DNA of 64,000 nt from Actinomycetota bacterium (GTDB lineage Bacteria > Actinomycetota > Geothermincolia > Geothermincolales > RBG-13-55-18), in contig JACIXD010000010.1 of assembly GCA_014360645.1 (NCBI GenBank), forward strand, positions 1 to 64,000, read 5' to 3'. Numbering within the stretch: position 1 is the stretch's first letter; each line of letters starts with the position of its first letter. Below are positions 1 through 64,000 of the stretch, piece by piece. The position numbers were made by a program, and so were the translations under genes. Below the pieces are notes generated by a model. The model was not told where the DNA came from. It was given only the letters and a program-made list of their open reading frames with translations, and searched no databases.

Positions 1-176
1 TCTGGGCCTTCCGGGAGGGTTACACCGTAGAGGAGTTGAACGAGATCCTCGATGAGTGGAATCACCTGTACAATTACGAAAGACCCCACCAGAGCTTGGG
101 GTATCTTACGCCCATGGAATTTCTCAAAAGATGGAGTGAAGGAAGCGAGGATAGGGCTTATGTGTCCACGATGTAG
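1..176 (+). pseudogene. Transposase C-terminus, 5' end outside the window
   Basis: Open from base 3 to a TAG at 174-176, 57 residues. It contains YNYERPHQSLGYLTPMEFL, the classical C-terminal signature of DDE (integrase-core) transposases of the IS3/IS481 type. Only the last part of the catalytic domain is inside the window, so the gene may be intact upstream. Its element appears to end about 115 bp downstream. The family assignment (IS3 versus IS481) is not certain from this fragment. Confidence 0.85.
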
Positions 177-290
177 TGAACCAGCACATGGTCTTGAGAT
201 TCCGGAGATGAAGGAGTAGATTATCAATACGTCTCAAGTTGGCCGGTTTTCAAGTGGTGATTCGTGGCCGGTTTTAAGTGCCGAGTGACA
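1..290 (+). mobile_element. Right end of an IS element (IS3/IS481-like)
   Basis: Downstream of the transposase stop the sequence carries two near-identical short blocks, GGCCGGTTTTCAAGTG (241-256) and GGCCGGTTTTAAGTG (266-280), and then CCGAGTGACA ending at 290. Read from the outside the end is TGTCACTCGGCACTTAAAAC, starting with TG as many IS ends do. The left end lies outside the window, so the inverted partner cannot be checked. Confidence 0.6.
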
Positions 291-306
291 GTGCGCGGGG
301 GCGGGG

Positions 307-336
307 GAGATGTCCCATGTCCGGGGCTGACCCCAT
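307..336 (+). repeat. Solo ISL3-type terminal repeat
   Basis: Thirty bases identical to the right terminus at 53049-53078 and 29/30 identical to the inverted left terminus at 51615-51644. No other end lies nearby: the IS end at 290 stops 16 bp before it. This looks like the leftover end of an ISL3-family copy whose body was lost or interrupted by the neighbouring element. Confidence 0.75.
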
Positions 337-366
337 GTCTGGTACGGGGATGAGAAGGAGGTAAAG

Positions 367-1566
367 ATGGCTTACCGCGTTACGATGCGAAGGTTTTTTC
401 TGCTCGCGGTACCCACCCTGGGGGGCGCGGCGCTGTGGCGCATAGCCGTTGAGCCCATGCCACGCGAGGACACAGGCTGCACGGCCTCTCTGGACACGCG
501 GACGGAGACAGCGGTGACCGCCGACGGCATCGAGCTGAGGATGAAGCGCTACGCCAGGGAGGGAGCGCAGCCGGTACTCCTGGTCCACGGCTTCTTCGGG
601 AACGGGCTGGAGTTCGATGTGCCCCACCGCGGGCACAACCTGGCCCTCTATCTGGCCGAGCACGGTTATGACGTCTGGATCTCCAGCTTCCGGGGATGCG
701 GGAGAGAGCCCTACCGCTGCGGGGTGGGCGACTGGCGCCACAGCGTGGACCACCTCGCCGCCCTGGACGCCCCCGCCCTGGTGGACAGGATCAGGGAGTC
801 CACGGGACGGCGCCCGATATGGATAGGCCACAGCATGGGAGGCATGGTCCTCTACATGTACCTGCAGGGTGTGAAATCCGCGGGAGGGGGCGGTGAGCTG
901 CGCGTGTCCCTCGACCCCGAGGTGGCGGAGGAGCGCAACCGGGCCGTCCTGGGAGGGATAACCATCGGCAGCCCGCCCGGACTGCACCGCGGCGGCGGGG
1001 ACTGGATAAGGGACCTCGAGCGAATGCCCTTCTTTCGCGCCCTCGCCGGGGCCCTCCTGCGCTGGCTCGCCGTCCAGGACCGGCTGTCCCCTCGCGTGCC
1101 GGCCAGCCGCATCGGAGAGATGGTGACCCGCTTCCCGCGCCTGGGGAGGGTGCTGGCGGTGCGGGGACCCGTCGCACGTTTCCTCTACAACGCGGACAAC
1201 GTGGACCCCGACGCGGGATGGAGCCTGCTGAAGTGGGCCTCCGACAACGTGACCGCGCGCATGGCCGCGCAGATCGTCGCCCTCGCCAGGGACCCCGATT
1301 TCCGCGACTTCCACCGCGAGGTGAACTACACCGCCCACATGCAGGCCATCACCGCCCCCCTCTTCTTCATCACCGGCACGAAAGATTTCGTGGGGGACGA
1401 GAACGTGCGCCTGGACGCCTATGAGAAGGTGTCGTCTCAACCCAGGCGCTTCCAGTGCTACCGGGACTACGGGCACACCGACCTGGTGATGGGGAAACGC
1501 GTATGCGAAGAGGTCTACCCGGACATACTCTCCTGGATCGAGGAGCTATGCTCCCGGGGGAGGTAG
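367..1566 (+). CDS. Alpha/beta hydrolase (lipase/esterase-like), membrane-anchored or exported
   Basis: A 399-residue protein with a twin-arginine-like hydrophobic N-terminus (RRFFLLAVPTLGG, residues 8-20), an oxyanion HGFFGNG motif at 74-80, the nucleophile elbow GHSMGG with Ser156, a probable acid Asp340 (GTKDF) and His370 (GHTD). These form a complete Ser-Asp-His triad. The HGFF...GYDVWISSFRG layout resembles acid-lipase and cholesteryl-esterase-like hydrolases; the substrate cannot be read from sequence. The ATG at 367 is preceded by the strong Shine-Dalgarno GAAGGAGGTAAAG. The gene stands alone between IS remnants and a broken ATPase. Confidence 0.85.
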   Translation: MAYRVTMRRFFLLAVPTLGGAALWRIAVEPMPREDTGCTASLDTRTETAVTADGIELRMKRYAREGAQPVLLVHGFFGNGLEFDVPHRGHNLALYLAEHGYDVWISSFRGCGREPYRCGVGDWRHSVDHLAALDAPALVDRIRESTGRRPIWIGHSMGGMVLYMYLQGVKSAGGGGELRVSLDPEVAEERNRAVLGGITIGSPPGLHRGGGDWIRDLERMPFFRALAGALLRWLAVQDRLSPRVPASRIGEMVTRFPRLGRVLAVRGPVARFLYNADNVDPDAGWSLLKWASDNVTARMAAQIVALARDPDFRDFHREVNYTAHMQAITAPLFFITGTKDFVGDENVRLDAYEKVSSQPRRFQCYRDYGHTDLVMGKRVCEEVYPDILSWIEELCSRGR

Positions 1567-1863
1567 CGTGCCCGGCCTCGATTCCGCTTTCTCCTCTCGC
1601 AGCCCGGAGTGTTCGGCCACCAGGATAGGGCGATGGAGGATTCCCTTCCTTGAGGGCATCAGACTCGGCTCAGGGAGATGATGCCCCACATCCCGACCGG
1701 CTCCACCACGCTGCAGAGCCCAGCCATTTCGAATACAATTACGTCATATTGTCATTATATTAAGAAAAACAATTACAGCGCGATGTCGCCGTGAGATCGC
1801 TCAACGGCCGTCCCGGGGCGCACCCCGACCTGGCGCCGGTCAGATAGGGGTCGCTTTGGTCAT
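1567..1863. other. Non-coding spacer with an AT-rich island
   Basis: No gene is supported here. At 1725-1780 the base composition drops to strongly AT-rich (several TTAT/AATTAC blocks), which may be the old promoter of the following broken ATPase gene. Confidence 0.4.
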
Positions 1864-3230
1864 ATGCACCTTCGAGCGGTGATCGGCTCAGGGTCCGAGT
1901 TGAGCGTTGTTAGGCTGGCGGGGGGATACGCGTTGGATATCTATTCCTTCAACCCCTGGTGGAGGACGGGCGGGGTGGATGCAGCCCTGGCCGGAAGAAG
2001 ACGCCGGATCCTGAAAGATGTCCTCTCCTTCCTAGACCTCCGCCAGATGCAGATCCTTTTTTAGTCCACGCAGGGCCGGAAAGACGACCTTGATGTTCCA
2101 GCTCATCGACGAGCTGTTGAAGAGGAAGGTCCCTCCCTTCCACATCCTCTATTTTTTCCTTCGACGAGAGCAAGAGCAGCATCGAGGACTTGCTGGGCGC
2201 ACATGAAGAGAGCGTGCTCGGCAGCCGCTTGTCCGAAGCGGGGCGCATATTCCTTTTCCTCGACGAGATACAGAAGCTCCCCGAATGGGCGGAAAAGATG
2301 AAAGTCCTCTATGATATGCATCCCCGGGTGAAGGTCTTCCTTTCGGGCTCCGCTTCTCCGGCCCTGGCCAGAGGAAGCAAGGAAAGCCTGGTCGGACGCT
2401 TCTTTGAATTCCGCATCGAGCCGCTTGATTTCGATGAATACCTGGGATTCACGGGCCTGGAGATCGACCGCAGGCGGGAGAAGGTATATGAGATGGAAAT
2501 CAAGCGGGGCCTTCGGCACCATGCCCTCACCGGGGGTTTTATCGAAGCCCTGAGACTCGACGACCTGCAGAGGAGAAGATATTTCCGCGAAAGCCTGCTG
2601 GAACGCGTGATATTCAGGGATATTCCCGAGCAGTTTTCCGTGAGATCCACGGACTTGCCTTATCGCATGATGTCCATCTTCTGCGAGCACCCGGGGTTGC
2701 TGCTGGATTACAAAAACCTGGCAAGCGACCTGGGATACGACCAGAGGACCATCGCAGCACATGTTTCCTGCCTGGAGTATTCCCTTCTGGTGAAAAAGCT
2801 GTTCAATTATTAACCCGATCGTCTTACCAGTGAGAAGAAAGCCAGGAAACTCTATCCAACCAGTACCGCCTTCACGGCTGCCCTGTCGGGAGAAAGCGGT
2901 TTCGCAAGGCTAGCGGAGCAGTACTTCGCGAATACGCTCAAGGCGCATTTTTTCTGGCGTTCGCCTCAGAAAGACGAGGTGGACCTGGTGCTATCCCTGG
3001 ACGATGAGGTCATTCCCGTAGAGATAAAGATGCGTGCGGACATCAAGGCAAGAGACGCCAGGTCCCTTTTCAAGTTCATGGCCAGATACGGAATCCCCAG
3101 GGGGCTTATGATTTCCCTCGATTCGGAGACGAGCTTCGACGACGGTGTAAGAAAGGTGGAGGTGATTCCTTACTGGAGGTATTGGACCATCAGAAGATGG
3201 ATCGGCCACCTGCTGACACGCGGTACATGA
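1864..3230 (+). pseudogene. Broken AAA ATPase with DUF4143 domain
   Basis: The pieces read together as a typical DUF4143 ATPase of about 455 residues: N-terminal FNPWWRTG, a Walker A SPRRAGKTTL near 2062-2092, FLDEIQKL as Walker B (about 2250), an ESLVGRFFEF segment, and a C-terminal nuclease-like fold ending in DEVDLVL...VEIKMR. Three lesions break it: a frameshift at the T6 run at 2056-2061 (the first frame stops at 2064), a second at the T6 run near 2151-2157, and an in-frame TAA at 2811-2813, after which the same frame stays open to 3230. Both frameshifts fall in homopolymers, so sequencing error is possible for them, but not for the nonsense codon. Such ATPases are often accessory genes carried with mobile DNA. 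Confidence 0.8.
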
Positions 3231-3460
3231 AGCCATTTCGCATGGTAAATTCCCATGCAGGGAGCATGAATCCCGCACGAGGCACGAGTCCGTCTCGGAC
3301 GCTTCCGTCGCTATCCAGCGCGCGACACGCCAAGCCTGGATGTGGCGGACGATATTCGAACCGGCCCGCCGTTGCGCGAGGTTCGTACGAGGAAATGACC
3401 GGGGTCCTCTCCTCGGTATGAAAACGCGGCGTGAGCGGGCAGCCGTCCGGATGCTGCATG

Positions 3461-4648
3461 TCAGGCGCGGAAATCGTAGGATCCACGCAGGAGGCGGCGC
3501 AGGGCGGTCTCCAGCGCCTCCCGGTTGAGGCCGGGCGCCACGCCCCCTCCCCGCTGCCAGGCCAGCACTCCCCGCAGGAAGCGTGCCTTCTCACCCAGCG
3601 AAAGGCGCCCCAGGGCGCGCCTGAGTTCGGGCCTCACTCCCCCGCGCAGCAGGGTGAGAAGGGACCACTCCCGCGCCGTGCGCTCCCGGTCGGCCGCGGT
3701 GGCCGCGCGGTAGAGGGCGCCGGGCGCCGACCTCCCGCACTCCGCCGCGGCCAGCCCCGCCAGCCGGCCTGTGGAGAGGGCGGAGGAGATGCCCTCCCCC
3801 AGGGAGTTCATGAACCCGGCCGCCTCCCCAGCCACCAGAACGCGCCCGGTCCCCAGGCAGAAGCGGTTGATGGCGGCGGGGAAGACGGCGCGGCACCCCA
3901 GGGTCATGACCGCCTCGCGGGAGCGGAACCCGAAATCCCTGCGCAGCATGGCCAGGAAGGCCGCGCGGGTGGGGCCGATCCGCTCCCCCCGCCGCACGGA
4001 GGTGTCCACCACCATGAGGTCGTCCTTGAAATAGCAGGCGGGGTAGACGCCGTACGCCGCGTCCATGAAGACGTGAAACACCCCTGGCTCCAGTTCCGTC
4101 TCGCAGCGGTGGTACTCGTGGCGGACGCAGATGTAGGGAGCGCCTTCGGGGAACCAGGGGTCGATCCTCCTCGTCACCATGGAGAGGCCTCCGTCCGCGG
4201 CGACGAGCGCCCTGGCGGTCAGCCTGCTCTGCCGGCCGTCCCGGACGCAGAGCACCTCCACCCGGTCGGACCATTCGCAGAAATCGACCAGCCTGGCCCC
4301 GTCCCATACCTCCGCTCCCGACGACTCGCACAGCCAGCGGTCGAAACGGTCGCGCCAAACGCTGAGCCCGTTCTCCTCCACCTCCAGGCGGAAGCCGCGA
4401 TCGAGGTAGAGATTGATCCCGCGCACCTCGGAGGGGCGGCACATGACCTCCGCGGGGACGGGGGGGTAATGGGCTTGCAGGAACTCCCTCGCCTCCTTGA
4501 AGAGATACCCGGCGCAGGGCTTCAGGCGCGGCATCCTCTTCTTCTCCAGCAGGAGCACGCGCAGCCCGCCCTCCTTCGCAGCCTTCGCCGCCGCCGCTCC
4601 TGCGGGCCCACCTCCCACCACTACCAGGTCATAGTCGAATCCCCTCAT
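3461..4648 (-). CDS. FAD-dependent oxidoreductase, geranylgeranyl-reductase family
   Basis: A 395-residue flavoprotein with the dinucleotide-binding GGGPAG at residues 12-17, the PRLKPCAGYLF segment near 38-48 (equivalent of the conserved Cys-containing loop of this family) and the second FAD motif GEAAGFMNSLGEGI in the C-terminal third. Members reduce isoprenoid double bonds (bacteriochlorophyll, archaeal lipids, menaquinone side chains) or act on other hydrophobic substrates; the substrate is unknown here. The ATG at 4648 has GGAGGGAGCC upstream, whereas the frame stays open to 4825 without family similarity. It follows the corrinoid cluster on the same strand after a 387-bp gap, so co-transcription is possible but not shown. 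Confidence 0.8.
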   Translation of the reverse strand: MRGFDYDLVVVGGGPAGAAAAKAAKEGGLRVLLLEKKRMPRLKPCAGYLFKEAREFLQAHYPPVPAEVMCRPSEVRGINLYLDRGFRLEVEENGLSVWRDRFDRWLCESSGAEVWDGARLVDFCEWSDRVEVLCVRDGRQSRLTARALVAADGGLSMVTRRIDPWFPEGAPYICVRHEYHRCETELEPGVFHVFMDAAYGVYPACYFKDDLMVVDTSVRRGERIGPTRAAFLAMLRRDFGFRSREAVMTLGCRAVFPAAINRFCLGTGRVLVAGEAAGFMNSLGEGISSALSTGRLAGLAAAECGRSAPGALYRAATAADRERTAREWSLLTLLRGGVRPELRRALGRLSLGEKARFLRGVLAWQRGGGVAPGLNREALETALRRLLRGSYDFRA

Positions 4649-5035
4649 CAAGGCTCCCTCCCCTCGCTGCGGAGCCCGCCCGGCGGCGCGCCCCGGGAAA
4701 GGCCGTGTATCGAGATGGCCGGCCGCTACCTCTGCCCCCGGCTTCCCCCGAACCGCACTGGGACACGCCGGCGGCCGGCCTTTTTTCGCGGGGAAACGTT
4801 TTCGCGCCCGGCTGCATGAAGCCACCTCAATCTACCACATCGCGGCGTGGCGCGTCTCCTCTTCCGCCCGCCGCCACGGAAGACCCCTCGGTGTTCTCCG
4901 GCCATGGCGCGCCCCCTTTCGAAACGCGGTGCCGGCCCCGGCGCTCCAGGGGACTCGTCCCCGCCCGTGAGCTGCAGAGGCCGCAAGCCCGCGCTCTCTG
5001 CCTTCTCCTCCACGGTCGCCGTCATGACCCGTGCC
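4649..5035. other. Spacer between the FAD reductase and the methyltransferase
   Basis: No convincing gene. A G+C-rich palindrome followed by six T residues on the plus strand (GCCGGCGGCCGGCCTTTTTT, about 4769-4788) is the only visible structure, but no plus-strand gene ends nearby that it could serve. Confidence 0.4.
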
Positions 5036-6169
5036 TCAGGGGCGGTACCTGTGCACCGACGCCAGCATGGTCCTGACGTTCTCCGGCCTGGCGTCCGCGG
5101 GTATGGTGCACCCGGAGCTGAGGATGAATCCCCCGTCCGCGCCCACCTCGGTGATCAGCCTGCGGCAATACTCGTCCACCTCCTCCGGGTCGCCCAGCTT
5201 GAGCAAGGCGGCGGGGACGTCCCCCATGATGCACATGTGGTCCCCCAGGACCTCCTTGGCCTTGAAGATGTCCGAGGCGCCGTCGAGGTTGAGGATGCAC
5301 TTTCCCCGGGGCAGGTTCTTGAGGTAGGGGAAGAAGGCCGTCCAGTCGCTGTCGAAATGCAGCAGCGGGGTCACTCCCCTGCGCACCCAGAACTCGCACA
5401 TCTCCTGCCACTCCGGGAGGGCGAATTCCTCGAACTGCCGGGGGCTGAGGCAGGAGGCGCTGGTGCGGGTGCCTCCCATGAACACCCGCTTGAGGCCGCT
5501 CATCCTCACCATCGCCGCTCCCTGCATCTGCATGGTCTTCATGAGGGCGCGGCTGGCGGCCTTGACCTCCTCGGGACGGCGGAACAGATCGAGGACGAAG
5601 TCGTTGAAGGAGCGCATGAAGAGGGAGATGTATTCCATGGGGGTGAAGACGATGTTGAAGGCCACCATGGACTCCACCCCCCTGCGCTGCCAGCGCCTCA
5701 TGGACGACCGCACCTTCATGATGTCCGTCCCCGCCTGAGCGAAGACCTTGAGCATCCCTACGGGGTTCCCCAGCTCCGGGGTGCTTAGCTTCATCTTGTC
5801 CAGGATCCAGCGCAGGGGGCCGCGCTCCGCGATGAGGCGGTATTCCTCGGGCTCCATCACCGCCTTCTCCACGAACTGGAACTGCGCGTCCGCGGGCACT
5901 CCCCGCACGCCGGGCATGACTGGCGGGTTGGGGAAGATGAGCTGCATGATGCGCCCCAGTCCCGCGTAGGAGAGGTTCTGTCCGTCCACGCCGCCCAGGT
6001 CCCGCAGGGTCCTCTCCAGCGCCGCGTCCGCCTTCCCGATGTCGAAGAGCATCTCGTGCTGGGTGATGCCCGCGTAACGGGCGGCAAAAAAGTCCAGGAT
6101 GGGAACCACCGGCACGCGATCCGGCTTCCCCAGGCGAACGGCGGTCTCGATGCGTTCGCGCGCGTCCAT
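5036..6169 (-). CDS. UROD-family corrinoid methyltransferase
   Basis: A 377-residue protein of the uroporphyrinogen decarboxylase superfamily in its methyltransferase branch (MtaA/CmuA-like). The start at 6169 (MDARERIETAVRLGKPDRVP) leaves AGGAAGG about nine bases upstream; the ATG at 6178 sits directly on that Shine-Dalgarno. Candidate metal ligands are His271 in HFDSDW and Cys354 in SSGC; where MtaA-type enzymes have His-x-Cys this protein has His-x-Asp273. With two corrinoid proteins and a GntR regulator immediately upstream it probably moves a methyl group to or from a corrinoid cofactor. True haem-pathway UROD activity is unlikely given context and motif pattern. The methyl donor is unknown. 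Confidence 0.85.
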   Translation of the reverse strand: MDARERIETAVRLGKPDRVPVVPILDFFAARYAGITQHEMLFDIGKADAALERTLRDLGGVDGQNLSYAGLGRIMQLIFPNPPVMPGVRGVPADAQFQFVEKAVMEPEEYRLIAERGPLRWILDKMKLSTPELGNPVGMLKVFAQAGTDIMKVRSSMRRWQRRGVESMVAFNIVFTPMEYISLFMRSFNDFVLDLFRRPEEVKAASRALMKTMQMQGAAMVRMSGLKRVFMGGTRTSASCLSPRQFEEFALPEWQEMCEFWVRRGVTPLLHFDSDWTAFFPYLKNLPRGKCILNLDGASDIFKAKEVLGDHMCIMGDVPAALLKLGDPEEVDEYCRRLITEVGADGGFILSSGCTIPADARPENVRTMLASVHRYRP

Positions 6170-6354
6170 CTTCAACATCCTTCCTCTCTTGCCAGCCGGG
6201 CCTCGGCCGCCCGGCACCGCTTGACGTCTCGAACCGCTCACGGTCGACTTCCAGGACCTGCCATCACCTCGCGCCGCCCCCGCCTTGGTCCTGCCCGGCG
6301 GCAGCGAAAGGGAGGGTGCGCTCGCGAGCCCGCTTTCCTTGATGCTCGGCTAGC

Positions 6355-6981
6355 TCATGCTCCCAGGTAGAGGCTCGCTAGCCTCACCGCCTGGGCGGCG
6401 TCCGCGCCGAAGGCGTCGGCCCCAGCGTATTCCACCACCTTCTCGTTCACCGGGCCGCCGCCGAGGATGACCTTCACCCCGTCGCGCAGGCCGGCCTCCG
6501 CCACCGCCTCCACCGTCTCCTTCATGGAATCGAAGGCCAGGGTGAGCAGCCCCGAGAGCGCCAGCAGGCGCGCGCCCGTCTCCTCGAGCTTCCGCACGAA
6601 GGCGGCGGGCTCGACATCGACCCCCAGGTCGTGGACCTCGAACCCCTCGCAGCGCAGCAGGGTGGAGACGATGTTCTTCCCTATGTCGTGGATGTCACCC
6701 TTCACGGTGCCGATGACCACCGCGCCTTTTCCCGCCTCCTTGCCCGCCTGCAGGTGGGGCTCGATGAGCGCCACCGCCTCCTTGAAGATCTCGGCGGACA
6801 TGATCAGCTCGGAGAGAAAGTACTCGCCGGCCTCGAAACGCCTTCCCACCTCGGACATCCCCTCCCTCAGGCCTTCCACCAGGGAGAGAGGATCGCCGCC
6901 CTCCTCCAGGGCCGCGCGTACCTCCGCCAGCGCCTCATCCTCCCTGAGCTCCGCCAGCAACACAGCGAGGGTCTCGCCCAT
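6355..6981 (-). CDS. Corrinoid (B12-binding) methyl-carrier protein, copy 1
   Basis: A 208-residue protein with the two-domain plan of MtaC/MtbC/MttC-type carriers: a helical cap domain (about 1-80) and a Rossmann-like B12 domain. The base-off/His-on motif Asp-x-His-x-x-Gly is visible as GDIHDIGKN (D96, H98, G101), followed by the SxL-type LSGLLTL and the GGGPVN loop. It carries the methyl group between partner methyltransferases. The downstream UROD-type enzyme is the obvious partner. It is paralogous to the 239-residue protein encoded just upstream in the operon (7118-7837) but clearly diverged from it. Confidence 0.93.
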   Translation of the reverse strand: MGETLAVLLAELREDEALAEVRAALEEGGDPLSLVEGLREGMSEVGRRFEAGEYFLSELIMSAEIFKEAVALIEPHLQAGKEAGKGAVVIGTVKGDIHDIGKNIVSTLLRCEGFEVHDLGVDVEPAAFVRKLEETGARLLALSGLLTLAFDSMKETVEAVAEAGLRDGVKVILGGGPVNEKVVEYAGADAFGADAAQAVRLASLYLGA

Positions 6982-7117
6982 GCGTTCACTCCTTTCCTTG
7001 CTCTCCTCACCCGTGCCCGCACACCCTGTACCCCGCGGAGCAGCGGGAGTGATGGCCGCTTCCTCTCGTCCTCGTCGCCGTGTCGTGACCGGACGCGCCG
7101 CCGGGGCGCGCCGGGGC

Positions 7118-7837
7118 TCACCTCGCCTCGGACGCTACGCCGTAGAAGGCCCTCGCGAACTCCAGCGCATCGCACGCCTCCCGTCCCCAGGCGTCGGCGC
7201 CCGCGAACTCGCATACCTTTCCCGTCACCGCCCCGCCCCCCAGCATGATCCTCACCCTCTCCCTGCAGCCGGCGCGCTCGAAGCCCCACACCGTCTCGCG
7301 CATGGCCTCGTAGGCGGGCGTGATGAGGGCGCTCATCCCCACCACCCGGGCTCCGCTCTTCTCCGCCGCCTCCACGAAACGCCAGGGCGCGACGTTCACC
7401 CCCAGGTCGATGACCTCGAAACCCGAGCAGCGCAGGAGGGAGCACACGATGTCCTTGCCGATATCGTGGACGTCCCCCAGCGGCGTCCCCATGACCACCC
7501 TGAGGTCCGACCCCCGCGCCCGCGTGCCCTGCAGGGCCCGGTCGACGAGGGCACCTATCTCGCTGAAGATCTCGCCCGACATGATCAGCCCGCTCAGGTA
7601 GTACTCATGCCTCTGGTAACGCCTCCCGACCTCGTCCATGCCCCGGCGGGCGGCCTCGACCACCCGCAACGGGTCCGCGCCCGCCGCCAGCATCTCCTCC
7701 GCCGCAGCCAGGGCCTCCTCCTCCCTCAGGCCAGATATGGCGAGGAGGAGCCTCTCCTCGGCGCAGCTTTCCCCGGCTTCCGCCCCGGGCGCCTGGATTT
7801 CCTTCACCAGGCGCAAGGCACGCCTCCTTCTCTCCAT
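7118..7837 (-). CDS. Corrinoid (B12-binding) methyl-carrier protein, copy 2
   Basis: A 239-residue paralogue of the neighbouring corrinoid protein. An extra N-terminal stretch of about 25 residues precedes the helical cap; the B12 domain has GDVHDIGKD (D122, H124, G127), MSALITPAYE and GGGAVTG. The key histidine ligand and both phosphate-tail loops are intact, so it should bind cobamide. Only 15 bp separate its start at 7837 from the stop of the GntR gene, which fits a single transcript regulator - carrier 2 - carrier 1 - methyltransferase. Two carriers with one methyltransferase suggest a second methyltransferase encoded elsewhere, possibly the UROD-type gene at 58499. Confidence 0.92.
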   Translation of the reverse strand: MERRRRALRLVKEIQAPGAEAGESCAEERLLLAISGLREEEALAAAEEMLAAGADPLRVVEAARRGMDEVGRRYQRHEYYLSGLIMSGEIFSEIGALVDRALQGTRARGSDLRVVMGTPLGDVHDIGKDIVCSLLRCSGFEVIDLGVNVAPWRFVEAAEKSGARVVGMSALITPAYEAMRETVWGFERAGCRERVRIMLGGGAVTGKVCEFAGADAWGREACDALEFARAFYGVASEAR

Positions 7838-7852
7838 CCCTTCCTCACATCC

Positions 7853-8611
7853 TCACGTAGAACGGCACAGGGAACGGAATACGAACCTGTCTCCCCGGTA
7901 GATCATCCATCCCCATGCCACCCTGCGGTCATTGGCCGTCCACACCAGCTGTTCCATGCAGAAGGCGGGGGTCCCTTTCCGCGACGCCAGGACCTCCGCC
8001 TCGCGCGGGCCGAGCACGGTGGCGGAGAGGCTCAGCTCCGCCCTGACCGGCATCAGCGCGGGACAGCGTGAGAAGAGGTCGGCGGTGGTCCCCTGCCCGA
8101 GTTCCGCTTCCAGCAGGGGCAAAGATGGGTCGTAGAGGAGGTATTTACGGTCGAAGGCCAGGGGCTCTCCCGCGTCCTCGAGGATCCTCTCCAGATAGAC
8201 GACCCGCTCCCCTTCCTCGATGCCCAGCCTCGCGGCCGGCGTCTTCCCGGCCTCTACCAGCGCGGCTTTGAGCAGGCGCACGGACGCGGAGACCCCCCGG
8301 TTCCGCATCTCCTCCTGAAAATCGGGGATGAGGAAAACGCCTCCGTCCGTCCTGGGGCCGACGACGAAAGTGCCCCTGCCCCTCTCGCGGCGGAGCATCC
8401 CTTCCTCCACCAGCAGGGCGATGGCCCGCCGCACGGTCATACGGCTGAGGTTGAACCTCTCGCACAGCTCGACCTCCGGGTCCAGGCGGTCGCCGGGTCG
8501 AAGTTCGCCGTCTATGATCCGGCCGCGCAGGATACGTGCGAGCCGGAAATAGGCGGGGGCTTCAGCGTCATCGACCGCCTTTTCCCATGCCATGCCCATG
8601 CCAGTTCCCAT
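7853..8611 (-). CDS. GntR-family regulator with UTRA effector domain (HutC subfamily)
   Basis: A protein of up to 252 residues: N-terminal winged helix-turn-helix (about 18-85, with LRPGDRLDPEVELCERFNLS and TVRRAIALLVEEGML) and a C-terminal UTRA domain (about 100-245, ending VAWGWMIYRGDRFVF). The start is ambiguous among three Met codons in the first seven residues; the Shine-Dalgarno GAGGA is too close to the first (8611) and better spaced for the Met at 8599. As the first gene of the corrinoid/methyltransferase cluster it most likely represses it until its ligand, perhaps the methylated substrate, appears. A matching operator lies just upstream. Confidence 0.9.
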   Translation of the reverse strand: MGTGMGMAWEKAVDDAEAPAYFRLARILRGRIIDGELRPGDRLDPEVELCERFNLSRMTVRRAIALLVEEGMLRRERGRGTFVVGPRTDGGVFLIPDFQEEMRNRGVSASVRLLKAALVEAGKTPAARLGIEEGERVVYLERILEDAGEPLAFDRKYLLYDPSLPLLEAELGQGTTADLFSRCPALMPVRAELSLSATVLGPREAEVLASRKGTPAFCMEQLVWTANDRRVAWGWMIYRGDRFVFRSLCRST

Positions 8612-8680
8612 CCTCAGGTCAATAGACAGTTTATAGTATATATGTTCATTTAATGTCTATACATTTATACTACGAGGGGT
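8612..8680 (-). promoter_or_regulatory. Promoter with GntR/HutC-type operator for the corrinoid operon
   Basis: An AT-rich island in an otherwise G+C-rich spacer. GTCTATAC at 8655-8662 matches exactly the HutC-subfamily operator core GT-N-TA-N-AC; a weaker half site (ACTGTCTATT on the minus strand) lies at 8621-8630. On the minus strand TAGACA and TATAAA are separated by 18 bases and the operator overlaps the -35 side, which would allow autorepression. This is an inference from pattern only. Confidence 0.6.
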
Positions 8681-8829
8681 TAGGGGGGTCAATACCTCCG
8701 CGGGGACTCCCGAAGATGCTCCTTCCCCGACGGGCGCGGGCGATCCATACGGGCACCGCGAAAGGGTCTCCGGGGAATCGGTTACGGCGGAACCGAACCT
8801 TCCGCCCGGGGTCATCGACACGGCGAAAG

Positions 8830-8862
8830 ACCGGCCCGGCCCTCCTCGAAACGGGCCGGTAG
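8830..8862 (-). terminator. Candidate terminator downstream of the xth transcript
   Basis: ACCGGCCCG and CGGGCCGGT form a nine-pair stem around a 13-base loop; read on the minus strand it is followed by CTTTCG, a weak U-run. It lies beyond the end of the minus-strand gene pair at 9057-10155. Confidence 0.4.
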
Positions 8863-9056
8863 CGATGGCGGCGGCCGGATGCTGCGCCGGGGTGCGGATG
8901 CCCCGCAAGTCCGGCGGGAGCGTGAAGCGCAACGGGATATGGCGGCGGCCGGATGCGTTGTCGGGTCACGGATACGGCATGAGCTCCCCGTTCCTTGAAC
9001 GCAATAACGCGATGCACCCGCGACGCCGGTTGATGGGGTACCGCGTCATGGGCTCC
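8863..9056. repeat. Imperfect direct repeat in spacer, spacing 74 bp
   Basis: ATGGCGGCGGCCGGATGC occurs at 8865-8882 and again at 8939-8956, with weaker similarity continuing for some 25 bases, and a possible third decayed copy near 9011-9053. No gene is seen between the putative terminator and the stop of the gene at 9057. Confidence 0.5.
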
Positions 9057-9374
9057 CTATTCCCCGGCGTCTCCTTTTGTTTCCGCCTCCGCATCCGCTA
9101 TCCAGGCGGAGAGGGCCTCCACGATCCTTTTCGCCTGCTCCACGCTGGAGATGTTGAACTTGGCCTGCTGGCGGTACTCGTCGTTCATCTTGCGGTAACG
9201 CCGGATGGTGAAACGGTCCGGGCCGTAGTCGCCCTTTGTTTGCTCCCACTGGCGGTAGCGGAAGATCACCGTGGCCCAGGCGCCGCGCGAGAGCACCACC
9301 CTATCCAGCTCCCGCACCACCTGGACCCCTTCCTCCTCGTAGTTGATGGTGATGTCGTCGATGTCCGAGAACAA
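9057..9374 (-). CDS. Conserved hypothetical protein, 105 residues
   Basis: A short charged protein without signal peptide or membrane segment. The core YGPDRFTIRRYRKMNDEYR followed by QAKFNISSVEQA looks like a conserved family motif, but I cannot name the function. The start is TTG at 9374 with an excellent Shine-Dalgarno (GGAAGGAGGAGG). It begins 16 bp after the stop of xth on the same strand, so the two are probably one transcript, possibly linking it to nucleic acid repair. N-terminal residues are acidic (SDIDDITINYEEE). Confidence 0.75.
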   Translation of the reverse strand: MFSDIDDITINYEEEGVQVVRELDRVVLSRGAWATVIFRYRQWEQTKGDYGPDRFTIRRYRKMNDEYRQQAKFNISSVEQAKRIVEALSAWIADAEAETKGDAGE

Positions 9375-9390
9375 GCCCTCCTCCTTCCGC

Positions 9391-10155
9391 TCACCATGCC
9401 AGCTCGATGCCGATGGGGCAGTGGTCGGAGCCCGTGACCTCCGGCAGGATGCAGGCGGCCTTCACCCTGTCCCGCAGCTCGTCGCTGACGAAGAAATAGT
9501 CTATCCTCCAGCCGATGTTCCTCTCCCTCGCCCTGGTCTTAAGGTCCCACCAGGTGTAATGCCCCGGCTCCCGGTTGAACATGCGGAAGGTGTCAGAGTA
9601 ACCATGCGCCACGAACTTGTCCAGCCAGGCCCTCTCCTCGGGAAGGAAGCCCGACACCTTGCTGTTCTCTTTGGGCCGCGCCAGGTCGATCTCCCGGTGC
9701 GCGGTGTTAAAATCGCCGCAGGCTATGATCCCCTTTCCCTTTCTCCTCAGCGCCTCGGCGTGGTCCAGGAAAGCGTCGTAGAACTCCATCTTGAACCTGA
9801 GGCGTTCCCTGGACTGCTTGCCGTTGGGGAAATAGACGTTGAAGAGGATGAATTCGCCGTAGTCGGCGATGAGCGTTCGGCCTTCGGCGTCGAACCTGGG
9901 GATGCCGAAGCCGCTCCTCACCGCGAGGGGCTCGGGCCTGGAGTACAGGGCCACGCCGCTGTAACCCCTGCGCTCAGCGGCGGAAAAGAAGACGTGGTAG
10001 CCGTCCACCTCGCGCAGCTCCCGCGGCACCTGTTCCTCCGCCGCCTTGGTCTCCTGAACGCAGAGGATGTCCGGCCTGCGGGAGAGGAACCAGTCGAGAA
10101 AACCCTTGGAGTGGGCCGCTCGCAGCCCGTTCACGTTCCAAGAGAAAAGGGTCAT
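9391..10155 (-). CDS. xth: Exodeoxyribonuclease III (AP endonuclease)
   Basis: A 254-residue member of the exonuclease III / APE1 endonuclease-exonuclease-phosphatase family. All catalytic blocks are visible in order: [17 protein letters not shown] (metal-binding Glu), [19 protein letters not shown] (Asp-x-Asn), [10 protein letters not shown] and [11 protein letters not shown] (catalytic His). It cleaves DNA 5' of abasic sites and removes 3' blocking groups. The family starts at the beta strand TLFSWNVNG, so ATG 10155 was chosen; ATG 10164 (MGRM) is an alternative. The gene heads a two-gene unit with the 105-residue protein downstream. Confidence 0.95.
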
Positions 10156-10947
10156 CCTGCCCATACCGCCTGCCTTACCGCACCCATCGCCGGCGCCTCC
10201 CGGCCCACCGGACCGGTTCGGAAGCGGAGCCCGGCCCTGCCCGGCCCTGCCGCGGGTGGACCGGCGCGAGCGCGCCGCCATGGGCGTTCGCCGGCGCTCA
10301 CCCGCCGCCGCTTACCGTGATATTTCCTATGATATTCCACTGCTCCCCGCGGGGAAACCCGCCGCCGGCCCGCACGCTTCTTCCGGCGTCCCGGCTCCCG
10401 GCATGCCCGCCCGGAAATCCCGCTGGAAACCCTTCACGGGCAAGCCCTCACCCGCGCACGGGACCTTCCCATCCGTCCCGGAGGTCTTCGTTTTCCGCCT
10501 GCTCCTCTCCTTCCCCCCGCCGCGGCGCCGGGACGGCGGCGAGAAGAGGGGTAGCGGGCGGGACAAGGGGGTAGAATCATGATTGAGGGTCAAAACCGCG
10601 GCTTCGCGTCGGGGCTGCGGCGGCGGAACACGGTGCGGGGGATGTATGTCCGGCCGGCATGGGGGACACGGGGCACGTCGATCCCCGGCATGATGGCAGC
10701 CGGTGCGGGAGAGCCTCATATCGGGGCCCGGACGGTGAGCGGACTCCGCCGCAGCGGGGACGAGCGGTCGCGGGCGGAGACCCCGGACTGGAGCGCGGCC
10801 CATGGAGGAAATACCCGGAAGAGAAGACGCGCGGCCGGACGGGGCGAGACACTCGCCCAGAGAGGGCTCCGGCAAGAGGAGCGGAACGGGACCGCCGCGC
10901 GGGGGACATCCGGGACACGATGTCTCCAGGGCAAGGGGGGCGACACG
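10156..10947. other. Divergent spacer between xth and the histidine kinase
   Basis: About 790 bp. From 10579 on, the kinase frame is open but the 123 residues encoded are Arg/Gly-rich, low in complexity and without domain similarity. I see no clear promoter box or RNA gene. The kinase may truly start anywhere in 10579-10948. Confidence 0.4.
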
Positions 10948-12939
10948 GTGTTGCGTAACGCGGACGGAGAGGCGGGATCCGAGGGCGGCGGCGGGCTTTT
11001 CCGGGCCATCGCGGACGGAGCGAAGGACGCCTTTATCTTAGTGGACGACCGGGGAGCCATCGTCTACATGAACCCCTCGGGAGAGGAGCTCCTCGGTTAC
11101 GCCGCGGAAGAGGTGAAGGGCCGTTCCCTGCACGAGCTGCTCATCCCGGAAAGGTACCGCGAAGGCGCCGCGAAGGCCTTCGAGGCCATGGCAAGGGGCG
11201 GCGGCGAGGGCGTCTCGGGCGGCGTGCGCGAGTTCACCGCCCTGCGCAGGAACGGCGTCGAGTTCCCCCTGGAGGTGTCCGTGTCCTCCTGCTCCCTGGA
11301 GGGGCGCAGGTATTATTTCGCCATCTGCCGCGACCTGAGCGAGCGCAAGCGCCTGGAGAAGGAACTCCACGGCTATCGCGACCACCTGGAGGCGCTGGTG
11401 AAGAGCCGCACCCAGCGCCTGCGGGAGATGGCCGAGCATTACCGCTCCCTGGTGGAGACCTCACCGGACTGCATCGTCCTCACCGACCTGGGGGGCGAGA
11501 TCCTCATGATCAATCGCTCCGGAGTGCGGCTCTTCGGGTACGAAAAGGCCGAGGAGATGCTGGGGAGGAGCGTGCTGGACTTATTCCCCCCCGAGGAAAG
11601 GCAGCGGGCCAGGGCCTCCATGCGCACGCGGGCGGAGGGGGAGTCGGTGAGGAACGACGTCTACGAGCTTCTGCGCAGGGACGGCTCGCGTTTCCACGCC
11701 GAGGTCAGCGCCTCGCTGATGCGGGACGCGGAGGGAAAGCCGGTGGGGTTCGTGAGCGTGACGCGCGACATCAGCGACCGCAGGCGCGCCGAGGAACGGC
11801 TGCGGAAGATAAACCGCTGTTTCCTGGGACTGGGCCCCGATCCGCTGGAGAACATGCAGCGCCTCGCGCAGACCGCCCGTGAGGTACTGGAGGCCGATAT
11901 GGCAAGATATACCAGGAAATACGAAGAGGGCGTTCTGTCCTTCTCTACCCTCCGCCCCGGGGAAGGGTTCGCCGCCGTGGATGGTCCGGCGGACCACCTC
12001 TGTTCCCGGCTCCTCTCCACCGGCATGGCGGGCCCTCTGACCACCGCGGACCTGGACCCGGAAGCCCTGGCGGGAGACCCCGACGTGAGGGAGCGCGGCC
12101 TGCGCTCCTGCCTGCTGCACCCTGTGCGCGCGCACGGGGAGACGGTGGGCTGCCTGACCGTGATGTGCGCCGGGGAACGCGCCTTCTCTTCTCTGGAAAA
12201 AGATACCATAGCCGCCATCTCCCGCGCGCTGGGCATCGAGGAGGAGCGCTTCGCCTACGAGGAGAGCCTGCGCGACTTCGTGGACGTCGCCTCCCACGAG
12301 CTGAGGCACCCGGTGGCGCTGCTGGCGGGGTTCGCCGAGACCCTGGCGGAGAGCGGCGAGGAGATGGACGGCGCCACGCGCCGGGAGGTGGCCGGGGCCA
12401 TCAGTCAGGCCTCCCAGCGCCACACCGCCATCGCCAGGGACCTGCTGGAGGTATCCCTCGCGGAACGGGACCGCTTCTCCATCCACAGGTCGCAGGGGAA
12501 CCTGGCCGCGCTGGTGGAGGCCGCGGCACGGGAGATGCGGGAACGCCTGCCGTGCGCCGCGGTGACCACGAGGTCCGCGGAAGACCTCGGTCCTCTCTCC
12601 TTCGACGCGGAGAGGATACGGAGCCTGCTGGTCATCCTCGTGGAGAACGCCCATAAGTTCGCTCCCCCGGGGTCGGACATCGAGGTGAGCGTGGAGGCGG
12701 GGGATGGGGGCGCCCTGGTATCGGTCATGGACCGGGGAGTGGGGATAGCGGAGGAGCACCGGCAACGCATCTTCGAGCGTTTCTACCAGGTGGAGGAGGC
12801 GCAGCACCATTCCCGCCCCGGCCTGGGGCTGGGCCTTTACCTCGCCCGGCGCATCGTGGAGGCCCACGGCGGCCGCATCTGGCACGAACCCCGGGACGGA
12901 GGGGGTTCCGTCTTCCGCTTCACCCTCCCCGCGCCGTAG
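10948..12939 (+). CDS. Orphan PAS-PAS-GAF sensor histidine kinase
   Basis: About 663 residues from the GTG at 10948, which has AAGGGGGG seven bases upstream. Domains in order: PAS 1 (about 15-120, GAKDAFILVDDRGAIVYMNP), short coiled coil with RTQRLREMAEHY (about 145-165), PAS 2 (165-280), GAF-like region (290-420), HisKA with the H-box ASHELRHPV (phospho-acceptor His near 450) and HATPase_c (540-660) with the N-box LVENAHKF, DRGVGI, FERFYQ and GLGLGLYLARRI. No membrane segment is evident, so it is probably a cytoplasmic sensor of small ligands or redox state. No response regulator is encoded nearby, so its partner is elsewhere. Confidence 0.9.
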   Translation: MLRNADGEAGSEGGGGLFRAIADGAKDAFILVDDRGAIVYMNPSGEELLGYAAEEVKGRSLHELLIPERYREGAAKAFEAMARGGGEGVSGGVREFTALRRNGVEFPLEVSVSSCSLEGRRYYFAICRDLSERKRLEKELHGYRDHLEALVKSRTQRLREMAEHYRSLVETSPDCIVLTDLGGEILMINRSGVRLFGYEKAEEMLGRSVLDLFPPEERQRARASMRTRAEGESVRNDVYELLRRDGSRFHAEVSASLMRDAEGKPVGFVSVTRDISDRRRAEERLRKINRCFLGLGPDPLENMQRLAQTAREVLEADMARYTRKYEEGVLSFSTLRPGEGFAAVDGPADHLCSRLLSTGMAGPLTTADLDPEALAGDPDVRERGLRSCLLHPVRAHGETVGCLTVMCAGERAFSSLEKDTIAAISRALGIEEERFAYEESLRDFVDVASHELRHPVALLAGFAETLAESGEEMDGATRREVAGAISQASQRHTAIARDLLEVSLAERDRFSIHRSQGNLAALVEAAAREMRERLPCAAVTTRSAEDLGPLSFDAERIRSLLVILVENAHKFAPPGSDIEVSVEAGDGGALVSVMDRGVGIAEEHRQRIFERFYQVEEAQHHSRPGLGLGLYLARRIVEAHGGRIWHEPRDGGGSVFRFTLPAP

Positions 12940-13105
12940 CCCCGACGGCGCTCGCGCGCCGCGGGGACGTTCTTCTGGGCGAGGCCGCGGGCCGGCACGG
13001 GGCGCCCGGCCCCCCCCGCCCCATGACCCGGAACCCCGCCGGGAAGTATAATCACGCCCGTGGAGACCCTGTCGCAAAAAGAGGGGGCCGAGAGAGGGAG
13101 GTCAC

Positions 13106-13855
13106 ATGGTGGACGGCTCGGTTAAGTACGTGCTGGCGTTCAATTCCAGCCCTCGCAGGGAGAAGGGCTTCACCGCCATGGTGCTGGAGCGCTTTATGTC
13201 CGGAGCCGCATCGGCGGGGGCGGAGACGGAGACGGTGTACCTGGCGGAGAAGAAGATAGCCGACTGTCTGGGGTGTACCTGGTGCTGGTTCAAGACCCCC
13301 GAGGTATGCCGCCACAAGGACGATGTGCCGGAGCTGCACCGCAAGATGCTCCGCGCCGACGTGCTGGTATACGCCACCCCGCTCTACATCTGCACTATGA
13401 GCGCGGTCATGAAACGCTTCCTGGACCGTATCATGCCCCTGGCCGAACCCTACCAGGAATACCGCGACGGCGTGTGCAGCCACCCCCACGAACACCGGCG
13501 CGACCGGGAGACGCGCACCGTCCTCGTCTCCACCTGCGGCTTCCCGGGACTGAGGAACTTCGACCCCCTGGTCTTCACCTTTGAACGCATAGCGGAGGTG
13601 GGGGGAGGCACCCTGCACGCCTCCATCCTCTTCCCCTCCTCGGTGCTGCTGGCGCGCGACCCCTGCCCTGCCGCGGAGCAGCTCGAATACGTCTTCCGCG
13701 CCGGCCGGGAGGTGGTGGGGGAGGGCATCCGCGAGGAGACCGTGGAAGGCTACAGCCGCCCCTTCGTGGACCCCGGGGAATACGTGGACGAGCTCAACGC
13801 CGTATTCCGTACGCTGCGCGAGAACGCGGCCCGCCGGGGGAAGGACGCGACCTGA
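13106..13855 (+). CDS. Flavodoxin-fold NAD(P)H-dependent FMN reductase / iron-sulfur flavoprotein-like
   Basis: A 249-residue protein starting VKYVLAFNSSPRREKGFTA, the FMN phosphate loop of the flavodoxin-like NADPH-dependent FMN reductases, followed by the two-Cys segment DCLGCTWCWFKTPEVC (about 52-67) that in iron-sulfur flavoproteins holds a cluster, and the flavin-stacking YATPLYICTMSAVMKRFLDR. The number of cysteines (C-x2-C-x2-C-x6-C) suggests an Fe-S site, but this is inference. ATG 13106 is preceded by GAGGGAGGTCAC. A TATAAT box at 13047-13052 is the probable promoter. It is likely a redox carrier in anaerobic metabolism. Confidence 0.85.
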   Translation: MVDGSVKYVLAFNSSPRREKGFTAMVLERFMSGAASAGAETETVYLAEKKIADCLGCTWCWFKTPEVCRHKDDVPELHRKMLRADVLVYATPLYICTMSAVMKRFLDRIMPLAEPYQEYRDGVCSHPHEHRRDRETRTVLVSTCGFPGLRNFDPLVFTFERIAEVGGGTLHASILFPSSVLLARDPCPAAEQLEYVFRAGREVVGEGIREETVEGYSRPFVDPGEYVDELNAVFRTLRENAARRGKDAT

Positions 13856-14031
13856 GCGAGGCGCCGGGGATAGCGGGGGCGATTCCCCGTGGAAGCCTGG
13901 GGCGGGCCGAGGAGTCTCCGCGGCAGGCCATGCCCCCTGGGAACAGGCGCCGGCGGCGCTCCCGGGGAGGAAGGCGGCACGGAGAGGACGGCGAGGCCGG
14001 GGCCTGGTAAGGAAGAGAGGTTCGCGCGGCC

Positions 14032-14718
14032 GTGGACATCGGAGAGTTCGTGGAAGCCCGTTTCCTGGAGCGGCCCAACCGCTTCCTGGCCCTGGTGGAG
14101 CGGGACGGCCGCCGGGAGGAGGCCCACGTGCCCGATCCCGGTCGTCTCTCGGAGCTGCTCCTGCCCGGGGCGAGGGTGAGGCTGCGGCGGTCGGCGGGGA
14201 AGGGGAGACGGACCGCCTGGGACATGATCGGCGTGGAGTGCCCGCAGGGCTGGGTCAACATCGACTCCCGGCTCCCCAACCTCCTCTTTGCGGAGGCGCT
14301 CAAGGAGGGGCGCCTGGCGGAATTCCCCCCGCCGTGCGAGCTGCACCCCGAATACCCCTTCGGTGCCAGCCGGCTTGATTTCCTGGTGGAGTGCGGCGGC
14401 CCTCCCTGCCTGGTGGAGGTGAAGGGTTGCACCTTGGTGGTGGAGGGCACGGCGCTCTTCCCGGACGCCCCCACCGCGAGGGGCTCACGCCACCTGGAAG
14501 AGCTTTCCGGCTCCCTTTCACGGGGCTACCGGGCTTGCGTGGTGCTGGTGGTGAAGCACCCCGGTGGGGAGGTCTTCAGGCCCAACCACGAGACGGACCC
14601 TCTCTTCGCCTCCACGCTGCGGCGCGCGGCCGCCGCGGGCGTCGAGGTGCTGGCCTACCTCGCTCCCTGGAGGGGAAGGGAGATTAGCATCGAGAGGCGC
14701 CTGCCGGTCATCACCTGA
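14032..14718 (+). CDS. sfsA: DNA/RNA nuclease SfsA family
   Basis: A 228-residue protein with the SfsA plan: N-terminal OB-like domain beginning FVEARFLERPNRFLALVE, the conserved HVPDPGRLSELLLPG, and the C-terminal nuclease-like domain with SRLDFLVE, CLVEVKGCTLV and FPDAPTARGSRHLEEL. E. coli SfsA was described as a sugar fermentation stimulation factor and later as a nuclease. The start is GTG at 14032 with GGAAGAGAGG upstream. It is followed by galT-galK on the same strand, but 300 bp intervene and there is no evidence of an operon. Confidence 0.93.
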   Translation: MDIGEFVEARFLERPNRFLALVERDGRREEAHVPDPGRLSELLLPGARVRLRRSAGKGRRTAWDMIGVECPQGWVNIDSRLPNLLFAEALKEGRLAEFPPPCELHPEYPFGASRLDFLVECGGPPCLVEVKGCTLVVEGTALFPDAPTARGSRHLEELSGSLSRGYRACVVLVVKHPGGEVFRPNHETDPLFASTLRRAAAAGVEVLAYLAPWRGREISIERRLPVIT

Positions 14719-15020
14719 AGCGGTCCGGCCGGAGAGAAGGCGAGCCGCATCTCGCGGCCTGTTCCGTGCCGGGCGCCTCCGCCGTCATGCGGCCCGCGGC
14801 GCAAGGCGCGCCTGTCTCATCGTACTTCGAGCCCGCGGATAAGCCGTGCTTCCGCCGCAGGCGAGGATCGAGGGCACCGTCCCCTCACGACCTTCTCTCA
14901 CCATATATAATCAAGGCGGCATCGGCGGGACGAGGCTTTTAGGAGAGGCGGGACAGCCATGGAGTCGAGGCGGGACCCGTTGTGGACGGACCCGAGGGTT
15001 TCCGGCGAGGTGACACGGTC
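14719..15020 (+). promoter_or_regulatory. Spacer with promoter box upstream of galT
   Basis: The only clear signal is TATAAT at 14906-14911 within ATATATAATC; no good -35 is seen at the standard distance. It would place the galT transcript start near 14918, giving a leader of about 100 bases. Confidence 0.4.
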
Positions 15021-16022
15021 ATGGAATTGAGGTGGGACCCTCTGCTCAGGACCTGGGTGATGATGGCGGCGAGCCGCCAGGAGAGGCCGTTTCTGCCCGA
15101 GGGGCAGTGCCCCTTCTGCCCCGGTTCCGGGAAGGTGCCCGACTCCTACGACATCCTGGCCTACGACAACGATTTCCCCGCCCTGGTCCTGGATCCCCCC
15201 GCCCCCGATATCGCGGGCGACGACCTGATCCCGGTGCGGCCCAGCCTCGGGAAATGCGAGGTGACCCTGTATTCCCCCCGCCACGAGGTCACCCTCCCGG
15301 GACTGCCACCGGAAAACGTGGTGCGCCTGGTGGAACACTGGCGGGAGCGCTACCGCGAGCTGGGGGAGATCCCGGGCGTGGAGTACGTGTTCATCTTCGA
15401 GAACCGGGGGGAGGCGGTGGGGGTGACCATCCATCACCCTCACGGCCAGATATACGCCTATCCCTTCGTCCCCCTGCGCGTGCGGGCGGAGTTGGAGTCG
15501 TCCCTGGCTCACCGCGAGGAACGGGGCAGTTGCCTCATCTGCGACATCCTCCGGCACGAAAGCGCGGATGGCCGGCGCATGGTGCACCGGGGAGACGGGT
15601 TCACCGCCTTCGTGCCGCCGTGGGCGCAGTACGGCTACGACGTCATGGTGGTCTCCGACCGCCACCTAGGGTCCCTCACCGACCTCGACGCGGGCGAGGT
15701 AAGGGGGCTAGCGGAGGCCATAAGGTGCGTGGCCGGCGGATACGACTCCCTCTTCGGCTTCACCTTCCCCTACATGATGTGCATGCACCAGGTCCCCACC
15801 GACGGCGGGGACCATTCCCACTATCATTTCCACGTGGAGTTCTATCCTCCCATGCGCGACCGCGACAAGCTCAAATACAGCGCCTCCTCCGAGACCGGCG
15901 CCTGGGCGCACATCAACACCACCGTACCCGAGGAGAAGGCCGCCGAGCTCAGGGCGGCGGTGGAGCGCTACCGCTCGGGGCAGGGGAGGGATGAAAGGGC
16001 GGAGAGCGGGAAGGGGCGCTGA
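15021..16022 (+). CDS. galT: Galactose-1-phosphate uridylyltransferase
   Basis: A 333-residue HIT-superfamily nucleotidyltransferase that exchanges UDP between glucose-1-phosphate and galactose-1-phosphate (Leloir pathway). The N-terminal CPFCPGSGKVPD segment (first zinc or structural site) and the active-site HPHGQIYAY with its nucleophilic His are present, as is the second-half CLICDILRHE and the GGDHSHYHFHVEF motif near the C-terminus. ATG 15021 with GGCGAGGTG upstream matches family N-termini (ELRWDPLLRTWVMMA) better than the ATG at 14982. It is followed 40 bp later by galK. No galE or mutarotase is seen in the window. Confidence 0.94.
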   Translation: MELRWDPLLRTWVMMAASRQERPFLPEGQCPFCPGSGKVPDSYDILAYDNDFPALVLDPPAPDIAGDDLIPVRPSLGKCEVTLYSPRHEVTLPGLPPENVVRLVEHWRERYRELGEIPGVEYVFIFENRGEAVGVTIHHPHGQIYAYPFVPLRVRAELESSLAHREERGSCLICDILRHESADGRRMVHRGDGFTAFVPPWAQYGYDVMVVSDRHLGSLTDLDAGEVRGLAEAIRCVAGGYDSLFGFTFPYMMCMHQVPTDGGDHSHYHFHVEFYPPMRDRDKLKYSASSETGAWAHINTTVPEEKAAELRAAVERYRSGQGRDERAESGKGR

Positions 16023-16062
16023 GGCGGAAGGCGGAGGCGGCATCGAGGGAAGCAGGGGGAAG

Positions 16063-17235
16063 ATGCTGGACGAGCGCGATATCCAGGAACGCCGCGAGGA
16101 GTTCGCGTCGCTCTTCGGCCCCGGTGAGCCGCCGCGCCTCTACTTCGCTCCTGGCCGCGTCAACCTCATCGGAGAGCACACCGACTACAACGGCGGCCTG
16201 GTGCTCCCCTTGGCCATCGAGCAGGGGACCTACATGCTGATGCGCCGCGTGGAGGCTCCGCCGGCGCGGCTGCGCTCCGCCGCGGGCGGAGGGGACGCCG
16301 CGGTGGACTTCGACCCCGCGTCCATCGCCAGACGCGGAGACTGGGCCGATTACGTCCTCGGGGTCTTCGCCGTGCTCTCGCGCGAGGGGCGCACTCCCCC
16401 TCCATTCGAGGCCCTGGTCTTCGGCGACCTCCCCCGCGAGGCCGGCCTTTCCTCCTCCGCCTCCCTGGAGGTGGTAAGCGCCCTGGCCGCGACAGGCCTG
16501 GGATACCCCCTGGGTCGCGAGGAGGCGGCGCGCGTCGCCTGGAGGGCCGAGAACGAGTTCGTGGGGGTGCCCTGCGGCATCATGGACCAGTTCGCGGCGG
16601 CCCTGGCCGAGGACGGCCACGCCCTGCTGCTGGACTGCCGGAGCGAGGAGTACCGGCAGGTCCCCTTCAACCTGCCGGGCGCCGCGCTGGTGATCGGGCA
16701 CACGGGGGTGGGACGCACACTCGCGGGCTCCGCCTACCGGGAGCGGAGGGAGGAATGCCGCGCCGCCCTGGCCCTCATCTCCAGGAGGGTGGGCACCAGG
16801 GAATACCTGGCGGATGTCACCATGGAGGAGCTGGAGGCGGCGCGCGGCGTGCTTCCCGACACCCTGTACGCGCGCGCAAGGCACGTGGTGGAGGAGCAAC
16901 GGCGCGTCGTGGAGGCGGCGGCCTGCCTGCGGGAGGGCGATCCCGAGAGGCTGGGCGCCCTGCTCAACGCCTCCCACGCCTCGCTGCGTGACCTCTACCG
17001 GGTATCCTCGCCCGAGCTGGACGCCTTGCAGGAGACCTCGCTGCGACGACCCGGGGTGTGGGGATGCCGCATGACCGGGGCGGGCTTCGGGGGATGCGTG
17101 GTGGCTCTTTTGGAGAGAGACGCCCTGCCCGCCTACCTCGAAGCGGTGCCGGGACTCTACCGCCGGGCCGCGGGGCGCGAGCCTTTCTTCCTGGTGCTGG
17201 AGAGGCCTGCCGCGGGCGCCCGCGCTATCTCCTGA
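16063..17235 (+). CDS. galK: Galactokinase
   Basis: A 390-residue GHMP kinase phosphorylating galactose at C1. Signature blocks: PGRVNLIGEHTDYNGGLVLP (galactokinase signature) near residues 28-47, the ATP-binding GLSSSASLEV loop near 127-136, the NEFVGVPCGIMDQFA segment and the C-terminal GAGFGGCVVALL. ATG 16063 with AGGGGGA upstream was chosen; the frame is open back into galT but without family similarity. It forms a two-gene unit with galT. The protein converges on the B12-radical SAM gene at 17303. Confidence 0.95.
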   Translation: MLDERDIQERREEFASLFGPGEPPRLYFAPGRVNLIGEHTDYNGGLVLPLAIEQGTYMLMRRVEAPPARLRSAAGGGDAAVDFDPASIARRGDWADYVLGVFAVLSREGRTPPPFEALVFGDLPREAGLSSSASLEVVSALAATGLGYPLGREEAARVAWRAENEFVGVPCGIMDQFAAALAEDGHALLLDCRSEEYRQVPFNLPGAALVIGHTGVGRTLAGSAYRERREECRAALALISRRVGTREYLADVTMEELEAARGVLPDTLYARARHVVEEQRRVVEAAACLREGDPERLGALLNASHASLRDLYRVSSPELDALQETSLRRPGVWGCRMTGAGFGGCVVALLERDALPAYLEAVPGLYRRAAGREPFFLVLERPAAGARAIS

Positions 17236-17302
17236 CCCCCCGTTCCCCGCAGCTCAAAGAGGCCGGACGTCGCGGCTCAGGATGTTTACCATATTATGGA
17301 TA

Positions 17303-18700
17303 TCAATTCCGGAGGGGAGGCCCGTCCTCCTGGGCGCGCGCCGGCGACGGCCGCGGTTCCCCGCGGTCCTCCAGATGGTGCGACCTGCCGTTGCGCAGCG
17401 ACTGGCGGTAGAGGAAGTTGAAGGCGAACCAGTAGGACCAGTGCCGGTGGGGGTACATGCGCCTGAGTATGGAAGGGTAGGAATAGAACTCGCGCTGCAC
17501 CGCGTGGGTCCTGTCCGCCAGCTCCCGGGGGCTGAAGTTCGCCGGCCTGTACACCACGCGGGCGTCCCACCGGGGACGGGACCAGAAGCCCTCCTCCACC
17601 CTGCCCTGTTCCAGAAGCTCGCGGTAGAGGCGCGTCCCGGGATAGGGTACAAGGTGGGCGAACTGCGCCACCTGGATCCGGTTGCGCATGGCGAATCCCA
17701 AGGTGTCCGAGAACACCGTCTCGTCGTCGGAGTCGAATCCGAACACGAACGCCCCCATGACGTGGATGCCATGCCTGCGCAGGAGGCGCAGCGCGTCATG
17801 GTATTCCTCCACGCGGTTCTGCGCCTTCCCCGCCTCCGCCAAGGCCCTGCGGGACAGGGTCTCGATGCCGATGAAGAGGAAGTGGCAGCCGCTCTCCGCC
17901 GCCAAGGCCACCAGCTCCTCGTCCCTGGCGATGGTGATGGAAGCCTGGGACCCCCACCTTATCCCCAAGGGTATGAGCCCCTTGAAGAGCTCCTTGGCGC
18001 GCCGGGGAACGGCGGCGATGTTGTCGTCAACGAAGGGGACCACCTTGCGGCGCAGCAGGTTGGTGCGGGGCAGGGATTCCACCTCCGCCAGCACGTCGTC
18101 CACCTCGCGCATACGCAGGCGCCTGCCGTTGAAGGCGGTGACGGAGCAGAAGCTGCAGGCGTGGGGACAGCCCCGCGCCGTCTGCACCCCGTTGGCGCTC
18201 CAATACCTCCGGGGGTCGAGGAGGCCCCTGCGCGGGGGCAGGGGGCGCCGGAAATCGTCGAATCCCTCCGCGCGGTAGAGCGGCTCCAGGCGTCCCGCCG
18301 CGGCGTCGGAGAGCACCCGCGGCCAGACGGCCTCCGCCTCCCCCACCACCACCGCGTCCGCGTGCTCCAGCGCTTCCTCCGGGAGCATGGAGGCGTGGAT
18401 GCCGCCCAGCACCACCCTGGTCCCCAGGGCGCGGTAGCGGTCGGCGATCTCGTAGGCCCGGGATGCGGTGGCGGTCATGGTGGAGATGCCGGCCAGGTCG
18501 GGCACCTCCCTGAAATCGATGCGCTCGGTGTTCTCGTCGATGATGCGTACTTCCATCCCCGGTGGGGTGTGGGCCGCCAGGTACATGAGCCCGAGGGGCG
18601 CCAGCAGGCCGCGGTTGAAGAGATAGGTCTCGCCCGCCTTGGTGGGAGCGATAAGGTGTATTCTCAAACTGTCAGGCTTCTTTCTTTTTTTCTCCGCCAC
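17303..18700 (-). CDS. B12-binding domain radical SAM protein
   Basis: A 465-residue enzyme with an N-terminal cobalamin-binding Rossmann domain (about 12-140, including the loop DENTERIDFREVPDLAGIST) and a radical SAM barrel whose cluster motif is CPHACSFC (C-x3-C-x2-C) near residue 178, then a C-terminal region of about 100 residues. It lacks the DxHxxG motif, as many class B radical SAM enzymes do. Class B members methylate unreactive carbons or rearrange rings (BchE, hopanoid methylases); the substrate cannot be assigned. The start is GTG at 18700 with only a weak ribosome-binding site, so the N-terminus is uncertain by a few codons. It depends on B12, like several other products in the window. 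Confidence 0.9.
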   Translation of the reverse strand: MAEKKRKKPDSLRIHLIAPTKAGETYLFNRGLLAPLGLMYLAAHTPPGMEVRIIDENTERIDFREVPDLAGISTMTATASRAYEIADRYRALGTRVVLGGIHASMLPEEALEHADAVVVGEAEAVWPRVLSDAAAGRLEPLYRAEGFDDFRRPLPPRRGLLDPRRYWSANGVQTARGCPHACSFCSVTAFNGRRLRMREVDDVLAEVESLPRTNLLRRKVVPFVDDNIAAVPRRAKELFKGLIPLGIRWGSQASITIARDEELVALAAESGCHFLFIGIETLSRRALAEAGKAQNRVEEYHDALRLLRRHGIHVMGAFVFGFDSDDETVFSDTLGFAMRNRIQVAQFAHLVPYPGTRLYRELLEQGRVEEGFWSRPRWDARVVYRPANFSPRELADRTHAVQREFYSYPSILRRMYPHRHWSYWFAFNFLYRQSLRNGRSHHLEDRGEPRPSPARAQEDGPPLRN

Positions 18701-19007
18701 GCTCTTTTTCTCTGCCTTGAGATTGCATTATACGCGCCCCGTCCCGCCCCGCCAATGACGTGGGCCATGGGGACCGGCCTGACCATATGCGTATCGGCTG
18801 CAAAGTGGAGCGGCTTGACGGCCGCGCGTCGCGGGCGTTTCCCGCGCCCCGGAGACCCGCTGCCACGCGCGGCACGTCTCCGCCTGCCGGCGACGTTATC
18901 CACGTACAGTCGGATGTGGGTTTCTTTATGCCGCGATCCCCGCGCTTCAGCCCTTCGACCGCCTGACCCCGGAGCGCCGACCACGGCGGCCATCGGGCGA
19001 CCGAAGA
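18701..19007. other. Divergent spacer without recognised gene
   Basis: Contains a T-rich stretch near 18680-18720 next to the radical SAM start and otherwise G+C-rich sequence. No gene or structured element is evident. Confidence 0.35.
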
Positions 19008-19036
19008 TTGTTATCACGTTAGGGTGGGAATATGAT
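19008..19036 (+). promoter_or_regulatory. Sigma-A type promoter for the gene at 19069
   Basis: TTGTTA (19008-19013), 17-base spacer, TATGAT (19031-19036). Transcript start would fall near 19043, 26 bases upstream of the ATG. Confidence 0.6.
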
Positions 19037-19068
19037 GGGGGAACGCGCGGGAAAGAAAGGGGAGTGCC

Positions 19069-19512
19069 ATGTGGGAGTTCTTCAAGGACCTCAAGCGCTG
19101 GGCCCAGGTCGGGGCGGTCATCGGTCTGATGGGAGGCCTGGCCGGAGCCGGGGCGGAGGTGCCGACGGCGGGGTTCGGCCTCATGGCCCCGGACATGTGC
19201 GAGGCGGAGAAGATCCGCATGGCCGGGGAGTTCCTGACGGAACAGGACAAGCGCGGTCAGGAGATCCGGGCCACGGGCAAGCCGGCCAAGGCGAAGATAC
19301 TCAACGCCATGAGCCTGGGCATCAACGTCAACGGCAACAATCCCGCCATGACCTTCCTGCTCGAGGTGCAGCCGGAGGGCGAGCCGCCCTTCCGGGGGCA
19401 GGCCACCGGGGTGATCGCCGAGGCCTCCGTCCCCAAATACCAGGTGGGGAAGGAGATCTTCGTGAAGTACGACCCCGGCGACAAGTCCAGGGTGGCCCTC
19501 GACCACTCCTGA
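19069..19512 (+). CDS. Hypothetical membrane-anchored protein, 147 residues
   Basis: A hydrophobic, Gly/Ala-rich segment at about 14-38 (VGAVIGLMGGLAGAGAEVPTAG) precedes a soluble domain of mixed beta character, with PAKAKILNAMSLGINVNGN and FLLEVQPEGEPPFRG. The latter resembles the small beta domains that follow membrane segments in actinobacterial membrane proteins of unknown role, but I do not recognise a family. ATG 19069 has AAGGGGAGTGCC upstream and a good promoter at 19008-19036. It is probably monocistronic. Confidence 0.75.
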   Translation: MWEFFKDLKRWAQVGAVIGLMGGLAGAGAEVPTAGFGLMAPDMCEAEKIRMAGEFLTEQDKRGQEIRATGKPAKAKILNAMSLGINVNGNNPAMTFLLEVQPEGEPPFRGQATGVIAEASVPKYQVGKEIFVKYDPGDKSRVALDHS

Positions 19513-19725
19513 GGGAGGATGCGGCGTGGCCGGAGGCGAGCAGGATGGCAAACGACCCGGCATGAGCCCGCCCCCTTCGCTCCCTTCCCGTCTGCGGCGC
19601 CAAGGGATATGCTACCCCTGCTCTCAACGGCGCGTTTACATTTATTTCCTCCGACCCCCGGAGTCCGCATGTCGGAGGGGCCGCGATCGTAGCGGCCGGT
19701 AAGGGCGCGGTGCCCGACGCTGGGG

Positions 19726-19731
19726 TAGAAT
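19726..19731 (+). promoter_or_regulatory. -10 box placing the transcript start on the GTG of the next gene
   Basis: TAGAAT at 19726-19731 ends six bases before the GTG at 19738, so the predicted start site coincides with the start codon. There is no Shine-Dalgarno in the few bases between. Confidence 0.45.
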
Positions 19732-19737
19732 AAGCTC

Positions 19738-20019
19738 GTGGGCACGGTAGATCTACTGGCGGAGACTCGCGAGGCGGAGAAGCGGCGGTCAGGCGGCCTG
19801 GGATTCGGCGCGCTTCCGGTCACCGTCATCCTGGCGTTCCTGGCGCTGGCGGCATGCGCCCTCCTCCAGGGCTGCGAGGGCAGGGGGGTCTCCCTGCAAT
19901 ATGAACACCGCGCCGACCTTGCCGAGGAGAACCGCGGTCTGTACCTGCGGCAGCCGGATCCTATCCTCATCATCTCTCCCGTCTATGAGCCGCGCTTCGC
20001 CAGGAAGGCGGGAGGATGA
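19738..20019 (+). CDS. Hypothetical small lipoprotein or membrane protein, probably leaderless
   Basis: A 93-residue product from GTG 19738. A hydrophobic segment at 26-44 (LPVTVILAFLALAACALLQ) ends in LLQGC, a plausible lipobox with Cys46, although the signal sits unusually far from the N-terminus. The remainder (VSLQYEHRADLAEENRG...) has no recognised fold. The absent ribosome-binding site and the -10 box six bases upstream suggest a leaderless mRNA. It lies 59 bp upstream of the phosphofructokinase start and could be co-transcribed with it. Confidence 0.55.
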   Translation: MGTVDLLAETREAEKRRSGGLGFGALPVTVILAFLALAACALLQGCEGRGVSLQYEHRADLAEENRGLYLRQPDPILIISPVYEPRFARKAGG

Positions 20020-20078
20020 CGGTGGGGGTCACGGCAGCCACATCCAACAGACGTTCTTGAGTGGAGGGGGAAAGCGAG

Positions 20079-21164
20079 ATGGCATCCATCAGGCGTATAG
20101 GCATCCTCACGGGAGGAGGCGACTGCCCGGGCCTCAACGCCGTCATCCGGGCGGTGACCAAGTCCGCCATCTTCGAACACGGGCTGGAGGTGGCGGGCAT
20201 CAGCGAGGGATTCGGGGGACTCATCGAGAACAACTGGCGGCTGCTGGGGGACGAGGACGTGTCGGGCATCCTCCCCCGCGGGGGGACCATCCTGGGGGCC
20301 AACAACCGCGATAACCCCTTCATGTTCCGCACCGTCACCGCGGGAGGCGAGGTCACCTACGAGGACAACTCCGGCACCGCCATCGCCAATCTGGAGGGGA
20401 TGGGGGTGGAGGCGCTCATCGTGGCGGGCGGCGACGGGACCCTTTCCATCGCCCGTAAGCTGCACGAGAGGGGCGTGTCCGTGGTGGGCATCCCCAAGAC
20501 CATCGACAACGACCTCCACGGCACCGACGTGTCCTTCGGCTTCGACTCCGCCCTGCACACCGCCACCGACGCCGTGGACAAGCTGCACACCACCGCCGCC
20601 TCCCACCACCGGGGCATGGTCCTGGAGGTGATGGGGCGCAACGCGGGGTGGCTCGCCCTCTGCGCGGGCATCGCGGGGGGAGGGGATATCATCCTCATCC
20701 CGGAGATACCCTACACCTTCGAGAATGTGGTGCGGGCCATCGAGGAGCGGCGGCGGCGCGGCAAGCGCTTCAGCATCATCGTGGTGGCCGAGGGCGCCCC
20801 CCTGCCGGGAGGGGAGCAGGTGACCCGGGATACCGGGGGCGGTGAGCGGGTGCTGGGCGGCATCGGAGAACGGGTGGCGGAGGCCATACAGGAGATGGCG
20901 GACATGGAGACGCGGGTCACCATCCTCGGCCACCTGCAGAGGGGCGGCAGCCCCTCGCCCCTGGACCGCATCCTCGCCACCGGTTTCGGGACCACCGCGG
21001 TGGAGCTGGCGGCGGCGGGGAGGAGCGGGGTCATGGTAGCCCTGCGCGACATGCGCATCGAGGCGGTGCCCCTCGAAGAGGTGGTCCCCGGTCAGAGAAG
21101 GGTGCCCACGGACGGCAACCTGGTGAACTTCGCCCGCAGCGTGGGCACTTCCTTCGGGGACTGA
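20079..21164 (+). CDS. pfkA: 6-phosphofructokinase (ATP- or PPi-dependent, mixed-substrate clade)
   Basis: A 361-residue PfkA-superfamily enzyme. GGGDCPGLNAVIRA binds the nucleotide or PPi near residue 12; GGDGTL is near 117 and PKTIDNDL, with the catalytic Asp, near 138. In this superfamily Gly in GGDG usually goes with ATP and Asp with PPi, whereas Lys in PKTIDND is typical of the PPi/mixed-substrate clade found in actinobacteria. The pair here (Gly, Lys) suggests ATP use in that clade, which is inference. ATG 20079 with GGAGGGGG upstream was taken; the GTG at 20061 is less likely. It commits fructose-6-phosphate to glycolysis. Confidence 0.92.
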   Translation: MASIRRIGILTGGGDCPGLNAVIRAVTKSAIFEHGLEVAGISEGFGGLIENNWRLLGDEDVSGILPRGGTILGANNRDNPFMFRTVTAGGEVTYEDNSGTAIANLEGMGVEALIVAGGDGTLSIARKLHERGVSVVGIPKTIDNDLHGTDVSFGFDSALHTATDAVDKLHTTAASHHRGMVLEVMGRNAGWLALCAGIAGGGDIILIPEIPYTFENVVRAIEERRRRGKRFSIIVVAEGAPLPGGEQVTRDTGGGERVLGGIGERVAEAIQEMADMETRVTILGHLQRGGSPSPLDRILATGFGTTAVELAAAGRSGVMVALRDMRIEAVPLEEVVPGQRRVPTDGNLVNFARSVGTSFGD

Positions 21165-21215
21165 GGGCGACCGCCGCGCGTCCCGTCAGGCTTCCGGGCC
21201 GCTCCCCTGGCTCCC

Positions 21216-22490
21216 TCAGTCGTTCATCCGGAAGGCACCCGCGGTGGCGAAGACGCATTTCTCCCAGACCCTCTCGAACCTGTCGTGGTCGACGATCGGC
21301 TTGCGGATCATGCGCAGGCAGAGGTCCATCTGCTCCGGGGTACTCGAGGTCTTGGAGTACAGCTGCAGGGCGTAGCGGGAGAAATCCCTCGCCATGAAGT
21401 CGAACATCTGCTCCACGAGGCCGTCCTCGACCCCGTAGATGGGCCGGTTCTCGAGCAGGAGCTGCCCATAGGCGACCAGGGTGAAGAGCTCGCCCAGGGT
21501 GAGCAAAAAGTCGATTTCCTTTCGCTGCCCCTCCGTGGGGGGAGCCTTGAGCGACAGCTCCCTCAGCACCTCGACCTGCCCCTTGAAGATGTTCACGTTG
21601 GGGAGATCGACGGTGTCGTACACCAGGTAGTCGTGGAACTGGATACCGCCCAGCCCTTTGGTGGGTCCCTGCCGGAACAGGAGCTCGTCGTCCACGGCAT
21701 CGTCGCGCCGCGGTATCGCGGGGAAGGAAGCGGGGTTGAAGAAGTAGTTGGGCATGAACTTGATCATCAGCGCCATGTTCACGTGCACCGTGCCCTCCAG
21801 CTTCGGCAGGGCGCGGATATCCCGGGCGGCCATCTCGAAATAGGTGTCCTTCTCGAAACCCTTCGCGGCGATGACGCCCCACAGGAGATCGATCACCTCC
21901 TCGCCCCGGGTGGTCACCTTCATCTTCACTATGGGGTTGTACGGCAGGTACCTGCGGTCCTGCGGGGAAGCGGAGCGCATGTAGTCCGCGGCGCGCAGGG
22001 CGAAGAGCTTCATGGCCACCAGCCGCGTATAGGCATCGGTGAGGAGCTGGCGGATGTGGGGGAAATCGGTGACGTGCTTTCCGTAAAGCACCCGGTTAGC
22101 GGCGTGATCCACCGCCTCGTAGAGGGCGTGGGTGCAGATACCGATGGAGGCCCATCCCAGGTTGAACTTCCCCACGTTGACGGTGTTCAGGGCCGCGTCC
22201 CAGGCATCCCGGCCGACGGAAAGGATGTCCGATTCGAATATGGGGTAATCGTTCAGGGCATGCTCGGCCACGAAGTTCTGCGAGGCCGCCACGTTCTTCA
22301 CCACCTCGCAGCCGCCGTGCCTGGAGCTGACCGCGAAGAAGACGCGGTCTCCCGTGTCCGCCATCTTCCCCAAGGTGGAGACCAGCGCCGCCTCGTTGCC
22401 GTTGCCGATATAATACTTGCGCCCGTTGGCCCGGTATTCACCGCCGCCAAGCGGCTTCAGGGACATCTCGGTGGAAGGATCAAGGCCTTC
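21216..22490 (-). pseudogene. Acyl-CoA dehydrogenase lacking its N-terminal domain
   Basis: From about 22490 down to the stop at 21216 the frame encodes the middle and C-terminal parts of an acyl-CoA dehydrogenase family protein (STEMSLKPLGGGEYRANGRK, NRVLYGKHVTDFPHIRQLL, then the helical bundle). The N-terminal helical domain of roughly 120-200 residues that should precede STEMS is missing. Upstream the frame stays open to 22775 but encodes Arg-rich sequence without similarity. No Shine-Dalgarno precedes the first internal Met (22466). The best reading is a gene cut at its 5' end by deletion; a very late unconventional start cannot be excluded. The remaining coding sequence shows no internal stop. 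Confidence 0.7.
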
Positions 22491-22820
22491 CCTCCCTCGT
22501 GTCCGGTGCCCGCTCCCCGCACGCCGGAAACGGGCACAGCCCGCCGTCATATCTTTTATACCCTTCACGCCCGGCGGCCTATCCGCATCCCCGGAAGGGA
22601 GCTCCATGCCGCGCTCTCGCGCTCTGCGCGTCAGCGCCGGGCGGCCACGGATATCCGGCGCAGGCAGCGTTTCTCCAGGCCGCGGCCTCCATGAAACACA
22701 TTCCAGTACCGTGTAGAGCATGGACACGGCAGGCCGCCCAACGGAGGCGCGTTCGTGGCGAGAAGGCATCTCCATTCCGGCTTCGACCTCTCTCCTGGAG
22801 GCCGCGCCCCCGGGACGCCG
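22491..22820. other. Spacer replacing the missing 5' part of the acyl-CoA dehydrogenase gene
   Basis: No supported gene. The sequence keeps an open minus-strand frame but shows no homologous motif of the lost domain in any frame that I can see. Confidence 0.4.
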
Positions 22821-23273
22821 TCAGTGGGCACCGGTCGTCTCGTACAGGTCGAGGAAGCGCTGGAGGATGTGCATCCTCTCCCGCATGGCCGTCACCCAAA
22901 GCTCCAGGCGTCTCCTGCCCTCGCGGGTTATGCGGTACACCCTGCGGCGGGGTCCGGAGCCACGGTCGTCCCAGTCCGAGACCACCAGCCCCCTGCCCTC
23001 CATGTCGCGCAACTTGCGGTATACCGCCCCCGCGTCCGGGAGCGGACCGGGCATGGGCACTTCTTCCATGCGCCCTAGCAGCTCGTAGCCGTGGGCCGGG
23101 CCCTGCAGGAGGAGAAAGAGGATGCGCGGCTCTATGAAGCGTTTACCGGGGCCCTCGCGAATGTAGAAACCCACGTCCGAGGGGGCTCCGCCTGAGCTCT
23201 TATTCTGCAACGGCTTTCCCTCCGGAAGACGATCCTTCCCGCAACAGCTTTCCCTCCACGAAACGTTTTCCAT
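22821..23273 (-). CDS. PadR-family transcriptional regulator
   Basis: Up to 150 residues. The winged helix begins at ILFLLLQGPAHGYELLG and continues through GAVYRKLRDMEGRGLV and RVYRITREGRRRLELWV, the PadR pattern, with a short C-terminal helix for dimerisation (about 125-150). The first 45 residues, including an ESCC motif, are not typical; the ATG at 23273 has no Shine-Dalgarno, so translation may start nearer GTG 23176 or another internal codon. It is transcribed divergently from the cupin gene, whose promoter contains a PadR-like palindrome. It probably represses itself and the cupin gene in response to a small hydrophobic ligand. Confidence 0.85.
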   Translation of the reverse strand: MENVSWRESCCGKDRLPEGKPLQNKSSGGAPSDVGFYIREGPGKRFIEPRILFLLLQGPAHGYELLGRMEEVPMPGPLPDAGAVYRKLRDMEGRGLVVSDWDDRGSGPRRRVYRITREGRRRLELWVTAMRERMHILQRFLDLYETTGAH

Positions 23274-23319
23274 TCAAGGGCGTTCTTCCCGGGAAAGGCC
23301 CTCCACCCCATACTAATAT

Positions 23320-23354
23320 ATGTTATTGACATATAAATATTATCAACATATAAT
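23320..23354 (+). promoter_or_regulatory. Consensus promoter overlapped by PadR-like operator
   Basis: TTGACA (23326-23331) and TATAAT (23349-23354) are separated by exactly 17 bases: a perfect sigma-A consensus reading towards the cupin gene. The -35 lies inside the palindrome ATGT-TATTG-ACAT (23320-23332), the spacing style of PadR operators, and a further AACATAT near 23345 mirrors the ATATGTT at 23318. Confidence 0.8.
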
Positions 23355-23494
23355 AGCGCCCGTCAAGGTCCCGCGAAGGCGCCGGTGCAGCGCGCCACCG
23401 CCTGAAGGCCGGAGGGGCGGAAAGCCCCGCCGCAGGGAAAAGCCAGGGCGGGCGGCGCCCTGCGGCGCTGCAGCGCAACGAGGAGGTGCTGGCC

Positions 23495-23833
23495 ATGCGC
23501 ATCGTCTACGCCAGGTCGGCGAAGGTCTCCCCGAATCCACACGGGGTCCAGGCGGCAAGGATATACGACAGCGAACACGCCCAGGCGATACACATCCTGC
23601 TCAAGCCGGGGGAGAGCCTGAAGAAGCACATCACTCCCGTGGACGTCTTCTTCTATGTCCTGGAGGGAGAGGGGGTGGTGGAGATCGGAGACGAACGGGA
23701 GACGGTGGGCCCGGACACCCTCATCGAGAGCCCGGCCCGCATCCCCCACCGCTGGATGAACGAGAGCGAGGGCGACTTCAGGGTGCTGGTGGTGAAGGTG
23801 CCCCGGCCCACGGAAGAGACGCGCCTTCTCTGA
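23495..23833 (+). CDS. Small cupin-domain protein
   Basis: A 112-residue single-domain cupin: beta strands around LKPGESLKKHITPVDVFFYV (cupin motif 1 with His and Glu-like ligands partly altered), EGEGVVEIGDE, and IPHRWMNESEGDFRVLVVK (motif 2 with His). Such proteins bind a metal and act as sensors, isomerases or dioxygenases. ATG 23495 is eight bases after GAGGAGG; the upstream GTG overlaps that ribosome-binding site. It is driven by a perfect consensus promoter and probably controlled by the divergent PadR regulator. The physiological role is unknown. Confidence 0.85.
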   Translation: MRIVYARSAKVSPNPHGVQAARIYDSEHAQAIHILLKPGESLKKHITPVDVFFYVLEGEGVVEIGDERETVGPDTLIESPARIPHRWMNESEGDFRVLVVKVPRPTEETRLL

Positions 23834-24070
23834 CCCGCTGCCGCCCGGGCCGAGAAGCGGCGGGAACCCTTTGGTGCCGCGGCATTTTGGGGATGGACGT
23901 TTCCGTTAGACATCCCTGCCGCGGGGGAACCATACTACTTAACAAGGGCCAAACGGCGAGGTGATGGGGGCATCGCGCCCGCCCGCCGCCTCACCAGAAC
24001 ATGCCAATAGCGCAGTCATCACCGCGCAGGGCACGGCCGGTCCAGGTCAACGAGGTAAAGGAGGAGGAAG

Positions 24071-25978
24071 ATGGAAGACGAGCGTATTTCCTACCACGAG
24101 TCCGTGCGGCGCGCGTACCGCCGCATCAAGGAAGACGGCATGACCAACATCTGGGACCGCTACGAGGCCCAGGGATTGAGCAAGGACGACCCGGACAAGA
24201 GATGCCCCTTCTGCCAGGCGGGGGCGAGGTGCGACCTCTGCTCCAACGGGCCCTGTCGCGCCGACGCGGAGAAGGACAAGCGCGGGGTGTGCGGCATCAC
24301 CGCCGACGGCATGGCCATGCGCATGATGGCCCTGCGCAACGTCATGGGCACCTCCACCTACCACTACCACACCGAGCAGACCATCAAGACCCTGCGCGCC
24401 ACCGCCGAGGGCAGGACCCCCTTCGAGATCAGGGAGCCCGGCAAGCTGCGCGACTTCGCCGCCCGCCTGGGCGTGGATACCTCCGGCTCCGACGCCGAGG
24501 TGGCCCTGCGGCTGTGCGACTTCGCCGAGGCCGACTTCAACCGCAAGGCCGACCAGCCCAGCCGCATCGTGGAGGCGCTGGCCACTCCCGAGCGCAGGGA
24601 GACATGGAAGAAGCTGGATATCTTTCCCGGGGGCGTCTACGGCGAGATGCTCAGGGTGACCTCCTCCTGCCTCACCAACGTGGACGGCTACTACCAGAGC
24701 TTGGCGCTGAAGGCCATGCGCATGGGCATCGCCATGGCCTATCAGAGCCAGATCGTCAACGAATACTGCCAGGACATCCTCTTCGGCATCCCGCGCCCCC
24801 ACCCCATGCGCGTGGACCTCGGGGTGCTGGATCCCGACTACGTCAACGCGCTCCCCAACGGGCACGAACCCTTCCTGGGCTTCGCCATGGTGCAGCTGGC
24901 CCGCAGGCCGGAGTGGCAGGAGAAGGCGAGGGCCGCGGGGGCCAAGGGGCTGCGGGTGATCGCCAACATCGAGACCGGGCAGGAGATGATCCAGCGCTGG
25001 GAGTCCGACGACGTCTTCTACGGCTTCACCGGCAACTGGATCATGCAGGAGGCGGTGCTCGCCTCGGGTTGCGTGGACCTCTTCGCCTGCGACATGAACT
25101 GCTCCATGCCCATCGACCCCGCCTACGCAGAGCGTTACCGGTTCAAGCTCATCCCCGTGAGCGACCTGGTGGCCTTCGAGGGGGTGACCGACCGCCTCGA
25201 CTACGTGCCCGAGGAGGCCGAGCGGCAGGCCGCCAAGCTCTTAGAGATGGCCATCGCCAACTTCAAGGAGCGGCGCGCCTCCGTGGAGCCCCTGGCTGGC
25301 CTGCCACAGGGCGAGGCGGTGGTGGGGTTCTCCACCGAGAGCATCCTGGAGGCTCTGGGCGGGAGCCTGGACCCCCTCCTCGGCGCGGTGAAGTCGGGGG
25401 CCATCCGGGGCATCGCGGGGCTGGTGTCCTGCACCACCCTCCGGGACAGCGGTCAGGACGTGCACAGCGTGGCGGTGGCCAAAGAGCTCATCGCGCGGGA
25501 CATCCTCATCCTCTCCATGGGCTGCGGCAACGGCGCCATGCAGGTGGCCGGCCTCTGCCTGCCCGAGGCGGCGCGGATGGCGGGCGAAGGCCTGCGAGGG
25601 GTGTGCGAGAAGCTGGGGGTGCCGCCGGTGCTCTCCTACGGCACCTGCACCGACACCGGGCGCATCGCCGACCTGCTCGCCGCGGTCTCGAGCGCCCTGG
25701 GAGACGTGCCCATCCCCGACCTGCCGGTGGTGGCCGCGGCCCCCGAGTACATGGAGCAGAAGGCGACCATGGACGCCGTCTTCGCCTTGGCGTTGGGCCT
25801 CTACACCTACGTCAACCCGGTGCCCACGGTAACCGGGGGGCCGAAGCTGGTCAAGCTGCTCACCGAGGACTGCGCCGAGGTGACCGGCGGGGTGTTACAC
25901 CTGGAGAAGGACGCGGCCGAGGCGGCCGAGAACATGCTCGCCCACATCGAGTCCAAGCGCCGAATGCTCGGCCTCTGA
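24071..25978 (+). CDS. cooS: Anaerobic carbon monoxide dehydrogenase, catalytic subunit
   Basis: A 635-residue CooS. The N-terminal cysteines Cys45, 48, 54, 57, 62 and 74 (RCPFCQAGARCDLCSNGPCR and RGVCG) supply the B- and D-type Fe-S clusters. The C-cluster (Ni-Fe-S) ligands are recognisable in CDMNCSMP, GLVSCTTLRDS, LSMGCGNGAMQ and SYGTCTDTGR. It oxidises CO to CO2 or the reverse. GGAGGAAG precedes the ATG. No cooC, cooF or acetyl-CoA synthase gene is adjacent; the next functional gene, about 830 bp on, encodes a multi-cluster Fe-S protein that might be its electron carrier. The protein could act in CO detoxification, energy gain or carbon fixation. Confidence 0.97.
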   Translation: MEDERISYHESVRRAYRRIKEDGMTNIWDRYEAQGLSKDDPDKRCPFCQAGARCDLCSNGPCRADAEKDKRGVCGITADGMAMRMMALRNVMGTSTYHYHTEQTIKTLRATAEGRTPFEIREPGKLRDFAARLGVDTSGSDAEVALRLCDFAEADFNRKADQPSRIVEALATPERRETWKKLDIFPGGVYGEMLRVTSSCLTNVDGYYQSLALKAMRMGIAMAYQSQIVNEYCQDILFGIPRPHPMRVDLGVLDPDYVNALPNGHEPFLGFAMVQLARRPEWQEKARAAGAKGLRVIANIETGQEMIQRWESDDVFYGFTGNWIMQEAVLASGCVDLFACDMNCSMPIDPAYAERYRFKLIPVSDLVAFEGVTDRLDYVPEEAERQAAKLLEMAIANFKERRASVEPLAGLPQGEAVVGFSTESILEALGGSLDPLLGAVKSGAIRGIAGLVSCTTLRDSGQDVHSVAVAKELIARDILILSMGCGNGAMQVAGLCLPEAARMAGEGLRGVCEKLGVPPVLSYGTCTDTGRIADLLAAVSSALGDVPIPDLPVVAAAPEYMEQKATMDAVFALALGLYTYVNPVPTVTGGPKLVKLLTEDCAEVTGGVLHLEKDAAEAAENMLAHIESKRRMLGL

Positions 25979-25984
25979 AGAATG

Positions 25985-26159
25985 GGGGTCAGGTCTTGAA
26001 CATGTGATTACTTACCAATATATGGATACATTCTCAAGATTCAAGACCTGCTCTGAAAACAGCTTTCAATAAACAATATATAGTTATAGTGCCTTGGTGG
26101 CGAAGGGTGATCTTCATCCTCGGTGGTGTCGCGTCCGCGCGACATGAACGACTGACCCC
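25985..26159. mobile_element. MITE-like 175-bp element bounded by GGGGTCAG / CTGACCCC
   Basis: GGGGTCAG at 25985-25992 and its inverted partner CTGACCCC at 26152-26159 enclose a non-coding, AT-richer segment. Inside, CAGGTCTTGAA (25990-26000) pairs with TTCAAGACCTG (26040-26050), an 11-base stem. GGGGTCAGGTCTTGA-type motifs are common at sites of IS200-like/REP-associated elements and GGGGTCAG is also the outermost part of the ISL3 termini in this window. No transposase is encoded. Confidence 0.5.
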
Positions 26160-26206
26160 TTGAATGCAACGCCGGGCGCCACTGCGGTGCCCGGCTCCGT
26201 GCGCGC

Positions 26207-26480
26207 TCAGGACAGGGGCTTGGGCGATCTCTTCGCGCGGCCCGCCCTGTTCCTCAGAAAGGGTTGGATCTTGCGGATGATATACGTCGCCTCCATCCAG
26301 CCAAGATATCTCGCGGCCGTCTTGGCCTCCAGACGCGCGTCCCGCACTAGGCCGGCGATGTTGAGGAGCTGCGCGGTGCGCATAGCGGCCAGCTTCATCA
26401 GGTCCTTGAAACCGAGTATGTTCTCGACGCCGGCGACATCGCGCAGGTATCTCTCCAGGTTTACGACATCATATGTCCTA
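26207..26480 (-). pseudogene. Remnant of a second DUF4143-type AAA ATPase
   Basis: Read on the minus strand from about 26480, the frame gives RTYDVVNLERYLRDVAGVEN, then LMKLAAMRTAQLLNIAGLV, KTAARYLGWMEATYIIRKIQ and FLRNRAGRAKRSPKPLS before a stop. This is the middle section of DUF4143 ATPases (the part linking the ATPase to the C-terminal domain). The Walker motifs and the C-terminal nuclease-like part are absent. It abuts the MITE-like element. It differs in sequence from the broken ATPase at 1864-3230, so it is a separate insertion. Confidence 0.65.
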
Positions 26481-26584
26481 GATATAGAATAATGCGCCCT
26501 TGTTTAAACCCCAGTGATGCGCATGTCCCCTTGCAGGCAGCCCCGGTGCCGGACACCGCTATAATACCCCGGGCCGTACCGTCT

Positions 26585-26750
26585 CGGCAGGCACTCTCCG
26601 AGTTGAAAAGGGAGCAGGCAGCCCGACCGCCATGGTAAACCGGGCAAATCGATGTTGTAAGGTTTCTTCAGGTGCTCTCCGGGTTGAAACAGATCGAGGG
26701 ACCAACCTGCCGTCCCGATAAACCGGACGGATTCGATGAACGGCAAGAGG
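26585..26750. repeat. Two imperfect tandem units of about 81 bp
   Basis: CTCTCCGAGTTGAAA starts at 26594 and CTCTCCGGGTTGAAA at 26675; the following parts also correspond (GGTAAACCGGGCAAATCGAT versus GATAAACCGGACGGATTCGA). The units sit between the ATPase remnant and the Fe-S protein gene and may form part of its leader. No gene is seen here. Confidence 0.6.
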
Positions 26751-26809
26751 TGACGGCTTTCTGGTATCCTTACCTTTGACCCATGAGAGCGAGGGAAAGG
26801 GAGAAAGCC

Positions 26810-27871
26810 GTGTCGGGTAAGGAAGACTACGCGAGGCTGCGGGAGCTGCTGCACGGTATGCCGGGGGGATTCCCCGCCACCGAGAGCGGGGTGGAGATGC
26901 GCATCCTCGCGAAGCTCTTCTCCCCCGAGGACGCGGAGACGGCCGTGTGCCTCGAGCGAGAGCCGCTCCCTCCTTCCGAGATCGCGCGCCGGCTGGGGAC
27001 AGGCGAGGCGGAGGCGGCGGAGAGGCTCGCCTCCATGGCCTCCCGGGGCCTGATCTACCGGGAGGGAGAGGTAGGAGAGGCCCGCTACCGGCTGGAGCAG
27101 TTCATCGTGGGCATCTACGAGTACAACCTCGGCTCCATGGACCGCGAGCTGGCGGAGATGGTCGAGGAGTACATACCCCATATCGGTCTGGCCATGGCCG
27201 GGGCCGAGACCCTGCAGACGCGCTTCGTGCCCGTGGGCTCGGCGGTGGAGGTCGGCCACGCCGTGGCCACCCACGACCACATCCGGGAGCTGGTGCGCGG
27301 GCACGATACCCTCGGGGTCAAGGAATGCATCTGCCGCAAGCAGCAGCGCTTGCTGGGCCGTGGATGCCATAACCCCCCGGAGATATGCCTCATGTTCGGG
27401 GACTTCGCCCGCTACCATCTGGAGAACGGCTGGCCGGGCCGCCGCATCGACGTGGGCGAGGCACTGCGCCTGCTTGACCGCTCGGAGGAACTGGGGCTGG
27501 TGCTCCTGGCCGAGAATGCCCGCGATATCAGGTTCGTCTGTTCCTGCTGCACCTGCTGCTGCTCGGGTCTGAGGATCATGAAGGCTCTCCCCAACCCGGG
27601 AGAGATCCTGCACTCCAACTACCGTCCCCTGCTCGACGAGCGCCCGTGCGACGGCTGCGGCGCATGCGTGGAGCGCTGTCCCATGGAAGCTGTGACCGTG
27701 GACAGCGGATCAGCGGCCATCGAACTCAAGAGGTGCATCGGCTGCGGGCTGTGCGTCGCGAGCTGCCCGCGAGGGGCCATTTCCCTGGCACAGAGGGAGG
27801 ATTTCAAGGCGCCTCCCCCGGACACGCGGGAGACCATGCGCCGCATCCTCGTCGAGCGTGGGATTATCTGA
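26810..27871 (+). CDS. Multi-cluster Fe-S protein with winged-helix and 2x[4Fe-4S] ferredoxin domain
   Basis: A 353-residue protein. Residues about 28-95 look like a winged helix (PLPPSEIARRLGTGEAEAAE). The middle region has a Cys set CIC at 173-175, Cys186 and Cys193, then an unusual run CSCCTCCC at 244-251. The C-terminus is a classical double ferredoxin: CDGCGACVERCP (280-291) and CIGCGLCVASCP (309-320). It probably relays electrons, possibly with DNA or protein binding through the N-terminal domain; a link to CooS is suggested only by neighbourhood. GTG 26810 has GGGAAAGGGAG upstream; the ATG at 26783 has no ribosome-binding site. I do not know a characterised homologue. Confidence 0.85.
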   Translation: MSGKEDYARLRELLHGMPGGFPATESGVEMRILAKLFSPEDAETAVCLEREPLPPSEIARRLGTGEAEAAERLASMASRGLIYREGEVGEARYRLEQFIVGIYEYNLGSMDRELAEMVEEYIPHIGLAMAGAETLQTRFVPVGSAVEVGHAVATHDHIRELVRGHDTLGVKECICRKQQRLLGRGCHNPPEICLMFGDFARYHLENGWPGRRIDVGEALRLLDRSEELGLVLLAENARDIRFVCSCCTCCCSGLRIMKALPNPGEILHSNYRPLLDERPCDGCGACVERCPMEAVTVDSGSAAIELKRCIGCGLCVASCPRGAISLAQREDFKAPPPDTRETMRRILVERGII

Positions 27872-27956
27872 GGGGTCCTGCAGCGCCTCCCGGCCGCGAT
27901 ACTCCCGTGCCCGCCGCCCCGAGAGGGAAGCCCGTCGGTACGCCACCGAAAATATA

Positions 27957-28032
27957 TGGAGCCCCTGGCCGGAATCGAACCGGCGACACATGGATTAGGA
28001 ATCCATTGCTCTGTCCGCTGAGCTACAGGGGC
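27957..28032 (-). tRNA. tRNA-Arg (anticodon CCT), CCA encoded
   Basis: The minus strand folds as GCCCCTG...CAGGGGC acceptor, D-arm TAGCTCAGCGGACAGAGCA, anticodon stem ATGGA/TCCAT around TTCCTAA (anticodon CCT, reading AGG) and T-arm CCGGTTCGATTCCGG. The discriminator T is followed by an encoded CCA (27957-27959). Confidence 0.97.
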
Positions 28033-28925
28033 CCGTGCGCGGGGGCGTTGAACGCCGCCCACGCCAAGAATTATAGCCCGCGACCCGGGCCCCTTCAATT
28101 CCGTAACCTCCAGGCCTTGGCCGCCGCGGCGTGTGCACCGCCGGCACATGCATCGACAGAGCGAGGGCAGGGATCCGATCTTAGACGGCCTATGGTCCTG
28201 GCATCGATCCAGCCAGGGCATATGCATCAACAGAGCGGCGGCAGGGATGCGGAGGCCCGGGCGGGAGCTCCACGGGCGATTCCTGCGTTGACCGCAGGGG
28301 GTTCCCACCGACGGCATACCGGGAACGAACGAGGCCCGGGCGACCATGCCGAACACATGTTTATCGCACGCTCCTAGCACCATGGCAACATGCTCGCTGG
28401 CGACGCATGGCTGCATGGCTGCATATCGGATAGGATCTGAGGTAGGGTGGTAGTGCCCGTGCGGCCGGCAATCCTGTTGCGCAGAGGATCGCCTTCTCCG
28501 GTGATGGCCGGAGACGCACGAGGGGCTGCATGCGAATACCTCGGACAGGAGGACATCGGCCCGTAGGGACGGTTGGCCGGCTCGATGGTCCCCGGCAGGA
28601 AAGGGGGTGCTCAAGGCAGAAAGGACGGGTATTCGCATGTTCGCGATCATCCTGCTGATCGCCTCCCTTGCGGCGGTGCCGGAAAGGACGGAGGAACCGG
28701 GATACACCGACAAGGCATGTGATTCCCGTGCATCCGCCTTTCCCGCACTGAGGGCGTGCGCGCGCCCGCATGCGCGCGATGGCATGCCGGAGCGGGGCCC
28801 GTTTCCGGGGAGGGGCGTCATCGTAAGGCGGAGGTATGGAGCATCTTCTCGGCAAGCTGCTCTTGACCAAAAAATCCCGGAGGTCGTCCTGTCATCCCGC
28901 AGGACCGGGCCGATTCGAGAAGAGC
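28033..28925. other. Gene desert between tRNA-Arg and the cbiM leader
   Basis: About 900 bp with no convincing gene on either strand; the open frames are Arg/Pro-rich and overlap each other. A perfect 12-base inverted repeat, CATGCGAATACC (28529-28540) with GGTATTCGCATG (28628-28639), and several micro-repeats (GCATGGCTGCATGGCTGCAT near 28405) are present. It contains no recognisable cobalamin riboswitch box. Confidence 0.5.
28144..28252. repeat. Imperfect direct repeat, spacing 74 bp
   Basis: GCACATGCATCGACAGAGCG at 28144 recurs as GCATATGCATCAACAGAGCG at 28218, with the following GGGCAGGGATCCG / CGGCAGGGATGCG also matching, about 33 bases per copy. Confidence 0.65.
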
Positions 28926-29036
28926 GGTGGATGGTGGACATCCGGGGACGCAGTCCATGCTACTCCTTGCGAGACCGGTCTCCCGGAAGACCTTTGCCTG
29001 GTGGATGGTGAACCTCCATGGACGCGATCCATGCTA
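28926..29036. repeat. Imperfect direct repeat, spacing 74 bp, next to the cbiM promoter
   Basis: A 37-base block starting GGTGGATGGTGGACATCC at 28926-28962 recurs at 29000-29036 (GGTGGATGGTGAACCTCC), both ending in TCCATGCTA. The second copy runs directly into the TATATT box at 29035-29040. Confidence 0.7.
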
Positions 29037-29300
29037 TATTAATAACGGCACCTGGATGATCGCGCCGCGGTCACGAAGGCCGGGGCGGTTGGCATATCGT
29101 CAGCGCGCCACGAAGGCACGGCGGCGAGAAACCGCGGAGATCTCGTGGCGTTTGCGTTATCGTCGCTCGGGAATAATAGGCACGCGGCCACGAAGGCCGG
29201 GGCGTAACCGGCGCGGGGAGCCACGGAGGCTCTGGCGACGCGAAGTCGCTTGCTACCGTGGTTTTTCTTTTGCCCCGCGAGGAGCAGCGGGAGGTCAGAA
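29035..29300 (+). promoter_or_regulatory. Repeat-rich leader of the cobalt transporter operon with terminator-like hairpin
   Basis: An extended -10 (TGC-TATATT, 29035-29040) is followed by four short hairpins sharing the loop ACGAA or ACGGA: GGTC-ACGAA-GGCC (about 29069), GCC-ACGAA-GGC (29107), GGCC-ACGAA-GGCC (29186) and GAGCC-ACGGA-GGCTC (29218). Then CCACGG (29221) pairs with CCGTGG (29256-29261) around GCGAC-GCGAA-GTCGC, and TTTTTCTTTT follows: an intrinsic terminator just before cbiM. CCCGC/GCGGG at 29274-29291 partly overlaps the Shine-Dalgarno. A regulated leader is inferred; no known riboswitch consensus was recognised. Confidence 0.55.
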
Positions 29301-29303
29301 CAG

Positions 29304-29984
29304 ATGCATATTCCGGACGGCTTCCTCAACACCGGCGTGAGCGTGGTCACCGGGGTGGCGGCGGCGGGGGCCGTGGGCTACGGGCTGCACAAAGCCCGTG
29401 AGGAGCTCGACGAGAGGTCCGTGCCCATGCTGGCGCTCTGCGCCGCCTTCATCTTCGCGGCCCAGATGCTCAACTTCCCCATCGCGGGAGGGACCAGCGG
29501 ACACTTCCTGGGAGGCGCCCTGGCGGCGGTGCTGCTCGGGCCGTGGCTGGGAGGGCTGGTCATAGCCCTGGTGCTGCTGGTGCAGTGCCTGGGGTTCGCG
29601 GACGGCGGACTCACGGCCCTGGGCGCCAACATCTTCAACATGGCCCTCATCGGAACCATCCTCATCTACTACGTCTTTTACGGTTTGAAATCCCTGCTCC
29701 CCAGGGGAAGGACCTATTTTCTGGCCGCCACCGGGTTCTCGGCGTGGCTGTCGGTGGTCCTCGCATCTGGAGCATGCGCCATCCAGCTGGCCATCTCCGG
29801 TACCTCGCCCCTGAGCGTGGCTCTCCCCGCCATGCTGGGCATCCACGCCCTCATCGGCATCGTGGAGGGAGCGATAACCGTGCTCGTGGTCGGAGTGGTG
29901 CTGGCGGTGCGGCCCGACCTCGTGAGGACGCACGATTACCGGCCCGTTGCGGCAAGCTACAGCGAAGCGGAGGTGAGCCGGTGA
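29304..29984 (+). CDS. cbiM: Cobalt ECF transporter substrate-binding component CbiM
   Basis: A 226-residue polytopic protein beginning MHIPDGFLNTGV; the N-terminal Met-His and His2 bind the metal in CbiM/NikM proteins. About seven membrane segments follow, with the family segment FPIAGGTSGHFLGGALAAVLLGP. ATG 29304 has GGGAGGT upstream. Co/Ni specificity cannot be read with certainty, but the partner genes and the B12-rich context favour cobalt. Its stop overlaps the start of the next gene (TGATG). It is preceded by a leader with a terminator-like hairpin. Confidence 0.95.
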   Translation: MHIPDGFLNTGVSVVTGVAAAGAVGYGLHKAREELDERSVPMLALCAAFIFAAQMLNFPIAGGTSGHFLGGALAAVLLGPWLGGLVIALVLLVQCLGFADGGLTALGANIFNMALIGTILIYYVFYGLKSLLPRGRTYFLAATGFSAWLSVVLASGACAIQLAISGTSPLSVALPAMLGIHALIGIVEGAITVLVVGVVLAVRPDLVRTHDYRPVAASYSEAEVSR

Positions 29985-30376
29985 TGAAAGCACGCGACAA
30001 GAGCATCCTCGTTTTCACCCTTGCGGGTCTGGCGCTGGCGGTGGCCCTGGCGCTCATCGTGTCCCCCTGGGCCTCATCCTCTCCGGACGGTCTGGAGAAG
30101 GTCGCCGAGGACAAGGGGTTCCTGGAGAAGGCCGAGGAGACCGACCCGGCGTGGGAGGGCGCTCCCATCCCGGATTACGCCTTTCCCGGCTTCACGCAAA
30201 AGTCGGTGGACGAGGAGACCGGCGAGGTGGTCGAGGAACCCACCCGGCTCGCCACCGCGCTGGCCGGCCTGGTGGGCACGGTGGGCATCTTCCTCCTCGC
30301 CTGGGGGCTTGCCCTGGCGCTGAAGAAGAAGGGCGGAGCGGGAGCGCGGAGCGTCGGCGGTCCCGCCCTGGAATGA
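29984..30376 (+). CDS. CbiN-like PDGLE-domain membrane protein
   Basis: A 130-residue protein with membrane segments at about 9-27 and 90-110 and, after the first, SSPDGLEKVAEDKGFLEKAE, the PDGLE motif that replaces or fuses to CbiN in many cobalt and nickel ECF systems. The extracytoplasmic part is about 60 residues. Its ATG overlaps the cbiM stop (ATGA type), so translation is coupled. It probably helps load metal into CbiM. Confidence 0.9.
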   Translation: MKARDKSILVFTLAGLALAVALALIVSPWASSSPDGLEKVAEDKGFLEKAEETDPAWEGAPIPDYAFPGFTQKSVDEETGEVVEEPTRLATALAGLVGTVGIFLLAWGLALALKKKGGAGARSVGGPALE

Positions 30377-30457
30377 GCTTGCATGGAGACGAGGCCCTGA
30401 ACGCCGTGGCCGGCACAAGGGGCGTCGGTAAAAGGACAACGGGGTGGTAGGCGCCGC

Positions 30458-31213
30458 GTGAAACACGTTTTCCTTGACGAGTACAGCGACCTGCGCAGTC
30501 CCGTCCACCGGCTCGACCCCCGGGCCAAGCTGGTGGGCTTCATCGCGCTCATCGTCATCTGCGTCTCCACCCCTCCCGACCGCTACGCCGCCTTCGCTGC
30601 CTACCTGGGTCTGGAGCTGGCCCTGGTGGCGCTCTCTCGCCTGCCCTGGAGGCACGTGCTCAAGCGCGCCCTCGTCGTGCTCCCCTTCATCCTGGTGGTG
30701 GCCCTTTTCCTCCCCTTCTTCAGCAGGGGAGGCGGCAGCTACAACCTGGGGCCCCTCACCGTCTCCGCCCACGGCCTGCTGGTGCTGTGGAACGTGGCCG
30801 CCAAATCCACGGTGAGCGTGTTGGCGGTGATCCTGCTCTCCTCCACCACCCCCTTTCCGGACCTCATTAAGGGAATGGAGAGACTCAAGGTCCCGTCCCT
30901 TATCACCGCCACCCTCAGCTTCATGTACCGCTACGTCTTCGTGCTCATGGACGAGCTGCAGCGCATGCGGCGCGCCCGCGACTCGCGGGGCTGGAGCGGG
31001 AGGTGGTTCTGGCAGTCCAGGGTCATAGGACATATGATCGCCGCCCTCTTCCTGCGTTCCTATGAGCGGGGAGAGAGGGTTTACGCCGCCATGCTCGCGA
31101 GGGGATACGACGGGAAAACGCGCACCGTCTATCTTTACGCCCTCGGGGCCATGGAGGTCGGCTTCGTATCCATGCTGGTGCTCTTCCCCCTGGGGGCGAG
31201 ACTGATATCATAG
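30458..31213 (+). CDS. cbiQ: Cobalt ECF transporter transmembrane component CbiQ
   Basis: A 251-residue ECF T-component with five to six membrane segments. The two cytoplasmic coupling-helix motifs with the Ala-Arg-Gly signature appear as RRARDSRGW (about 168-176) and AMLARGYDG (about 207-215). The start is GTG at 30458. A gap of 81 bp separates it from the PDGLE gene. It couples ATP hydrolysis by CbiO to metal release by CbiM. Confidence 0.94.
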   Translation: MKHVFLDEYSDLRSPVHRLDPRAKLVGFIALIVICVSTPPDRYAAFAAYLGLELALVALSRLPWRHVLKRALVVLPFILVVALFLPFFSRGGGSYNLGPLTVSAHGLLVLWNVAAKSTVSVLAVILLSSTTPFPDLIKGMERLKVPSLITATLSFMYRYVFVLMDELQRMRRARDSRGWSGRWFWQSRVIGHMIAALFLRSYERGERVYAAMLARGYDGKTRTVYLYALGAMEVGFVSMLVLFPLGARLIS

Positions 31214-31391
31214 GGGGCGGCACGGGGAGGTCCGCAAGCGACGCGCCTGCCGTCGGCCCGCTTGGATGACGGCACGGCAGCGATAGGGCCGGGCCGGGGC
31301 GGGGAAGAATGATGCCGGGCGGTCGCGGGCGGACGGGACCCCGGCCGGGCCGGTCCACACGGCACCGGGAGACGGAGAAGGAGACGGCAAG

Positions 31392-32171
31392 ATGCATCAC
31401 CGACCGGCGGTGGAGATAACGAACCTGCGCTACTCCTACCCCGACGGCACGGTGGCCTTACGGGGAGTGGACCTGCTCATCGAGGAAGGCGAATCGGTGG
31501 GCATCGTGGGTCCAAACGGGGCGGGGAAATCCACCCTCCTGTTGCACCTCAACGGCATCCTGGTCGGGGAGGGCGAGGTGCGCATCTTCGGCCTGCCGGT
31601 GGAGAAGAAGAACCTGCGGGAGATCAGGCGCCGGGTCGGTCTGGTCTTCCAGGACCCCGACGACCAGCTCTTCTCCCCCACCGTGTTCGACGACGTGGCC
31701 TTCGGCCCCATGAACATGGGGCTCTCGAAGGAAGAGGTGGCGGCGGCCGTCTCCCGGGCACTGGAAGAGGTGGGCATCGCGGGCATGGAGAGGCGTTCCG
31801 CCTACCACCTGAGCTACGGCCAGAAAAAACGCGCCGCCATCGCCACCGTGCTCTCCATGAACCCCGACCTCCTGGTGCTGGATGAGCCCTCCAGTAACCT
31901 GGACCCCCGGGCGCGCAACGAGTTCTCGCAGCTCCTGCAGGGGATGAGGATCACCAAGATCCTGGTCACCCACGACCTTCCCTTCGTCTTCGAGAACTGC
32001 GAGCGCGTGGTGGTGATGAGCAAGGGGATGATCATGGCGGACGGCGACGCCTTTTCCGTCTTCTCCGACGAAACCCTGCTCGCAGAGTACGGGCTGGAGC
32101 TGCCGTACGGGTTCTATCCCGTGCCGCGGGGGAAGGAAAGCGAGGCGGGGCGGCGCGAGGCGGAGGGGTAA
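31392..32171 (+). CDS. cbiO: Cobalt ECF transporter ATPase CbiO
   Basis: A 259-residue ABC ATPase: Walker A GPNGAGKST (40-48), Q-loop with the ECF-specific FQDPDDQLFSPTVFDDVAFG, signature LSYGQKKRAAIA and Walker B LLVLDEPSSNLDP, with H-loop THDLPFV. It ends in a short charged tail. It is preceded by 178 bp of G+C-rich spacer without a visible promoter, and is most probably the last gene of the cbiM operon. Confidence 0.95.
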   Translation: MHHRPAVEITNLRYSYPDGTVALRGVDLLIEEGESVGIVGPNGAGKSTLLLHLNGILVGEGEVRIFGLPVEKKNLREIRRRVGLVFQDPDDQLFSPTVFDDVAFGPMNMGLSKEEVAAAVSRALEEVGIAGMERRSAYHLSYGQKKRAAIATVLSMNPDLLVLDEPSSNLDPRARNEFSQLLQGMRITKILVTHDLPFVFENCERVVVMSKGMIMADGDAFSVFSDETLLAEYGLELPYGFYPVPRGKESEAGRREAEG

Positions 32172-32301
32172 GACGGACAGAGGCCGCGCGGGCATCGGCG
32201 CCGCGGGAAAGGGCCGGGCGGTCTGCTCGAGGCGGCCTTTTCGGCCCGGAACCCTGCCCTCAAGGCCTTTTAAGAAGGGGTCCCCGCGCCCGCGGCACGG
32301 G

Positions 32302-32583
32302 TCAGGTGGTCTTCTCGTATTCCGCGAGCTTCCCCAGAAGCCGCTTGATCTCCGCCTTGCAGCGCTTGACCTCCTCGACCTTGGCTTCCGCATCGTCGGT
32401 ATGGGGGTTGAACCTGCAAAAACCGAACTCGAACTCCGTACCGGTGAGGTCCCTGAGCCTTTCCGCCAGCTCGTTCAGCTTCTGCTCGTAATAACGCATC
32501 TCCTCGTCGAGAACCTCGAGCATGGGGTCTTCCACCGCCGCCTCCTTGTCCGTTCCGCTCCCGGGCGGACGCAGCTTGGTCAT
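32302..32583 (-). CDS. Hypothetical coiled-coil protein, 93 residues
   Basis: A small charged protein. Residues about 20-50 (LEVLDEEMRYYEQKLNELAERLRDL) and 66-90 (AKVEEVKRCKAEIKRLLGKLAEY) are heptad-like and predicted to form a coiled-coil hairpin around a short FEFGFCRFNPHTDD segment containing one Cys. ATG 32583 has GGGGAGC directly upstream. No family is recognised and no operon partner is obvious, as it converges on cbiO. Confidence 0.7.
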   Translation of the reverse strand: MTKLRPPGSGTDKEAAVEDPMLEVLDEEMRYYEQKLNELAERLRDLTGTEFEFGFCRFNPHTDDAEAKVEEVKRCKAEIKRLLGKLAEYEKTT

Positions 32584-32913
32584 GCTCCCCGCCGAGCGGA
32601 GAGGGAAAGCCCGGGCCGCCGCCGCGGGTCCCGTCTTTCAAGACCACCATAGAACAACCTCCGGGCGCCGTCAAAGGGGTGGTGTACCGTCTTCGGCCGC
32701 CATGAAACAGGGCGTTCCGACCGGACTTGTCGACACGGCGGGATCGTACCCACTCCACGGTTGATCACCATATTCATCCATGTCGCACGGATGAGTAACC
32801 GTTCGCAGTATGGAGCCCTTCCCGGAGAAACGATGCCCTCTCCCCGCGCCGCGGTGCGCTTTCGAGCGCGGGGCGGGTGGCGCGGGCGAGGCCCGCTCAT
32901 AACCGCGCCTCGT

Positions 32914-33978
32914 TCAGCGCAGCAGGTGCAGGTTGCCGATGTGCACCCGCGTGAGCCCGGCTGCGCGTGCGGCGGCCAGGCATTCCTCCGCCTGGCGGCG
33001 GCCCGTCACCGGCAGGTCGCGCATGGCGTGCTGGGGGTGGAATGCCAGCAGGGAGTAGGGTATGTCCCGGTCCAGCCCCGCGATGAAGGCGGCGATGCGC
33101 CCCACCTCGTCGGCCTCCACATATCCCGGCACCATGAGGGTGCTCGCGACCAGGGGCGGGGGATGCGGGCGTTCCCGCACGCGCGAGGCGGCAGCGGCGA
33201 AATTCTCCAGGGTCCTGCGGTTGGACGCCCCGCACAGGGCGCGGTGCAGCGAGGGGTCGAAGGCCTTGAGGTCGAACTTGACGCAGCCCCCGCTGGCCAG
33301 GCTCATGTCCATGGCCCGGCGCAGGAAGGCGGGGTGCATGGAGCCGTTGGTCTCCCAGCAGATGTGCACCTCCCCCCGCCTGCGGTCGAGGATGAGCTCC
33401 GAGGCGCGGAGGGCGAAGGGCATCTGGGCGGAGGGATCGCCCCCGAACCAGCAGACACAGCCCGTGGTCTCGTCGGCCGCGTCCGCCAGGTCCCGCGGCG
33501 CGTGTGCGGGAGCCAGGCAGGCCGTGAGCATGCGGTACTGCGCGTTCTGGCAGAACAGGCAGTCGAAGGTGCAGGCCCCGAGGAAGACCGCGAGGTTGTT
33601 CCTGCCCCTGTCGCCGTTCCCCGCACACACCCAGTCCGCCACGCAGTTGGTCGGCAGGGGATCGTGATAGTATTCGACCACCCCGCTCCGCGCCGTCCCC
33701 GCGAGGTGGGCTATCCTGCCATTCCTTACCAGGCGCAGCCCACAGTATCCCCTCTCCCCTTCCCACATCGCGCAGGCGTTCCCGCACATGTGGCACGACG
33801 CTCCCCCGGGGGAGACGGGGGGAAGCGCGGGCATCCCGAAGGCGGCACGCGCGCCCGCGTGCGCCCGCTCTATCATCTCCTCGACGGCCTCGCCGCCGGC
33901 GCGCGCGCAGTCGGCACACATCCCCAGGGCTCCCGCCACGGGACGGTTTCCCTCTCCGCAGAGCGGACAGCCCTTCAT
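32914..33978 (-). CDS. Radical SAM protein, PflA/PflX-like, with extra N-terminal cysteine motifs
   Basis: About 354 residues. The radical SAM cluster motif CTFDCLFC (C-x3-C-x2-C) is followed by QN, as in pyruvate-formate-lyase activating enzyme relatives. Before it come two Cys clusters, CPLC...CADC near the N-terminus and CHMCGNACAMWEGERGYCG, which probably hold zinc or Fe-S. The ICWETNGSM segment and IPYSLLAFHPQH in the C-terminal half fit the PflA-like barrel. Its glycyl-radical or other target is not in the window. The Met at 33978 was chosen because GGAGAGG is nine bases upstream; the Met at 33987 sits on it. Confidence 0.85.
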   Translation of the reverse strand: MKGCPLCGEGNRPVAGALGMCADCARAGGEAVEEMIERAHAGARAAFGMPALPPVSPGGASCHMCGNACAMWEGERGYCGLRLVRNGRIAHLAGTARSGVVEYYHDPLPTNCVADWVCAGNGDRGRNNLAVFLGACTFDCLFCQNAQYRMLTACLAPAHAPRDLADAADETTGCVCWFGGDPSAQMPFALRASELILDRRRGEVHICWETNGSMHPAFLRRAMDMSLASGGCVKFDLKAFDPSLHRALCGASNRRTLENFAAAASRVRERPHPPPLVASTLMVPGYVEADEVGRIAAFIAGLDRDIPYSLLAFHPQHAMRDLPVTGRRQAEECLAAARAAGLTRVHIGNLHLLR

Positions 33979-34066
33979 CCCGCCCATCCTCTCCGCTCAC
34001 CGTTGACCATGACACCCCTCATGACCGCTTCATATCCCCGGCGAAGGGGTGAAGTCAAGGGGGCAG
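33979..34066. other. Short spacer before the tandem duplication
   Basis: Nothing recognisable; it is the upstream region of the radical SAM gene. Confidence 0.3.
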
Positions 34067-34302
34067 GTTGCCATGCGCGGCGGCGTAATGCCCGGACCTC
34101 CTCACCCAGTGCGGCGGCGAGAGCGGGCAGCCTGGCGGGGTTATCAGGTCATATCCGTGGGACCGCGAGAAGGCGCCCTCCCGTGTTGCCATGCGCGGCG
34201 GCGGGATGCCCGGACCCCCTCACCCGGTGCGGCGGCGAGAGCGGGCAGCCTGGCGGGGTTATCAGGTCATATCCGTGGGACCGCGAGAAGGCGCCCTCCC
34301 TT
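34067..34302. repeat. Tandem duplication, unit 118 bp
   Basis: A block beginning GTTGCCATGCGCGGCGGC at 34067 is repeated at 34185 with very few differences (the segment TATCAGGTCATATCCGTGGG is identical in both). A weakly similar start of a third unit follows at 34303. The unit is non-coding as far as can be seen and carries the G+C-rich hairpin-prone block GATGCCCGGACCCCCTCACC. Confidence 0.85.
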
Positions 34303-34550
34303 ACTCCGAAGCGCAGCGGCGGGAAGAGATATCCTCGAAGACACCTTGAGTGGCCCCTATGCTCGCCGCTCCGGCCTTTCGGGCCGCCGCGCGCACCTCT
34401 ATACTGGTTGAAGGGCGACGGCATCGCCGTCGGGGCGGAGCCCGCGATGTCGGAGAGGGGTCAAACGGGTCAGCCTGTGCTGATGGGCGGCGGCATCGCT
34501 GAAGGGGGCGGCTCAGGTCACGCGGAGGAGAAGGCGGAAAGGCGCGGGTG
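34303..34550. other. Spacer after the tandem duplication
   Basis: No supported gene or signal other than the decayed start of a third repeat unit at about 34303-34330. Confidence 0.35.
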
Positions 34551-35102
34551 ATGGGATCACGCATACCGAGCGAAGCCCGGGAGGATACGGCCTCGCGGGC
34601 GGGCCAGGCGGCAAAGTGGGCCTTTGTGATCATCCTGGCCGCAACGGCGGGCACGGTGGGGTTGCTGCAGCTCTTCCGCACCCATCCGGCCCAGAAAGCC
34701 GTGGGGGAGTTCTTCGCCCGCCTGCAGGAGGGGGACCTGGAGGGCTGCCTGGAGCTGGTGGACCCCCGGGGCCAGCTGGGCTCCCTCTGGGAGGAGGATA
34801 CCGCCGGCGTGCGGGACACCGTGGGCTCCCTACTCTCGCGCTACCGCCTGCAGTTCTCCGACCTCTCCTTTTCCACGCGGGCGGAGAGAGACGCCGCGGA
34901 GGTCGCGCTGAAGGGAGGGCGTGTTTCTCTTTACCCGCGCGGCGGGGAGGGGCCGCCGGACCTCTCCTTCGACCTGGAGGGCTCGGACCTCGTCTTCTAT
35001 GTGGAGAGGAGAGAGGGGGAGTGGATGATCGAAGGGATCAACTACGACGTGGCGGAGCTGCTCGCAGAGGGAAAGGAGCTCCTGCCCCTGCCCCTGCCGT
35101 GA
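34551..35102 (+). CDS. Membrane-anchored NTF2-like hypothetical protein
   Basis: A 183-residue protein with one membrane segment at about 22-41 (WAFVIILAATAGTVGLLQLF) and an exported domain beginning AVGEFFARLQEGDLEGCLEL, the helix pattern of DUF4878/NTF2-like domains, followed by beta strands. ATG 34551 was preferred over the GTG just before it. The gene next to it (35299) encodes a second protein with the same N-terminal helix pattern, so the two probably arose by duplication. The function is unknown; such domains often occur in envelope lipoproteins. Confidence 0.7.
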   Translation: MGSRIPSEAREDTASRAGQAAKWAFVIILAATAGTVGLLQLFRTHPAQKAVGEFFARLQEGDLEGCLELVDPRGQLGSLWEEDTAGVRDTVGSLLSRYRLQFSDLSFSTRAERDAAEVALKGGRVSLYPRGGEGPPDLSFDLEGSDLVFYVERREGEWMIEGINYDVAELLAEGKELLPLPLP

Positions 35103-35298
35103 TGATGACCACAGGCGGGTTCGCGAGGGGGAGGGCGCATCCTGCCCCGCGCCGCGGGCCCCGCGGGTCCACGAAGCCGAGAAAGCGGCGGCATCAACTT
35201 GCCGCCCGCAGCGAGGAGGTGGAGGTGTCCGGAAAGACCGTCATATCCGCGCGGCGTTGTCCACTCCGATGTCCACCCGTGTCAGCAAAGGGGTAGGG

Positions 35299-35754
35299 GT
35301 GTCCGGGAAGCCTGCTCTATCCGGTCACGTCCCGGCGGCGCGGGGCCGTGACGCGGTGGCGGGGTTCTGCCTCGTCTTGCTGCTGCTGTCGCTCGCCGTG
35401 CATGGCTACGGCTGTTCTTCATCCACGCCGGAACGTGCGGTGTGGGATTTCGTGGCCGCCCGCATGGCGGGAAACGACCGCCGCGCCGCGGAGCTTACCG
35501 TAGAGGGCGACCTGGGAGAATATCCCGGGGGAGAACCGTACCTGGGAGGCTCGGGATTCTCCTACCGCGTGAGTGAGGTGCAGGTGGAGGGGGACGGCGC
35601 CCGGGTAACGGTGGCCTTCCGCTGGGACGACCAGGAGGTGGAGGTGCCCTACGTGACGCGTCGCGTGGGGTCCAGGTGGAAGGTGTCCCTGGAGGAGACG
35701 CTCGAGGGCTGGCTCCCCTCCCCCCGGGTCGAAGATGAGTCCCGGGGCGACTGA
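35299..35754 (+). CDS. NTF2-like lipoprotein, hypothetical
   Basis: About 151 residues from GTG 35299, which follows AAAGGGGTAGGG; an in-frame TTG at 35257 is an alternative. A hydrophobic signal (about 20-37, AGFCLVLLLLSLAVHGYG) ends at a possible lipobox Cys (GYGCSS). The mature part starts AVWDFVAARMAGNDRRAAEL, the same helix plan as the preceding gene, then beta strands (RVTVAFRWDDQEVEVPYV). It is likely anchored outside the membrane. The function is not known. Confidence 0.65.
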   Translation: MSGKPALSGHVPAARGRDAVAGFCLVLLLLSLAVHGYGCSSSTPERAVWDFVAARMAGNDRRAAELTVEGDLGEYPGGEPYLGGSGFSYRVSEVQVEGDGARVTVAFRWDDQEVEVPYVTRRVGSRWKVSLEETLEGWLPSPRVEDESRGD

Positions 35755-35957
35755 TCGGCCCTCTTCCATCACGGCCTGATGGCCCCGCGGACGGCGATAT
35801 CGCAGCTCAAGTCAAAATGCCGTTGGCGCACCACGTTCGGAGATGTCCCTGAAAAGGGATGAGGGTTGCCGCCGTGTACGGAAAGGCTGGCCTGCCGCCC
35901 CCGCATCTCGCATCACGGGCCGGCGGCTTTCCCAAACCTCCCGCGGCCCCTGACCCT

Positions 35958-38495
35958 TCAGGAAGACCTTCCCGCCCCGCTCCTCCCGTACTTCTTGGCC
36001 GCCGGGCGGGGTTTCTTCTTCGCCGCTTTCGCCGCCTTCGTCGCCCTCTTGGAGGCTGCCTTCTTGAGGGCGGGTTTCACCTTCTTCCTCGCGGCCGGCT
36101 TCGTCGCCGTCGCCGTTCCCGCCGACTTCCCGTGTTTGGCCGCCCTTCTGCCGTCGGGGTAGAGGGCGGCCTTGAAGACCTCCTCGATGTGGGACACGGG
36201 GATGAACTTGAGGTCCTTGCGGATAAAGGAGGGTATCTCCTCCAGGTATTTCTCGTTCTCCTCCGGGATGACGATCTTCTTCACCCCCGCGCGGTGGGCG
36301 GCGAGCACCTTCTCCTTCAGCCCCCCTATGGGGAGGACCTTGCCCCGCAGGGTTATCTCGCCCGTCATGCCCACTTCCTTTCGCACCTTGCGCCCGGTCA
36401 CCGAGGACATCAAGGCGGTGGCCATGGTGACCCCGGCGCTGGGGCCGTCCTTGGGGATGGCGCCTGCCGGCACGTGCACGTGCATGTCATGCTTGCGGAA
36501 GAACTCGGGGTCCACCCCGTAATCCTCCGCCACGCTGCGGCAGTAGGTCAGCGCCGCCCGGGCGGACTCCTGCATCACGTCGCCCAGCTTGCCGGTGAGG
36601 ATGAGGTTGCCCTCGCCCGGCATGACCTGGCACTCCACGAAGAGCACATCCCCGCCGGATTCCGTCCAGGCCAGCCCCGTGGCCACCCCCACCTCGTCCT
36701 CCTCCTCCAGCACCTCGAAGCGGTATTTGGTGGGGCCCAGGAGCTCGTGCAGTTCCTTATCGGTGACCTTCCTGCTCTTGCGCTTGCCCGCGGCGATGTC
36801 CCTTGCCACCTTGCGGCAGATGGTCGCCAGCTCCCGCTCCAGGTTGCGCACCCCCGCCTCGCGCGTGTAGTTGCGGATCACCGCGCGCAGCGCCTCCTCC
36901 GTAACCGTGATCTGGCTCTTCTTCAGCCCGTGGGCCTCCAGCTGCCGGGGCAGGAGGTGGTCCTTCGCGATGTGCAGCTTCTCCACCTCGGTGTAGCCGG
37001 GCAGTTCCAGCACCTCCATGCGGTCGAGGAGGGCGGGATGTATGGGTATGGGCGTGTTGGCGGTGGTGATGAACATCACCTTCGAGAGGTCGAAGTCCAC
37101 GTCCAGATAGTGGTCGGAGAAGGAGTGGTTCTGCTCGGGGTCCAGAACCTCCAGGAGGGCCGACGCGGGGTCGCCCCGGAAGTCGGCCCCGATCTTGTCC
37201 ACCTCGTCGAGCATGAACACGGGATTGTTGGAACCCGCCCTCTGGATGCCCCGGATGATGCGGCCGGGCAGGGCGCCGATGTAGGTGCGGCGGTGCCCTC
37301 TGATCTCCGCCTCGTCGTGCATGCCCCCCAGGGATATGCGCACGAACTTGCGCCCCAGGGCGCGGGCGATGGACTGGCCGAGGGAGGTCTTGCCCACCCC
37401 GGGCGGCCCCACGAAACAGAGGATGGGGCCCTTCATGTCCTCCTTCAGCTTGCGCACCGCCAGGTACTCGATGATGCGGTCCTTGACCTTGTCCAGGTCG
37501 TAATGGTCCTCGTCGAGGACCTGGCGTGCGCGCTTGATGTCCAGGTTGTCCTCGGTGCTCACGTTCCAGGGCAGGCTGGTAAGCCATTCCAGGTAGGTGC
37601 GGGCCACGGTGTATTCCGCCGCGGCCACGGGCATCTTGGAGAGCCGGTCAAGCTCGCGTTCCGCCTCCTTGCGCGCCGCCTCCGGCATCCCGCTCTGCTC
37701 TATCTTCTCCCGGAACTCGTTGATCTCCATGGTGCGCTCGTCGAACTCACCCAGTTCCTTCTGGATGGCCTTGAGCTGTTCGCGAAGGAAGTATTCGCGC
37801 TGGCTCTTGGACATCTCCGTCTGCACCTCGGACTGGATCTTGGAGCCGATCTCCAGGATCTCGATCTCCTTGTTGAGGAACACGGTGAGCTTTTCCAGGC
37901 GCACCTTAACGTCCAACGCTTCCAGCAGCTCCTGCTTCTCCTCCAGGCTGATGTTGATGTTGGAGGCGATGAAGTCGGCCAGGTTGTTGGGCTCGCCGAT
38001 GTTCATGGCGGCGATGAAGATCTCGTTGGGGAGGTAGGGCGCCAGGGAGACCATCTTCTTGAACTGGGTGAGCACGTTGCGCGCCAGACCCTCGAGTTCC
38101 ACCGACTCCTCGATGACCTCCCTCACCTTCTCCACCCTCGCCTTGAGGTAGGGCTGCCGCTGCACGTACTCCACCAGGCGGATGCGCTGCACCCCCTGGA
38201 CGAAGAGCTGCATGGAGCCGTCGGGGAGCTTGAGCATGCGGATGATGGCGGCGGCAGTGCCGATGTCGTATATCTGCTCCGGCTGGGGGGTCTCGACCTC
38301 CTCCCTGCTGGCCACCGCCGCCACCAGGCGGTCGGCGGTGAGGGCGTCGTCTATGAGCCTGACGTATTCCTCCCTGGTGATGAGCAGGGGGACGATGATG
38401 TGCGGATAGATGACCGTGTCCTTCAGCGGCAGCACGGGCAGCACCTCGGGGATGTACGGCTCCGCCATGCCCATGGGAAAACTGTTGTCCGGCAA
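35958..38495 (-). CDS. lon: ATP-dependent protease Lon with lysine/alanine-rich C-terminal tail
   Basis: An 845-residue LonA protease. The N-terminal substrate domain (about 10-300) begins LPVLPLKDTVIYPHIIVPLL; the AAA+ module has Walker A GPPGVGKTSLG and Walker B VFMLDEVDKIG; the protease domain has the catalytic Ser in KDGPSAGVTMATAL and the catalytic Lys in GGLKEKVLAAHRAG. After the normal end of the domain, some 66 residues (about 780-845) are rich in Lys, Ala, Arg and Pro (AARKKVKPALKKAASKRATK), like bacterial histone H1-type tails. The start is TTG 38495 with AGGAGGT upstream. It follows hsp20 by 34 bp: a heat-shock operon. Confidence 0.96.
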   Translation of the reverse strand: MPDNSFPMGMAEPYIPEVLPVLPLKDTVIYPHIIVPLLITREEYVRLIDDALTADRLVAAVASREEVETPQPEQIYDIGTAAAIIRMLKLPDGSMQLFVQGVQRIRLVEYVQRQPYLKARVEKVREVIEESVELEGLARNVLTQFKKMVSLAPYLPNEIFIAAMNIGEPNNLADFIASNINISLEEKQELLEALDVKVRLEKLTVFLNKEIEILEIGSKIQSEVQTEMSKSQREYFLREQLKAIQKELGEFDERTMEINEFREKIEQSGMPEAARKEAERELDRLSKMPVAAAEYTVARTYLEWLTSLPWNVSTEDNLDIKRARQVLDEDHYDLDKVKDRIIEYLAVRKLKEDMKGPILCFVGPPGVGKTSLGQSIARALGRKFVRISLGGMHDEAEIRGHRRTYIGALPGRIIRGIQRAGSNNPVFMLDEVDKIGADFRGDPASALLEVLDPEQNHSFSDHYLDVDFDLSKVMFITTANTPIPIHPALLDRMEVLELPGYTEVEKLHIAKDHLLPRQLEAHGLKKSQITVTEEALRAVIRNYTREAGVRNLERELATICRKVARDIAAGKRKSRKVTDKELHELLGPTKYRFEVLEEEDEVGVATGLAWTESGGDVLFVECQVMPGEGNLILTGKLGDVMQESARAALTYCRSVAEDYGVDPEFFRKHDMHVHVPAGAIPKDGPSAGVTMATALMSSVTGRKVRKEVGMTGEITLRGKVLPIGGLKEKVLAAHRAGVKKIVIPEENEKYLEEIPSFIRKDLKFIPVSHIEEVFKAALYPDGRRAAKHGKSAGTATATKPAARKKVKPALKKAASKRATKAAKAAKKKPRPAAKKYGRSGAGRSS

Positions 38496-38529
38496 GGTCT
38501 ACCTCCTGTTGTCGTGATCGGAGACCGCT

Positions 38530-38979
38530 CTACTCGCTGCGGATGTCCACGCCCCGCAGCCGGTTGCGCTTCAGCTTGGGCAGGGTGATCTCCAGGAAAC
38601 CGCGACGGTAAATGGCGCGGGTGGCGTCGGCGTCGATGTCCACCGGGAGCTCGAGCTTCCTCTCGAACTCGCCGTAGTTGATCTCCAGCATGTGGGCGGT
38701 GCTCATGTCCTGGGGCTTGAACTGCCGACGCTTTCCCCTCACGGTGAGTACCCTGCCGTGCAGCACCACCTCCACCTCCGCCTCGTCCACCCAGGCCAGC
38801 TCCAGGACCACCGTGAAGTGGTCAGGGCACTCATAGACGTCGCAGAGCGGTTTCCACGCCTTCTCGAAGACCGCGGAGGGCTTTTTCCAGCGCGGCATGT
38901 GGCTGAAAAAGCGCTCCATCTCGCTGCGCATGTTCAGCAGCTCGTCGATCTCGTCTCCATCCCAGAAAGCCTCAGTCAA
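38530..38979 (-). CDS. hsp20: Hsp20 / alpha-crystallin small heat-shock protein
   Basis: A 149-residue small heat-shock protein. The alpha-crystallin domain runs from about 45 to 140 (PLCDVYECPDHFTVVLELAW ... VLTVRGKRR ... FERKLELPVDIDADATRAIY), and the C-terminal part contains GFLEITLPKLKR, a weak form of the usual I-x-I anchor. It holds unfolding proteins for refolding or for Lon, encoded just downstream. Translation starts with TTG at 38979, seven bases after AAGGAGG. No CIRCE or HAIR operator was seen, so heat control is not explained by sequence. Confidence 0.92.
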   Translation of the reverse strand: MTEAFWDGDEIDELLNMRSEMERFFSHMPRWKKPSAVFEKAWKPLCDVYECPDHFTVVLELAWVDEAEVEVVLHGRVLTVRGKRRQFKPQDMSTAHMLEINYGEFERKLELPVDIDADATRAIYRRGFLEITLPKLKRNRLRGVDIRSE

Positions 38980-39021
38980 GACACAACCTCCTTATGCGGC
39001 ACACATGCCCTAAACTTTTTA

Positions 39022-39027
39022 ATTATA
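39022..39027 (-). promoter_or_regulatory. -10 box of the hsp20-lon operon
   Basis: TATAAT on the minus strand, within GGGTATAATTAAAAAG, about 43 bases upstream of the TTG start. No good -35 at standard distance. Confidence 0.5.
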
Positions 39028-39474
39028 CCCAAATCTCCGCCTGCCGAACCCCGAGGGGGATGAGCCGCGCGCCGGGCTCGGGAATACGCCTCCGCCCGCG
39101 ATGCGTGTCGCCCGCCCTCGGCGACAGCAGCCCGGCCCGGGAAAGGGCATCCCGGGGCGGCCCTCGGCGGCGAGCCGCGGGGTAGCCAAGACCTTCCCGA
39201 TGGCGGCGAGCACGAGGAGAACGGGGTGTCCTTCCCCCGTCATGCGGCGCATGGCGGCGGGGAGTTGGCGGAGACCTGAAGCCCCTTTTGCCTGCAAACA
39301 CCGCTGAGGGAACAGGGAGTCGGTGGGATACCTGGGGCGATGAAGTGAGGAAATATTAACCGGCTTTAGCGGGGTCGGGCGGCGGCCGCCGGGATGACGG
39401 TGCGAAGCATGCCATCATCGCGACATGAGGTCGACCCTTGCGTCTCGAAGAGTCCGACCCGCGTCCACGGCATC
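39028..39474. other. Spacer without recognised gene
   Basis: G+C-rich, with overlapping open frames of Arg/Pro/Gly-rich content on the minus strand (39019-39301) that show no start signal or family pattern. Nothing else is seen. Confidence 0.4.
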
Positions 39475-39724
39475 GGGCTTCCCGCTGCTCCCAACGGGGA
39501 CGCCCGGTTCCCCCCACGCCGGGGGCGGGCGAGGCCTCAGGGCGACGGGGCGGAAAAATCCATGTCGCGGGCCTTGAGCATCTGCTCCGCGAGGGCTTCC
39601 CGCAGCTCCCAACGGGGACGCCCGGTTACCCCCACGCCGGGGGCCGGCGAGGCCTCAGGGCGACGGGGCGGAAAAATCCATGTCGCGGGCCTTGAGCATC
39701 TGCTCCGCGAGGGCTTCCCGCAGC
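39475..39724. repeat. Tandem duplication, unit 118 bp, copying the 3' end of the lipoprotein gene
   Basis: Unit starts (GGGCTTCCCGC) lie at 39475, 39593 and 39711, exactly 118 bp apart. The unit holds the last 20 or so codons of the minus-strand BMP-type lipoprotein gene plus about 50 bp of downstream hairpin-prone sequence (GGCCCCCGGCGTGGGGG). The real gene stop is at 39655; the other copy is a non-coding echo. Confidence 0.85.
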
Positions 39725-40683
39725 TCCCTCCCGATGTAGCCGTCATGGGCATGATAGGGGGCGAGGCTCCAGGTGCCCTGCTCGCCTCCCCACACCGCCT
39801 TCCCGGGCGAGAGCTCCCCGTCCATGGCCTCCCTTACCGCCTCGAAGATCGCGTTGTCGTCGCGGAACACCAGGGAGGTGAGGACGTGCCCAGGCGATTC
39901 TCCTGAGCGGTCGGGGCCCGAAAGGATGACCAGCACCCCCTTCTCGGCGGCCACCTTCAGGACCTCGGTGTTGAAATCGCCGGGGGAGCAGAAGATCACG
40001 TCCGCTCCCTTCTTGATCGCCTCCTCGGCCAGGGCTCTCGCCGCCTTCGTATCATCCCCGCGCTCTAGGTAATAGTCGAGGTAGTCAGCATTGGTCGCCC
40101 CCGCCTTCACGCCGCGGTCGAACCCTCTGGTAAAGTATGACAGCAGGGGATAGTCGCGGGAGCCGATGAAAGCGACCAGGGGCTTGGCGTTGGTGAGGGG
40201 GTGGCTGCCGCGCGCGCTCAGCCAGGCCGCAAGGTAGCCACAGAGGTACGTACCTTCCTCCACCCGGTAGCGCACCACGGTCACCTCGCCCTCTCCCGTC
40301 ACGGGCTCGGAAGGCTCGAAGTCCAGTGCCACCACCGCGCCCCCCCAAACCTGCGGCCGCGCCTCCAGCACTGCCCGGGAGGAGGAGCCCAGCGATATCA
40401 CCAGGTCGTAGGGCTCGCCCTCCGCGTCGAAGAGGTAACCCAGGTCCCCCCCCTCCTCCGGAAGGATGAAATCGACGCCGGCGCCCAGCACGCCCTCCGC
40501 CCTGCGCGCTCCGTACTCGGCGATAAGGTTGCGCCCCTCCTCCCAGCCGCCGGCGGGGAATCCCACCACCGCCACGCGGAATCCGGGCTCCGGCCGGGAA
40601 CATGAGCTGGCGGCCAGCGCGGCCGTTAAGATGAGAAGGCAGGCGAACGCCGCCCGGCCCAGACGCTCCAGCGCCGCCCTCAT
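39655..40683 (-). CDS. BMP-family basic membrane lipoprotein (periplasmic-binding-like)
   Basis: A 342-residue lipoprotein with signal peptide and lipobox ending LAASSC (Cys28). The mature protein is a type I periplasmic-binding fold of the Bmp/PnrA-like family: FRVAVVGFPAGGWEEGRNL, YDLVISLGSSS, YLCGYLAAWLS, LVAFIGSRDYPLLSYFTRGF and GADVIFCSPGDFNTEVL. Family members bind nucleosides or related ligands for ABC uptake or sense them. No transporter genes are next to it. An extended -10 lies upstream and AAGGA is seven bases from the ATG. The last codons are part of a 118-bp tandem duplication. Confidence 0.88.
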   Translation of the reverse strand: MRAALERLGRAAFACLLILTAALAASSCSRPEPGFRVAVVGFPAGGWEEGRNLIAEYGARRAEGVLGAGVDFILPEEGGDLGYLFDAEGEPYDLVISLGSSSRAVLEARPQVWGGAVVALDFEPSEPVTGEGEVTVVRYRVEEGTYLCGYLAAWLSARGSHPLTNAKPLVAFIGSRDYPLLSYFTRGFDRGVKAGATNADYLDYYLERGDDTKAARALAEEAIKKGADVIFCSPGDFNTEVLKVAAEKGVLVILSGPDRSGESPGHVLTSLVFRDDNAIFEAVREAMDGELSPGKAVWGGEQGTWSLAPYHAHDGYIGRELREALAEQMLKARDMDFSAPSP

Positions 40684-40736
40684 GAGGATTCCTTATATAT
40701 ATGAAGGACGCGTTCCGTTGCTCGCATTTGGCGTTT

Positions 40737-40742
40737 ATTATA
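40737..40742 (-). promoter_or_regulatory. Extended -10 promoter of the lipoprotein gene
   Basis: Minus strand TGG-TATAAT, a TGn extended -10, about 54 bases upstream of the ATG at 40683. Confidence 0.55.
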
Positions 40743-40756
40743 CCAGCATCCGCGCG

Positions 40757-41716
40757 TCATCCGGCACCGCCGCCCGGGCCGTCCACGGCGGCGCCCGGCG
40801 AGGTCTGCCGGCGCTCGCGGGTCAGGGCGACGAGGAGGATGCCCGCGGCGACCAGCAGCGAGGCCGCCAGCAGCCGGTAGGATACCGGCTCTCCCAGGAA
40901 GAGATGGGCACAGAGCAACGCCAGCACCGGCTTGAGATAGAACAGGCTCGCTCCCCGCGAGGCGGGCACCCGGCGCAGGCCCTCGAAATAGAGGAGGTAG
41001 CCCAGGCCCACGGTCACCGCCCCCAGATAGAGCAGCCACCACCAAGCGAGGGCTCCGTACGAGGCCATCTCTCCCCAGCCTCCCGTCACGGTGAGCAGCG
41101 CGGCGAGCAGAAAGGAGCCCGCCGCCATGGTGAGGAAGGAGACGGCGAGGCCGCCGAAGCGCTCCGAGTACCTCTTGCCGTAAACGCTGTAGACGGACCA
41201 GGTTAGGGCGGAGCCCAGGACCATCATCCCGCCCAGGAAATCCCCCCGCGCGAAGAGGCCCGCGAAATGAAAATCGGTGACCGCGGCGAACGCTCCCAGC
41301 AGGCCTAGAAGCACCCCCAGCCAACCCGCTGCCCCCAGCCTCTCTCGCAGCGCCAACGCCGCCACCAGGGCCGTGAACACCGGGTTCATGGAGAAGATGA
41401 CCGCCGCCACGGAAGCGCTGGTCCTGTCTATGCCCTCGTGCAGGAGGAAAAAGGTGAGGAAGACGCCCACCGCTCCCAGTGCCGCGATTCGCATACCGCT
41501 CTCGCGCAGAGCGGAGAGCACCAGGCGCTGCTGTCCGCGCAGGGGCAGGAGCAGGAACATGAACGCTGCACCGATGAGGAAACGCAGCGCCGCCACCTGG
41601 GTGGATCCGACGGGAGCTTGCCCCGCAGGCCCGGACTGGAGATATTTGGAAACCACCTCGATGGTGCTGAAGAGCACGATTGCTCCCGCCACCAGGAGAT
41701 ATCCTGCGCGCCTCAT
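40757..41716 (-). CDS. EamA-family (DMT) transporter
   Basis: A 319-residue protein with ten predicted membrane segments in two homologous EamA halves (about 5-150 and 160-295); the second half contains WWWLLYLGAVTVGLGYLLYF and VPASRGASLFYLKPVLALL, the typical half-repeat end. The C-terminus is Arg/Gly-rich. These drug/metabolite transporters export amino acids, nucleobases or other metabolites; no substrate can be assigned. It lies between the lipoprotein and the LCP genes on the same strand with gaps of about 75 bp. Confidence 0.9.
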   Translation of the reverse strand: MRRAGYLLVAGAIVLFSTIEVVSKYLQSGPAGQAPVGSTQVAALRFLIGAAFMFLLLPLRGQQRLVLSALRESGMRIAALGAVGVFLTFFLLHEGIDRTSASVAAVIFSMNPVFTALVAALALRERLGAAGWLGVLLGLLGAFAAVTDFHFAGLFARGDFLGGMMVLGSALTWSVYSVYGKRYSERFGGLAVSFLTMAAGSFLLAALLTVTGGWGEMASYGALAWWWLLYLGAVTVGLGYLLYFEGLRRVPASRGASLFYLKPVLALLCAHLFLGEPVSYRLLAASLLVAAGILLVALTRERRQTSPGAAVDGPGGGAG

Positions 41717-41791
41717 CTACACGCCCCCGTTCCGGCGCGCAGCCGGGACCGTGCGGGTGACGTCGTCGCGGCAGGCGGGGCGCATGGGCTC

Positions 41792-43132
41792 TCAGGGGCT
41801 GACGTAATCCTTGCCGATGACCAGGATGACATCGGCGTCATAGGTGATGGCCACGTCTTCGTCTTCCTCTATCACGTATGCCGCGTTGGGGTTGAGATCG
41901 CGAGCCACCACCCTCGCCTCCGCCTCGTGCCCGGAGGAATAATAGACCGTGGTGGCCTGGTAGGGGTTGACGGTGTTTCCAACGGTGATGTCGGCATAGC
42001 CCTTGTCCTTCAGCCTCTCGGCGACCTTCGAGGCCATGCCCTCCCAGCGTACGCCGTTGAGCACCGCCAGGTTGACGCGGGAGCGTTCCACCTCGGACTC
42101 GGGGATGTTCGTCGCCTTCTGCTCGTTCGCCGCCAGCTGTTCTTCGGGGGTCATGCTGCTGCAGTAGAGCTCGATGTTGCGGAAGATACGCGCGGTCTCC
42201 TGCTGGTCGAGGATATAATACCAGGGCTGGCCGGCCGCGGGCACGGGATCGTCTCCCGGCAGGGTCACGAACTCCACGTCCTCCACCCGCATACCCTGCA
42301 GCGCCTCGGCCAGGGTGAAGATGAGATCCGGCTCCAGGGTTGTGTCCAGGTATCTCACCGCCGCGTCAAGGATCCTCAGCAGGGACTGCAGGTCCTTTAC
42401 CTCCACCACCTTCTTCATCATCGCCGAGAGGAACCTCTTCTGGTTCTCGATGCGGTCGAGGTCCCCCCGCGGCAGGTTGCGGCTGCGCACCAGGATGAGG
42501 GCGCTCTCGCCGTTGAGGAATACGTCCCCTTTGGGCAGGGTGCCCACCTTGGGGTCGAGGATGGGGTAGTCGAGGTGGAGCACCACTCCCCCCACGGCAT
42601 CCACGATGTTCTTGAAGGCCTCGAAATCCACCTCCGCGTAGCCATTGATCTGCAGGCCCGAGATCTCCTCCACGACATCTATGGCCCCCGCGGGGCCCTT
42701 GAGGGAATGGGCGGCGTTTATCTTCTCCGTGCCGTATCCGGGGATGGTGACGCGGGTGTCGCGCGGTATGGAGACCAGCACCGCCTTCTTCTTCTCCACG
42801 TTGACCGAGGCGAGGATCATGACGTCCGAGCGCGTATATCCCTCTTCGCCGGGGACGCTGCCGCGGTCGATGCCGATGATAAGGACGTTCAGGTTCTTGG
42901 AAGGGTCGATCCATTTCTTGATGCGCTCGCTGACGCCCGGTGCCTGCTCCTCGGTGATGGTGGTCTCCTTCCAGCGCATCCTGAAATAATGCTTGCCCGC
43001 CCATATCTTCACCACGTCGAGGTTGAGGATGCCGACCACCAGGCCCCCCACCAGCAGCAGGCAGGCGAGCACCTTGATGACGGCCTGCCTCTTGCGGCGT
43101 TTCCTTATCTTCAGCCTTTCCTGTCTCTTCAT
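41792..43132 (-). CDS. LytR-CpsA-Psr (LCP) family cell-wall ligase with LytR_C domain
   Basis: About 446 residues from ATG 43132. A very basic N-terminus (KRQERLKIRKRRKRQ) precedes one membrane segment (17-36). The LCP catalytic domain (about 80-270) has LIIGIDRG, YTRSDVMILASVN, VSIPRDTRVTIPG, INAAHSLKGP and NLPRGDLDRIENQKRF, covering the Asp/Arg residues that bind the polyprenyl-phosphate substrate. A C-terminal LytR_C domain follows (about 320-440). LCP proteins attach teichoic acid, arabinogalactan or other glycopolymers to peptidoglycan, which fits a Gram-positive-type envelope. The frame is open back to 43309 but without family similarity. Confidence 0.93.
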   Translation of the reverse strand: MKRQERLKIRKRRKRQAVIKVLACLLLVGGLVVGILNLDVVKIWAGKHYFRMRWKETTITEEQAPGVSERIKKWIDPSKNLNVLIIGIDRGSVPGEEGYTRSDVMILASVNVEKKKAVLVSIPRDTRVTIPGYGTEKINAAHSLKGPAGAIDVVEEISGLQINGYAEVDFEAFKNIVDAVGGVVLHLDYPILDPKVGTLPKGDVFLNGESALILVRSRNLPRGDLDRIENQKRFLSAMMKKVVEVKDLQSLLRILDAAVRYLDTTLEPDLIFTLAEALQGMRVEDVEFVTLPGDDPVPAAGQPWYYILDQQETARIFRNIELYCSSMTPEEQLAANEQKATNIPESEVERSRVNLAVLNGVRWEGMASKVAERLKDKGYADITVGNTVNPYQATTVYYSSGHEAEARVVARDLNPNAAYVIEEDEDVAITYDADVILVIGKDYVSP

Positions 43133-43342
43133 TTGAAGGTTTGACGCCCTCCCGCCTCCGGCTGTTCCGAACGCGACATGCGTATCATCCGTATTATATA
43201 GGCATCGCGGCCGCGCGCGGAAACCACCCGCACCTTTCCGAGAAGGCGCAGAAGAGCTCCGCGGCTCACGGGCCGCGAGCCTTACGGCTTGAAGACCTTT
43301 CCATGACAAGGCCTCCGATGGAAAGCGCTGGTCCCGCGCGCC

Positions 43343-43576
43343 CTACCGTGGGTCCTCCAGGTCGAACTCCTCAGTTGCCAGCCCTTCCTCAAGGGAGCCG
43401 ATGAGCTTCTCCACCCTGGAGCTCGCCTCCGCCAGCCGCTGCCTGGCCTCCCGGATGAGCCCCACCCCCTCCTCGAAGAGGCGCAGTCCCTCCTCCAGCT
43501 CCAGGTCCTCCTTCTCGAGAGTGGCGGTTATGCGCTCAAGCCTGTCCATCATCTCTTTGAAGGTCATCTCACCCAT
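43343..43576 (-). CDS. xseB: Exodeoxyribonuclease VII small subunit
   Basis: A 77-residue protein of two helices: FKEMMDRLERITATLEKEDLELEEGLRLFEEGVGLIREAR is the XseB pattern (shown here in part: LEKEDLELEEGLRLFEEG). Several XseB subunits assemble with XseA and are needed for single-strand exonuclease activity. ATG 43576 follows GGTGAGG. It lies 291 bp downstream of xseA on the same strand, a larger gap than usual. Confidence 0.93.
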   Translation of the reverse strand: MGEMTFKEMMDRLERITATLEKEDLELEEGLRLFEEGVGLIREARQRLAEASSRVEKLIGSLEEGLATEEFDLEDPR

Positions 43577-43867
43577 ATCATCCTCACCCCGCGATCCCTC
43601 ATCTCATCCTCGCTTATCCGTCATCCCGCAACGCCGCATATACGTCCGCGCCGCGGGGCAATGCCCAGGCGGCGCCCGCTCTCCAGCAGTACCCCGGCGC
43701 TCGCGCCCCTCGCCCACCTCGCGATCCGGTTTGCCGGTCCGCGGAACGCAGGTATCCCGGATGCCGGATTTGCCGGCTCCGCCGCCCCGTGCCCCGGCTC
43801 CAGGCCGCCCGCCATATTTTCCCCGCCGCTTCCATATGCCTCGCGGGGCACAAGGCCGGCGCGGCGC

Positions 43868-45295
43868 TCATCCCTCCGGCGATCTCTCCTCCGCGACCTC
43901 GGGCCTCACCTCCCTCACCTCGCCGCGTATGCGCCCGTGGTGCAGGCGGATATCCAGGCCGTCGCCGATCTCCACCGCCGCGCTGTCCGTGAGCGGCCTC
44001 GTCTCTCCTTCCCTGGTGACGATGGCGTAGCCACGGGAAAGCACCGCCAGTGGGCTGAGGTCGTCGAGGCGGGAGCCGACGAGGCGCAGTCTTCCCTCGG
44101 TGCGGGAGATCATGTCCACAGCCGCGGCCTTCAGTTCGCCGGCCCGCCGTGAGGGCTCCGTTTCCCGCCACCGCACCCAGGCACGCAAGGCGGCGGAGAG
44201 CTTGCGACATGCATCCTCGATCCTCGAGGGCAGGGCGCGGTACTCCCGCGGGAAGCGCGCCAGTGAGAGCGCCGCCGCCTCCACCGCGCGTTCCCTTCTC
44301 TCAAGACATGAGCGAGCCGACGAGATCAAGCCTTCCTCCGCCTCCGCGAGCCGCTGTGCCGCCTGGTTCACCAGCATGGCCGGGTCGGAGAAAGGGCGCC
44401 TGGTGAGCAGGGAACCCAGGCCGCGTTCCAGCCGGTGCAGCCCCCGCCTCAGGCCGGAGGCCAGGGCCAGCTCCCTCTGCCGGAGCAGGGCCAGCACCTC
44501 CTCCCGCGAGGGCACCACCGCCTCCGCCGCCCCCGTGGGCGTGCTGGCCCGGAAATCCGCCGCCAGGTCGCTCAGGGTGATGTCCGGCTCGTGCCCCACC
44601 CCGGTGACCACGGGGATGTGGGAGGCCCTTATGGCCCGCGCCACCTCCTCGCTGTTGAAGGGTTTGAGGTCCTCCAGGGAGCCGCCGCCCCGCGCCAGGA
44701 TGAGCACCTCGGCGGCCTGGGCCCGGTTGAAGAGGTCGATGGCCCCCACGATGTCCCCGACCGCCTCGTCTCCCTGCACCCTTACCCCGCGGATGAGCAA
44801 CCTCGTGCCCGGAAAGCGCCGCTTGAGGTTGATCACCACGTCGCGCACCGCCGCTCCCTCCAGGGAGGTGATGAGCCCCACGGTGTGGGGATAGGCGGGG
44901 AGCGGCCTCTTCAGGGCCTCGTCGAAAAGCCCTTCCGCGGCGAGCTTGCGCATGAGGAGGAGGAACTCCCTGCGCAGCCTTCCCTCTCCTGACTCCCTGG
45001 CCTCCAGGACGTTGAGCCGGAACTGGCCCCGCCGCACATAGACGCCCAGCCGCCCCCTGGCGAGGAGCGACATCCCCTCCCGCAGCTCGCAGTCCATCCC
45101 CGCCAGGGCCTCGCGGAAGATGATGCAGGAGAGGGAGGCATCCTCGTCGGAGAGGCTGAAGAAACTGTAATTGGGATAGGGACGCAGGTTGGAGACCTCG
45201 CCCTCCACCCACAGGACCAGCCCCTGCAGCAGGCCGTCCGCCAGGCGGTTGACCTCCCCCACCGTGTAGACGCGCTCTTCCTCTTTCGTGCCCAT
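43868..45295 (-). CDS. xseA: Exodeoxyribonuclease VII large subunit
   Basis: A 475-residue XseA. The N-terminal OB-fold domain (about 10-110) starts YTVGEVNRLADGLL and contains VEGEVSNLRPYPNYSFFSL; the nuclease domain follows with PAYPHTVGLITSLEGAAVRD, LILARGGGSLEDLKPFN and VTGVGHEPDITLSDLAADFR; the C-terminal part is a long coiled coil (about 280-400) and a short closing domain with LSRGYAIV. It degrades single-stranded DNA with XseB. ATG 45295 lies nine bases after a TATAAT box and has no Shine-Dalgarno, so the mRNA is probably leaderless. Confidence 0.95.
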   Translation of the reverse strand: MGTKEEERVYTVGEVNRLADGLLQGLVLWVEGEVSNLRPYPNYSFFSLSDEDASLSCIIFREALAGMDCELREGMSLLARGRLGVYVRRGQFRLNVLEARESGEGRLRREFLLLMRKLAAEGLFDEALKRPLPAYPHTVGLITSLEGAAVRDVVINLKRRFPGTRLLIRGVRVQGDEAVGDIVGAIDLFNRAQAAEVLILARGGGSLEDLKPFNSEEVARAIRASHIPVVTGVGHEPDITLSDLAADFRASTPTGAAEAVVPSREEVLALLRQRELALASGLRRGLHRLERGLGSLLTRRPFSDPAMLVNQAAQRLAEAEEGLISSARSCLERRERAVEAAALSLARFPREYRALPSRIEDACRKLSAALRAWVRWRETEPSRRAGELKAAAVDMISRTEGRLRLVGSRLDDLSPLAVLSRGYAIVTREGETRPLTDSAAVEIGDGLDIRLHHGRIRGEVREVRPEVAEERSPEG

Positions 45296-45304
45296 GACAG
45301 GGAC

Positions 45305-45310
45305 ATTATA
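45305..45310 (-). promoter_or_regulatory. -10 box immediately upstream of xseA
   Basis: TATAAT on the minus strand, separated by nine bases from the ATG at 45295; the transcript would begin at or within a few bases of the start codon. Confidence 0.5.
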
Positions 45311-45482
45311 TCCGGCGGCGGTGCCATCTCCTCTCCTACGCCCGCCGAGAAGACCCCGGGAAGGAAAAACAACCGTGAGGTTGAAATACATGATATAGAG
45401 TGCGAGAAGGCCAGAAGAGACCATATGTAGTGTTTACGTCCCCCGGCAGGGTGCCGTGGGCTTGCGATAAAGGGGGTTCGGC

Positions 45483-45998
45483 TTGGAGATACTGGCCTTG
45501 CTCCTCCTGGGCCTCATAGCCATGCTCGCCATCGTCCCCCCCATCATCCGCGGCAAGATCGAGGAGTCGCCCCTGGCCACCACCCAGAGCTTCCAGCGCA
45601 GCATGGAGGAGATCGCCCATTCCATAGAGTCGGGAAGTCTGCGTTCCGCCCGAGCTTATGAGGCCAGGTTCGGCGGAGGCAGCCGCGCGTATGCTGAGGA
45701 TACGGAGCGCAAGCCCTTTCCCCGCCCCGCTCCTGGCCGGCGCAGGGCGAGCGCCGCTACGAGGAGAAACCGCGTCTTTTCCCTGCTCACTCTGCTGGCC
45801 TTCTCGTGGGGCGCCGCCACCCTCTTCAGCGGCAAAGCATGGTGCCTGGCCCTTTTCGTCTCCTCCTCCATCATGCTCATAGTGTTCTGGCTGCTCACCA
45901 TCATCGTCCCCTACCTCGCCGCCCCCGCCCGCACCCGCCGCCGCGAAGGCGGCAGGGGGCGCCATCTCGAGCGTCACCCCGACCGCCGTGCCGTATAG
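45483..45998 (+). CDS. Hypothetical membrane protein, 171 residues
   Basis: The start is TTG at 45483, six bases after AAAGGGGG. A hydrophobic segment at 2-20 is followed by an amphipathic region (SFQRSMEEIAHSIESGSLR) and a basic linker (RRRASAATRRNR), then two further hydrophobic segments at about 98-145. The C-terminus is Arg-rich. The topology suggests three membrane passes with basic loops inside. A related layout is common in actinobacterial membrane proteins of unknown function; no family is named. It is divergent from xseA. Confidence 0.7.
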   Translation: MEILALLLLGLIAMLAIVPPIIRGKIEESPLATTQSFQRSMEEIAHSIESGSLRSARAYEARFGGGSRAYAEDTERKPFPRPAPGRRRASAATRRNRVFSLLTLLAFSWGAATLFSGKAWCLALFVSSSIMLIVFWLLTIIVPYLAAPARTRRREGGRGRHLERHPDRRAV

Positions 45999-46108
45999 GT
46001 GCCTGCCGAGCGCGCGCTTTCCGGCGCGGTTCCAGATATAACATCCGTTGGTAACGTCATAGATTTTTCTCGTATAGGTGCCTGCCGGGCGCGCGCTTTC
46101 CGGCGCGG
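45992..46108. repeat. 38-bp direct repeat, spacing 79 bp
   Basis: CGTATAGGTGCCTGCC followed by (A/G)GCGCGCGCTTTCCGGCGCGG occurs at 45992-46029 and 46071-46108 with a single mismatch near the centre. Each copy can fold as a G+C-rich hairpin. The first copy overlaps the last codons and stop of the preceding gene. The rest, to 46255, holds no gene. Confidence 0.8.
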
Positions 46109-46255
46109 GCAAGCCGTGGAAGCAGATCACGGGACCTGGTCGCGAGCACGCGTCCCGCATCCTCTCCCGGACGTTCACCGAGGCCGCCGCGGAACCCCCC
46201 TGCCCGCGACCGCCGCTCCTCGCCCCGGATCCCGGCCGGTGAGGATAACTGCGCA

Positions 46256-46543
46256 TCAGCGTATCACGCCGATCCTCATCAGCAGGAGCACCATGAAAAG
46301 ATGGAACAGGAAAAAAGCCGCCATGGCCCCAAAGGACTTTCTCCCGTAGCGGGGACGGAAATAGAGAAAGAACATGGCCGACACGAACCCCATGACCCCC
46401 AGGACAAACAGGACCGTGATGGCGGCGGGAACCCGTTCTCCGTGTGCACGCATATGCGCGAACATGTACCCCGGAACGATGGCGGTGGCCGCGGAAGAGA
46501 CGATGACCAGCATCTGCGGCCAGGTGGGCAGTTTGTCCTTCAT
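46256..46543 (-). CDS. Small three-pass membrane protein
   Basis: A 95-residue hydrophobic protein with membrane segments at about 10-29, 37-57 and 70-92 (FGAMAAFFLFHLFMVLLLMRIG) and short loops, one with the basic motif FRPRYGRKS. ATG 46543 follows AGGAGGTGAAGGAT. The start lies 6 bp after the stop of the M23 protein on the same strand, so it is the third gene of the pseudokinase operon. No family is recognised. Confidence 0.75.
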   Translation of the reverse strand: MKDKLPTWPQMLVIVSSAATAIVPGYMFAHMRAHGERVPAAITVLFVLGVMGFVSAMFFLYFRPRYGRKSFGAMAAFFLFHLFMVLLLMRIGVIR

Positions 46544-46548
46544 ATCCT

Positions 46549-48486
46549 TCACCTCCTGTACATGCCATCCCCCATGCGCGGGGGGCGGACCTCCAGATTC
46601 CACAAGCTCTCCCGTACCTCGCCGCGCCTGCCGAGCAGGCGCGGCAGTAGGCGTGAGCAGCCCTCCTTAAACCCCTTGCTCAATGACTTCCCGAGCAGCG
46701 CCTTGAGGAACTCGCTGTTCAGGGCCAGCCTGCCTCCGCTGGCGCGAGAGAGGACCCCGACCAGCCCCTGTCCGTTTCCGGCCAGGTTGATGGCGCCGAC
46801 CAGGGCTCCGCCTCCGAAACAGAGGAGCGACTCCGCCAGGGAAGGCAGGTTCCCCGTCGCCATGCGCACGGCCGCGTCGCCCAGGGTAGCGGTGCATCCG
46901 CACATGCACACGTAGGCCAGACGGTGGCTCAGCGACACCGCCATCTCTCCCGCGTATGCCGCGGCCGCCGCCGCCTCGCCGGAGACAAGAGACCCTCCCG
47001 AGGAGAGGAATCCCGCCGCCAGCGCCTGGGCCGCCTCGGAGGAGAGAAAGCCGGTGGTCACCAGCTTTCCCAGGCCTCCCGTCAGCCCGCCCACTAAGAA
47101 GGAAGCCAGCAGACCAAGGGGATGGATGTCTTTTCCTGTGGCGGCACAGAAAACGACATAGATGGCGGCCTCCGCGCAACCGTAGGACAGAAAGGTCTTG
47201 CCGAATCCCAGCAGGCCGACCTGGCTCCAACCACTGGCGATGAAGGGAGCCAGGTATGAGGCCGTCAGGCAGGTCCCGGCGGCGGCCATCCCGATGGTCA
47301 GCGAGCCAAGAAAACATCCCAGGAAGGAGAAAGAATCGCCCGATGCGAAGGTGTAGTACACCGCGTAACCGATGGCCGCGACGCTTCCCACCACCGCGGC
47401 CGTCACCGCCGCGGCCAGGGACAGGCCCAGGATGACGGCTATGCCCGCCACCGCCAGGCACACGATGGCTGCCGCCGCCAGCGCGGCCAGCACCGCTTGC
47501 ACCACGCGATTGGACAGAGCTGCCCTGGCGACCTCGGCCACGCCCCGGCAGAAAGGGACCAGCCAGGGCTCCACGCAGGCGCGGTAGAAAGCCTGCACGG
47601 CTCGTCCCAGGGGTCCGGCGACCCGGCAGGCCAGCCTCCAGGCGGCACCTCCCGCCTTCCCCGCCGCGTGCCATACGGCCTTGAAGGCCCCGCCCAAGGC
47701 CCTTCCCCCCGCGGAAAACCCCCTCCCGAGCCATTCGAAGTAGCCTCCCGCCCCGTGGCGCCGCATGAAAGTCCGCAGCGCTTCCACATCTTCCCAGGGC
47801 CCGAGGAAAAGACATTCAGAGGGGTCGAGCACGCGTCCCTCGAGAAAGGGCAGGGGATCCACGGCGATGCCGTTCATGAACAACCCGAAATGCAGGTGGG
47901 ATCCCTGGCTGGAGCGGTCCCTTGAGCCGTCGCTGGTCCCCAGCACCTGACCCGCGGCAAGGCGCTGTCCCCTCCGCACCAGGATGGCGCCCAGGGACAC
48001 GTAGGTGGTCTTGATGCACGCCCCGTGGGCGACGCTCACGCAGGGGCCCACCGGGGTGCCGCCGGCGAAGGTGACCGTGCCCGCGGCGGCGGACCGCACC
48101 TCGCTCCCCCTTGCGAGGGCTATGTCTATCCCGGAATGTCCACCCGCTCCGTAAGGTCCGGCGGCGGGGGCGAAGGGGCAGGTGATCTCCCCCCTCGCCG
48201 GCCAGTCAAAGGAGGGTGCCTCCTCCCCGGCCGCCACGGCCGGGGAGGGCGGCGGTTGGAAGGAGAAAAAGAGGATGGTAAGGAGGGTGATGATGAGGAG
48301 GGTAAGGGCAGACGCCCGGCTTACGAAGGGTGCCTTGCCGCCCCGCGTGCCGAGGGCACGGGTGGAAACGGGTCCGGAGGCGGCGTCGCGCCACTCCCGC
48401 GAGATAACGCGCTTGGCCGGGGTCATGCGCGATACACCGCCGCTTTCCGTCCCCTCGGGGCGGTTCTCCTTCCCTGTGGAAACCAA
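46549..48486 (-). CDS. M23-type endopeptidase fused to a polytopic membrane domain
   Basis: A 645-residue protein. A membrane segment at about 60-77 exports the following LytM/M23 domain (about 95-205), in which the zinc ligands and catalytic residues are intact: HSGID (H117, D121) and HLHFG (H197, H199). Residues about 235-330 form an amphipathic helical region and 330-530 hold several Gly/Ala-rich membrane segments (for example AAAAIVCLAVAGIAVILGLS), an unusual continuation for an M23 enzyme. It probably cuts or senses peptidoglycan crosslinks. TTG 48486 directly overlaps the upstream TGA and has GGAGG eight bases before it, so it is translationally coupled to the pseudokinase gene; Met 48426 is an alternative. 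Confidence 0.85.
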   Translation of the reverse strand: MVSTGKENRPEGTESGGVSRMTPAKRVISREWRDAASGPVSTRALGTRGGKAPFVSRASALTLLIITLLTILFFSFQPPPSPAVAAGEEAPSFDWPARGEITCPFAPAAGPYGAGGHSGIDIALARGSEVRSAAAGTVTFAGGTPVGPCVSVAHGACIKTTYVSLGAILVRRGQRLAAGQVLGTSDGSRDRSSQGSHLHFGLFMNGIAVDPLPFLEGRVLDPSECLFLGPWEDVEALRTFMRRHGAGGYFEWLGRGFSAGGRALGGAFKAVWHAAGKAGGAAWRLACRVAGPLGRAVQAFYRACVEPWLVPFCRGVAEVARAALSNRVVQAVLAALAAAAIVCLAVAGIAVILGLSLAAAVTAAVVGSVAAIGYAVYYTFASGDSFSFLGCFLGSLTIGMAAAGTCLTASYLAPFIASGWSQVGLLGFGKTFLSYGCAEAAIYVVFCAATGKDIHPLGLLASFLVGGLTGGLGKLVTTGFLSSEAAQALAAGFLSSGGSLVSGEAAAAAAYAGEMAVSLSHRLAYVCMCGCTATLGDAAVRMATGNLPSLAESLLCFGGGALVGAINLAGNGQGLVGVLSRASGGRLALNSEFLKALLGKSLSKGFKEGCSRLLPRLLGRRGEVRESLWNLEVRPPRMGDGMYRR

Positions 48487-50133
48487 TCAATATACCTCCA
48501 ACGTGACCGAGGCGGTGGAGCTCGATCCCCTGGAATCGAAAACCTCCAGGACCACCTGAAAACGGGCGGGTATGACGGGGGGGTCGAAGACGTGCTGCGC
48601 GGTCATCCCCTCGAGGACCGTCCCGTCACCGCACCGCCAGACGTAGCGGACGATATCTCCGTCGGGGTCGAAAGAGCGCCCTGCATCCATGCTCACGCAG
48701 AGGGGAGCCGCGCCGCTGCGCGGAGAAACGGCGAGCACGGCGTGAGGAGGAGAGGGAGCGCGCTCGGGGGCGTCCGGCATGCGCATCCCCTGCGGGGTGG
48801 AGGTAGGGGCCTGCTCCACGGAAGGTCCGGAACGGGAGGCGGTGGGGTCCCCTCCCGGGGGCGGCGCGCCGGGAGATCCCTCCTCCATGCCGGATGAGGA
48901 GGGACCGGCGGTGCCGTCCGCCTCGCTGCCCCCCGTCTGGTTGCCCTCCCTGCCGGCGCTCACCACCAGCACCACCTTCTCCCCCCGCGTCAGCAGCGAT
49001 CCCTCGGCTGGCTCCTGCGCCGCCACCCGCCCCGCGGACCACAGGCGCGACGGCGCGCTGCGGCACTCGTATTCCAGGCCCAGCGAATCCAGGAGCCCCC
49101 GGGCCTCCTCCAGGGCCATGCCCTGCAGGTCGGGGAGGGTCACCTTTTCCTCTTCCTCCACGGGCGCGGCATTTTCCCGCTCCCCTCTTCCGGAGAGCAT
49201 CCCGGCCGCGGCCGCAAAGCACACCCATAGAGCGACTCCCCCCAGGACGACCAGGAAGAGGTTGCGCAACACGCTGCTTCTCTTCCTCTCTTCGCCGGGT
49301 ACGAGGGGCCGCGCCACCATCCCCTCCTTGAGAAAGGAAAGCCCGCCGGGGGCCGGGGTCTCGCCCGTCCCGCCCTCCTCTTTAGAACCGCTGCCCTGAA
49401 GACCGCGCAGCACGCTCGCCTCCAGCTCCTCCAGGAGAAGGCGCGGCGAGGAAGGCCGGTTCCTCGGAAGGGGGTCCGTGGCGGTATCGAGCAGGCTTCG
49501 CAAGCGTTCCGAGACCGCTTCGCGCGGCAGTATGCCGCGGATCATGGCCGCCAGGGCATAGACGTCCGAGGTCCTCAGCCCCTCCACGCCGCCGTCCGTC
49601 TCGGGAGCGCGGTAGAGGGATACGCGCTGTGCGAGGCGCGGCTCGCTCTCCTCCAGTATCCAGCCGTATCCCACCCGGACGAGCTTCACAGCTCCCCCAT
49701 CGCATACCACCACCTGGCCGGGGTTGAGGCCGAGGTAGAAGAGCCCCCTGCCGTAGGACTCCGCCAGCGCCTCCACCGCCGCGCGCGCTATCTCCACCAC
49801 CTGCGAGGGCGGCAGCTCGCCGCAGTCATCCAGAACATCGAGGAGTGGCGCCCCCTCCACGTTCTCGCCCACCATGAAAAAGGGACCGCCCTCTCCTATT
49901 CGCCCCCATGCATAGAGGACCGCGATATGCGCGCCGCGCACCGAGACGGCGGCCTCGAGGATCTCCTCCACCCGTTCCGCGGCCAGCCCAGCGGGCAGAC
50001 CCTCCGCCTCCAGGACGTCCACCGAGACCAGAGTCCCCAGCTCCGCGTCCTCGGCCTCGTAGGTCGAAAGATACCGGCCCGAGGCCAGCCTTCTCTTCAC
50101 CACATACCTCTCCGCGAGCATCTCTCCGATCAT
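48487..50133 (-). CDS. PASTA- and PKD-domain protein-kinase-like receptor, predicted pseudokinase
   Basis: A 548-residue protein with the PknB layout: cytoplasmic kinase-like domain (1-245), linker, one membrane segment (290-312), one PASTA domain (331-394), a Pro/Ser/Gly-rich linker and a C-terminal PKD-like beta domain (463-548, with FDPDGDIVRYVWRCGDG). Kinase landmarks are degenerate: the glycine loop is LASGRYLSTYEAED, the ATP-anchoring Lys position reads VSVDVLE (Asp39), the HRDLKPxN loop reads YLGLNPGQ and DFG reads RVG (153-155). The APE-equivalent (RAPE, 175-178) and SDVYALAAM are kept, so the fold is present but catalysis is not expected. It is first in an operon with the M23 protein. 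Confidence 0.88.
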   Translation of the reverse strand: MIGEMLAERYVVKRRLASGRYLSTYEAEDAELGTLVSVDVLEAEGLPAGLAAERVEEILEAAVSVRGAHIAVLYAWGRIGEGGPFFMVGENVEGAPLLDVLDDCGELPPSQVVEIARAAVEALAESYGRGLFYLGLNPGQVVVCDGGAVKLVRVGYGWILEESEPRLAQRVSLYRAPETDGGVEGLRTSDVYALAAMIRGILPREAVSERLRSLLDTATDPLPRNRPSSPRLLLEELEASVLRGLQGSGSKEEGGTGETPAPGGLSFLKEGMVARPLVPGEERKRSSVLRNLFLVVLGGVALWVCFAAAAGMLSGRGERENAAPVEEEEKVTLPDLQGMALEEARGLLDSLGLEYECRSAPSRLWSAGRVAAQEPAEGSLLTRGEKVVLVVSAGREGNQTGGSEADGTAGPSSSGMEEGSPGAPPPGGDPTASRSGPSVEQAPTSTPQGMRMPDAPERAPSPPHAVLAVSPRSGAAPLCVSMDAGRSFDPDGDIVRYVWRCGDGTVLEGMTAQHVFDPPVIPARFQVVLEVFDSRGSSSTASVTLEVY

Positions 50134-50205
50134 CGCCCACCTCGCGTTAAATTAATCATGTGCATTAACTTAATAAAGTTATATTACTTTGTCAAGACAT
50201 ATCTT
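50134..50205 (-). promoter_or_regulatory. AT-rich promoter region of the pseudokinase operon
   Basis: A 70-bp AT-rich island with a perfect TTGACA on the minus strand (50190-50195) and, 16-17 bases on, TTAAGTT as a weak -10. GAGGTG lies close before the ATG at 50133. Confidence 0.5.
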
Positions 50206-50479
50206 AAGCCTCTTCTCCCGCCTGCCGCAGACGCCGGCGGAGCCATACCGCCGGAAGTGCGATATGGCGCGGTACCTCGGGCGTGGGAATGAGGAAACGG
50301 GCTGGATGGGAGACGGGATGGGAGATGCATGGGACATGGATGGGGTCAGGGCCGGATGGGGTCTCGTGAGGTCTGCGGGACGGGGAGAGGTCGGGCGAGC
50401 GGGGAGATCTGCTTCCCTTTCTTCGCCCACGGGCCCGGAAAAGGTTGCCCGCGGGCGTCACCGGTGCGATGCTTGGGTC

Positions 50480-50683
50480 ATGAAGTGGGACGAGATCATC
50501 ATGGGGGCCGCGGCGATCATCTGGGGTCCGTTGCTCCTCCTCATGCGCGGGGAGCTCCTGGGCTTCGCGCGCGAGGGCGGCAGGGGTCTGCGCGACCGCA
50601 GGGTGATCAACGCCCTGGTGATCTCCGCCGCCGTCCTGCTTCCCGCGGGAGGTGTTGCGCTCATCCTGTGGCGGGGGATATAA
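50480..50683 (+). CDS. Small membrane protein, 67 residues
   Basis: Two hydrophobic helices (about 6-22 GAAAIIWGPLLLLMR and 44-65 ALVISAAVLLPAGGVALIL) joined by a basic loop (REGGRGLRDRR). ATG 50480 was chosen because the frame upstream lacks similarity. There is no clear ribosome-binding site (GGGTC). It is followed after 68 bp by pabC. The function is unknown. Confidence 0.5.
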   Translation: MKWDEIIMGAAAIIWGPLLLLMRGELLGFAREGGRGLRDRRVINALVISAAVLLPAGGVALILWRGI

Positions 50684-50751
50684 ACGGATAGGACGGCGTG
50701 CGGCACCCGGGCGAGAAGGCCGGGGAAAGACCGCGAAACCGGGGGAGCGCG

Positions 50752-51615
50752 ATGAAGGTCTGTCTCAACGGCGCGATAGTGGATGAGCGGGAGGCCTCGC
50801 TGCCCGTGAACGACCGCGGCACCCTCTTCGGAGACGGCCTCTTCGAGACCCTGCGCGCCTACCGGGGAAAGCCCTTCCGGCTGGAGCGCCACCTGCAACG
50901 GCTGCGGGAGGGATGCCGCCATCTGCGCCTCTCTTACGACGCGCCGCCACAGGAGATCGGCGAGGCCATCGGCGAGCTCTACCGCATCAACGTGGTGAGC
51001 GGCGACGCCTACGTGCGCGTCACCGTGACCGGCGGCCGTTTCGACGGCTCCCGGACGCTGGAGAGATCCTCCCGCCCCAACGTCTTCATCCTGGTCAAGC
51101 CCTTCGAGGGCTATCCCGAGGAGTTCTACCAGCGCGGAATGCGCGTGATCATCAGCCGCATAAGGGTCAACGAGACCTCTCCGCTGAGCGGTATCAAGAG
51201 CTGCAACTACCTGGACAACATCCTGCGCAAGCAGGAGGCGCGGGATCGCGGCGCGGACGATGCCGTCACCCTGAACGGCGCCGGCTTCCTGGCGGAGGGG
51301 ACATCCGCCAACCTCTTCCTGGTCAAGCGAGGCAAGGTGCTGACCCCCGAGCTCTCCTGCGGCATCCTGCCCGGTATCACCCGCGAGGTGGTGCTGGAGC
51401 TGTGCGAGGACTACGGCATCCCGTGCGAAACGGGCACCTATCCTCCCGAGGAGTTGATGGCCGCGGACGAGGCCTTCTTCAGCGTGAGCACCGGGGAGAT
51501 AGTCCCCATCGCGGAAGTGGACGGGAGCGCGATAGGGTTCCGCTGTCCCGGCCCCCTGACCGCGCGCATCGCGGACGCCTACCGCGCCCTGGTAGCCCGA
51601 GAACTCTCCCTCTGA
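50752..51615 (+). CDS. pabC: Aminodeoxychorismate lyase / class IV aminotransferase
   Basis: A 287-residue fold-type IV PLP enzyme beginning VCLNGAIVDEREASLPVNDR, with FGDGLFETLRAYRG, the PLP-binding Lys149 in SGIKSCNYLDNIL and the phosphate-binding LAEGTSANLFLVK. Branched-chain and D-amino acid aminotransferases share the fold; the nearby pabB and pabA make 4-amino-4-deoxychorismate lyase, a folate step giving p-aminobenzoate, the more likely role. ATG 50752 follows GGGGGAGCGCG. The last base of its TGA is the first base of the ISL3 terminal repeat. Confidence 0.85.
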   Translation: MKVCLNGAIVDEREASLPVNDRGTLFGDGLFETLRAYRGKPFRLERHLQRLREGCRHLRLSYDAPPQEIGEAIGELYRINVVSGDAYVRVTVTGGRFDGSRTLERSSRPNVFILVKPFEGYPEEFYQRGMRVIISRIRVNETSPLSGIKSCNYLDNILRKQEARDRGADDAVTLNGAGFLAEGTSANLFLVKRGKVLTPELSCGILPGITREVVLELCEDYGIPCETGTYPPEELMAADEAFFSVSTGEIVPIAEVDGSAIGFRCPGPLTARIADAYRALVARELSL

Positions 51616-51644
51616 TGGGGTCAGCCCCGGACATGGGACATCTT
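51615..51644 (+). repeat. Left terminal inverted repeat of the ISL3 element
   Basis: ATGGGGTCAGCCCCGGACAT and the following GGGACATCTT; inverse of 53049-53078 with one mismatch at the inner end. Confidence 0.9.
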
Positions 51645-51689
51645 CCGCCAGAAAAGATCCTCGAACTCCACTTATTAGAGTCGATGGGT

Positions 51690-52850
51690 CGTCTCCGGCA
51701 TCGGAAGATCCCCCACACACGGTAGAACGCCATTCGGAAGGCGGCAACCGTCCCGCACCCATAGGCCTTCTGGCTCACCACCTTGGCTTTGGGGTTCATC
51801 CCCTCGATCCAGGCGTCGGTGATCTTCTCCTTGAAGTGGTTGAACATCTCTTCCTTCCGTCTCTTAATCATCCAGGCGAAGTCCCGTATCGGTTTCAGCC
51901 TCGCGTGGGCACCTACCTGAGCCGGAGGTCAAGGTACTTCTCGGCGTTCCTCTTGTAGGTGTAATCCCAAAAGCGGCGGGCCGCCTGCTTCAGGATGTAG
52001 GCAAGGCCGATCTTCAGGTTCAGCTTCTCTGAGTCGGACAATCTCCCCCTCTGCCCAGGGGTGAGGTTCCCCCGGGTTCTTGAGTCAGGCACAGCGCGTC
52101 TTTACCAAAATCTCCAGGGCTGTCTTTTTGAGCTCCCGCGCCTTCTCGTGCCTCACCCGGTCCACCGCGTCCATGAGATGGGCTATGCCATGAGGCGGAA
52201 CTTCTGGGGAGCTTCTAGAAGACCATGACCGCCTGAGGCAGCCTTTCCTTTTCTATCGCCACTATGCAGGGCCGCCACATGTAAAGTCAGACCGCTCTTA
52301 TCACCAGGCGTCGCTTCTGTCCCCATTCCTCGAGGAAGGCCCGCAAGGCCGCCTTGTCCCTGCACTTCCCGCGCCACAGGAGCCTCGCCCGAGCAAGGTC
52401 GTAGATCATGGTCATGTACTTATGCCTTTTATTCTGGTTATCTCGTCTATGCCTGTGGCGATCGAGGAGGCGGCATCGCGGCGTTCGAGCCCTAGCCCAC
52501 CGCGCTCCTCAAGGCCGCCCTGACCGTTTCCCAGTGGACCGGGAAAAGCCTCGCCACCTCCTACCATGCGAGGGTCCTCGCGAAGGCGGCCAGCAGGACC
52601 GTGAACGGCATGGAAAGAGGGCTCTTGCCTTGAGACCAGGGCACGGCCTCCACCTAGATGCCGCACTTCTTGCATAAGCCCCTCCTGGGGCTCTAGGTAA
52701 GGGTCGCCGGCATGCCCCATATCTGCACGTGGCGCCGGCTTCTCCCCTTGAGGGTTTCGTATCCATCGTTTTCCCGGGAAATCCCCTTGCTCTTTCCAGG
52801 GATTTTTTGGGCGTACGAAGAACAGCGATTTCCGCAACCATCCCGCCGCC
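51690..52850 (-). pseudogene. ISL3-family transposase pseudogene
   Basis: Minus-strand fragments in consistent order match the ISL3 plan: HVQIWGMPATLT-stop-SPRRGLCKKCGI-stop-VEAVPW (zinc-finger-like N-terminus), PFTVLLAAFARTLAW-stop-EVARLF, YMWRPCIVAIEKERLPQAV, LMDAVDRVRHEKAREL, LNLKIGLAYILKQAARRFWD and finally ITDAWIEGMNPKAKVV followed by KAYGCGTVAAFRMAFYRVWG. At least four in-frame TAG codons, one TGA and one or more frameshifts (near 52210 and 51905) interrupt it, so it cannot make a functional transposase. Confidence 0.85.
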
Positions 52851-53048
52851 TTTCTCCCTGACCCCTTCCGCCCCGTGACCTTTGAGCCCCGGCGTCCGGC
52901 GCATCAGATGGGGTATGCGCATTTCTCCCTCCTGGATGCTGGCGCGATTACGACAAGCAGAATCAACGGTGAGAATGCCTTACGGCAAGGCTTTTTCGGG
53001 TTCACCTACTTATGGGTTTGTGAGGACCAGATTCTCGGAGGTGATCGC

Positions 53049-53078
53049 GAGATGTCCCATGTCCGGGGCTGACCCCAT
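53049..53078 (+). repeat. Right terminal inverted repeat of the ISL3 element
   Basis: GAGATGTCCCATGTCCGGGG then CTGACCCCAT. Identical to the solo copy at 307-336. Confidence 0.9.
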
Positions 53079-54478
53079 CAGGAGAGGGTGGCGAAGATGG
53101 CCTTGCCCTTGTCCAGGGTCTCCTGGTACTCGTCCTCGGGGACGGAATCGGCCACGATGCCCCCGCCCACCTGGAAGTAGGCGGCATCGCCCTTGACGAT
53201 GACGGTGCGTATGGCGATGTTGAGGTCGAAATCGCCATTGTATCCCAGGTAACCGATGCTCCCCGTGTACACGCTGCGCGCCGTGGGCTCCAGCTCGTCG
53301 ATGATCTCCATGGAGCGTATCTTGGGGGCCCCGGTGATGGAGCCGCCGGGGAAGCTCGCTTTGAGCAGGTCCACCACGTCCCGGCCCTCGTGCAGTTCCC
53401 CCACCACCGTGGACACCAGGTGGTGCACGGTGGCGTAGTGCTCGATCACCGCATGCTCTTCCACCTGCACGCTGCCGTACTCGCACACCCGGCCGAGGTC
53501 GTTGCGCTCCAGGTCCACGATCATGGAGAGCTCGGCGCGGTCCTTGGCGCTGGCCTGGAGCTCCTCCGCCAGCCTCCGGTCCTCCTCCGGGTCGGAGGAG
53601 CGGCGGCGGGTTCCCTTGATGGGGCGCGTCTCCACCCTCCTGCCGGTCCCCTTCAGGAAACGCTCCGGCGAGGAGGAGAGGACCTGGCCCTCCACCATGT
53701 TGAAGTAGGCGGCGAAGGGCGCGGCGTTCAGGCGGCGCAGGCGGCGGTAGAGCGTCCAGGGGTGCTCGCGCAGAGGGGCTCGGAAGCGCTGGGAGAGATT
53801 GGCCTGGTAAATATCGCCAGCAAGGATGTATTCCTTCACCCTGCGCACCGCCTCAAGGTACTCCTCGCGGGTGAAGTTGGAGACGAAGCTCGCCTCCCGC
53901 GCGCCGTGCGGGGAGGGATAGTCCGGCGGCTCGCTCTCCAGCGCCAGCCGCGCTTCCCGCAGCACCGCGCCGGGATCCTCGGGGTGGACGGCGGCCAGCC
54001 AGGTCCTCTCCTCGCGGTAGTCGTGGGCGAGCACGCGGTCATAGAAGGCGAAACACAGCTCCGGCAGCCCCAGGTCGTCCACGGCCGTCTCCGGCAGCTT
54101 CTCGATGTGCCGCCCCAACTCGTAGGCCAGGTACCCCATGCCCCCGCCCAGAAAAGGCGGGAGGCCCGGCGGCATCTCCTCGAGGCGGAACTCGGACAGG
54201 GCGGAACGCAGCGCCTCGAATGGGTTCTCCTCGCTATGCCGGACCTCTCTCCCCCTCCTCCACCAGGTGCACCTCCTGCCCCGCGTGGTCAGCACCAGAT
54301 GCGGGTCGAAGCCGATGAAAGAGTAGCGTCCCAGCCGCTCCATGGCCAGGCTGGAATCCAGAAAACAGGCGTACGGCTTCGCCGCCAGCCGGTGGAAGAC
54401 GGCCTCCATGGCCGGCGCGTCCTCCAGCTCGGCCACCTCAAGCCTCAAGGGTACTGCCTTCTCCCTTGCCCCGCTCAT
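53078..54478 (-). CDS. pabB: Aminodeoxychorismate synthase component I (PabB)
   Basis: A 466-residue chorismate-utilising enzyme. The N-terminal domain has [20 protein letters not shown]; the chorismate-binding domain has [55 protein letters not shown] and [19 protein letters not shown]. The PIKGT motif with its Lys is the PabB hallmark that distinguishes it from anthranilate synthase TrpE, which has Ala there. It makes 4-amino-4-deoxychorismate with PabA. The stop codon overlaps the first base of the ISL3 right end. ATG 54478 follows GGGGAG. Confidence 0.93.
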
Positions 54479-54554
54479 GGTCTCTCACTCCCCGGTATAT
54501 AAAAGAACCCATGCCCGACCGGCTCTTCTCTCTCCAGCCTTCCGGCAACCGCCT

Positions 54555-55133
54555 TCATCTGCACACCTCCAGAAAATTACGGAGCAGGAACAGTCCCTCC
54601 GGGGTCATGAAAGACTCGGGATGGAACTGGATCCCCTCCACCGGATACTCGCGGTGGCGCACCCCCATGATCAAGCCGTCCTCGGTACGGGCGCTCACCT
54701 CCAGGCAGGCGGGGAAGCCCTCCTCGAGGATGGCCAGGGAGTGGTAGCGGGCCGCCTCCATGGGGCTGGGCAGCCCGGCGAATACGCCGCGCCGGTCGTG
54801 GTATATGCGCGAGGTCTTGCCGTGCATGACATAGGGAGCGCGGTCCACCCTGCCCCCGTACACCTCCCCGATGCACTGGTGTCCCAGGCACACCCCCAGG
54901 ACGGGTATGCGGGGGCCGAACTCGCGGATGATGTCCTTGGAGAGCCCGGCGTCGCGCGGCGCCTTGGGCCCGGGCGAGATGACGATGCCCGCCGGCCCCA
55001 GCCTCTCCACATCCTCCAGGGTGGTGTGGTCGTTGCGGAAGACCACCAGGTCCGCCCCGAGGATGCCCAGGAACTGCACCAGGTTATAGGTGAAGGAGTC
55101 GTAGTTGTCGATCATCAGGATCCTGCCGCCCAT
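54555..55133 (-). CDS. pabA: Glutamine amidotransferase subunit (PabA/TrpG)
   Basis: A 192-residue class I amidotransferase: N-terminal [16 protein letters not shown], oxyanion SPGPKAP, nucleophile Cys82 in [11 protein letters not shown] and the His/Glu of the triad in [11 protein letters not shown]. It supplies ammonia from glutamine to PabB, encoded 76 bp downstream, and could also serve TrpE. ATG 55133 follows GAGGAAGGTTCC. A terminator-like hairpin sits between the promoter and this start (55155-55183), so expression may be set by attenuation. Confidence 0.93.
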
Positions 55134-55154
55134 GGAACCTTCCTCTCCCTCAAA

Positions 55155-55183
55155 CGAAAAGACCCAGCCTCTCCACGGCTGGG
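55155..55183 (-). terminator. Terminator/attenuator hairpin in the pabA leader
   Basis: Minus strand CCCAGCC-GTGGAGA-GGCTGGG followed by TCTTTTCGTTT: a seven-pair stem plus U-rich tail, 22 bases upstream of pabA. Placed inside the leader it would act as an attenuator. Confidence 0.7.
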
Positions 55184-55226
55184 TGCCGGCCCCTCGCCCG
55201 GGCCGCCTGACATACCGATCGAGGGG

Positions 55227-55232
55227 ATTATA
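55227..55232 (-). promoter_or_regulatory. Extended -10 promoter of pabA-pabB
   Basis: Minus strand TGC-TATAAT; the transcript would start near 55220, about 87 bases upstream of the pabA ATG, leaving room for the hairpin at 55155-55183. Confidence 0.55.
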
Positions 55233-55451
55233 GCACAGCGGGAAAGGGGGAGGCGCCCCGGTGGAGGAAGTGGCCGCAGGGAAGTCGTGACCTCGTCCGT
55301 GCCACCGCACCCGCAGAGGACCACCCGTGGCACCGGGTCGGGACCCGGGACGCGATCCCGCACGGGGTCCCGCGCACGCGATCCGTACCCTCTTATATGG
55401 TATGTTGATGATGGGCATGATGGAGGACGGCGGACGCACGGAGGGGAGGTA

Positions 55452-57056
55452 ATGGAGATGGCAAGGAGATCCACCGCGCTTGGCTTGACGCTGCTGCTGT
55501 TCCTCGCCGCGTGCCTGCTCGCGGTGGGGTGCGGGGAGAAGGCGCAGCAGGTCACCTCCACCATGGAGGTGCCCCGCATCGCCTCGGGCCCCATAAGCGG
55601 CGAGCACGAGGACGGCGTGTGGTCGTACAAGGGCATCCCCTACGCGGCCCCGCCCGTGGACGAACTGCGCTGGAGGGAGCCGCAGCCCGTGGAGCCGTGG
55701 GAAGAGGTCCGCGCCTGCACGCGCTACGGCCCGGCCTGTCCCCAGCCGCATGACGACTGGACGGGGATGATGGACGTGGGCACCACCAGCGAGGACTGCC
55801 TCTACCTCAACGTATGGACCCCGGCGGAAAGACCCGGTGAGGGACTGCCGGTGATGGTCTGGATACACGGCGGCGCCTTCAAGAGCGGGGCGGGGTCCCT
55901 GCCCATCTACGACGGCAAAAACCTGGCACGGAAGGGCGTGGTGGTGGTCACCATCAACTACCGCCTGGGGGCTCTCGGGCTCATGGCCCATCCCCTGCTC
56001 TCGCAGGAATCCCCCCACGGGGTATCCGGGAACTATGGGCTGCTGGACCAGGTGGCGGCGCTGCGCTGGGTGCAGGAGAACATCGAGGCCTTCGGGGGAG
56101 ACCCCGACAGGGTGACGGTGTTCGGGGAATCGGCGGGAGGGATGAGCATCCTCTCCCTTATGGCCAGCCCTCTCTCCAGAGGCCTTTTTCACCGCGCCAT
56201 CGTGGAGAGCGGCCCCCTGCTGGAGCTGGGCCTGGCCGTCAACAAGACCCCCACACTGCGCGAGGCGGAGAAGACGGGTCAGGAGATCTCCAAAAAGCTG
56301 GGCTGCGACAAGGCCGAGGACGAACTCGCCGCCCTGAGGGAGGTGTCGCCCGAGAAGCTCATCGAGGCCTCCTCGTCGGAAAACGAGTTCTTCAGCCCCA
56401 TAAACCTCAGCCCCAACATCGACGGCTACCTCCTGCCCCGGTCACCGCTGGAGACCTTTGCAGCCGGCGAGCAGCACGCCGTTCCCCTGCTCACCGGCAT
56501 CAACGCCAACGAGGGCACCATCTTCATCCCCGAGGTCACCCTGCAGCAGTACCGCCTCATGGCAGGATACCTCTACGGCTCCCACGCCGAGGAGGTGATG
56601 GCCCTCTTCCCGGCCAGCGGCGAGGAGGAGGTCAAGAAGGCCCTGGACGGGGTCATAACCCAGATGGGTTTCGCATCCTCGGCGCGCTTCACCGTGGAGA
56701 GCATGGAGAAGGTGGGCCAGCCCGCCTACCTCTATCTCTTCACCCGCGCCACGCGGGACGAACGGACGGCGGCGCTGGGATCCTTCCACGGCTTGGAGAT
56801 CATGTACGTCTTCGGGAACCTGGACAGGGTGCAGCTGCAGGGGGTGGACGAGGAGGACCGGGCCCTCTCCGAGACGATGATGACCTACTGGACCAACTTC
56901 GCCTCCGAGGGCGATCCCAACGGGCCGGGAACGCCGCCCTGGCCGGCCTTCGAGAGCGCATCCGCTCCTTACCAGGAACTAGGAACAAAAGTCAAGGCGG
57001 CTGCCGGCTTCTTCCAGGCAGCTTACGAACTGACGAAAAGGATAAGGTCCCTGTGA
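55452..57056 (+). CDS. Type-B carboxylesterase lipoprotein
   Basis: A 534-residue lipoprotein with signal peptide and lipobox LAVGC (Cys27). The carboxylesterase/COesterase domain shows [31 protein letters not shown], the oxyanion IHGGAFKSG, the nucleophile elbow GESAGG (Ser about 227), the acid Glu in [10 protein letters not shown] and the catalytic His in GSFHGLE. It therefore looks active and extracytoplasmic, hydrolysing esters of unknown nature. ATG 55452 has GGGGAGGTA directly upstream. It is divergent from pabA and monocistronic as far as can be seen. Confidence 0.92.
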
Positions 57057-57227
57057 GCGGCGGGACGGCGGTGTCAGGGAACGCGTGAGAGCACGGCCGC
57101 CGTGCCGTGTCTCCATGCGCGGACCTGCGGCCCGATTATCAAGATGCCCGCCGATGAAGAGCGCTGGACTCGCCGGGGCTCGGATACCTACGCCGGGTCA
57201 GGTTGTGCAGATAAAGGCCCGGGGGTC

Positions 57228-57899
57228 TCAGAACCCGAGGGACTCACCCACCAGGAAGACCTTGAAATCGGTCATCATGGGCCTCTGGCGGATGATGGTG
57301 GTGATGCGGCAAATGCTGGAGGGCAGGGTGCAATCGTAACACCTGCCCTTCTGCACGCAGGGGCTCGCGTCCATGCCCGGCACCGCCATGCCGTAGCGGA
57401 CGGCGTTGGCGGGGGCCGCCACCTCCTTGATGCGCTCGAAGGCGGCGTCCAGGTCCGGCACCAGCTTGTTATAACCGGCGACGATGATCACCGTCCCGGG
57501 ACCGAAGGAGGTGCCCGCCACGCGGTTTCCGATACCGTCGGTGTTAACCAGCTCTCCCCGCAGGGTGACGGCGTTGGCGCTGCAGAGGTAGTAGGGGCAC
57601 AGCAGGGCCTCCCTGCGCACGCGCGTGGCCTCCTCGAAGTCCATCCCCGGCTCATGGGCGTACACCGGGTTGCCGCGCTCGCGCAGGGCATCCAGCAGGC
57701 CGATCTGGCGCGTGGTCCAGGAGCCCCCGCATCCCACGCCCGCGTCCGGGGGAATGATCTCCATGACCGCCCTGACCACCTCCTCGCGGCCCGGGAAGAA
57801 ACGGGCGTCGAATTCGCGTTTTGTCAGGGCCTTGACGGCGGTTTCGCAGCGGGCGCGCACGTAGCGGCTCCAGACCTCACCCATCTCCGAATAGCTCAT
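57228..57899 (-). CDS. LUD-domain protein (LutC/YkgG-like) with C-terminal Cys motif
   Basis: A 223-residue protein of the LUD (lactate utilisation, DUF162) family: VGCGGSWTTRQIGLLDALRE near 62-80 and ALLCPYYLCSANAVTL, GTVIIVAGYNKLVPDLDAAF. The C-terminus carries CVQKGRCYDCTLPSSIC, a four-Cys arrangement that may bind a metal or cluster. LutC itself is a subunit of an Fe-S lactate oxidase, but single-gene LUD proteins with this Cys tail are uncharacterised to my knowledge. ATG 57899 follows GGAGAGGAGGAG. It is divergent from the second UROD-type methyltransferase gene. Confidence 0.85.
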   Translation of the reverse strand: MSYSEMGEVWSRYVRARCETAVKALTKREFDARFFPGREEVVRAVMEIIPPDAGVGCGGSWTTRQIGLLDALRERGNPVYAHEPGMDFEEATRVRREALLCPYYLCSANAVTLRGELVNTDGIGNRVAGTSFGPGTVIIVAGYNKLVPDLDAAFERIKEVAAPANAVRYGMAVPGMDASPCVQKGRCYDCTLPSSICRITTIIRQRPMMTDFKVFLVGESLGF

Positions 57900-58454
57900 C
57901 TCTCCTCCTCTCCAGGCCGCCACCGTGGCGGCGGCTCACGTTTCGCCTGCCGGGCCGGCCGCCGGGCTCCAGGCCGTCTCCGCTCCCTCCATGCCCGGCG
58001 AGATCCCCCGGGCCGAGCCTGCAGCGTACGGCCGCCTCGCCCTAAGGCTATCACCTGCACGTCACCTCCGTCAGCCCACGGCGACATCCAAGGCCGGACC
58101 CGAGCCCCGCGGTCCTCTCCTGCTGTCTCCTCGACACCGGAGCCTCGCGGAGGCGGCGGCCCGACATCTTCGCCCATGTCGACAAGCCCGGGAGGAAGAC
58201 CTCGCTACGTCCGACCGAGGGCATGACCACTCCACGACCCCTCGACCCCCTCCATAGCGCGGACGCCTCGGCGGTCCGCCGCACCGTGTGTGAGCCCCGC
58301 GTCGGGGAAGGCGGCGGGCGGGGCGCGCGGGATGTCCAGCGGGCGAAAGGCGGTGAGGCCGGTCAACGCTACGCCGGCCGATTAGTCCTGCGGGCGGGAC
58401 GCGCGGGAAGTCCGGCGGGCGAAAGGGCGACTGGCTTCCCGCCGATAAGCGTTA
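57900..58454. other. Divergent spacer upstream of the second methyltransferase
   Basis: About 550 bp of G+C-rich sequence without a convincing gene; a direct repeat lies in its distal part. Confidence 0.4.
58316..58430. repeat. 37-bp direct repeat, spacing 76 bp
   Basis: GGGCGGGGCGCGCGGGATGT at 58316 recurs as GGGCGGGACGCGCGGGAAGT at 58392; the following CCAGCGGGCGAAAGG / CCGGCGGGCGAAAGG also match. The second copy ends 25 bp before the promoter box of the methyltransferase gene. Confidence 0.7.
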
Positions 58455-58460
58455 TATAAT
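58455..58460 (+). promoter_or_regulatory. -10 box of the second methyltransferase gene
   Basis: TATAAT, giving a start site near 58467. The in-frame GTG at 58463 would lie outside the transcript, which supports GTG 58499. Confidence 0.55.
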
Positions 58461-58498
58461 CCGTGCACGCAGGACCGGCGAGGCGACGGGAGGGAAGT

Positions 58499-59515
58499 GT
58501 GGACCGGCGAGAGTTACTGGCGGCCGCCCTGGCCGGGGAGCCCACGCCGCGCTTCCCCGTCCTCGGTCCGGGCGGCCTCATCAACGTGATCACCCGCGAG
58601 GTGCTGGACCGCTTCGGCATCCCCATTCCCGCCGCCCACTACAGCGGGGTGATGATGGCCGAACTGGCCGCCGCGGCCTACGACATGGCGGGATTCGACA
58701 ACGTGGGCGTCCCTTTATGCCTCACGGTGGAGGCCGAGGTCCTGGGGGCAAAGGTGGACATGGGTGACGGTATGGCCATGCCGCGCATGGTGGCTTACCC
58801 CGAATCCACCCCCGAGGAGATCGTCGCCAACGCCGTGCCCGCCCTCCTCAACCACGGACGGGTGCCCCAGGTGCTGCGCGCCATGGAGCTGTTGCGGGAG
58901 ATGCGCCCGGGCGCCCCCATCATCGGCAACATCGCGGGCCCCGCCACCCTGGCATCCTCGCTCATCCGCCCCTCGGTGATGATGGAGCTGGTGAAAAAGG
59001 ACCCCGCCTTCCTCAATCACCTGCTGGAGGGGATCGTCTCCTTCCTCTGCGCCTACGCCGAGGCCATGGTGGAGCGGGGCGCGGACATCATCATGATCCA
59101 CGAGCCCGCAGGACGCTCCGGTTCCTACCTCGGTTTCGACCTCTTCCTGAACGTGCTGCCCTACCTCAACGAGGTGAGCAGGTACGCCCACCTTGGAGGG
59201 GCGAAGCTCATCCTGCACCTCTGCGGAGGGCGCATGGAGCAGGTGAGGATGTGCAGGGAGACGGACATGGACGCCTATTCCTTCGAGGCCGAGGTGGACC
59301 CCGGTGAGGCCCACCGCATCCTGGGAAAACCCATCGTGGGCACCGTCCCCGCTTCCCTGGTGCATTACTTCCCCCCCGAGATGGTGCTGGAGGAGACCCT
59401 CATGGCGGTGAGCAGGGGAGCAGCCATGATCACTCCCCCCTGCGGACTGGGCCTGGACACCCCCTTCCAGAACCTGCGCATCATGAAGGAGGCGTCCCAC
59501 CGCTTCCGCGTATGA
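58499..59515 (+). CDS. UROD-family corrinoid methyltransferase, MtaA/MtbA-like
   Basis: A 338-residue protein of the UROD superfamily. It starts DRRELLAAALAGEPTPRFPV and has the complete zinc motif of methylcobamide:thiol methyltransferases: His240-x-Cys242 (LHLCGG) and Cys315 (PPCGLGLDTP). The first UROD-type protein of the window has His-x-Asp at the corresponding place. It thus looks like an enzyme activating a thiol or similar nucleophile as methyl acceptor. In non-methanogens MtaA-like proteins pass methyl groups to coenzyme M analogues or unknown acceptors. GTG 58499 has GGGAGGG upstream. It may be the partner of one of the corrinoid proteins at 6.3-7.8 kb. Confidence 0.87.
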   Translation: MDRRELLAAALAGEPTPRFPVLGPGGLINVITREVLDRFGIPIPAAHYSGVMMAELAAAAYDMAGFDNVGVPLCLTVEAEVLGAKVDMGDGMAMPRMVAYPESTPEEIVANAVPALLNHGRVPQVLRAMELLREMRPGAPIIGNIAGPATLASSLIRPSVMMELVKKDPAFLNHLLEGIVSFLCAYAEAMVERGADIIMIHEPAGRSGSYLGFDLFLNVLPYLNEVSRYAHLGGAKLILHLCGGRMEQVRMCRETDMDAYSFEAEVDPGEAHRILGKPIVGTVPASLVHYFPPEMVLEETLMAVSRGAAMITPPCGLGLDTPFQNLRIMKEASHRFRV

Positions 59516-59674
59516 GCGCGAGCGCACCGGAAAAGGTAGGGCCAACGGCCCGCCGTCCGACTCCCATATGATGCCGGGGAGAGAGCGTGCCGCGGCATCG
59601 CGTCCTCCCGGCTCACGCCCGTCCGCCCTCGAGGCGGGCGCCTTCGGCGCGGTCGCGCAACCCGCCGAGCGCAC

Positions 59675-60671
59675 CTACCCCAGCTCGCGCGCCACCTCCC
59701 CACCGCCCAGGCGGCGCAGGCGGACGCCTCCGTCGATCACCAGGTAGGTCATGCCGGTGCCCCCCTCGCCGTCGTCCAGCCAGCAGCCGGTGTTGGCCAC
59801 CCGCACGCGGACGCTCCCCACCCCCGTCTCGCCCAGCCCCGCCCTGTGGGTATGGCCGAATACGAAGAGGTCGGGGATGTAGCCGGGCAGGAGGTGCAGC
59901 AGCAAGTCCCGCACCTCGGAGGCGTTCTCCTCGATGCTGGTGAAGCGGCGCGGGCTGGCTCCTTTGCCGGTCTGGAAACGCAGCAGGCGGGCGAAGAGCC
60001 TCAGGACTCCGTAGAGGCGGTATTCCCAGGAGGTGATCTCGGGCACGCGCGAGGTACAGGCCAGCAGCTCGAAGAAAGGCTTGTTCAGGCGGTCGATGTC
60101 GGAGAGGGCGATGCCCGGCGTGCCCTTGAGGATGAACCTCGCCAGCCAAGCCGTCTTGGCCCACCAGAAGGAACGGCTGAAGAAATCCAGATGGTGGCCG
60201 TGCGTGAGCAGCACCGACCTCATGCCGACCCTCAGGGTGAGGAAGGGATAGCTCATCCACAGAGGGAGCCCCTCCACGGCATAGACCGGCTCCTCCCATG
60301 CACGGCAGGGCCCGAGGACCAGCGACAGCTCGCCCGATTCCTCCCATCCCGCCTCCCGGCGTTCCCAGGCCTCCTCGTGGAAGGACCATACGTGGTGATC
60401 GTGGTTGCCGCACACCAGGACCAGTTCCTTGGCGCCGCCCCAGGCCGCCAGGGCGCGGAAGAACCCGGCCCCCGCCGCAGCCGCCGCGGACAGCCGCGTC
60501 CTCCAGAGGTCCCACACGTCCCCCAGAAGGACCAGGAGGTCTATTTCCCCCAGCCCGTCCAGCTCGCGGAGAAACGCCTCCACCACCTCCCCGCGCGTCA
60601 GCACCGCCGCGCCGTCGCCGAAATGGGTGTCGCTCATCACCACCGCCCTGCCCGCGATCTCCCTGTCCATA
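59675..60671 (-). CDS. Calcineurin-like metallophosphoesterase
   Basis: About 331 residues with all five metal-binding blocks: MSDTHFGD (D14, H16), LLGDVWDLW, GNHDHHVW, THGHHLDFF and FGHTHRAG. The insertions around FLTLRVGMRSVLLTHG and the SFWWAKTAWLARFILKG region resemble membrane-associated UDP-2,3-diacylglucosamine hydrolase-like phosphoesterases but the match is loose. It hydrolyses a phosphodiester or monoester of unknown nature. The ATG at 60671 with GGAGGAGG upstream was chosen; the frame stays open upstream for 1.6 kb antisense to cysK, which is a shadow. Confidence 0.88.
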
Positions 60672-60791
60672 CCTCCTCCTCCGAACGCCGTGCCAAAGCA
60701 GACCGGGGAACGACAACAGGATACCAGCTCAAGCCGCGCCCGCGCCGCAGGTGCCGGGTCCGGCGGCGTGACCCCGTGTCCGGTCCAACGC

Positions 60792-60820
60792 CTGACCTCC
60801 GGATGAGCATGGGATATAAT
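60792..60820 (+). promoter_or_regulatory. Promoter of the cysteine synthase gene
   Basis: CTGACC (60792-60797), 17-base spacer, TATAAT (60815-60820). About 75 bases separate the expected start from the ATG. Confidence 0.6.
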
Positions 60821-60901
60821 GCGGATATCCGCCCACGGCCGCGGCGATACCTCCGCCTCGGACGGCTGGCAGAACGGAGAGGGAAAGGAAGAGCGAGTGC
60901 C

Positions 60902-61855
60902 ATGATCCGTGCCGACAACCCCCTGGAGATGATCGGGCGCACGCCCGTGGTGCGCCTGACCAAGGTCGTGCCCCGCAACCCCCGGGTGGAGATCTTCGCC
61001 AAGATGGAGGGCTATAACCCCTGTTCCTCGGTGAAGGACCGCATCGCCAAGTACATGATCGCGGGCGCGGAGGAGCGCGGGGAACTGACCCCCGACAAGG
61101 TGATCGTGGAGGCCAGCTCGGGCAACACCGGCATCGGCCTGGCCATGGTGGCGGCGCACAAGGGCTACCGCCTGAAGATCATCATGCCCGAGTCTATGAG
61201 CGTGGAACGCCGGCGCGTCATGCAGGCCTTCGGGGCTGAGGTGGTGCTCACCCCCGCCGCGGAGGGGATGAACGGGGCCATCGCCAAGGCCTTGGAGCTG
61301 GAGAAGGACCCCGCCTATTACCATCCCAACCAGTACGCCAACCCCGACAACGTGAGGGCCCATTACGAGGGCACGGGGGCGGAGATCCTGGAGCAGGTGG
61401 AGGGCATCGACGTGCTGGTGGCCGGCCTGGGGACCGGGGGCACCATCATGGGCGTGGGCAGGCGCCTGCGCGAGGTCTATCCAGACCTGCGCATAGTGGG
61501 AGTGGAGCCCTACCCCAACTCCCTCATCCAAGGCCTGCGCAACCTGCAGGAGTTCATGCCCCCCATCCTCGACCCCTCCATCATGGACGAGAAGATCAAC
61601 GTCGAGGACGGCTGCGCCTTCAACACCGTGCGGGTGCTGGCCAACGTGGAGGGCCTCTTCGTGGGCATCTCCTCCGGCGCCGCCGTGCACGCCGCCCTCC
61701 AAGTGGCGGAGGAGATGGACTCCGGGCGCATCGTGGTCATCCTCCCCGACCGCGGCGACCGCTACCTCAGCACGGAGTGCTTCACCTGCGGCAACCTGGA
61801 GTGCGTCTACCGAGACTTCATCTCCTCCCTGCAGCCGCGGCAGCGGAAGGGCTGA
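60902..61855 (+). CDS. cysK: Cysteine synthase (O-acetylserine sulfhydrylase family)
   Basis: A 317-residue fold-type II PLP enzyme: Lys45 in NPCSSVKDR is the Schiff-base lysine, SSGNTG (72-77) binds the substrate carboxylate and GLGTGGT (about 178-184) the PLP phosphate. The C-terminus STECFTCGNLECVYRDF contains three closely spaced cysteines that are not usual in CysK and could be redox- or metal-sensitive. O-phosphoserine or O-acetylserine as substrate cannot be decided. ATG 60902 follows AAAGGAAGAG. Confidence 0.93.
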   Translation: MIRADNPLEMIGRTPVVRLTKVVPRNPRVEIFAKMEGYNPCSSVKDRIAKYMIAGAEERGELTPDKVIVEASSGNTGIGLAMVAAHKGYRLKIIMPESMSVERRRVMQAFGAEVVLTPAAEGMNGAIAKALELEKDPAYYHPNQYANPDNVRAHYEGTGAEILEQVEGIDVLVAGLGTGGTIMGVGRRLREVYPDLRIVGVEPYPNSLIQGLRNLQEFMPPILDPSIMDEKINVEDGCAFNTVRVLANVEGLFVGISSGAAVHAALQVAEEMDSGRIVVILPDRGDRYLSTECFTCGNLECVYRDFISSLQPRQRKG

Positions 61856-62075
61856 GCGGCCCGCCGGGACGCCGTTACCGCAGGGCCCGGGGATGGTGAT
61901 GACGGCCGGGCGGGGAGATCCCGGGAGATGGAGCCGAGAGTATATAGAAACTTCAATCCGGCGCCGATTAATCATATGATAAAAACGGAGCGGAAGCGGC
62001 CGTGGGGCCTTCCGCCTTGCGGCGCGTAAGCCTTGGGCAAGGCCGCGGCGAGCTCCTGCGAGAGGAGGGGAAGGG

Positions 62076-63752
62076 ATGCCTTCCGCGACCGACCGACTGT
62101 CACAGTTGCTGCTCAAGAACAAGGTCATCACCGAGGAGCAGCTCACGACGGCCCTGGAGCGCCAGAAGGAATCCGGCGCTTCCCTAGGCCGGGTGCTCCT
62201 GGAGCTGGGCATGGTGAGGGAGAACCAGCTCGCGGAGGTCATCGCGCGCGAGCTGGGCATGGAGTACGTGGACCTCCTGGAATACAAGATCAACATCCAG
62301 GCCACCACCTCCATCGAGGAATCCACCGCCCAGCGCTACGCCTGCATCCCCATAGACTTCGAGGACGGCAAGCTGGTGGTGGCCATGGCCGACCCCACCA
62401 ATATCTACGCCCTGGACGACATCCGCCTGAGCACGGGATACGAGGTGAAGCCTGTGGTCAGCGCCAGGGACGACATCATGAACGCCATCCAGCGCTATTA
62501 CCACCTGGACACCGACGTGGTGGAGCAGGCGTTGGAGGGAAAGATGGACGAGGAGGTGGAGGGGATCTCGGGGGTGGTGGACGACACTCCCCTGGTGCGC
62601 TTCACCACCACCATGATCGCCGAGGCCATCAACCGCGGCGCGAGCGACATCCACGTCGATCCGAGGGAGAACGAGGTCCTCATCCGCTACCGCATCGACG
62701 GCGTGTGCCAGGAGATCAAGCGTGTGCCCAAGAACATCCACCAGGGCATCGTCTCGCGCATCAAGATCATCTCCGACCTAAACATCGCCGAGCACCGCGT
62801 CCCCCAGGACGGCCACTTCGGCATGGTACAGAACGGCAAGGCCATCGACTTCCGCGTGGCTGTGCTGCCCACGGTCTACGGCGAGAAGGTGGTCATGCGT
62901 ATCCTGGACAAGTCCAGCATCCTGCTGCGCCTCGAGGACCTCGGGTTTCTCCCCGGACCCCTGGAGAAGTTCCGCAAGGCCTTCACTCAGCCCCATGGGG
63001 CTCTGTTGGTGACCGGCCCCACGGGTTCCGGCAAGTCCACCTCCCTTTACGCCACCCTCAACGTGCTCAACACCGCCGAGAAGAACATCACCACCGTAGA
63101 GGACCCTGTGGAGTACCGCCTGCCGGGCATCAACCAGGTGCAGGTGAACCCCAAGGCGGGGCTCACCTTCGCCAACGCGCTGCGCAACATCCTGCGCACC
63201 TCGCCGGACATACTCATGGTGGGCGAGATCCGCGACCGCGAGACGGCCAAGACCGCCATCGAGGCCGCCCTCACCGGCCACCTGGTCCTCTCCACCCTGC
63301 ATACCAACGACGCCCCCAGCGCCCTTCCGCGCCTCATCGAGATGGGGGTGGAGTCCTTCCTGGTGTCCTCGGCGGTGAACTGCGTCATGGCGCAGAGGCT
63401 GGTGCGCAAGCTCTGCCCCAACTGCAAGGTGCCGTACGAACCGGACCCCGAGGTGCTCGCGACCCTCAATTTCCCCCTGGACGAAGAGGACGGCGACCTC
63501 ATCCTCTACAAGGCCAACGAGAACGGCTGCGCCAAGTGCGGGGGCACGGGGTACAAGGGGCGCGTCGGCCTCTACGAGGTCATGCCCATGAGCGAGGAGA
63601 TACAGCGCCTCACGGTGAAGGAGGCCTCCGCCACGGTGATCATGAACCAGGCCAAGGAGGAGGGGCTCCTGACCATGCGCGACGACGGGTTCATCAAGGT
63701 AAAGATGGGAATTACTTCCATCGAGGAGGTCATGCGCGTGGTGGCCATCTGA
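62076..63752 (+). CDS. pilB: Type IV pilus assembly / type II secretion ATPase (PilB/GspE)
   Basis: A 558-residue secretion ATPase. The N-terminal MshEN/GspE_N domain (about 8-140; RLSQLLLKNKVITEEQLTTA) is followed by the catalytic domain with Walker A GPTGSGKSTS (about 313-322), the Asp box TVEDPVEYRLPGINQVQVN, Walker B LRTSPDILMVGEIRDRETA and the His box LSTLHTNDAPSAL. The zinc-binding pair CPNC (about 447) and CAKC (about 486) identifies PilB/GspE rather than PilT. It powers pilus extension. ATG 62076 follows GAGAGGAGGGGAAGG. The other pilus genes probably lie beyond the right edge or elsewhere. Confidence 0.96.
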   Translation: MPSATDRLSQLLLKNKVITEEQLTTALERQKESGASLGRVLLELGMVRENQLAEVIARELGMEYVDLLEYKINIQATTSIEESTAQRYACIPIDFEDGKLVVAMADPTNIYALDDIRLSTGYEVKPVVSARDDIMNAIQRYYHLDTDVVEQALEGKMDEEVEGISGVVDDTPLVRFTTTMIAEAINRGASDIHVDPRENEVLIRYRIDGVCQEIKRVPKNIHQGIVSRIKIISDLNIAEHRVPQDGHFGMVQNGKAIDFRVAVLPTVYGEKVVMRILDKSSILLRLEDLGFLPGPLEKFRKAFTQPHGALLVTGPTGSGKSTSLYATLNVLNTAEKNITTVEDPVEYRLPGINQVQVNPKAGLTFANALRNILRTSPDILMVGEIRDRETAKTAIEAALTGHLVLSTLHTNDAPSALPRLIEMGVESFLVSSAVNCVMAQRLVRKLCPNCKVPYEPDPEVLATLNFPLDEEDGDLILYKANENGCAKCGGTGYKGRVGLYEVMPMSEEIQRLTVKEASATVIMNQAKEEGLLTMRDDGFIKVKMGITSIEEVMRVVAI

Positions 63753-63782
63753 GGGGGCGGAGGGCGGCCTCTTCCGGGAGGT

Positions 63783-64000
63783 TCACCGCACGGCCTCGAC
63801 CGCTTCCTCCAGCTCTTCGTAGAAGTCGATGATCTTCTCGAACTGCGCCACCCGGAAGAGGTCCCGCACCATCTCAGAGGCGCGCGCGATCACCAGCTTC
63901 CCCCCCATGGCCTGCGCCTTTTTGTAGGCGTCGGCGATCACCGAAAGCCCGCCGCTGGAGAGGTAGCTGGCGAAGGCCATGTCCAGGACCACGTTCTTCA
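63783..64000 (-). CDS. STAS-domain anti-sigma-factor antagonist, 5' end outside the window
   Basis: The visible 72 residues begin KNVVLDMAFASYLSSGGLSV, the phospho-site loop of SpoIIAA-like STAS proteins (usually D-S-S-G), and continue AYKKAQAMGGKLVIARASEM, VRDLFRVAQFEKIIDFYEEL. Here the residues before the phosphorylatable Ser are Tyr-Leu rather than the usual Ile-Asp. The C-terminal half fits a complete STAS domain; about 40 N-terminal residues lie outside. It would release a sigma factor from an anti-sigma kinase. It converges on pilB. Confidence 0.9.
   Translation of the reverse strand, partial: KNVVLDMAFASYLSSGGLSVIADAYKKAQAMGGKLVIARASEMVRDLFRVAQFEKIIDFYEELEEAVEAVR

Follow-up and report, generated by a model that had tools for sequence, protein, structure and literature searches.

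A predicted operon of a PASTA/PKD pseudokinase and a polytopic M23 endopeptidase in Candidatus Geothermincolales, with a candidate structured RNA at the gene junction

Three consecutive envelope genes

The window analyzed here is a 64,000-nucleotide stretch of genomic DNA from an uncultured member of the Actinomycetota belonging to the order Candidatus Geothermincolales, which includes Candidatus Solincola. The nearest relatives of the source genome (G000) are G001 and G002 (Candidatus Solincola daggyaiensis), which belong to the same genus. Three genes, here termed K, M and S, lie consecutively on the minus strand, with the following features:

50167-50195, minus strand: promoter-like element of K (-35 TTGACA, 17 bases, -10 TAAGTT, AT-rich island), read by eye in the upstream sequences of 17 genomes of the order
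48487-50133, minus strand: K, receptor-type pseudokinase of 548 amino acids (Pfam, motif table, AlphaFold, Foldseek)
about 49414-50133, minus strand: pseudokinase domain of K (amino acids 1-240)
49198-49278, minus strand: transmembrane helix of K (amino acids 286-312)
48958-49143, minus strand: PASTA domain of K (amino acids 331-392)
48496-48750, minus strand: PKD domain of K (amino acids 462-546)
48494-48499, minus strand: Shine-Dalgarno-like GGAGGT for M within the last codons of K, seen in 13/13 genomes compared
46549-48486, minus strand: M, predicted M23 metallo-endopeptidase of 645 amino acids (Pfam, alignment, AlphaFold)
48288-48473, minus strand: candidate structured RNA at the start of M (covariation, covariance search), with a closing helix (GAAGG/CCTTC and CCGCCCC/GGGGCGG), a covarying central hairpin and a GGGC-N4-GCCC hairpin
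48223-48247, minus strand: additional hairpin (CTCCCCGGCC/GGCCGGGGAG) showing compensatory changes, also within this conserved stretch
amino acids 55-75 of M, minus strand: signal/anchor segment
47839-48210, minus strand: M23 domain of M (amino acids 93-216)
amino acids 249-324 of M, minus strand: long helix
46591-47508, minus strand: polytopic domain of M (about amino acids 327-632)
46256-46543, minus strand: S, about 95 amino acids with three hydrophobic segments and a loop motif Y-x-R-P-x-Y-G (ORF, hydropathy, position in relatives, alignment)

The sequence-only reading of this DNA had treated K, M and S as one transcription unit, and our results support this. It had also placed the start of M across the stop codon of K; the two genes do not overlap, and the TTG start of M directly follows the TGA of K, in the same frame in this genome. 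Its 6-bp distance from M to S is correct as a start offset, with five bases lying between the stop codon of M and the ATG of S at 46543. Upstream of K, an AT-rich island, a TTGACA, a 17-base spacer and a TAnnnT-type hexamer could be read by eye throughout the family. The automatic scan did not flag this element, as its -10 hexamer carries three of the six consensus bases and the limit of the scan is four.

The junction between K and M is short in nearly all genomes, and the start codon of M, accompanied by GGAGGT, lies 10 or 13 bases before the candidate RNA in 13/13 genomes. In G002 (locus L032), about 140 bases separate the two genes; this spacer resembles a partial repeat of the 3′ end of K and retains both GGAGGT and the TTG start for M. 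A fusion of K and M through stop-codon readthrough was rejected, since the frames of the two genes differ between genomes.

K, a receptor-type pseudokinase

The PASTA (PF03793; 41.3 bits, cut-off 23.2) and PKD_4 (PF18911; 44.6 bits, cut-off 27) domains of K both pass their Pfam cut-offs, which supports the receptor-like topology with an added PKD domain proposed previously. The HMM search suggested as a check on the kinase domain gave a Pkinase score of 23.3 bits, under the cut-off of 31.7, as is expected for a degenerate kinase. Against the Stk1/PknB equivalog model PknB_PASTA_kin (NCBIfam NF033483), K scores 90 bits, far below the cut-off of 450. A motif table referenced to the active PknB of the same genome gives VSVD (D39), YLGLNPGQ and RVG for K where PknB has VAVK, HRDIKPHN and DFG, while the APE motif and the SDVYALA helix are retained, exactly as had been read from the sequence. 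The hallmarks of active Hanks-type kinases (the VAIK Lys, HRD Asp and DFG Asp) are all lost in the 17/17 K orthologues with readable motifs, which bears out the assignment of K as a pseudokinase.

The Lys, the HRD Asp, the Lys and Asn that follow it and the DFG Asp are replaced in nearly all orthologues, and the glycine loop of K is degraded. The alignment has a gap after the SDVYALA helix and before the last one, at the expected site of helix G, which thus appears to have been deleted. AlphaFold predicts the kinase fold with confidence (pLDDT about 88-96), PASTA and PKD being modelled apart, and the best Foldseek matches are PknA, PknB/Stk1 and PknI. This well-kept fold, together with the existence of pseudokinases that have acquired new chemistry, such as SelO and SidJ (PMC12599244), could be taken to mean that K retains an unusual catalytic activity through other residues. 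We consider this highly improbable, however, given the near-universal replacement of the catalytic residues, the apparent loss of helix G and the degraded glycine loop. Substitution rates by region indicate that the pseudokinase, PASTA and PKD domains are under purifying selection and the linkers far less so, and the pseudokinase is therefore maintained rather than decaying. K is found at full length, with the same motifs lost, in independent genera.

PASTA Ser/Thr kinases (PknB/Stk1/PrkC) share with K the order of kinase fold, membrane helix and PASTA, and PknA, PknB/Stk1 and PknI are its nearest solved relatives by both sequence and fold. Unlike them, K lacks the catalytic residues and apparently helix G, carries a single PASTA domain and has gained a PKD domain. 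The PASTA/PKD part varies within the order: K has PASTA and no PKD in one family (G016 and G017), and neither domain in another (G015). Only the pseudokinase and membrane helix stay constant, which favours a docking role inside the cell combined with variable sensing outside.

Among described pseudokinases, the actinobacterial ActPs1 group has lost all three motifs, about 60% of its members are without helix G, and it commonly carries a PQQ domain (PMC12599244). Compared with this description, K resembles ActPs1 in being actinobacterial, in the loss of the three motifs and in the apparent loss of helix G; a Pfam search of K found no PQQ domain. A review of bacterial pseudokinase families sets out seven families and has PASTA only in a cited title; going by these descriptions, K does not obviously belong to any of the seven. 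An anti-phage defence role was rejected, as the PADLOC matches of K are to generic kinase models (PD-T4-6 and the like) and M and S have none.

The genome also encodes an active PknB with FHA, phosphatase-, FtsW- and PBP-like neighbours, the last three named by eye. In Actinomycetota, the slot before PknB is usually occupied by PknA. Here, the gene directly before the active PknB encodes another PASTA protein, one whose kinase domain is degenerate (L048:5703-7085, on contig C5 of the source genome); its HRD reads HGS, its DFG reads DPG and its APE is lost, and similar copies occur in other genomes of the order. In G012 and G014 (L156 and L157), a kinase-like gene beside PknB carries the motifs HGGIATNN and DVG and groups with the PknB of these genomes in the tree.

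M, S and the junction RNA

The M23 assignment of M is secure in Pfam (Peptidase_M23, PF01551; 74.4 bits, cut-off 28.7), and the intact zinc site noted previously stands, its ligands H117, D121, H197 and H199 (HxxxD/HxH) being invariant in 27 relatives. AlphaFold places the C-terminal part as a helix bundle behind the long helix. M shares the M23 fold with the M23/LytM endopeptidases DipM, ShyA and EnvC, which are its nearest solved structures; it differs from them in its polytopic domain, for which no Pfam family was matched in any of 27 members. Fold searches of the PDB and of viral structures with M returned matches consistent with the M23 part. A phage origin of M was rejected, because the PHROG and viral fold matches fall on the M23 part and the gene is single-copy across the class.

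No family was matched for S. The forms of S in the order and in the rest of the class are probably related, judging from their profile alignment (hhalign probability 80.6%, E 1.3e-5), although a similar composition can be enough to align three-helix membrane proteins.

At the start of M, two almost invariant complementary blocks flank a variable stretch that occurs in five lengths, and the distance from one block to the other is divisible by three in 13/13 genomes. In the 30-pair structure proposed for this region, 91.8% of cells are paired, compared with 45-57% when the partners are slid, and double changes occur in 34 cells, where shuffles give 13.9 ± 2.7; a single alignment of 13 related sequences served both to derive the structure and to score it. 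For the further hairpin at 48223-48247 the corresponding counts are 5 and 1.5 ± 0.9. In lineage pairs from four genera, synonymous divergence over codons 1-100 of M is mostly 0.05-0.3 (0.41 in one pair), compared with typically 0.3-0.7 later in the gene; in control genes, too, synonymous divergence is somewhat reduced toward the 5′ end (LCP, 0.20-0.34). No such 5′ depression was seen in M of another family of the class, where K is absent. Codon-preserving permutation supports extra RNA folding unevenly, with z ranging from +0.55 to -4.16 and negative in 12/13 cases. A covariance model found one strong copy per genome, always at the K-M junction, in 13/15 genomes of the family, and did not find the RNA in genus g3 or in the other two families of the order. 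From these comparisons, an RNA structure at the junction is likely to be real, and we regard it as a candidate for a previously undescribed RNA present in most of one family.

A dispersed riboswitch-like RNA was rejected, since a search of 30 genomes gave, beyond the junction copy, only weak matches (E 0.1 and above). A known riboswitch was likewise rejected: among 4227 Rfam families none matched at the gathering score around the operon, where weak matches have E values of 1-5, and the window yields only a tRNA.

The region could alternatively be a non-coding leader, with M starting later and its first ~50 codons not being translated into protein, a reading that would be compatible with any interpretation of K and M. 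It is favoured by the nonsynonymous divergence over codons 1-50, which is about equal to the synonymous divergence, and by the AlphaFold pLDDT below 50 for residues 1-57. However, the block spacing is always a multiple of three across its five lengths and the frame stays open, the geometry of the start codon and GGAGGT is fixed, and G000 has no in-frame ATG, GTG or TTG between the RNA and the signal segment. We therefore think a leader distinctly unlikely, and take the RNA as lying within the reading frame of M.

Distribution, possible role and surroundings of the operon

The sequence-only reading, which had inferred a peptidoglycan-sensing receptor controlling, or controlled by, a membrane-tethered endopeptidase, is supported in part. 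It would have been refuted by an absence of the gene trio from relatives, and such an absence was not observed. K is present and adjoins M in 18/18 genomes of the order (in G007 the locus is divided between two contigs, one of which still has the end of K next to M), and S follows M wherever the contig extends far enough; the full trio occurs throughout the family. A profile of K scores at least 166 bits within the order (at least 270 for full-length copies) and at most 127 elsewhere in 397 genomes, where the 12 best readable matches are active kinases. The polytopic domain of M has a different range: its profile was found in 31/31 sampled genomes of the class, partially in G024, where the gene is broken, and convincingly in 0/366 other genomes of the phylum sample. 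Candidates for the domain outside the class were rejected as marginal, comprising matches with E 0.005-0.007 in two genomes and two weak single-sequence matches.

In other members of the class, a small S-like membrane gene follows M in 11 loci, with no K. M and S thus persist without K outside the order, which indicates that M does not generally depend on K. In the tree, K forms one clade (100/100) on a long stem, with branching that broadly follows the families. The simplest history would be one in which K was added, at the base of the order, to an M-S pair that already existed, the alternative being a loss of K in the other orders.

The occurrence of M-S without K could also mean that K and M are merely co-expressed envelope proteins with separate jobs. 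Set against this are the order-wide adjacency of the two genes, the conserved promoter before K and the position of the RNA exactly at the K-M junction, which point to tuned joint expression, and we judge separate jobs to be quite unlikely.

We tentatively favour a reading, held at somewhat under an even chance, in which K, M and S form a single operon that serves the controlled cleavage of peptidoglycan, with K placing or licensing M and the RNA setting its dose. The PASTA and PKD domains of K would lie outside the cell and could bind cell-wall material or M itself, while the pseudokinase inside may serve as a non-catalytic docking platform for the active PASTA kinase PknB or for the growth machinery. 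In this way K could place M, along with S, where the wall is growing, or license it there. The RNA might then set the amount of hydrolase relative to K, via termination-reinitiation coupling or ribosome pausing; this is the least certain step. The more specific proposal that the dead PASTA/PKD receptor physically gates the polytopic M23 hydrolase, with the RNA in the frame of the hydrolase setting its dose against that of the receptor, is doubtful. Overall, the K-M operon and its junction RNA suggest a wall-control circuit that has so far not been described.

K might instead act mainly on the PASTA-kinase network, dampening or scaffolding PknB by ligand sharing or mixed dimers, with the operon shared with M only tying expression to wall turnover. 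The genome has both an active PknB and, beside it, a second PASTA pseudokinase, such that dead PASTA receptors seem to be recurrent here, and the loss of helix G largely spares the N-lobe, which serves known bacterial kinases as a dimer surface (PMC12599244). On the other hand, the 18/18 adjacency of K and M with a close junction exceeds what co-regulation usually needs, and K has one PASTA domain plus an added PKD compared with four PASTA domains in PknB. We consider a role mainly on PknB to be unlikely, and retain controlled cleavage by M as the working interpretation.

By analogy, the closest precedents for the K-M pair would be the docking of FhaA by MviN and the control of CwlA by PrkC. 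In Mycobacterium tuberculosis, the MviN pseudokinase (ActPs3) is a dead kinase that docks FhaA, recruited by a phosphorylated C-terminal tail, and regulates wall synthesis (PMC12599244, PMC11898655). FHA proteins are also encoded in the present genome, but MviN is a flippase fusion, whereas the partner gene of K encodes a hydrolase. No conserved Thr/Ser was found between the pseudokinase and the membrane in K orthologues, which may be a further difference from MviN and argues against MviN-style phospho-docking in that region. In Clostridioides difficile, PASTA-kinase signalling through PrkC governs the peptidoglycan hydrolase CwlA (PMC8262956); that kinase is active and phosphorylates an enzyme of the NlpC/P60 type, whereas the present pair combines a dead kinase with an M23 enzyme.

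The K-M arrangement had been put forward as one not known to be characterized, and a literature search, with most subscription journals outside its reach, found no published description of it. The same search returned no papers on PASTA combined with PKD or on polytopic M23 proteins. If the proposed reading is true, the locus would clearly exemplify a PASTA pseudokinase that spans the membrane and is linked to a wall hydrolase through conserved gene order, and would offer a test of the idea that PASTA receptors can work independently of phosphorylation. Two more elements not described before would be the polytopic domain of M and the junction RNA; through the latter, control over the dose of an enzyme that could be lethal becomes open to testing.

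Several further features were observed around the operon. Beyond S, two similar stretches of about 30 bases (GGTGCCTGCCG.GCGCGCGCTTTCCGGCGCGG) were noted by eye at 46009-46108. A possible small membrane gene on the plus strand (45483-45998) lies opposite S and xseA and separates the K-M-S operon from xseA. Genes for an LCP protein and the exonuclease VII large subunit follow on this side (41792-45424), and aminotransferase IV, chorismate-binding and glutamine amidotransferase genes lie on the other (50698-55373); the positions of both groups around K-M-S are kept in most of the family.
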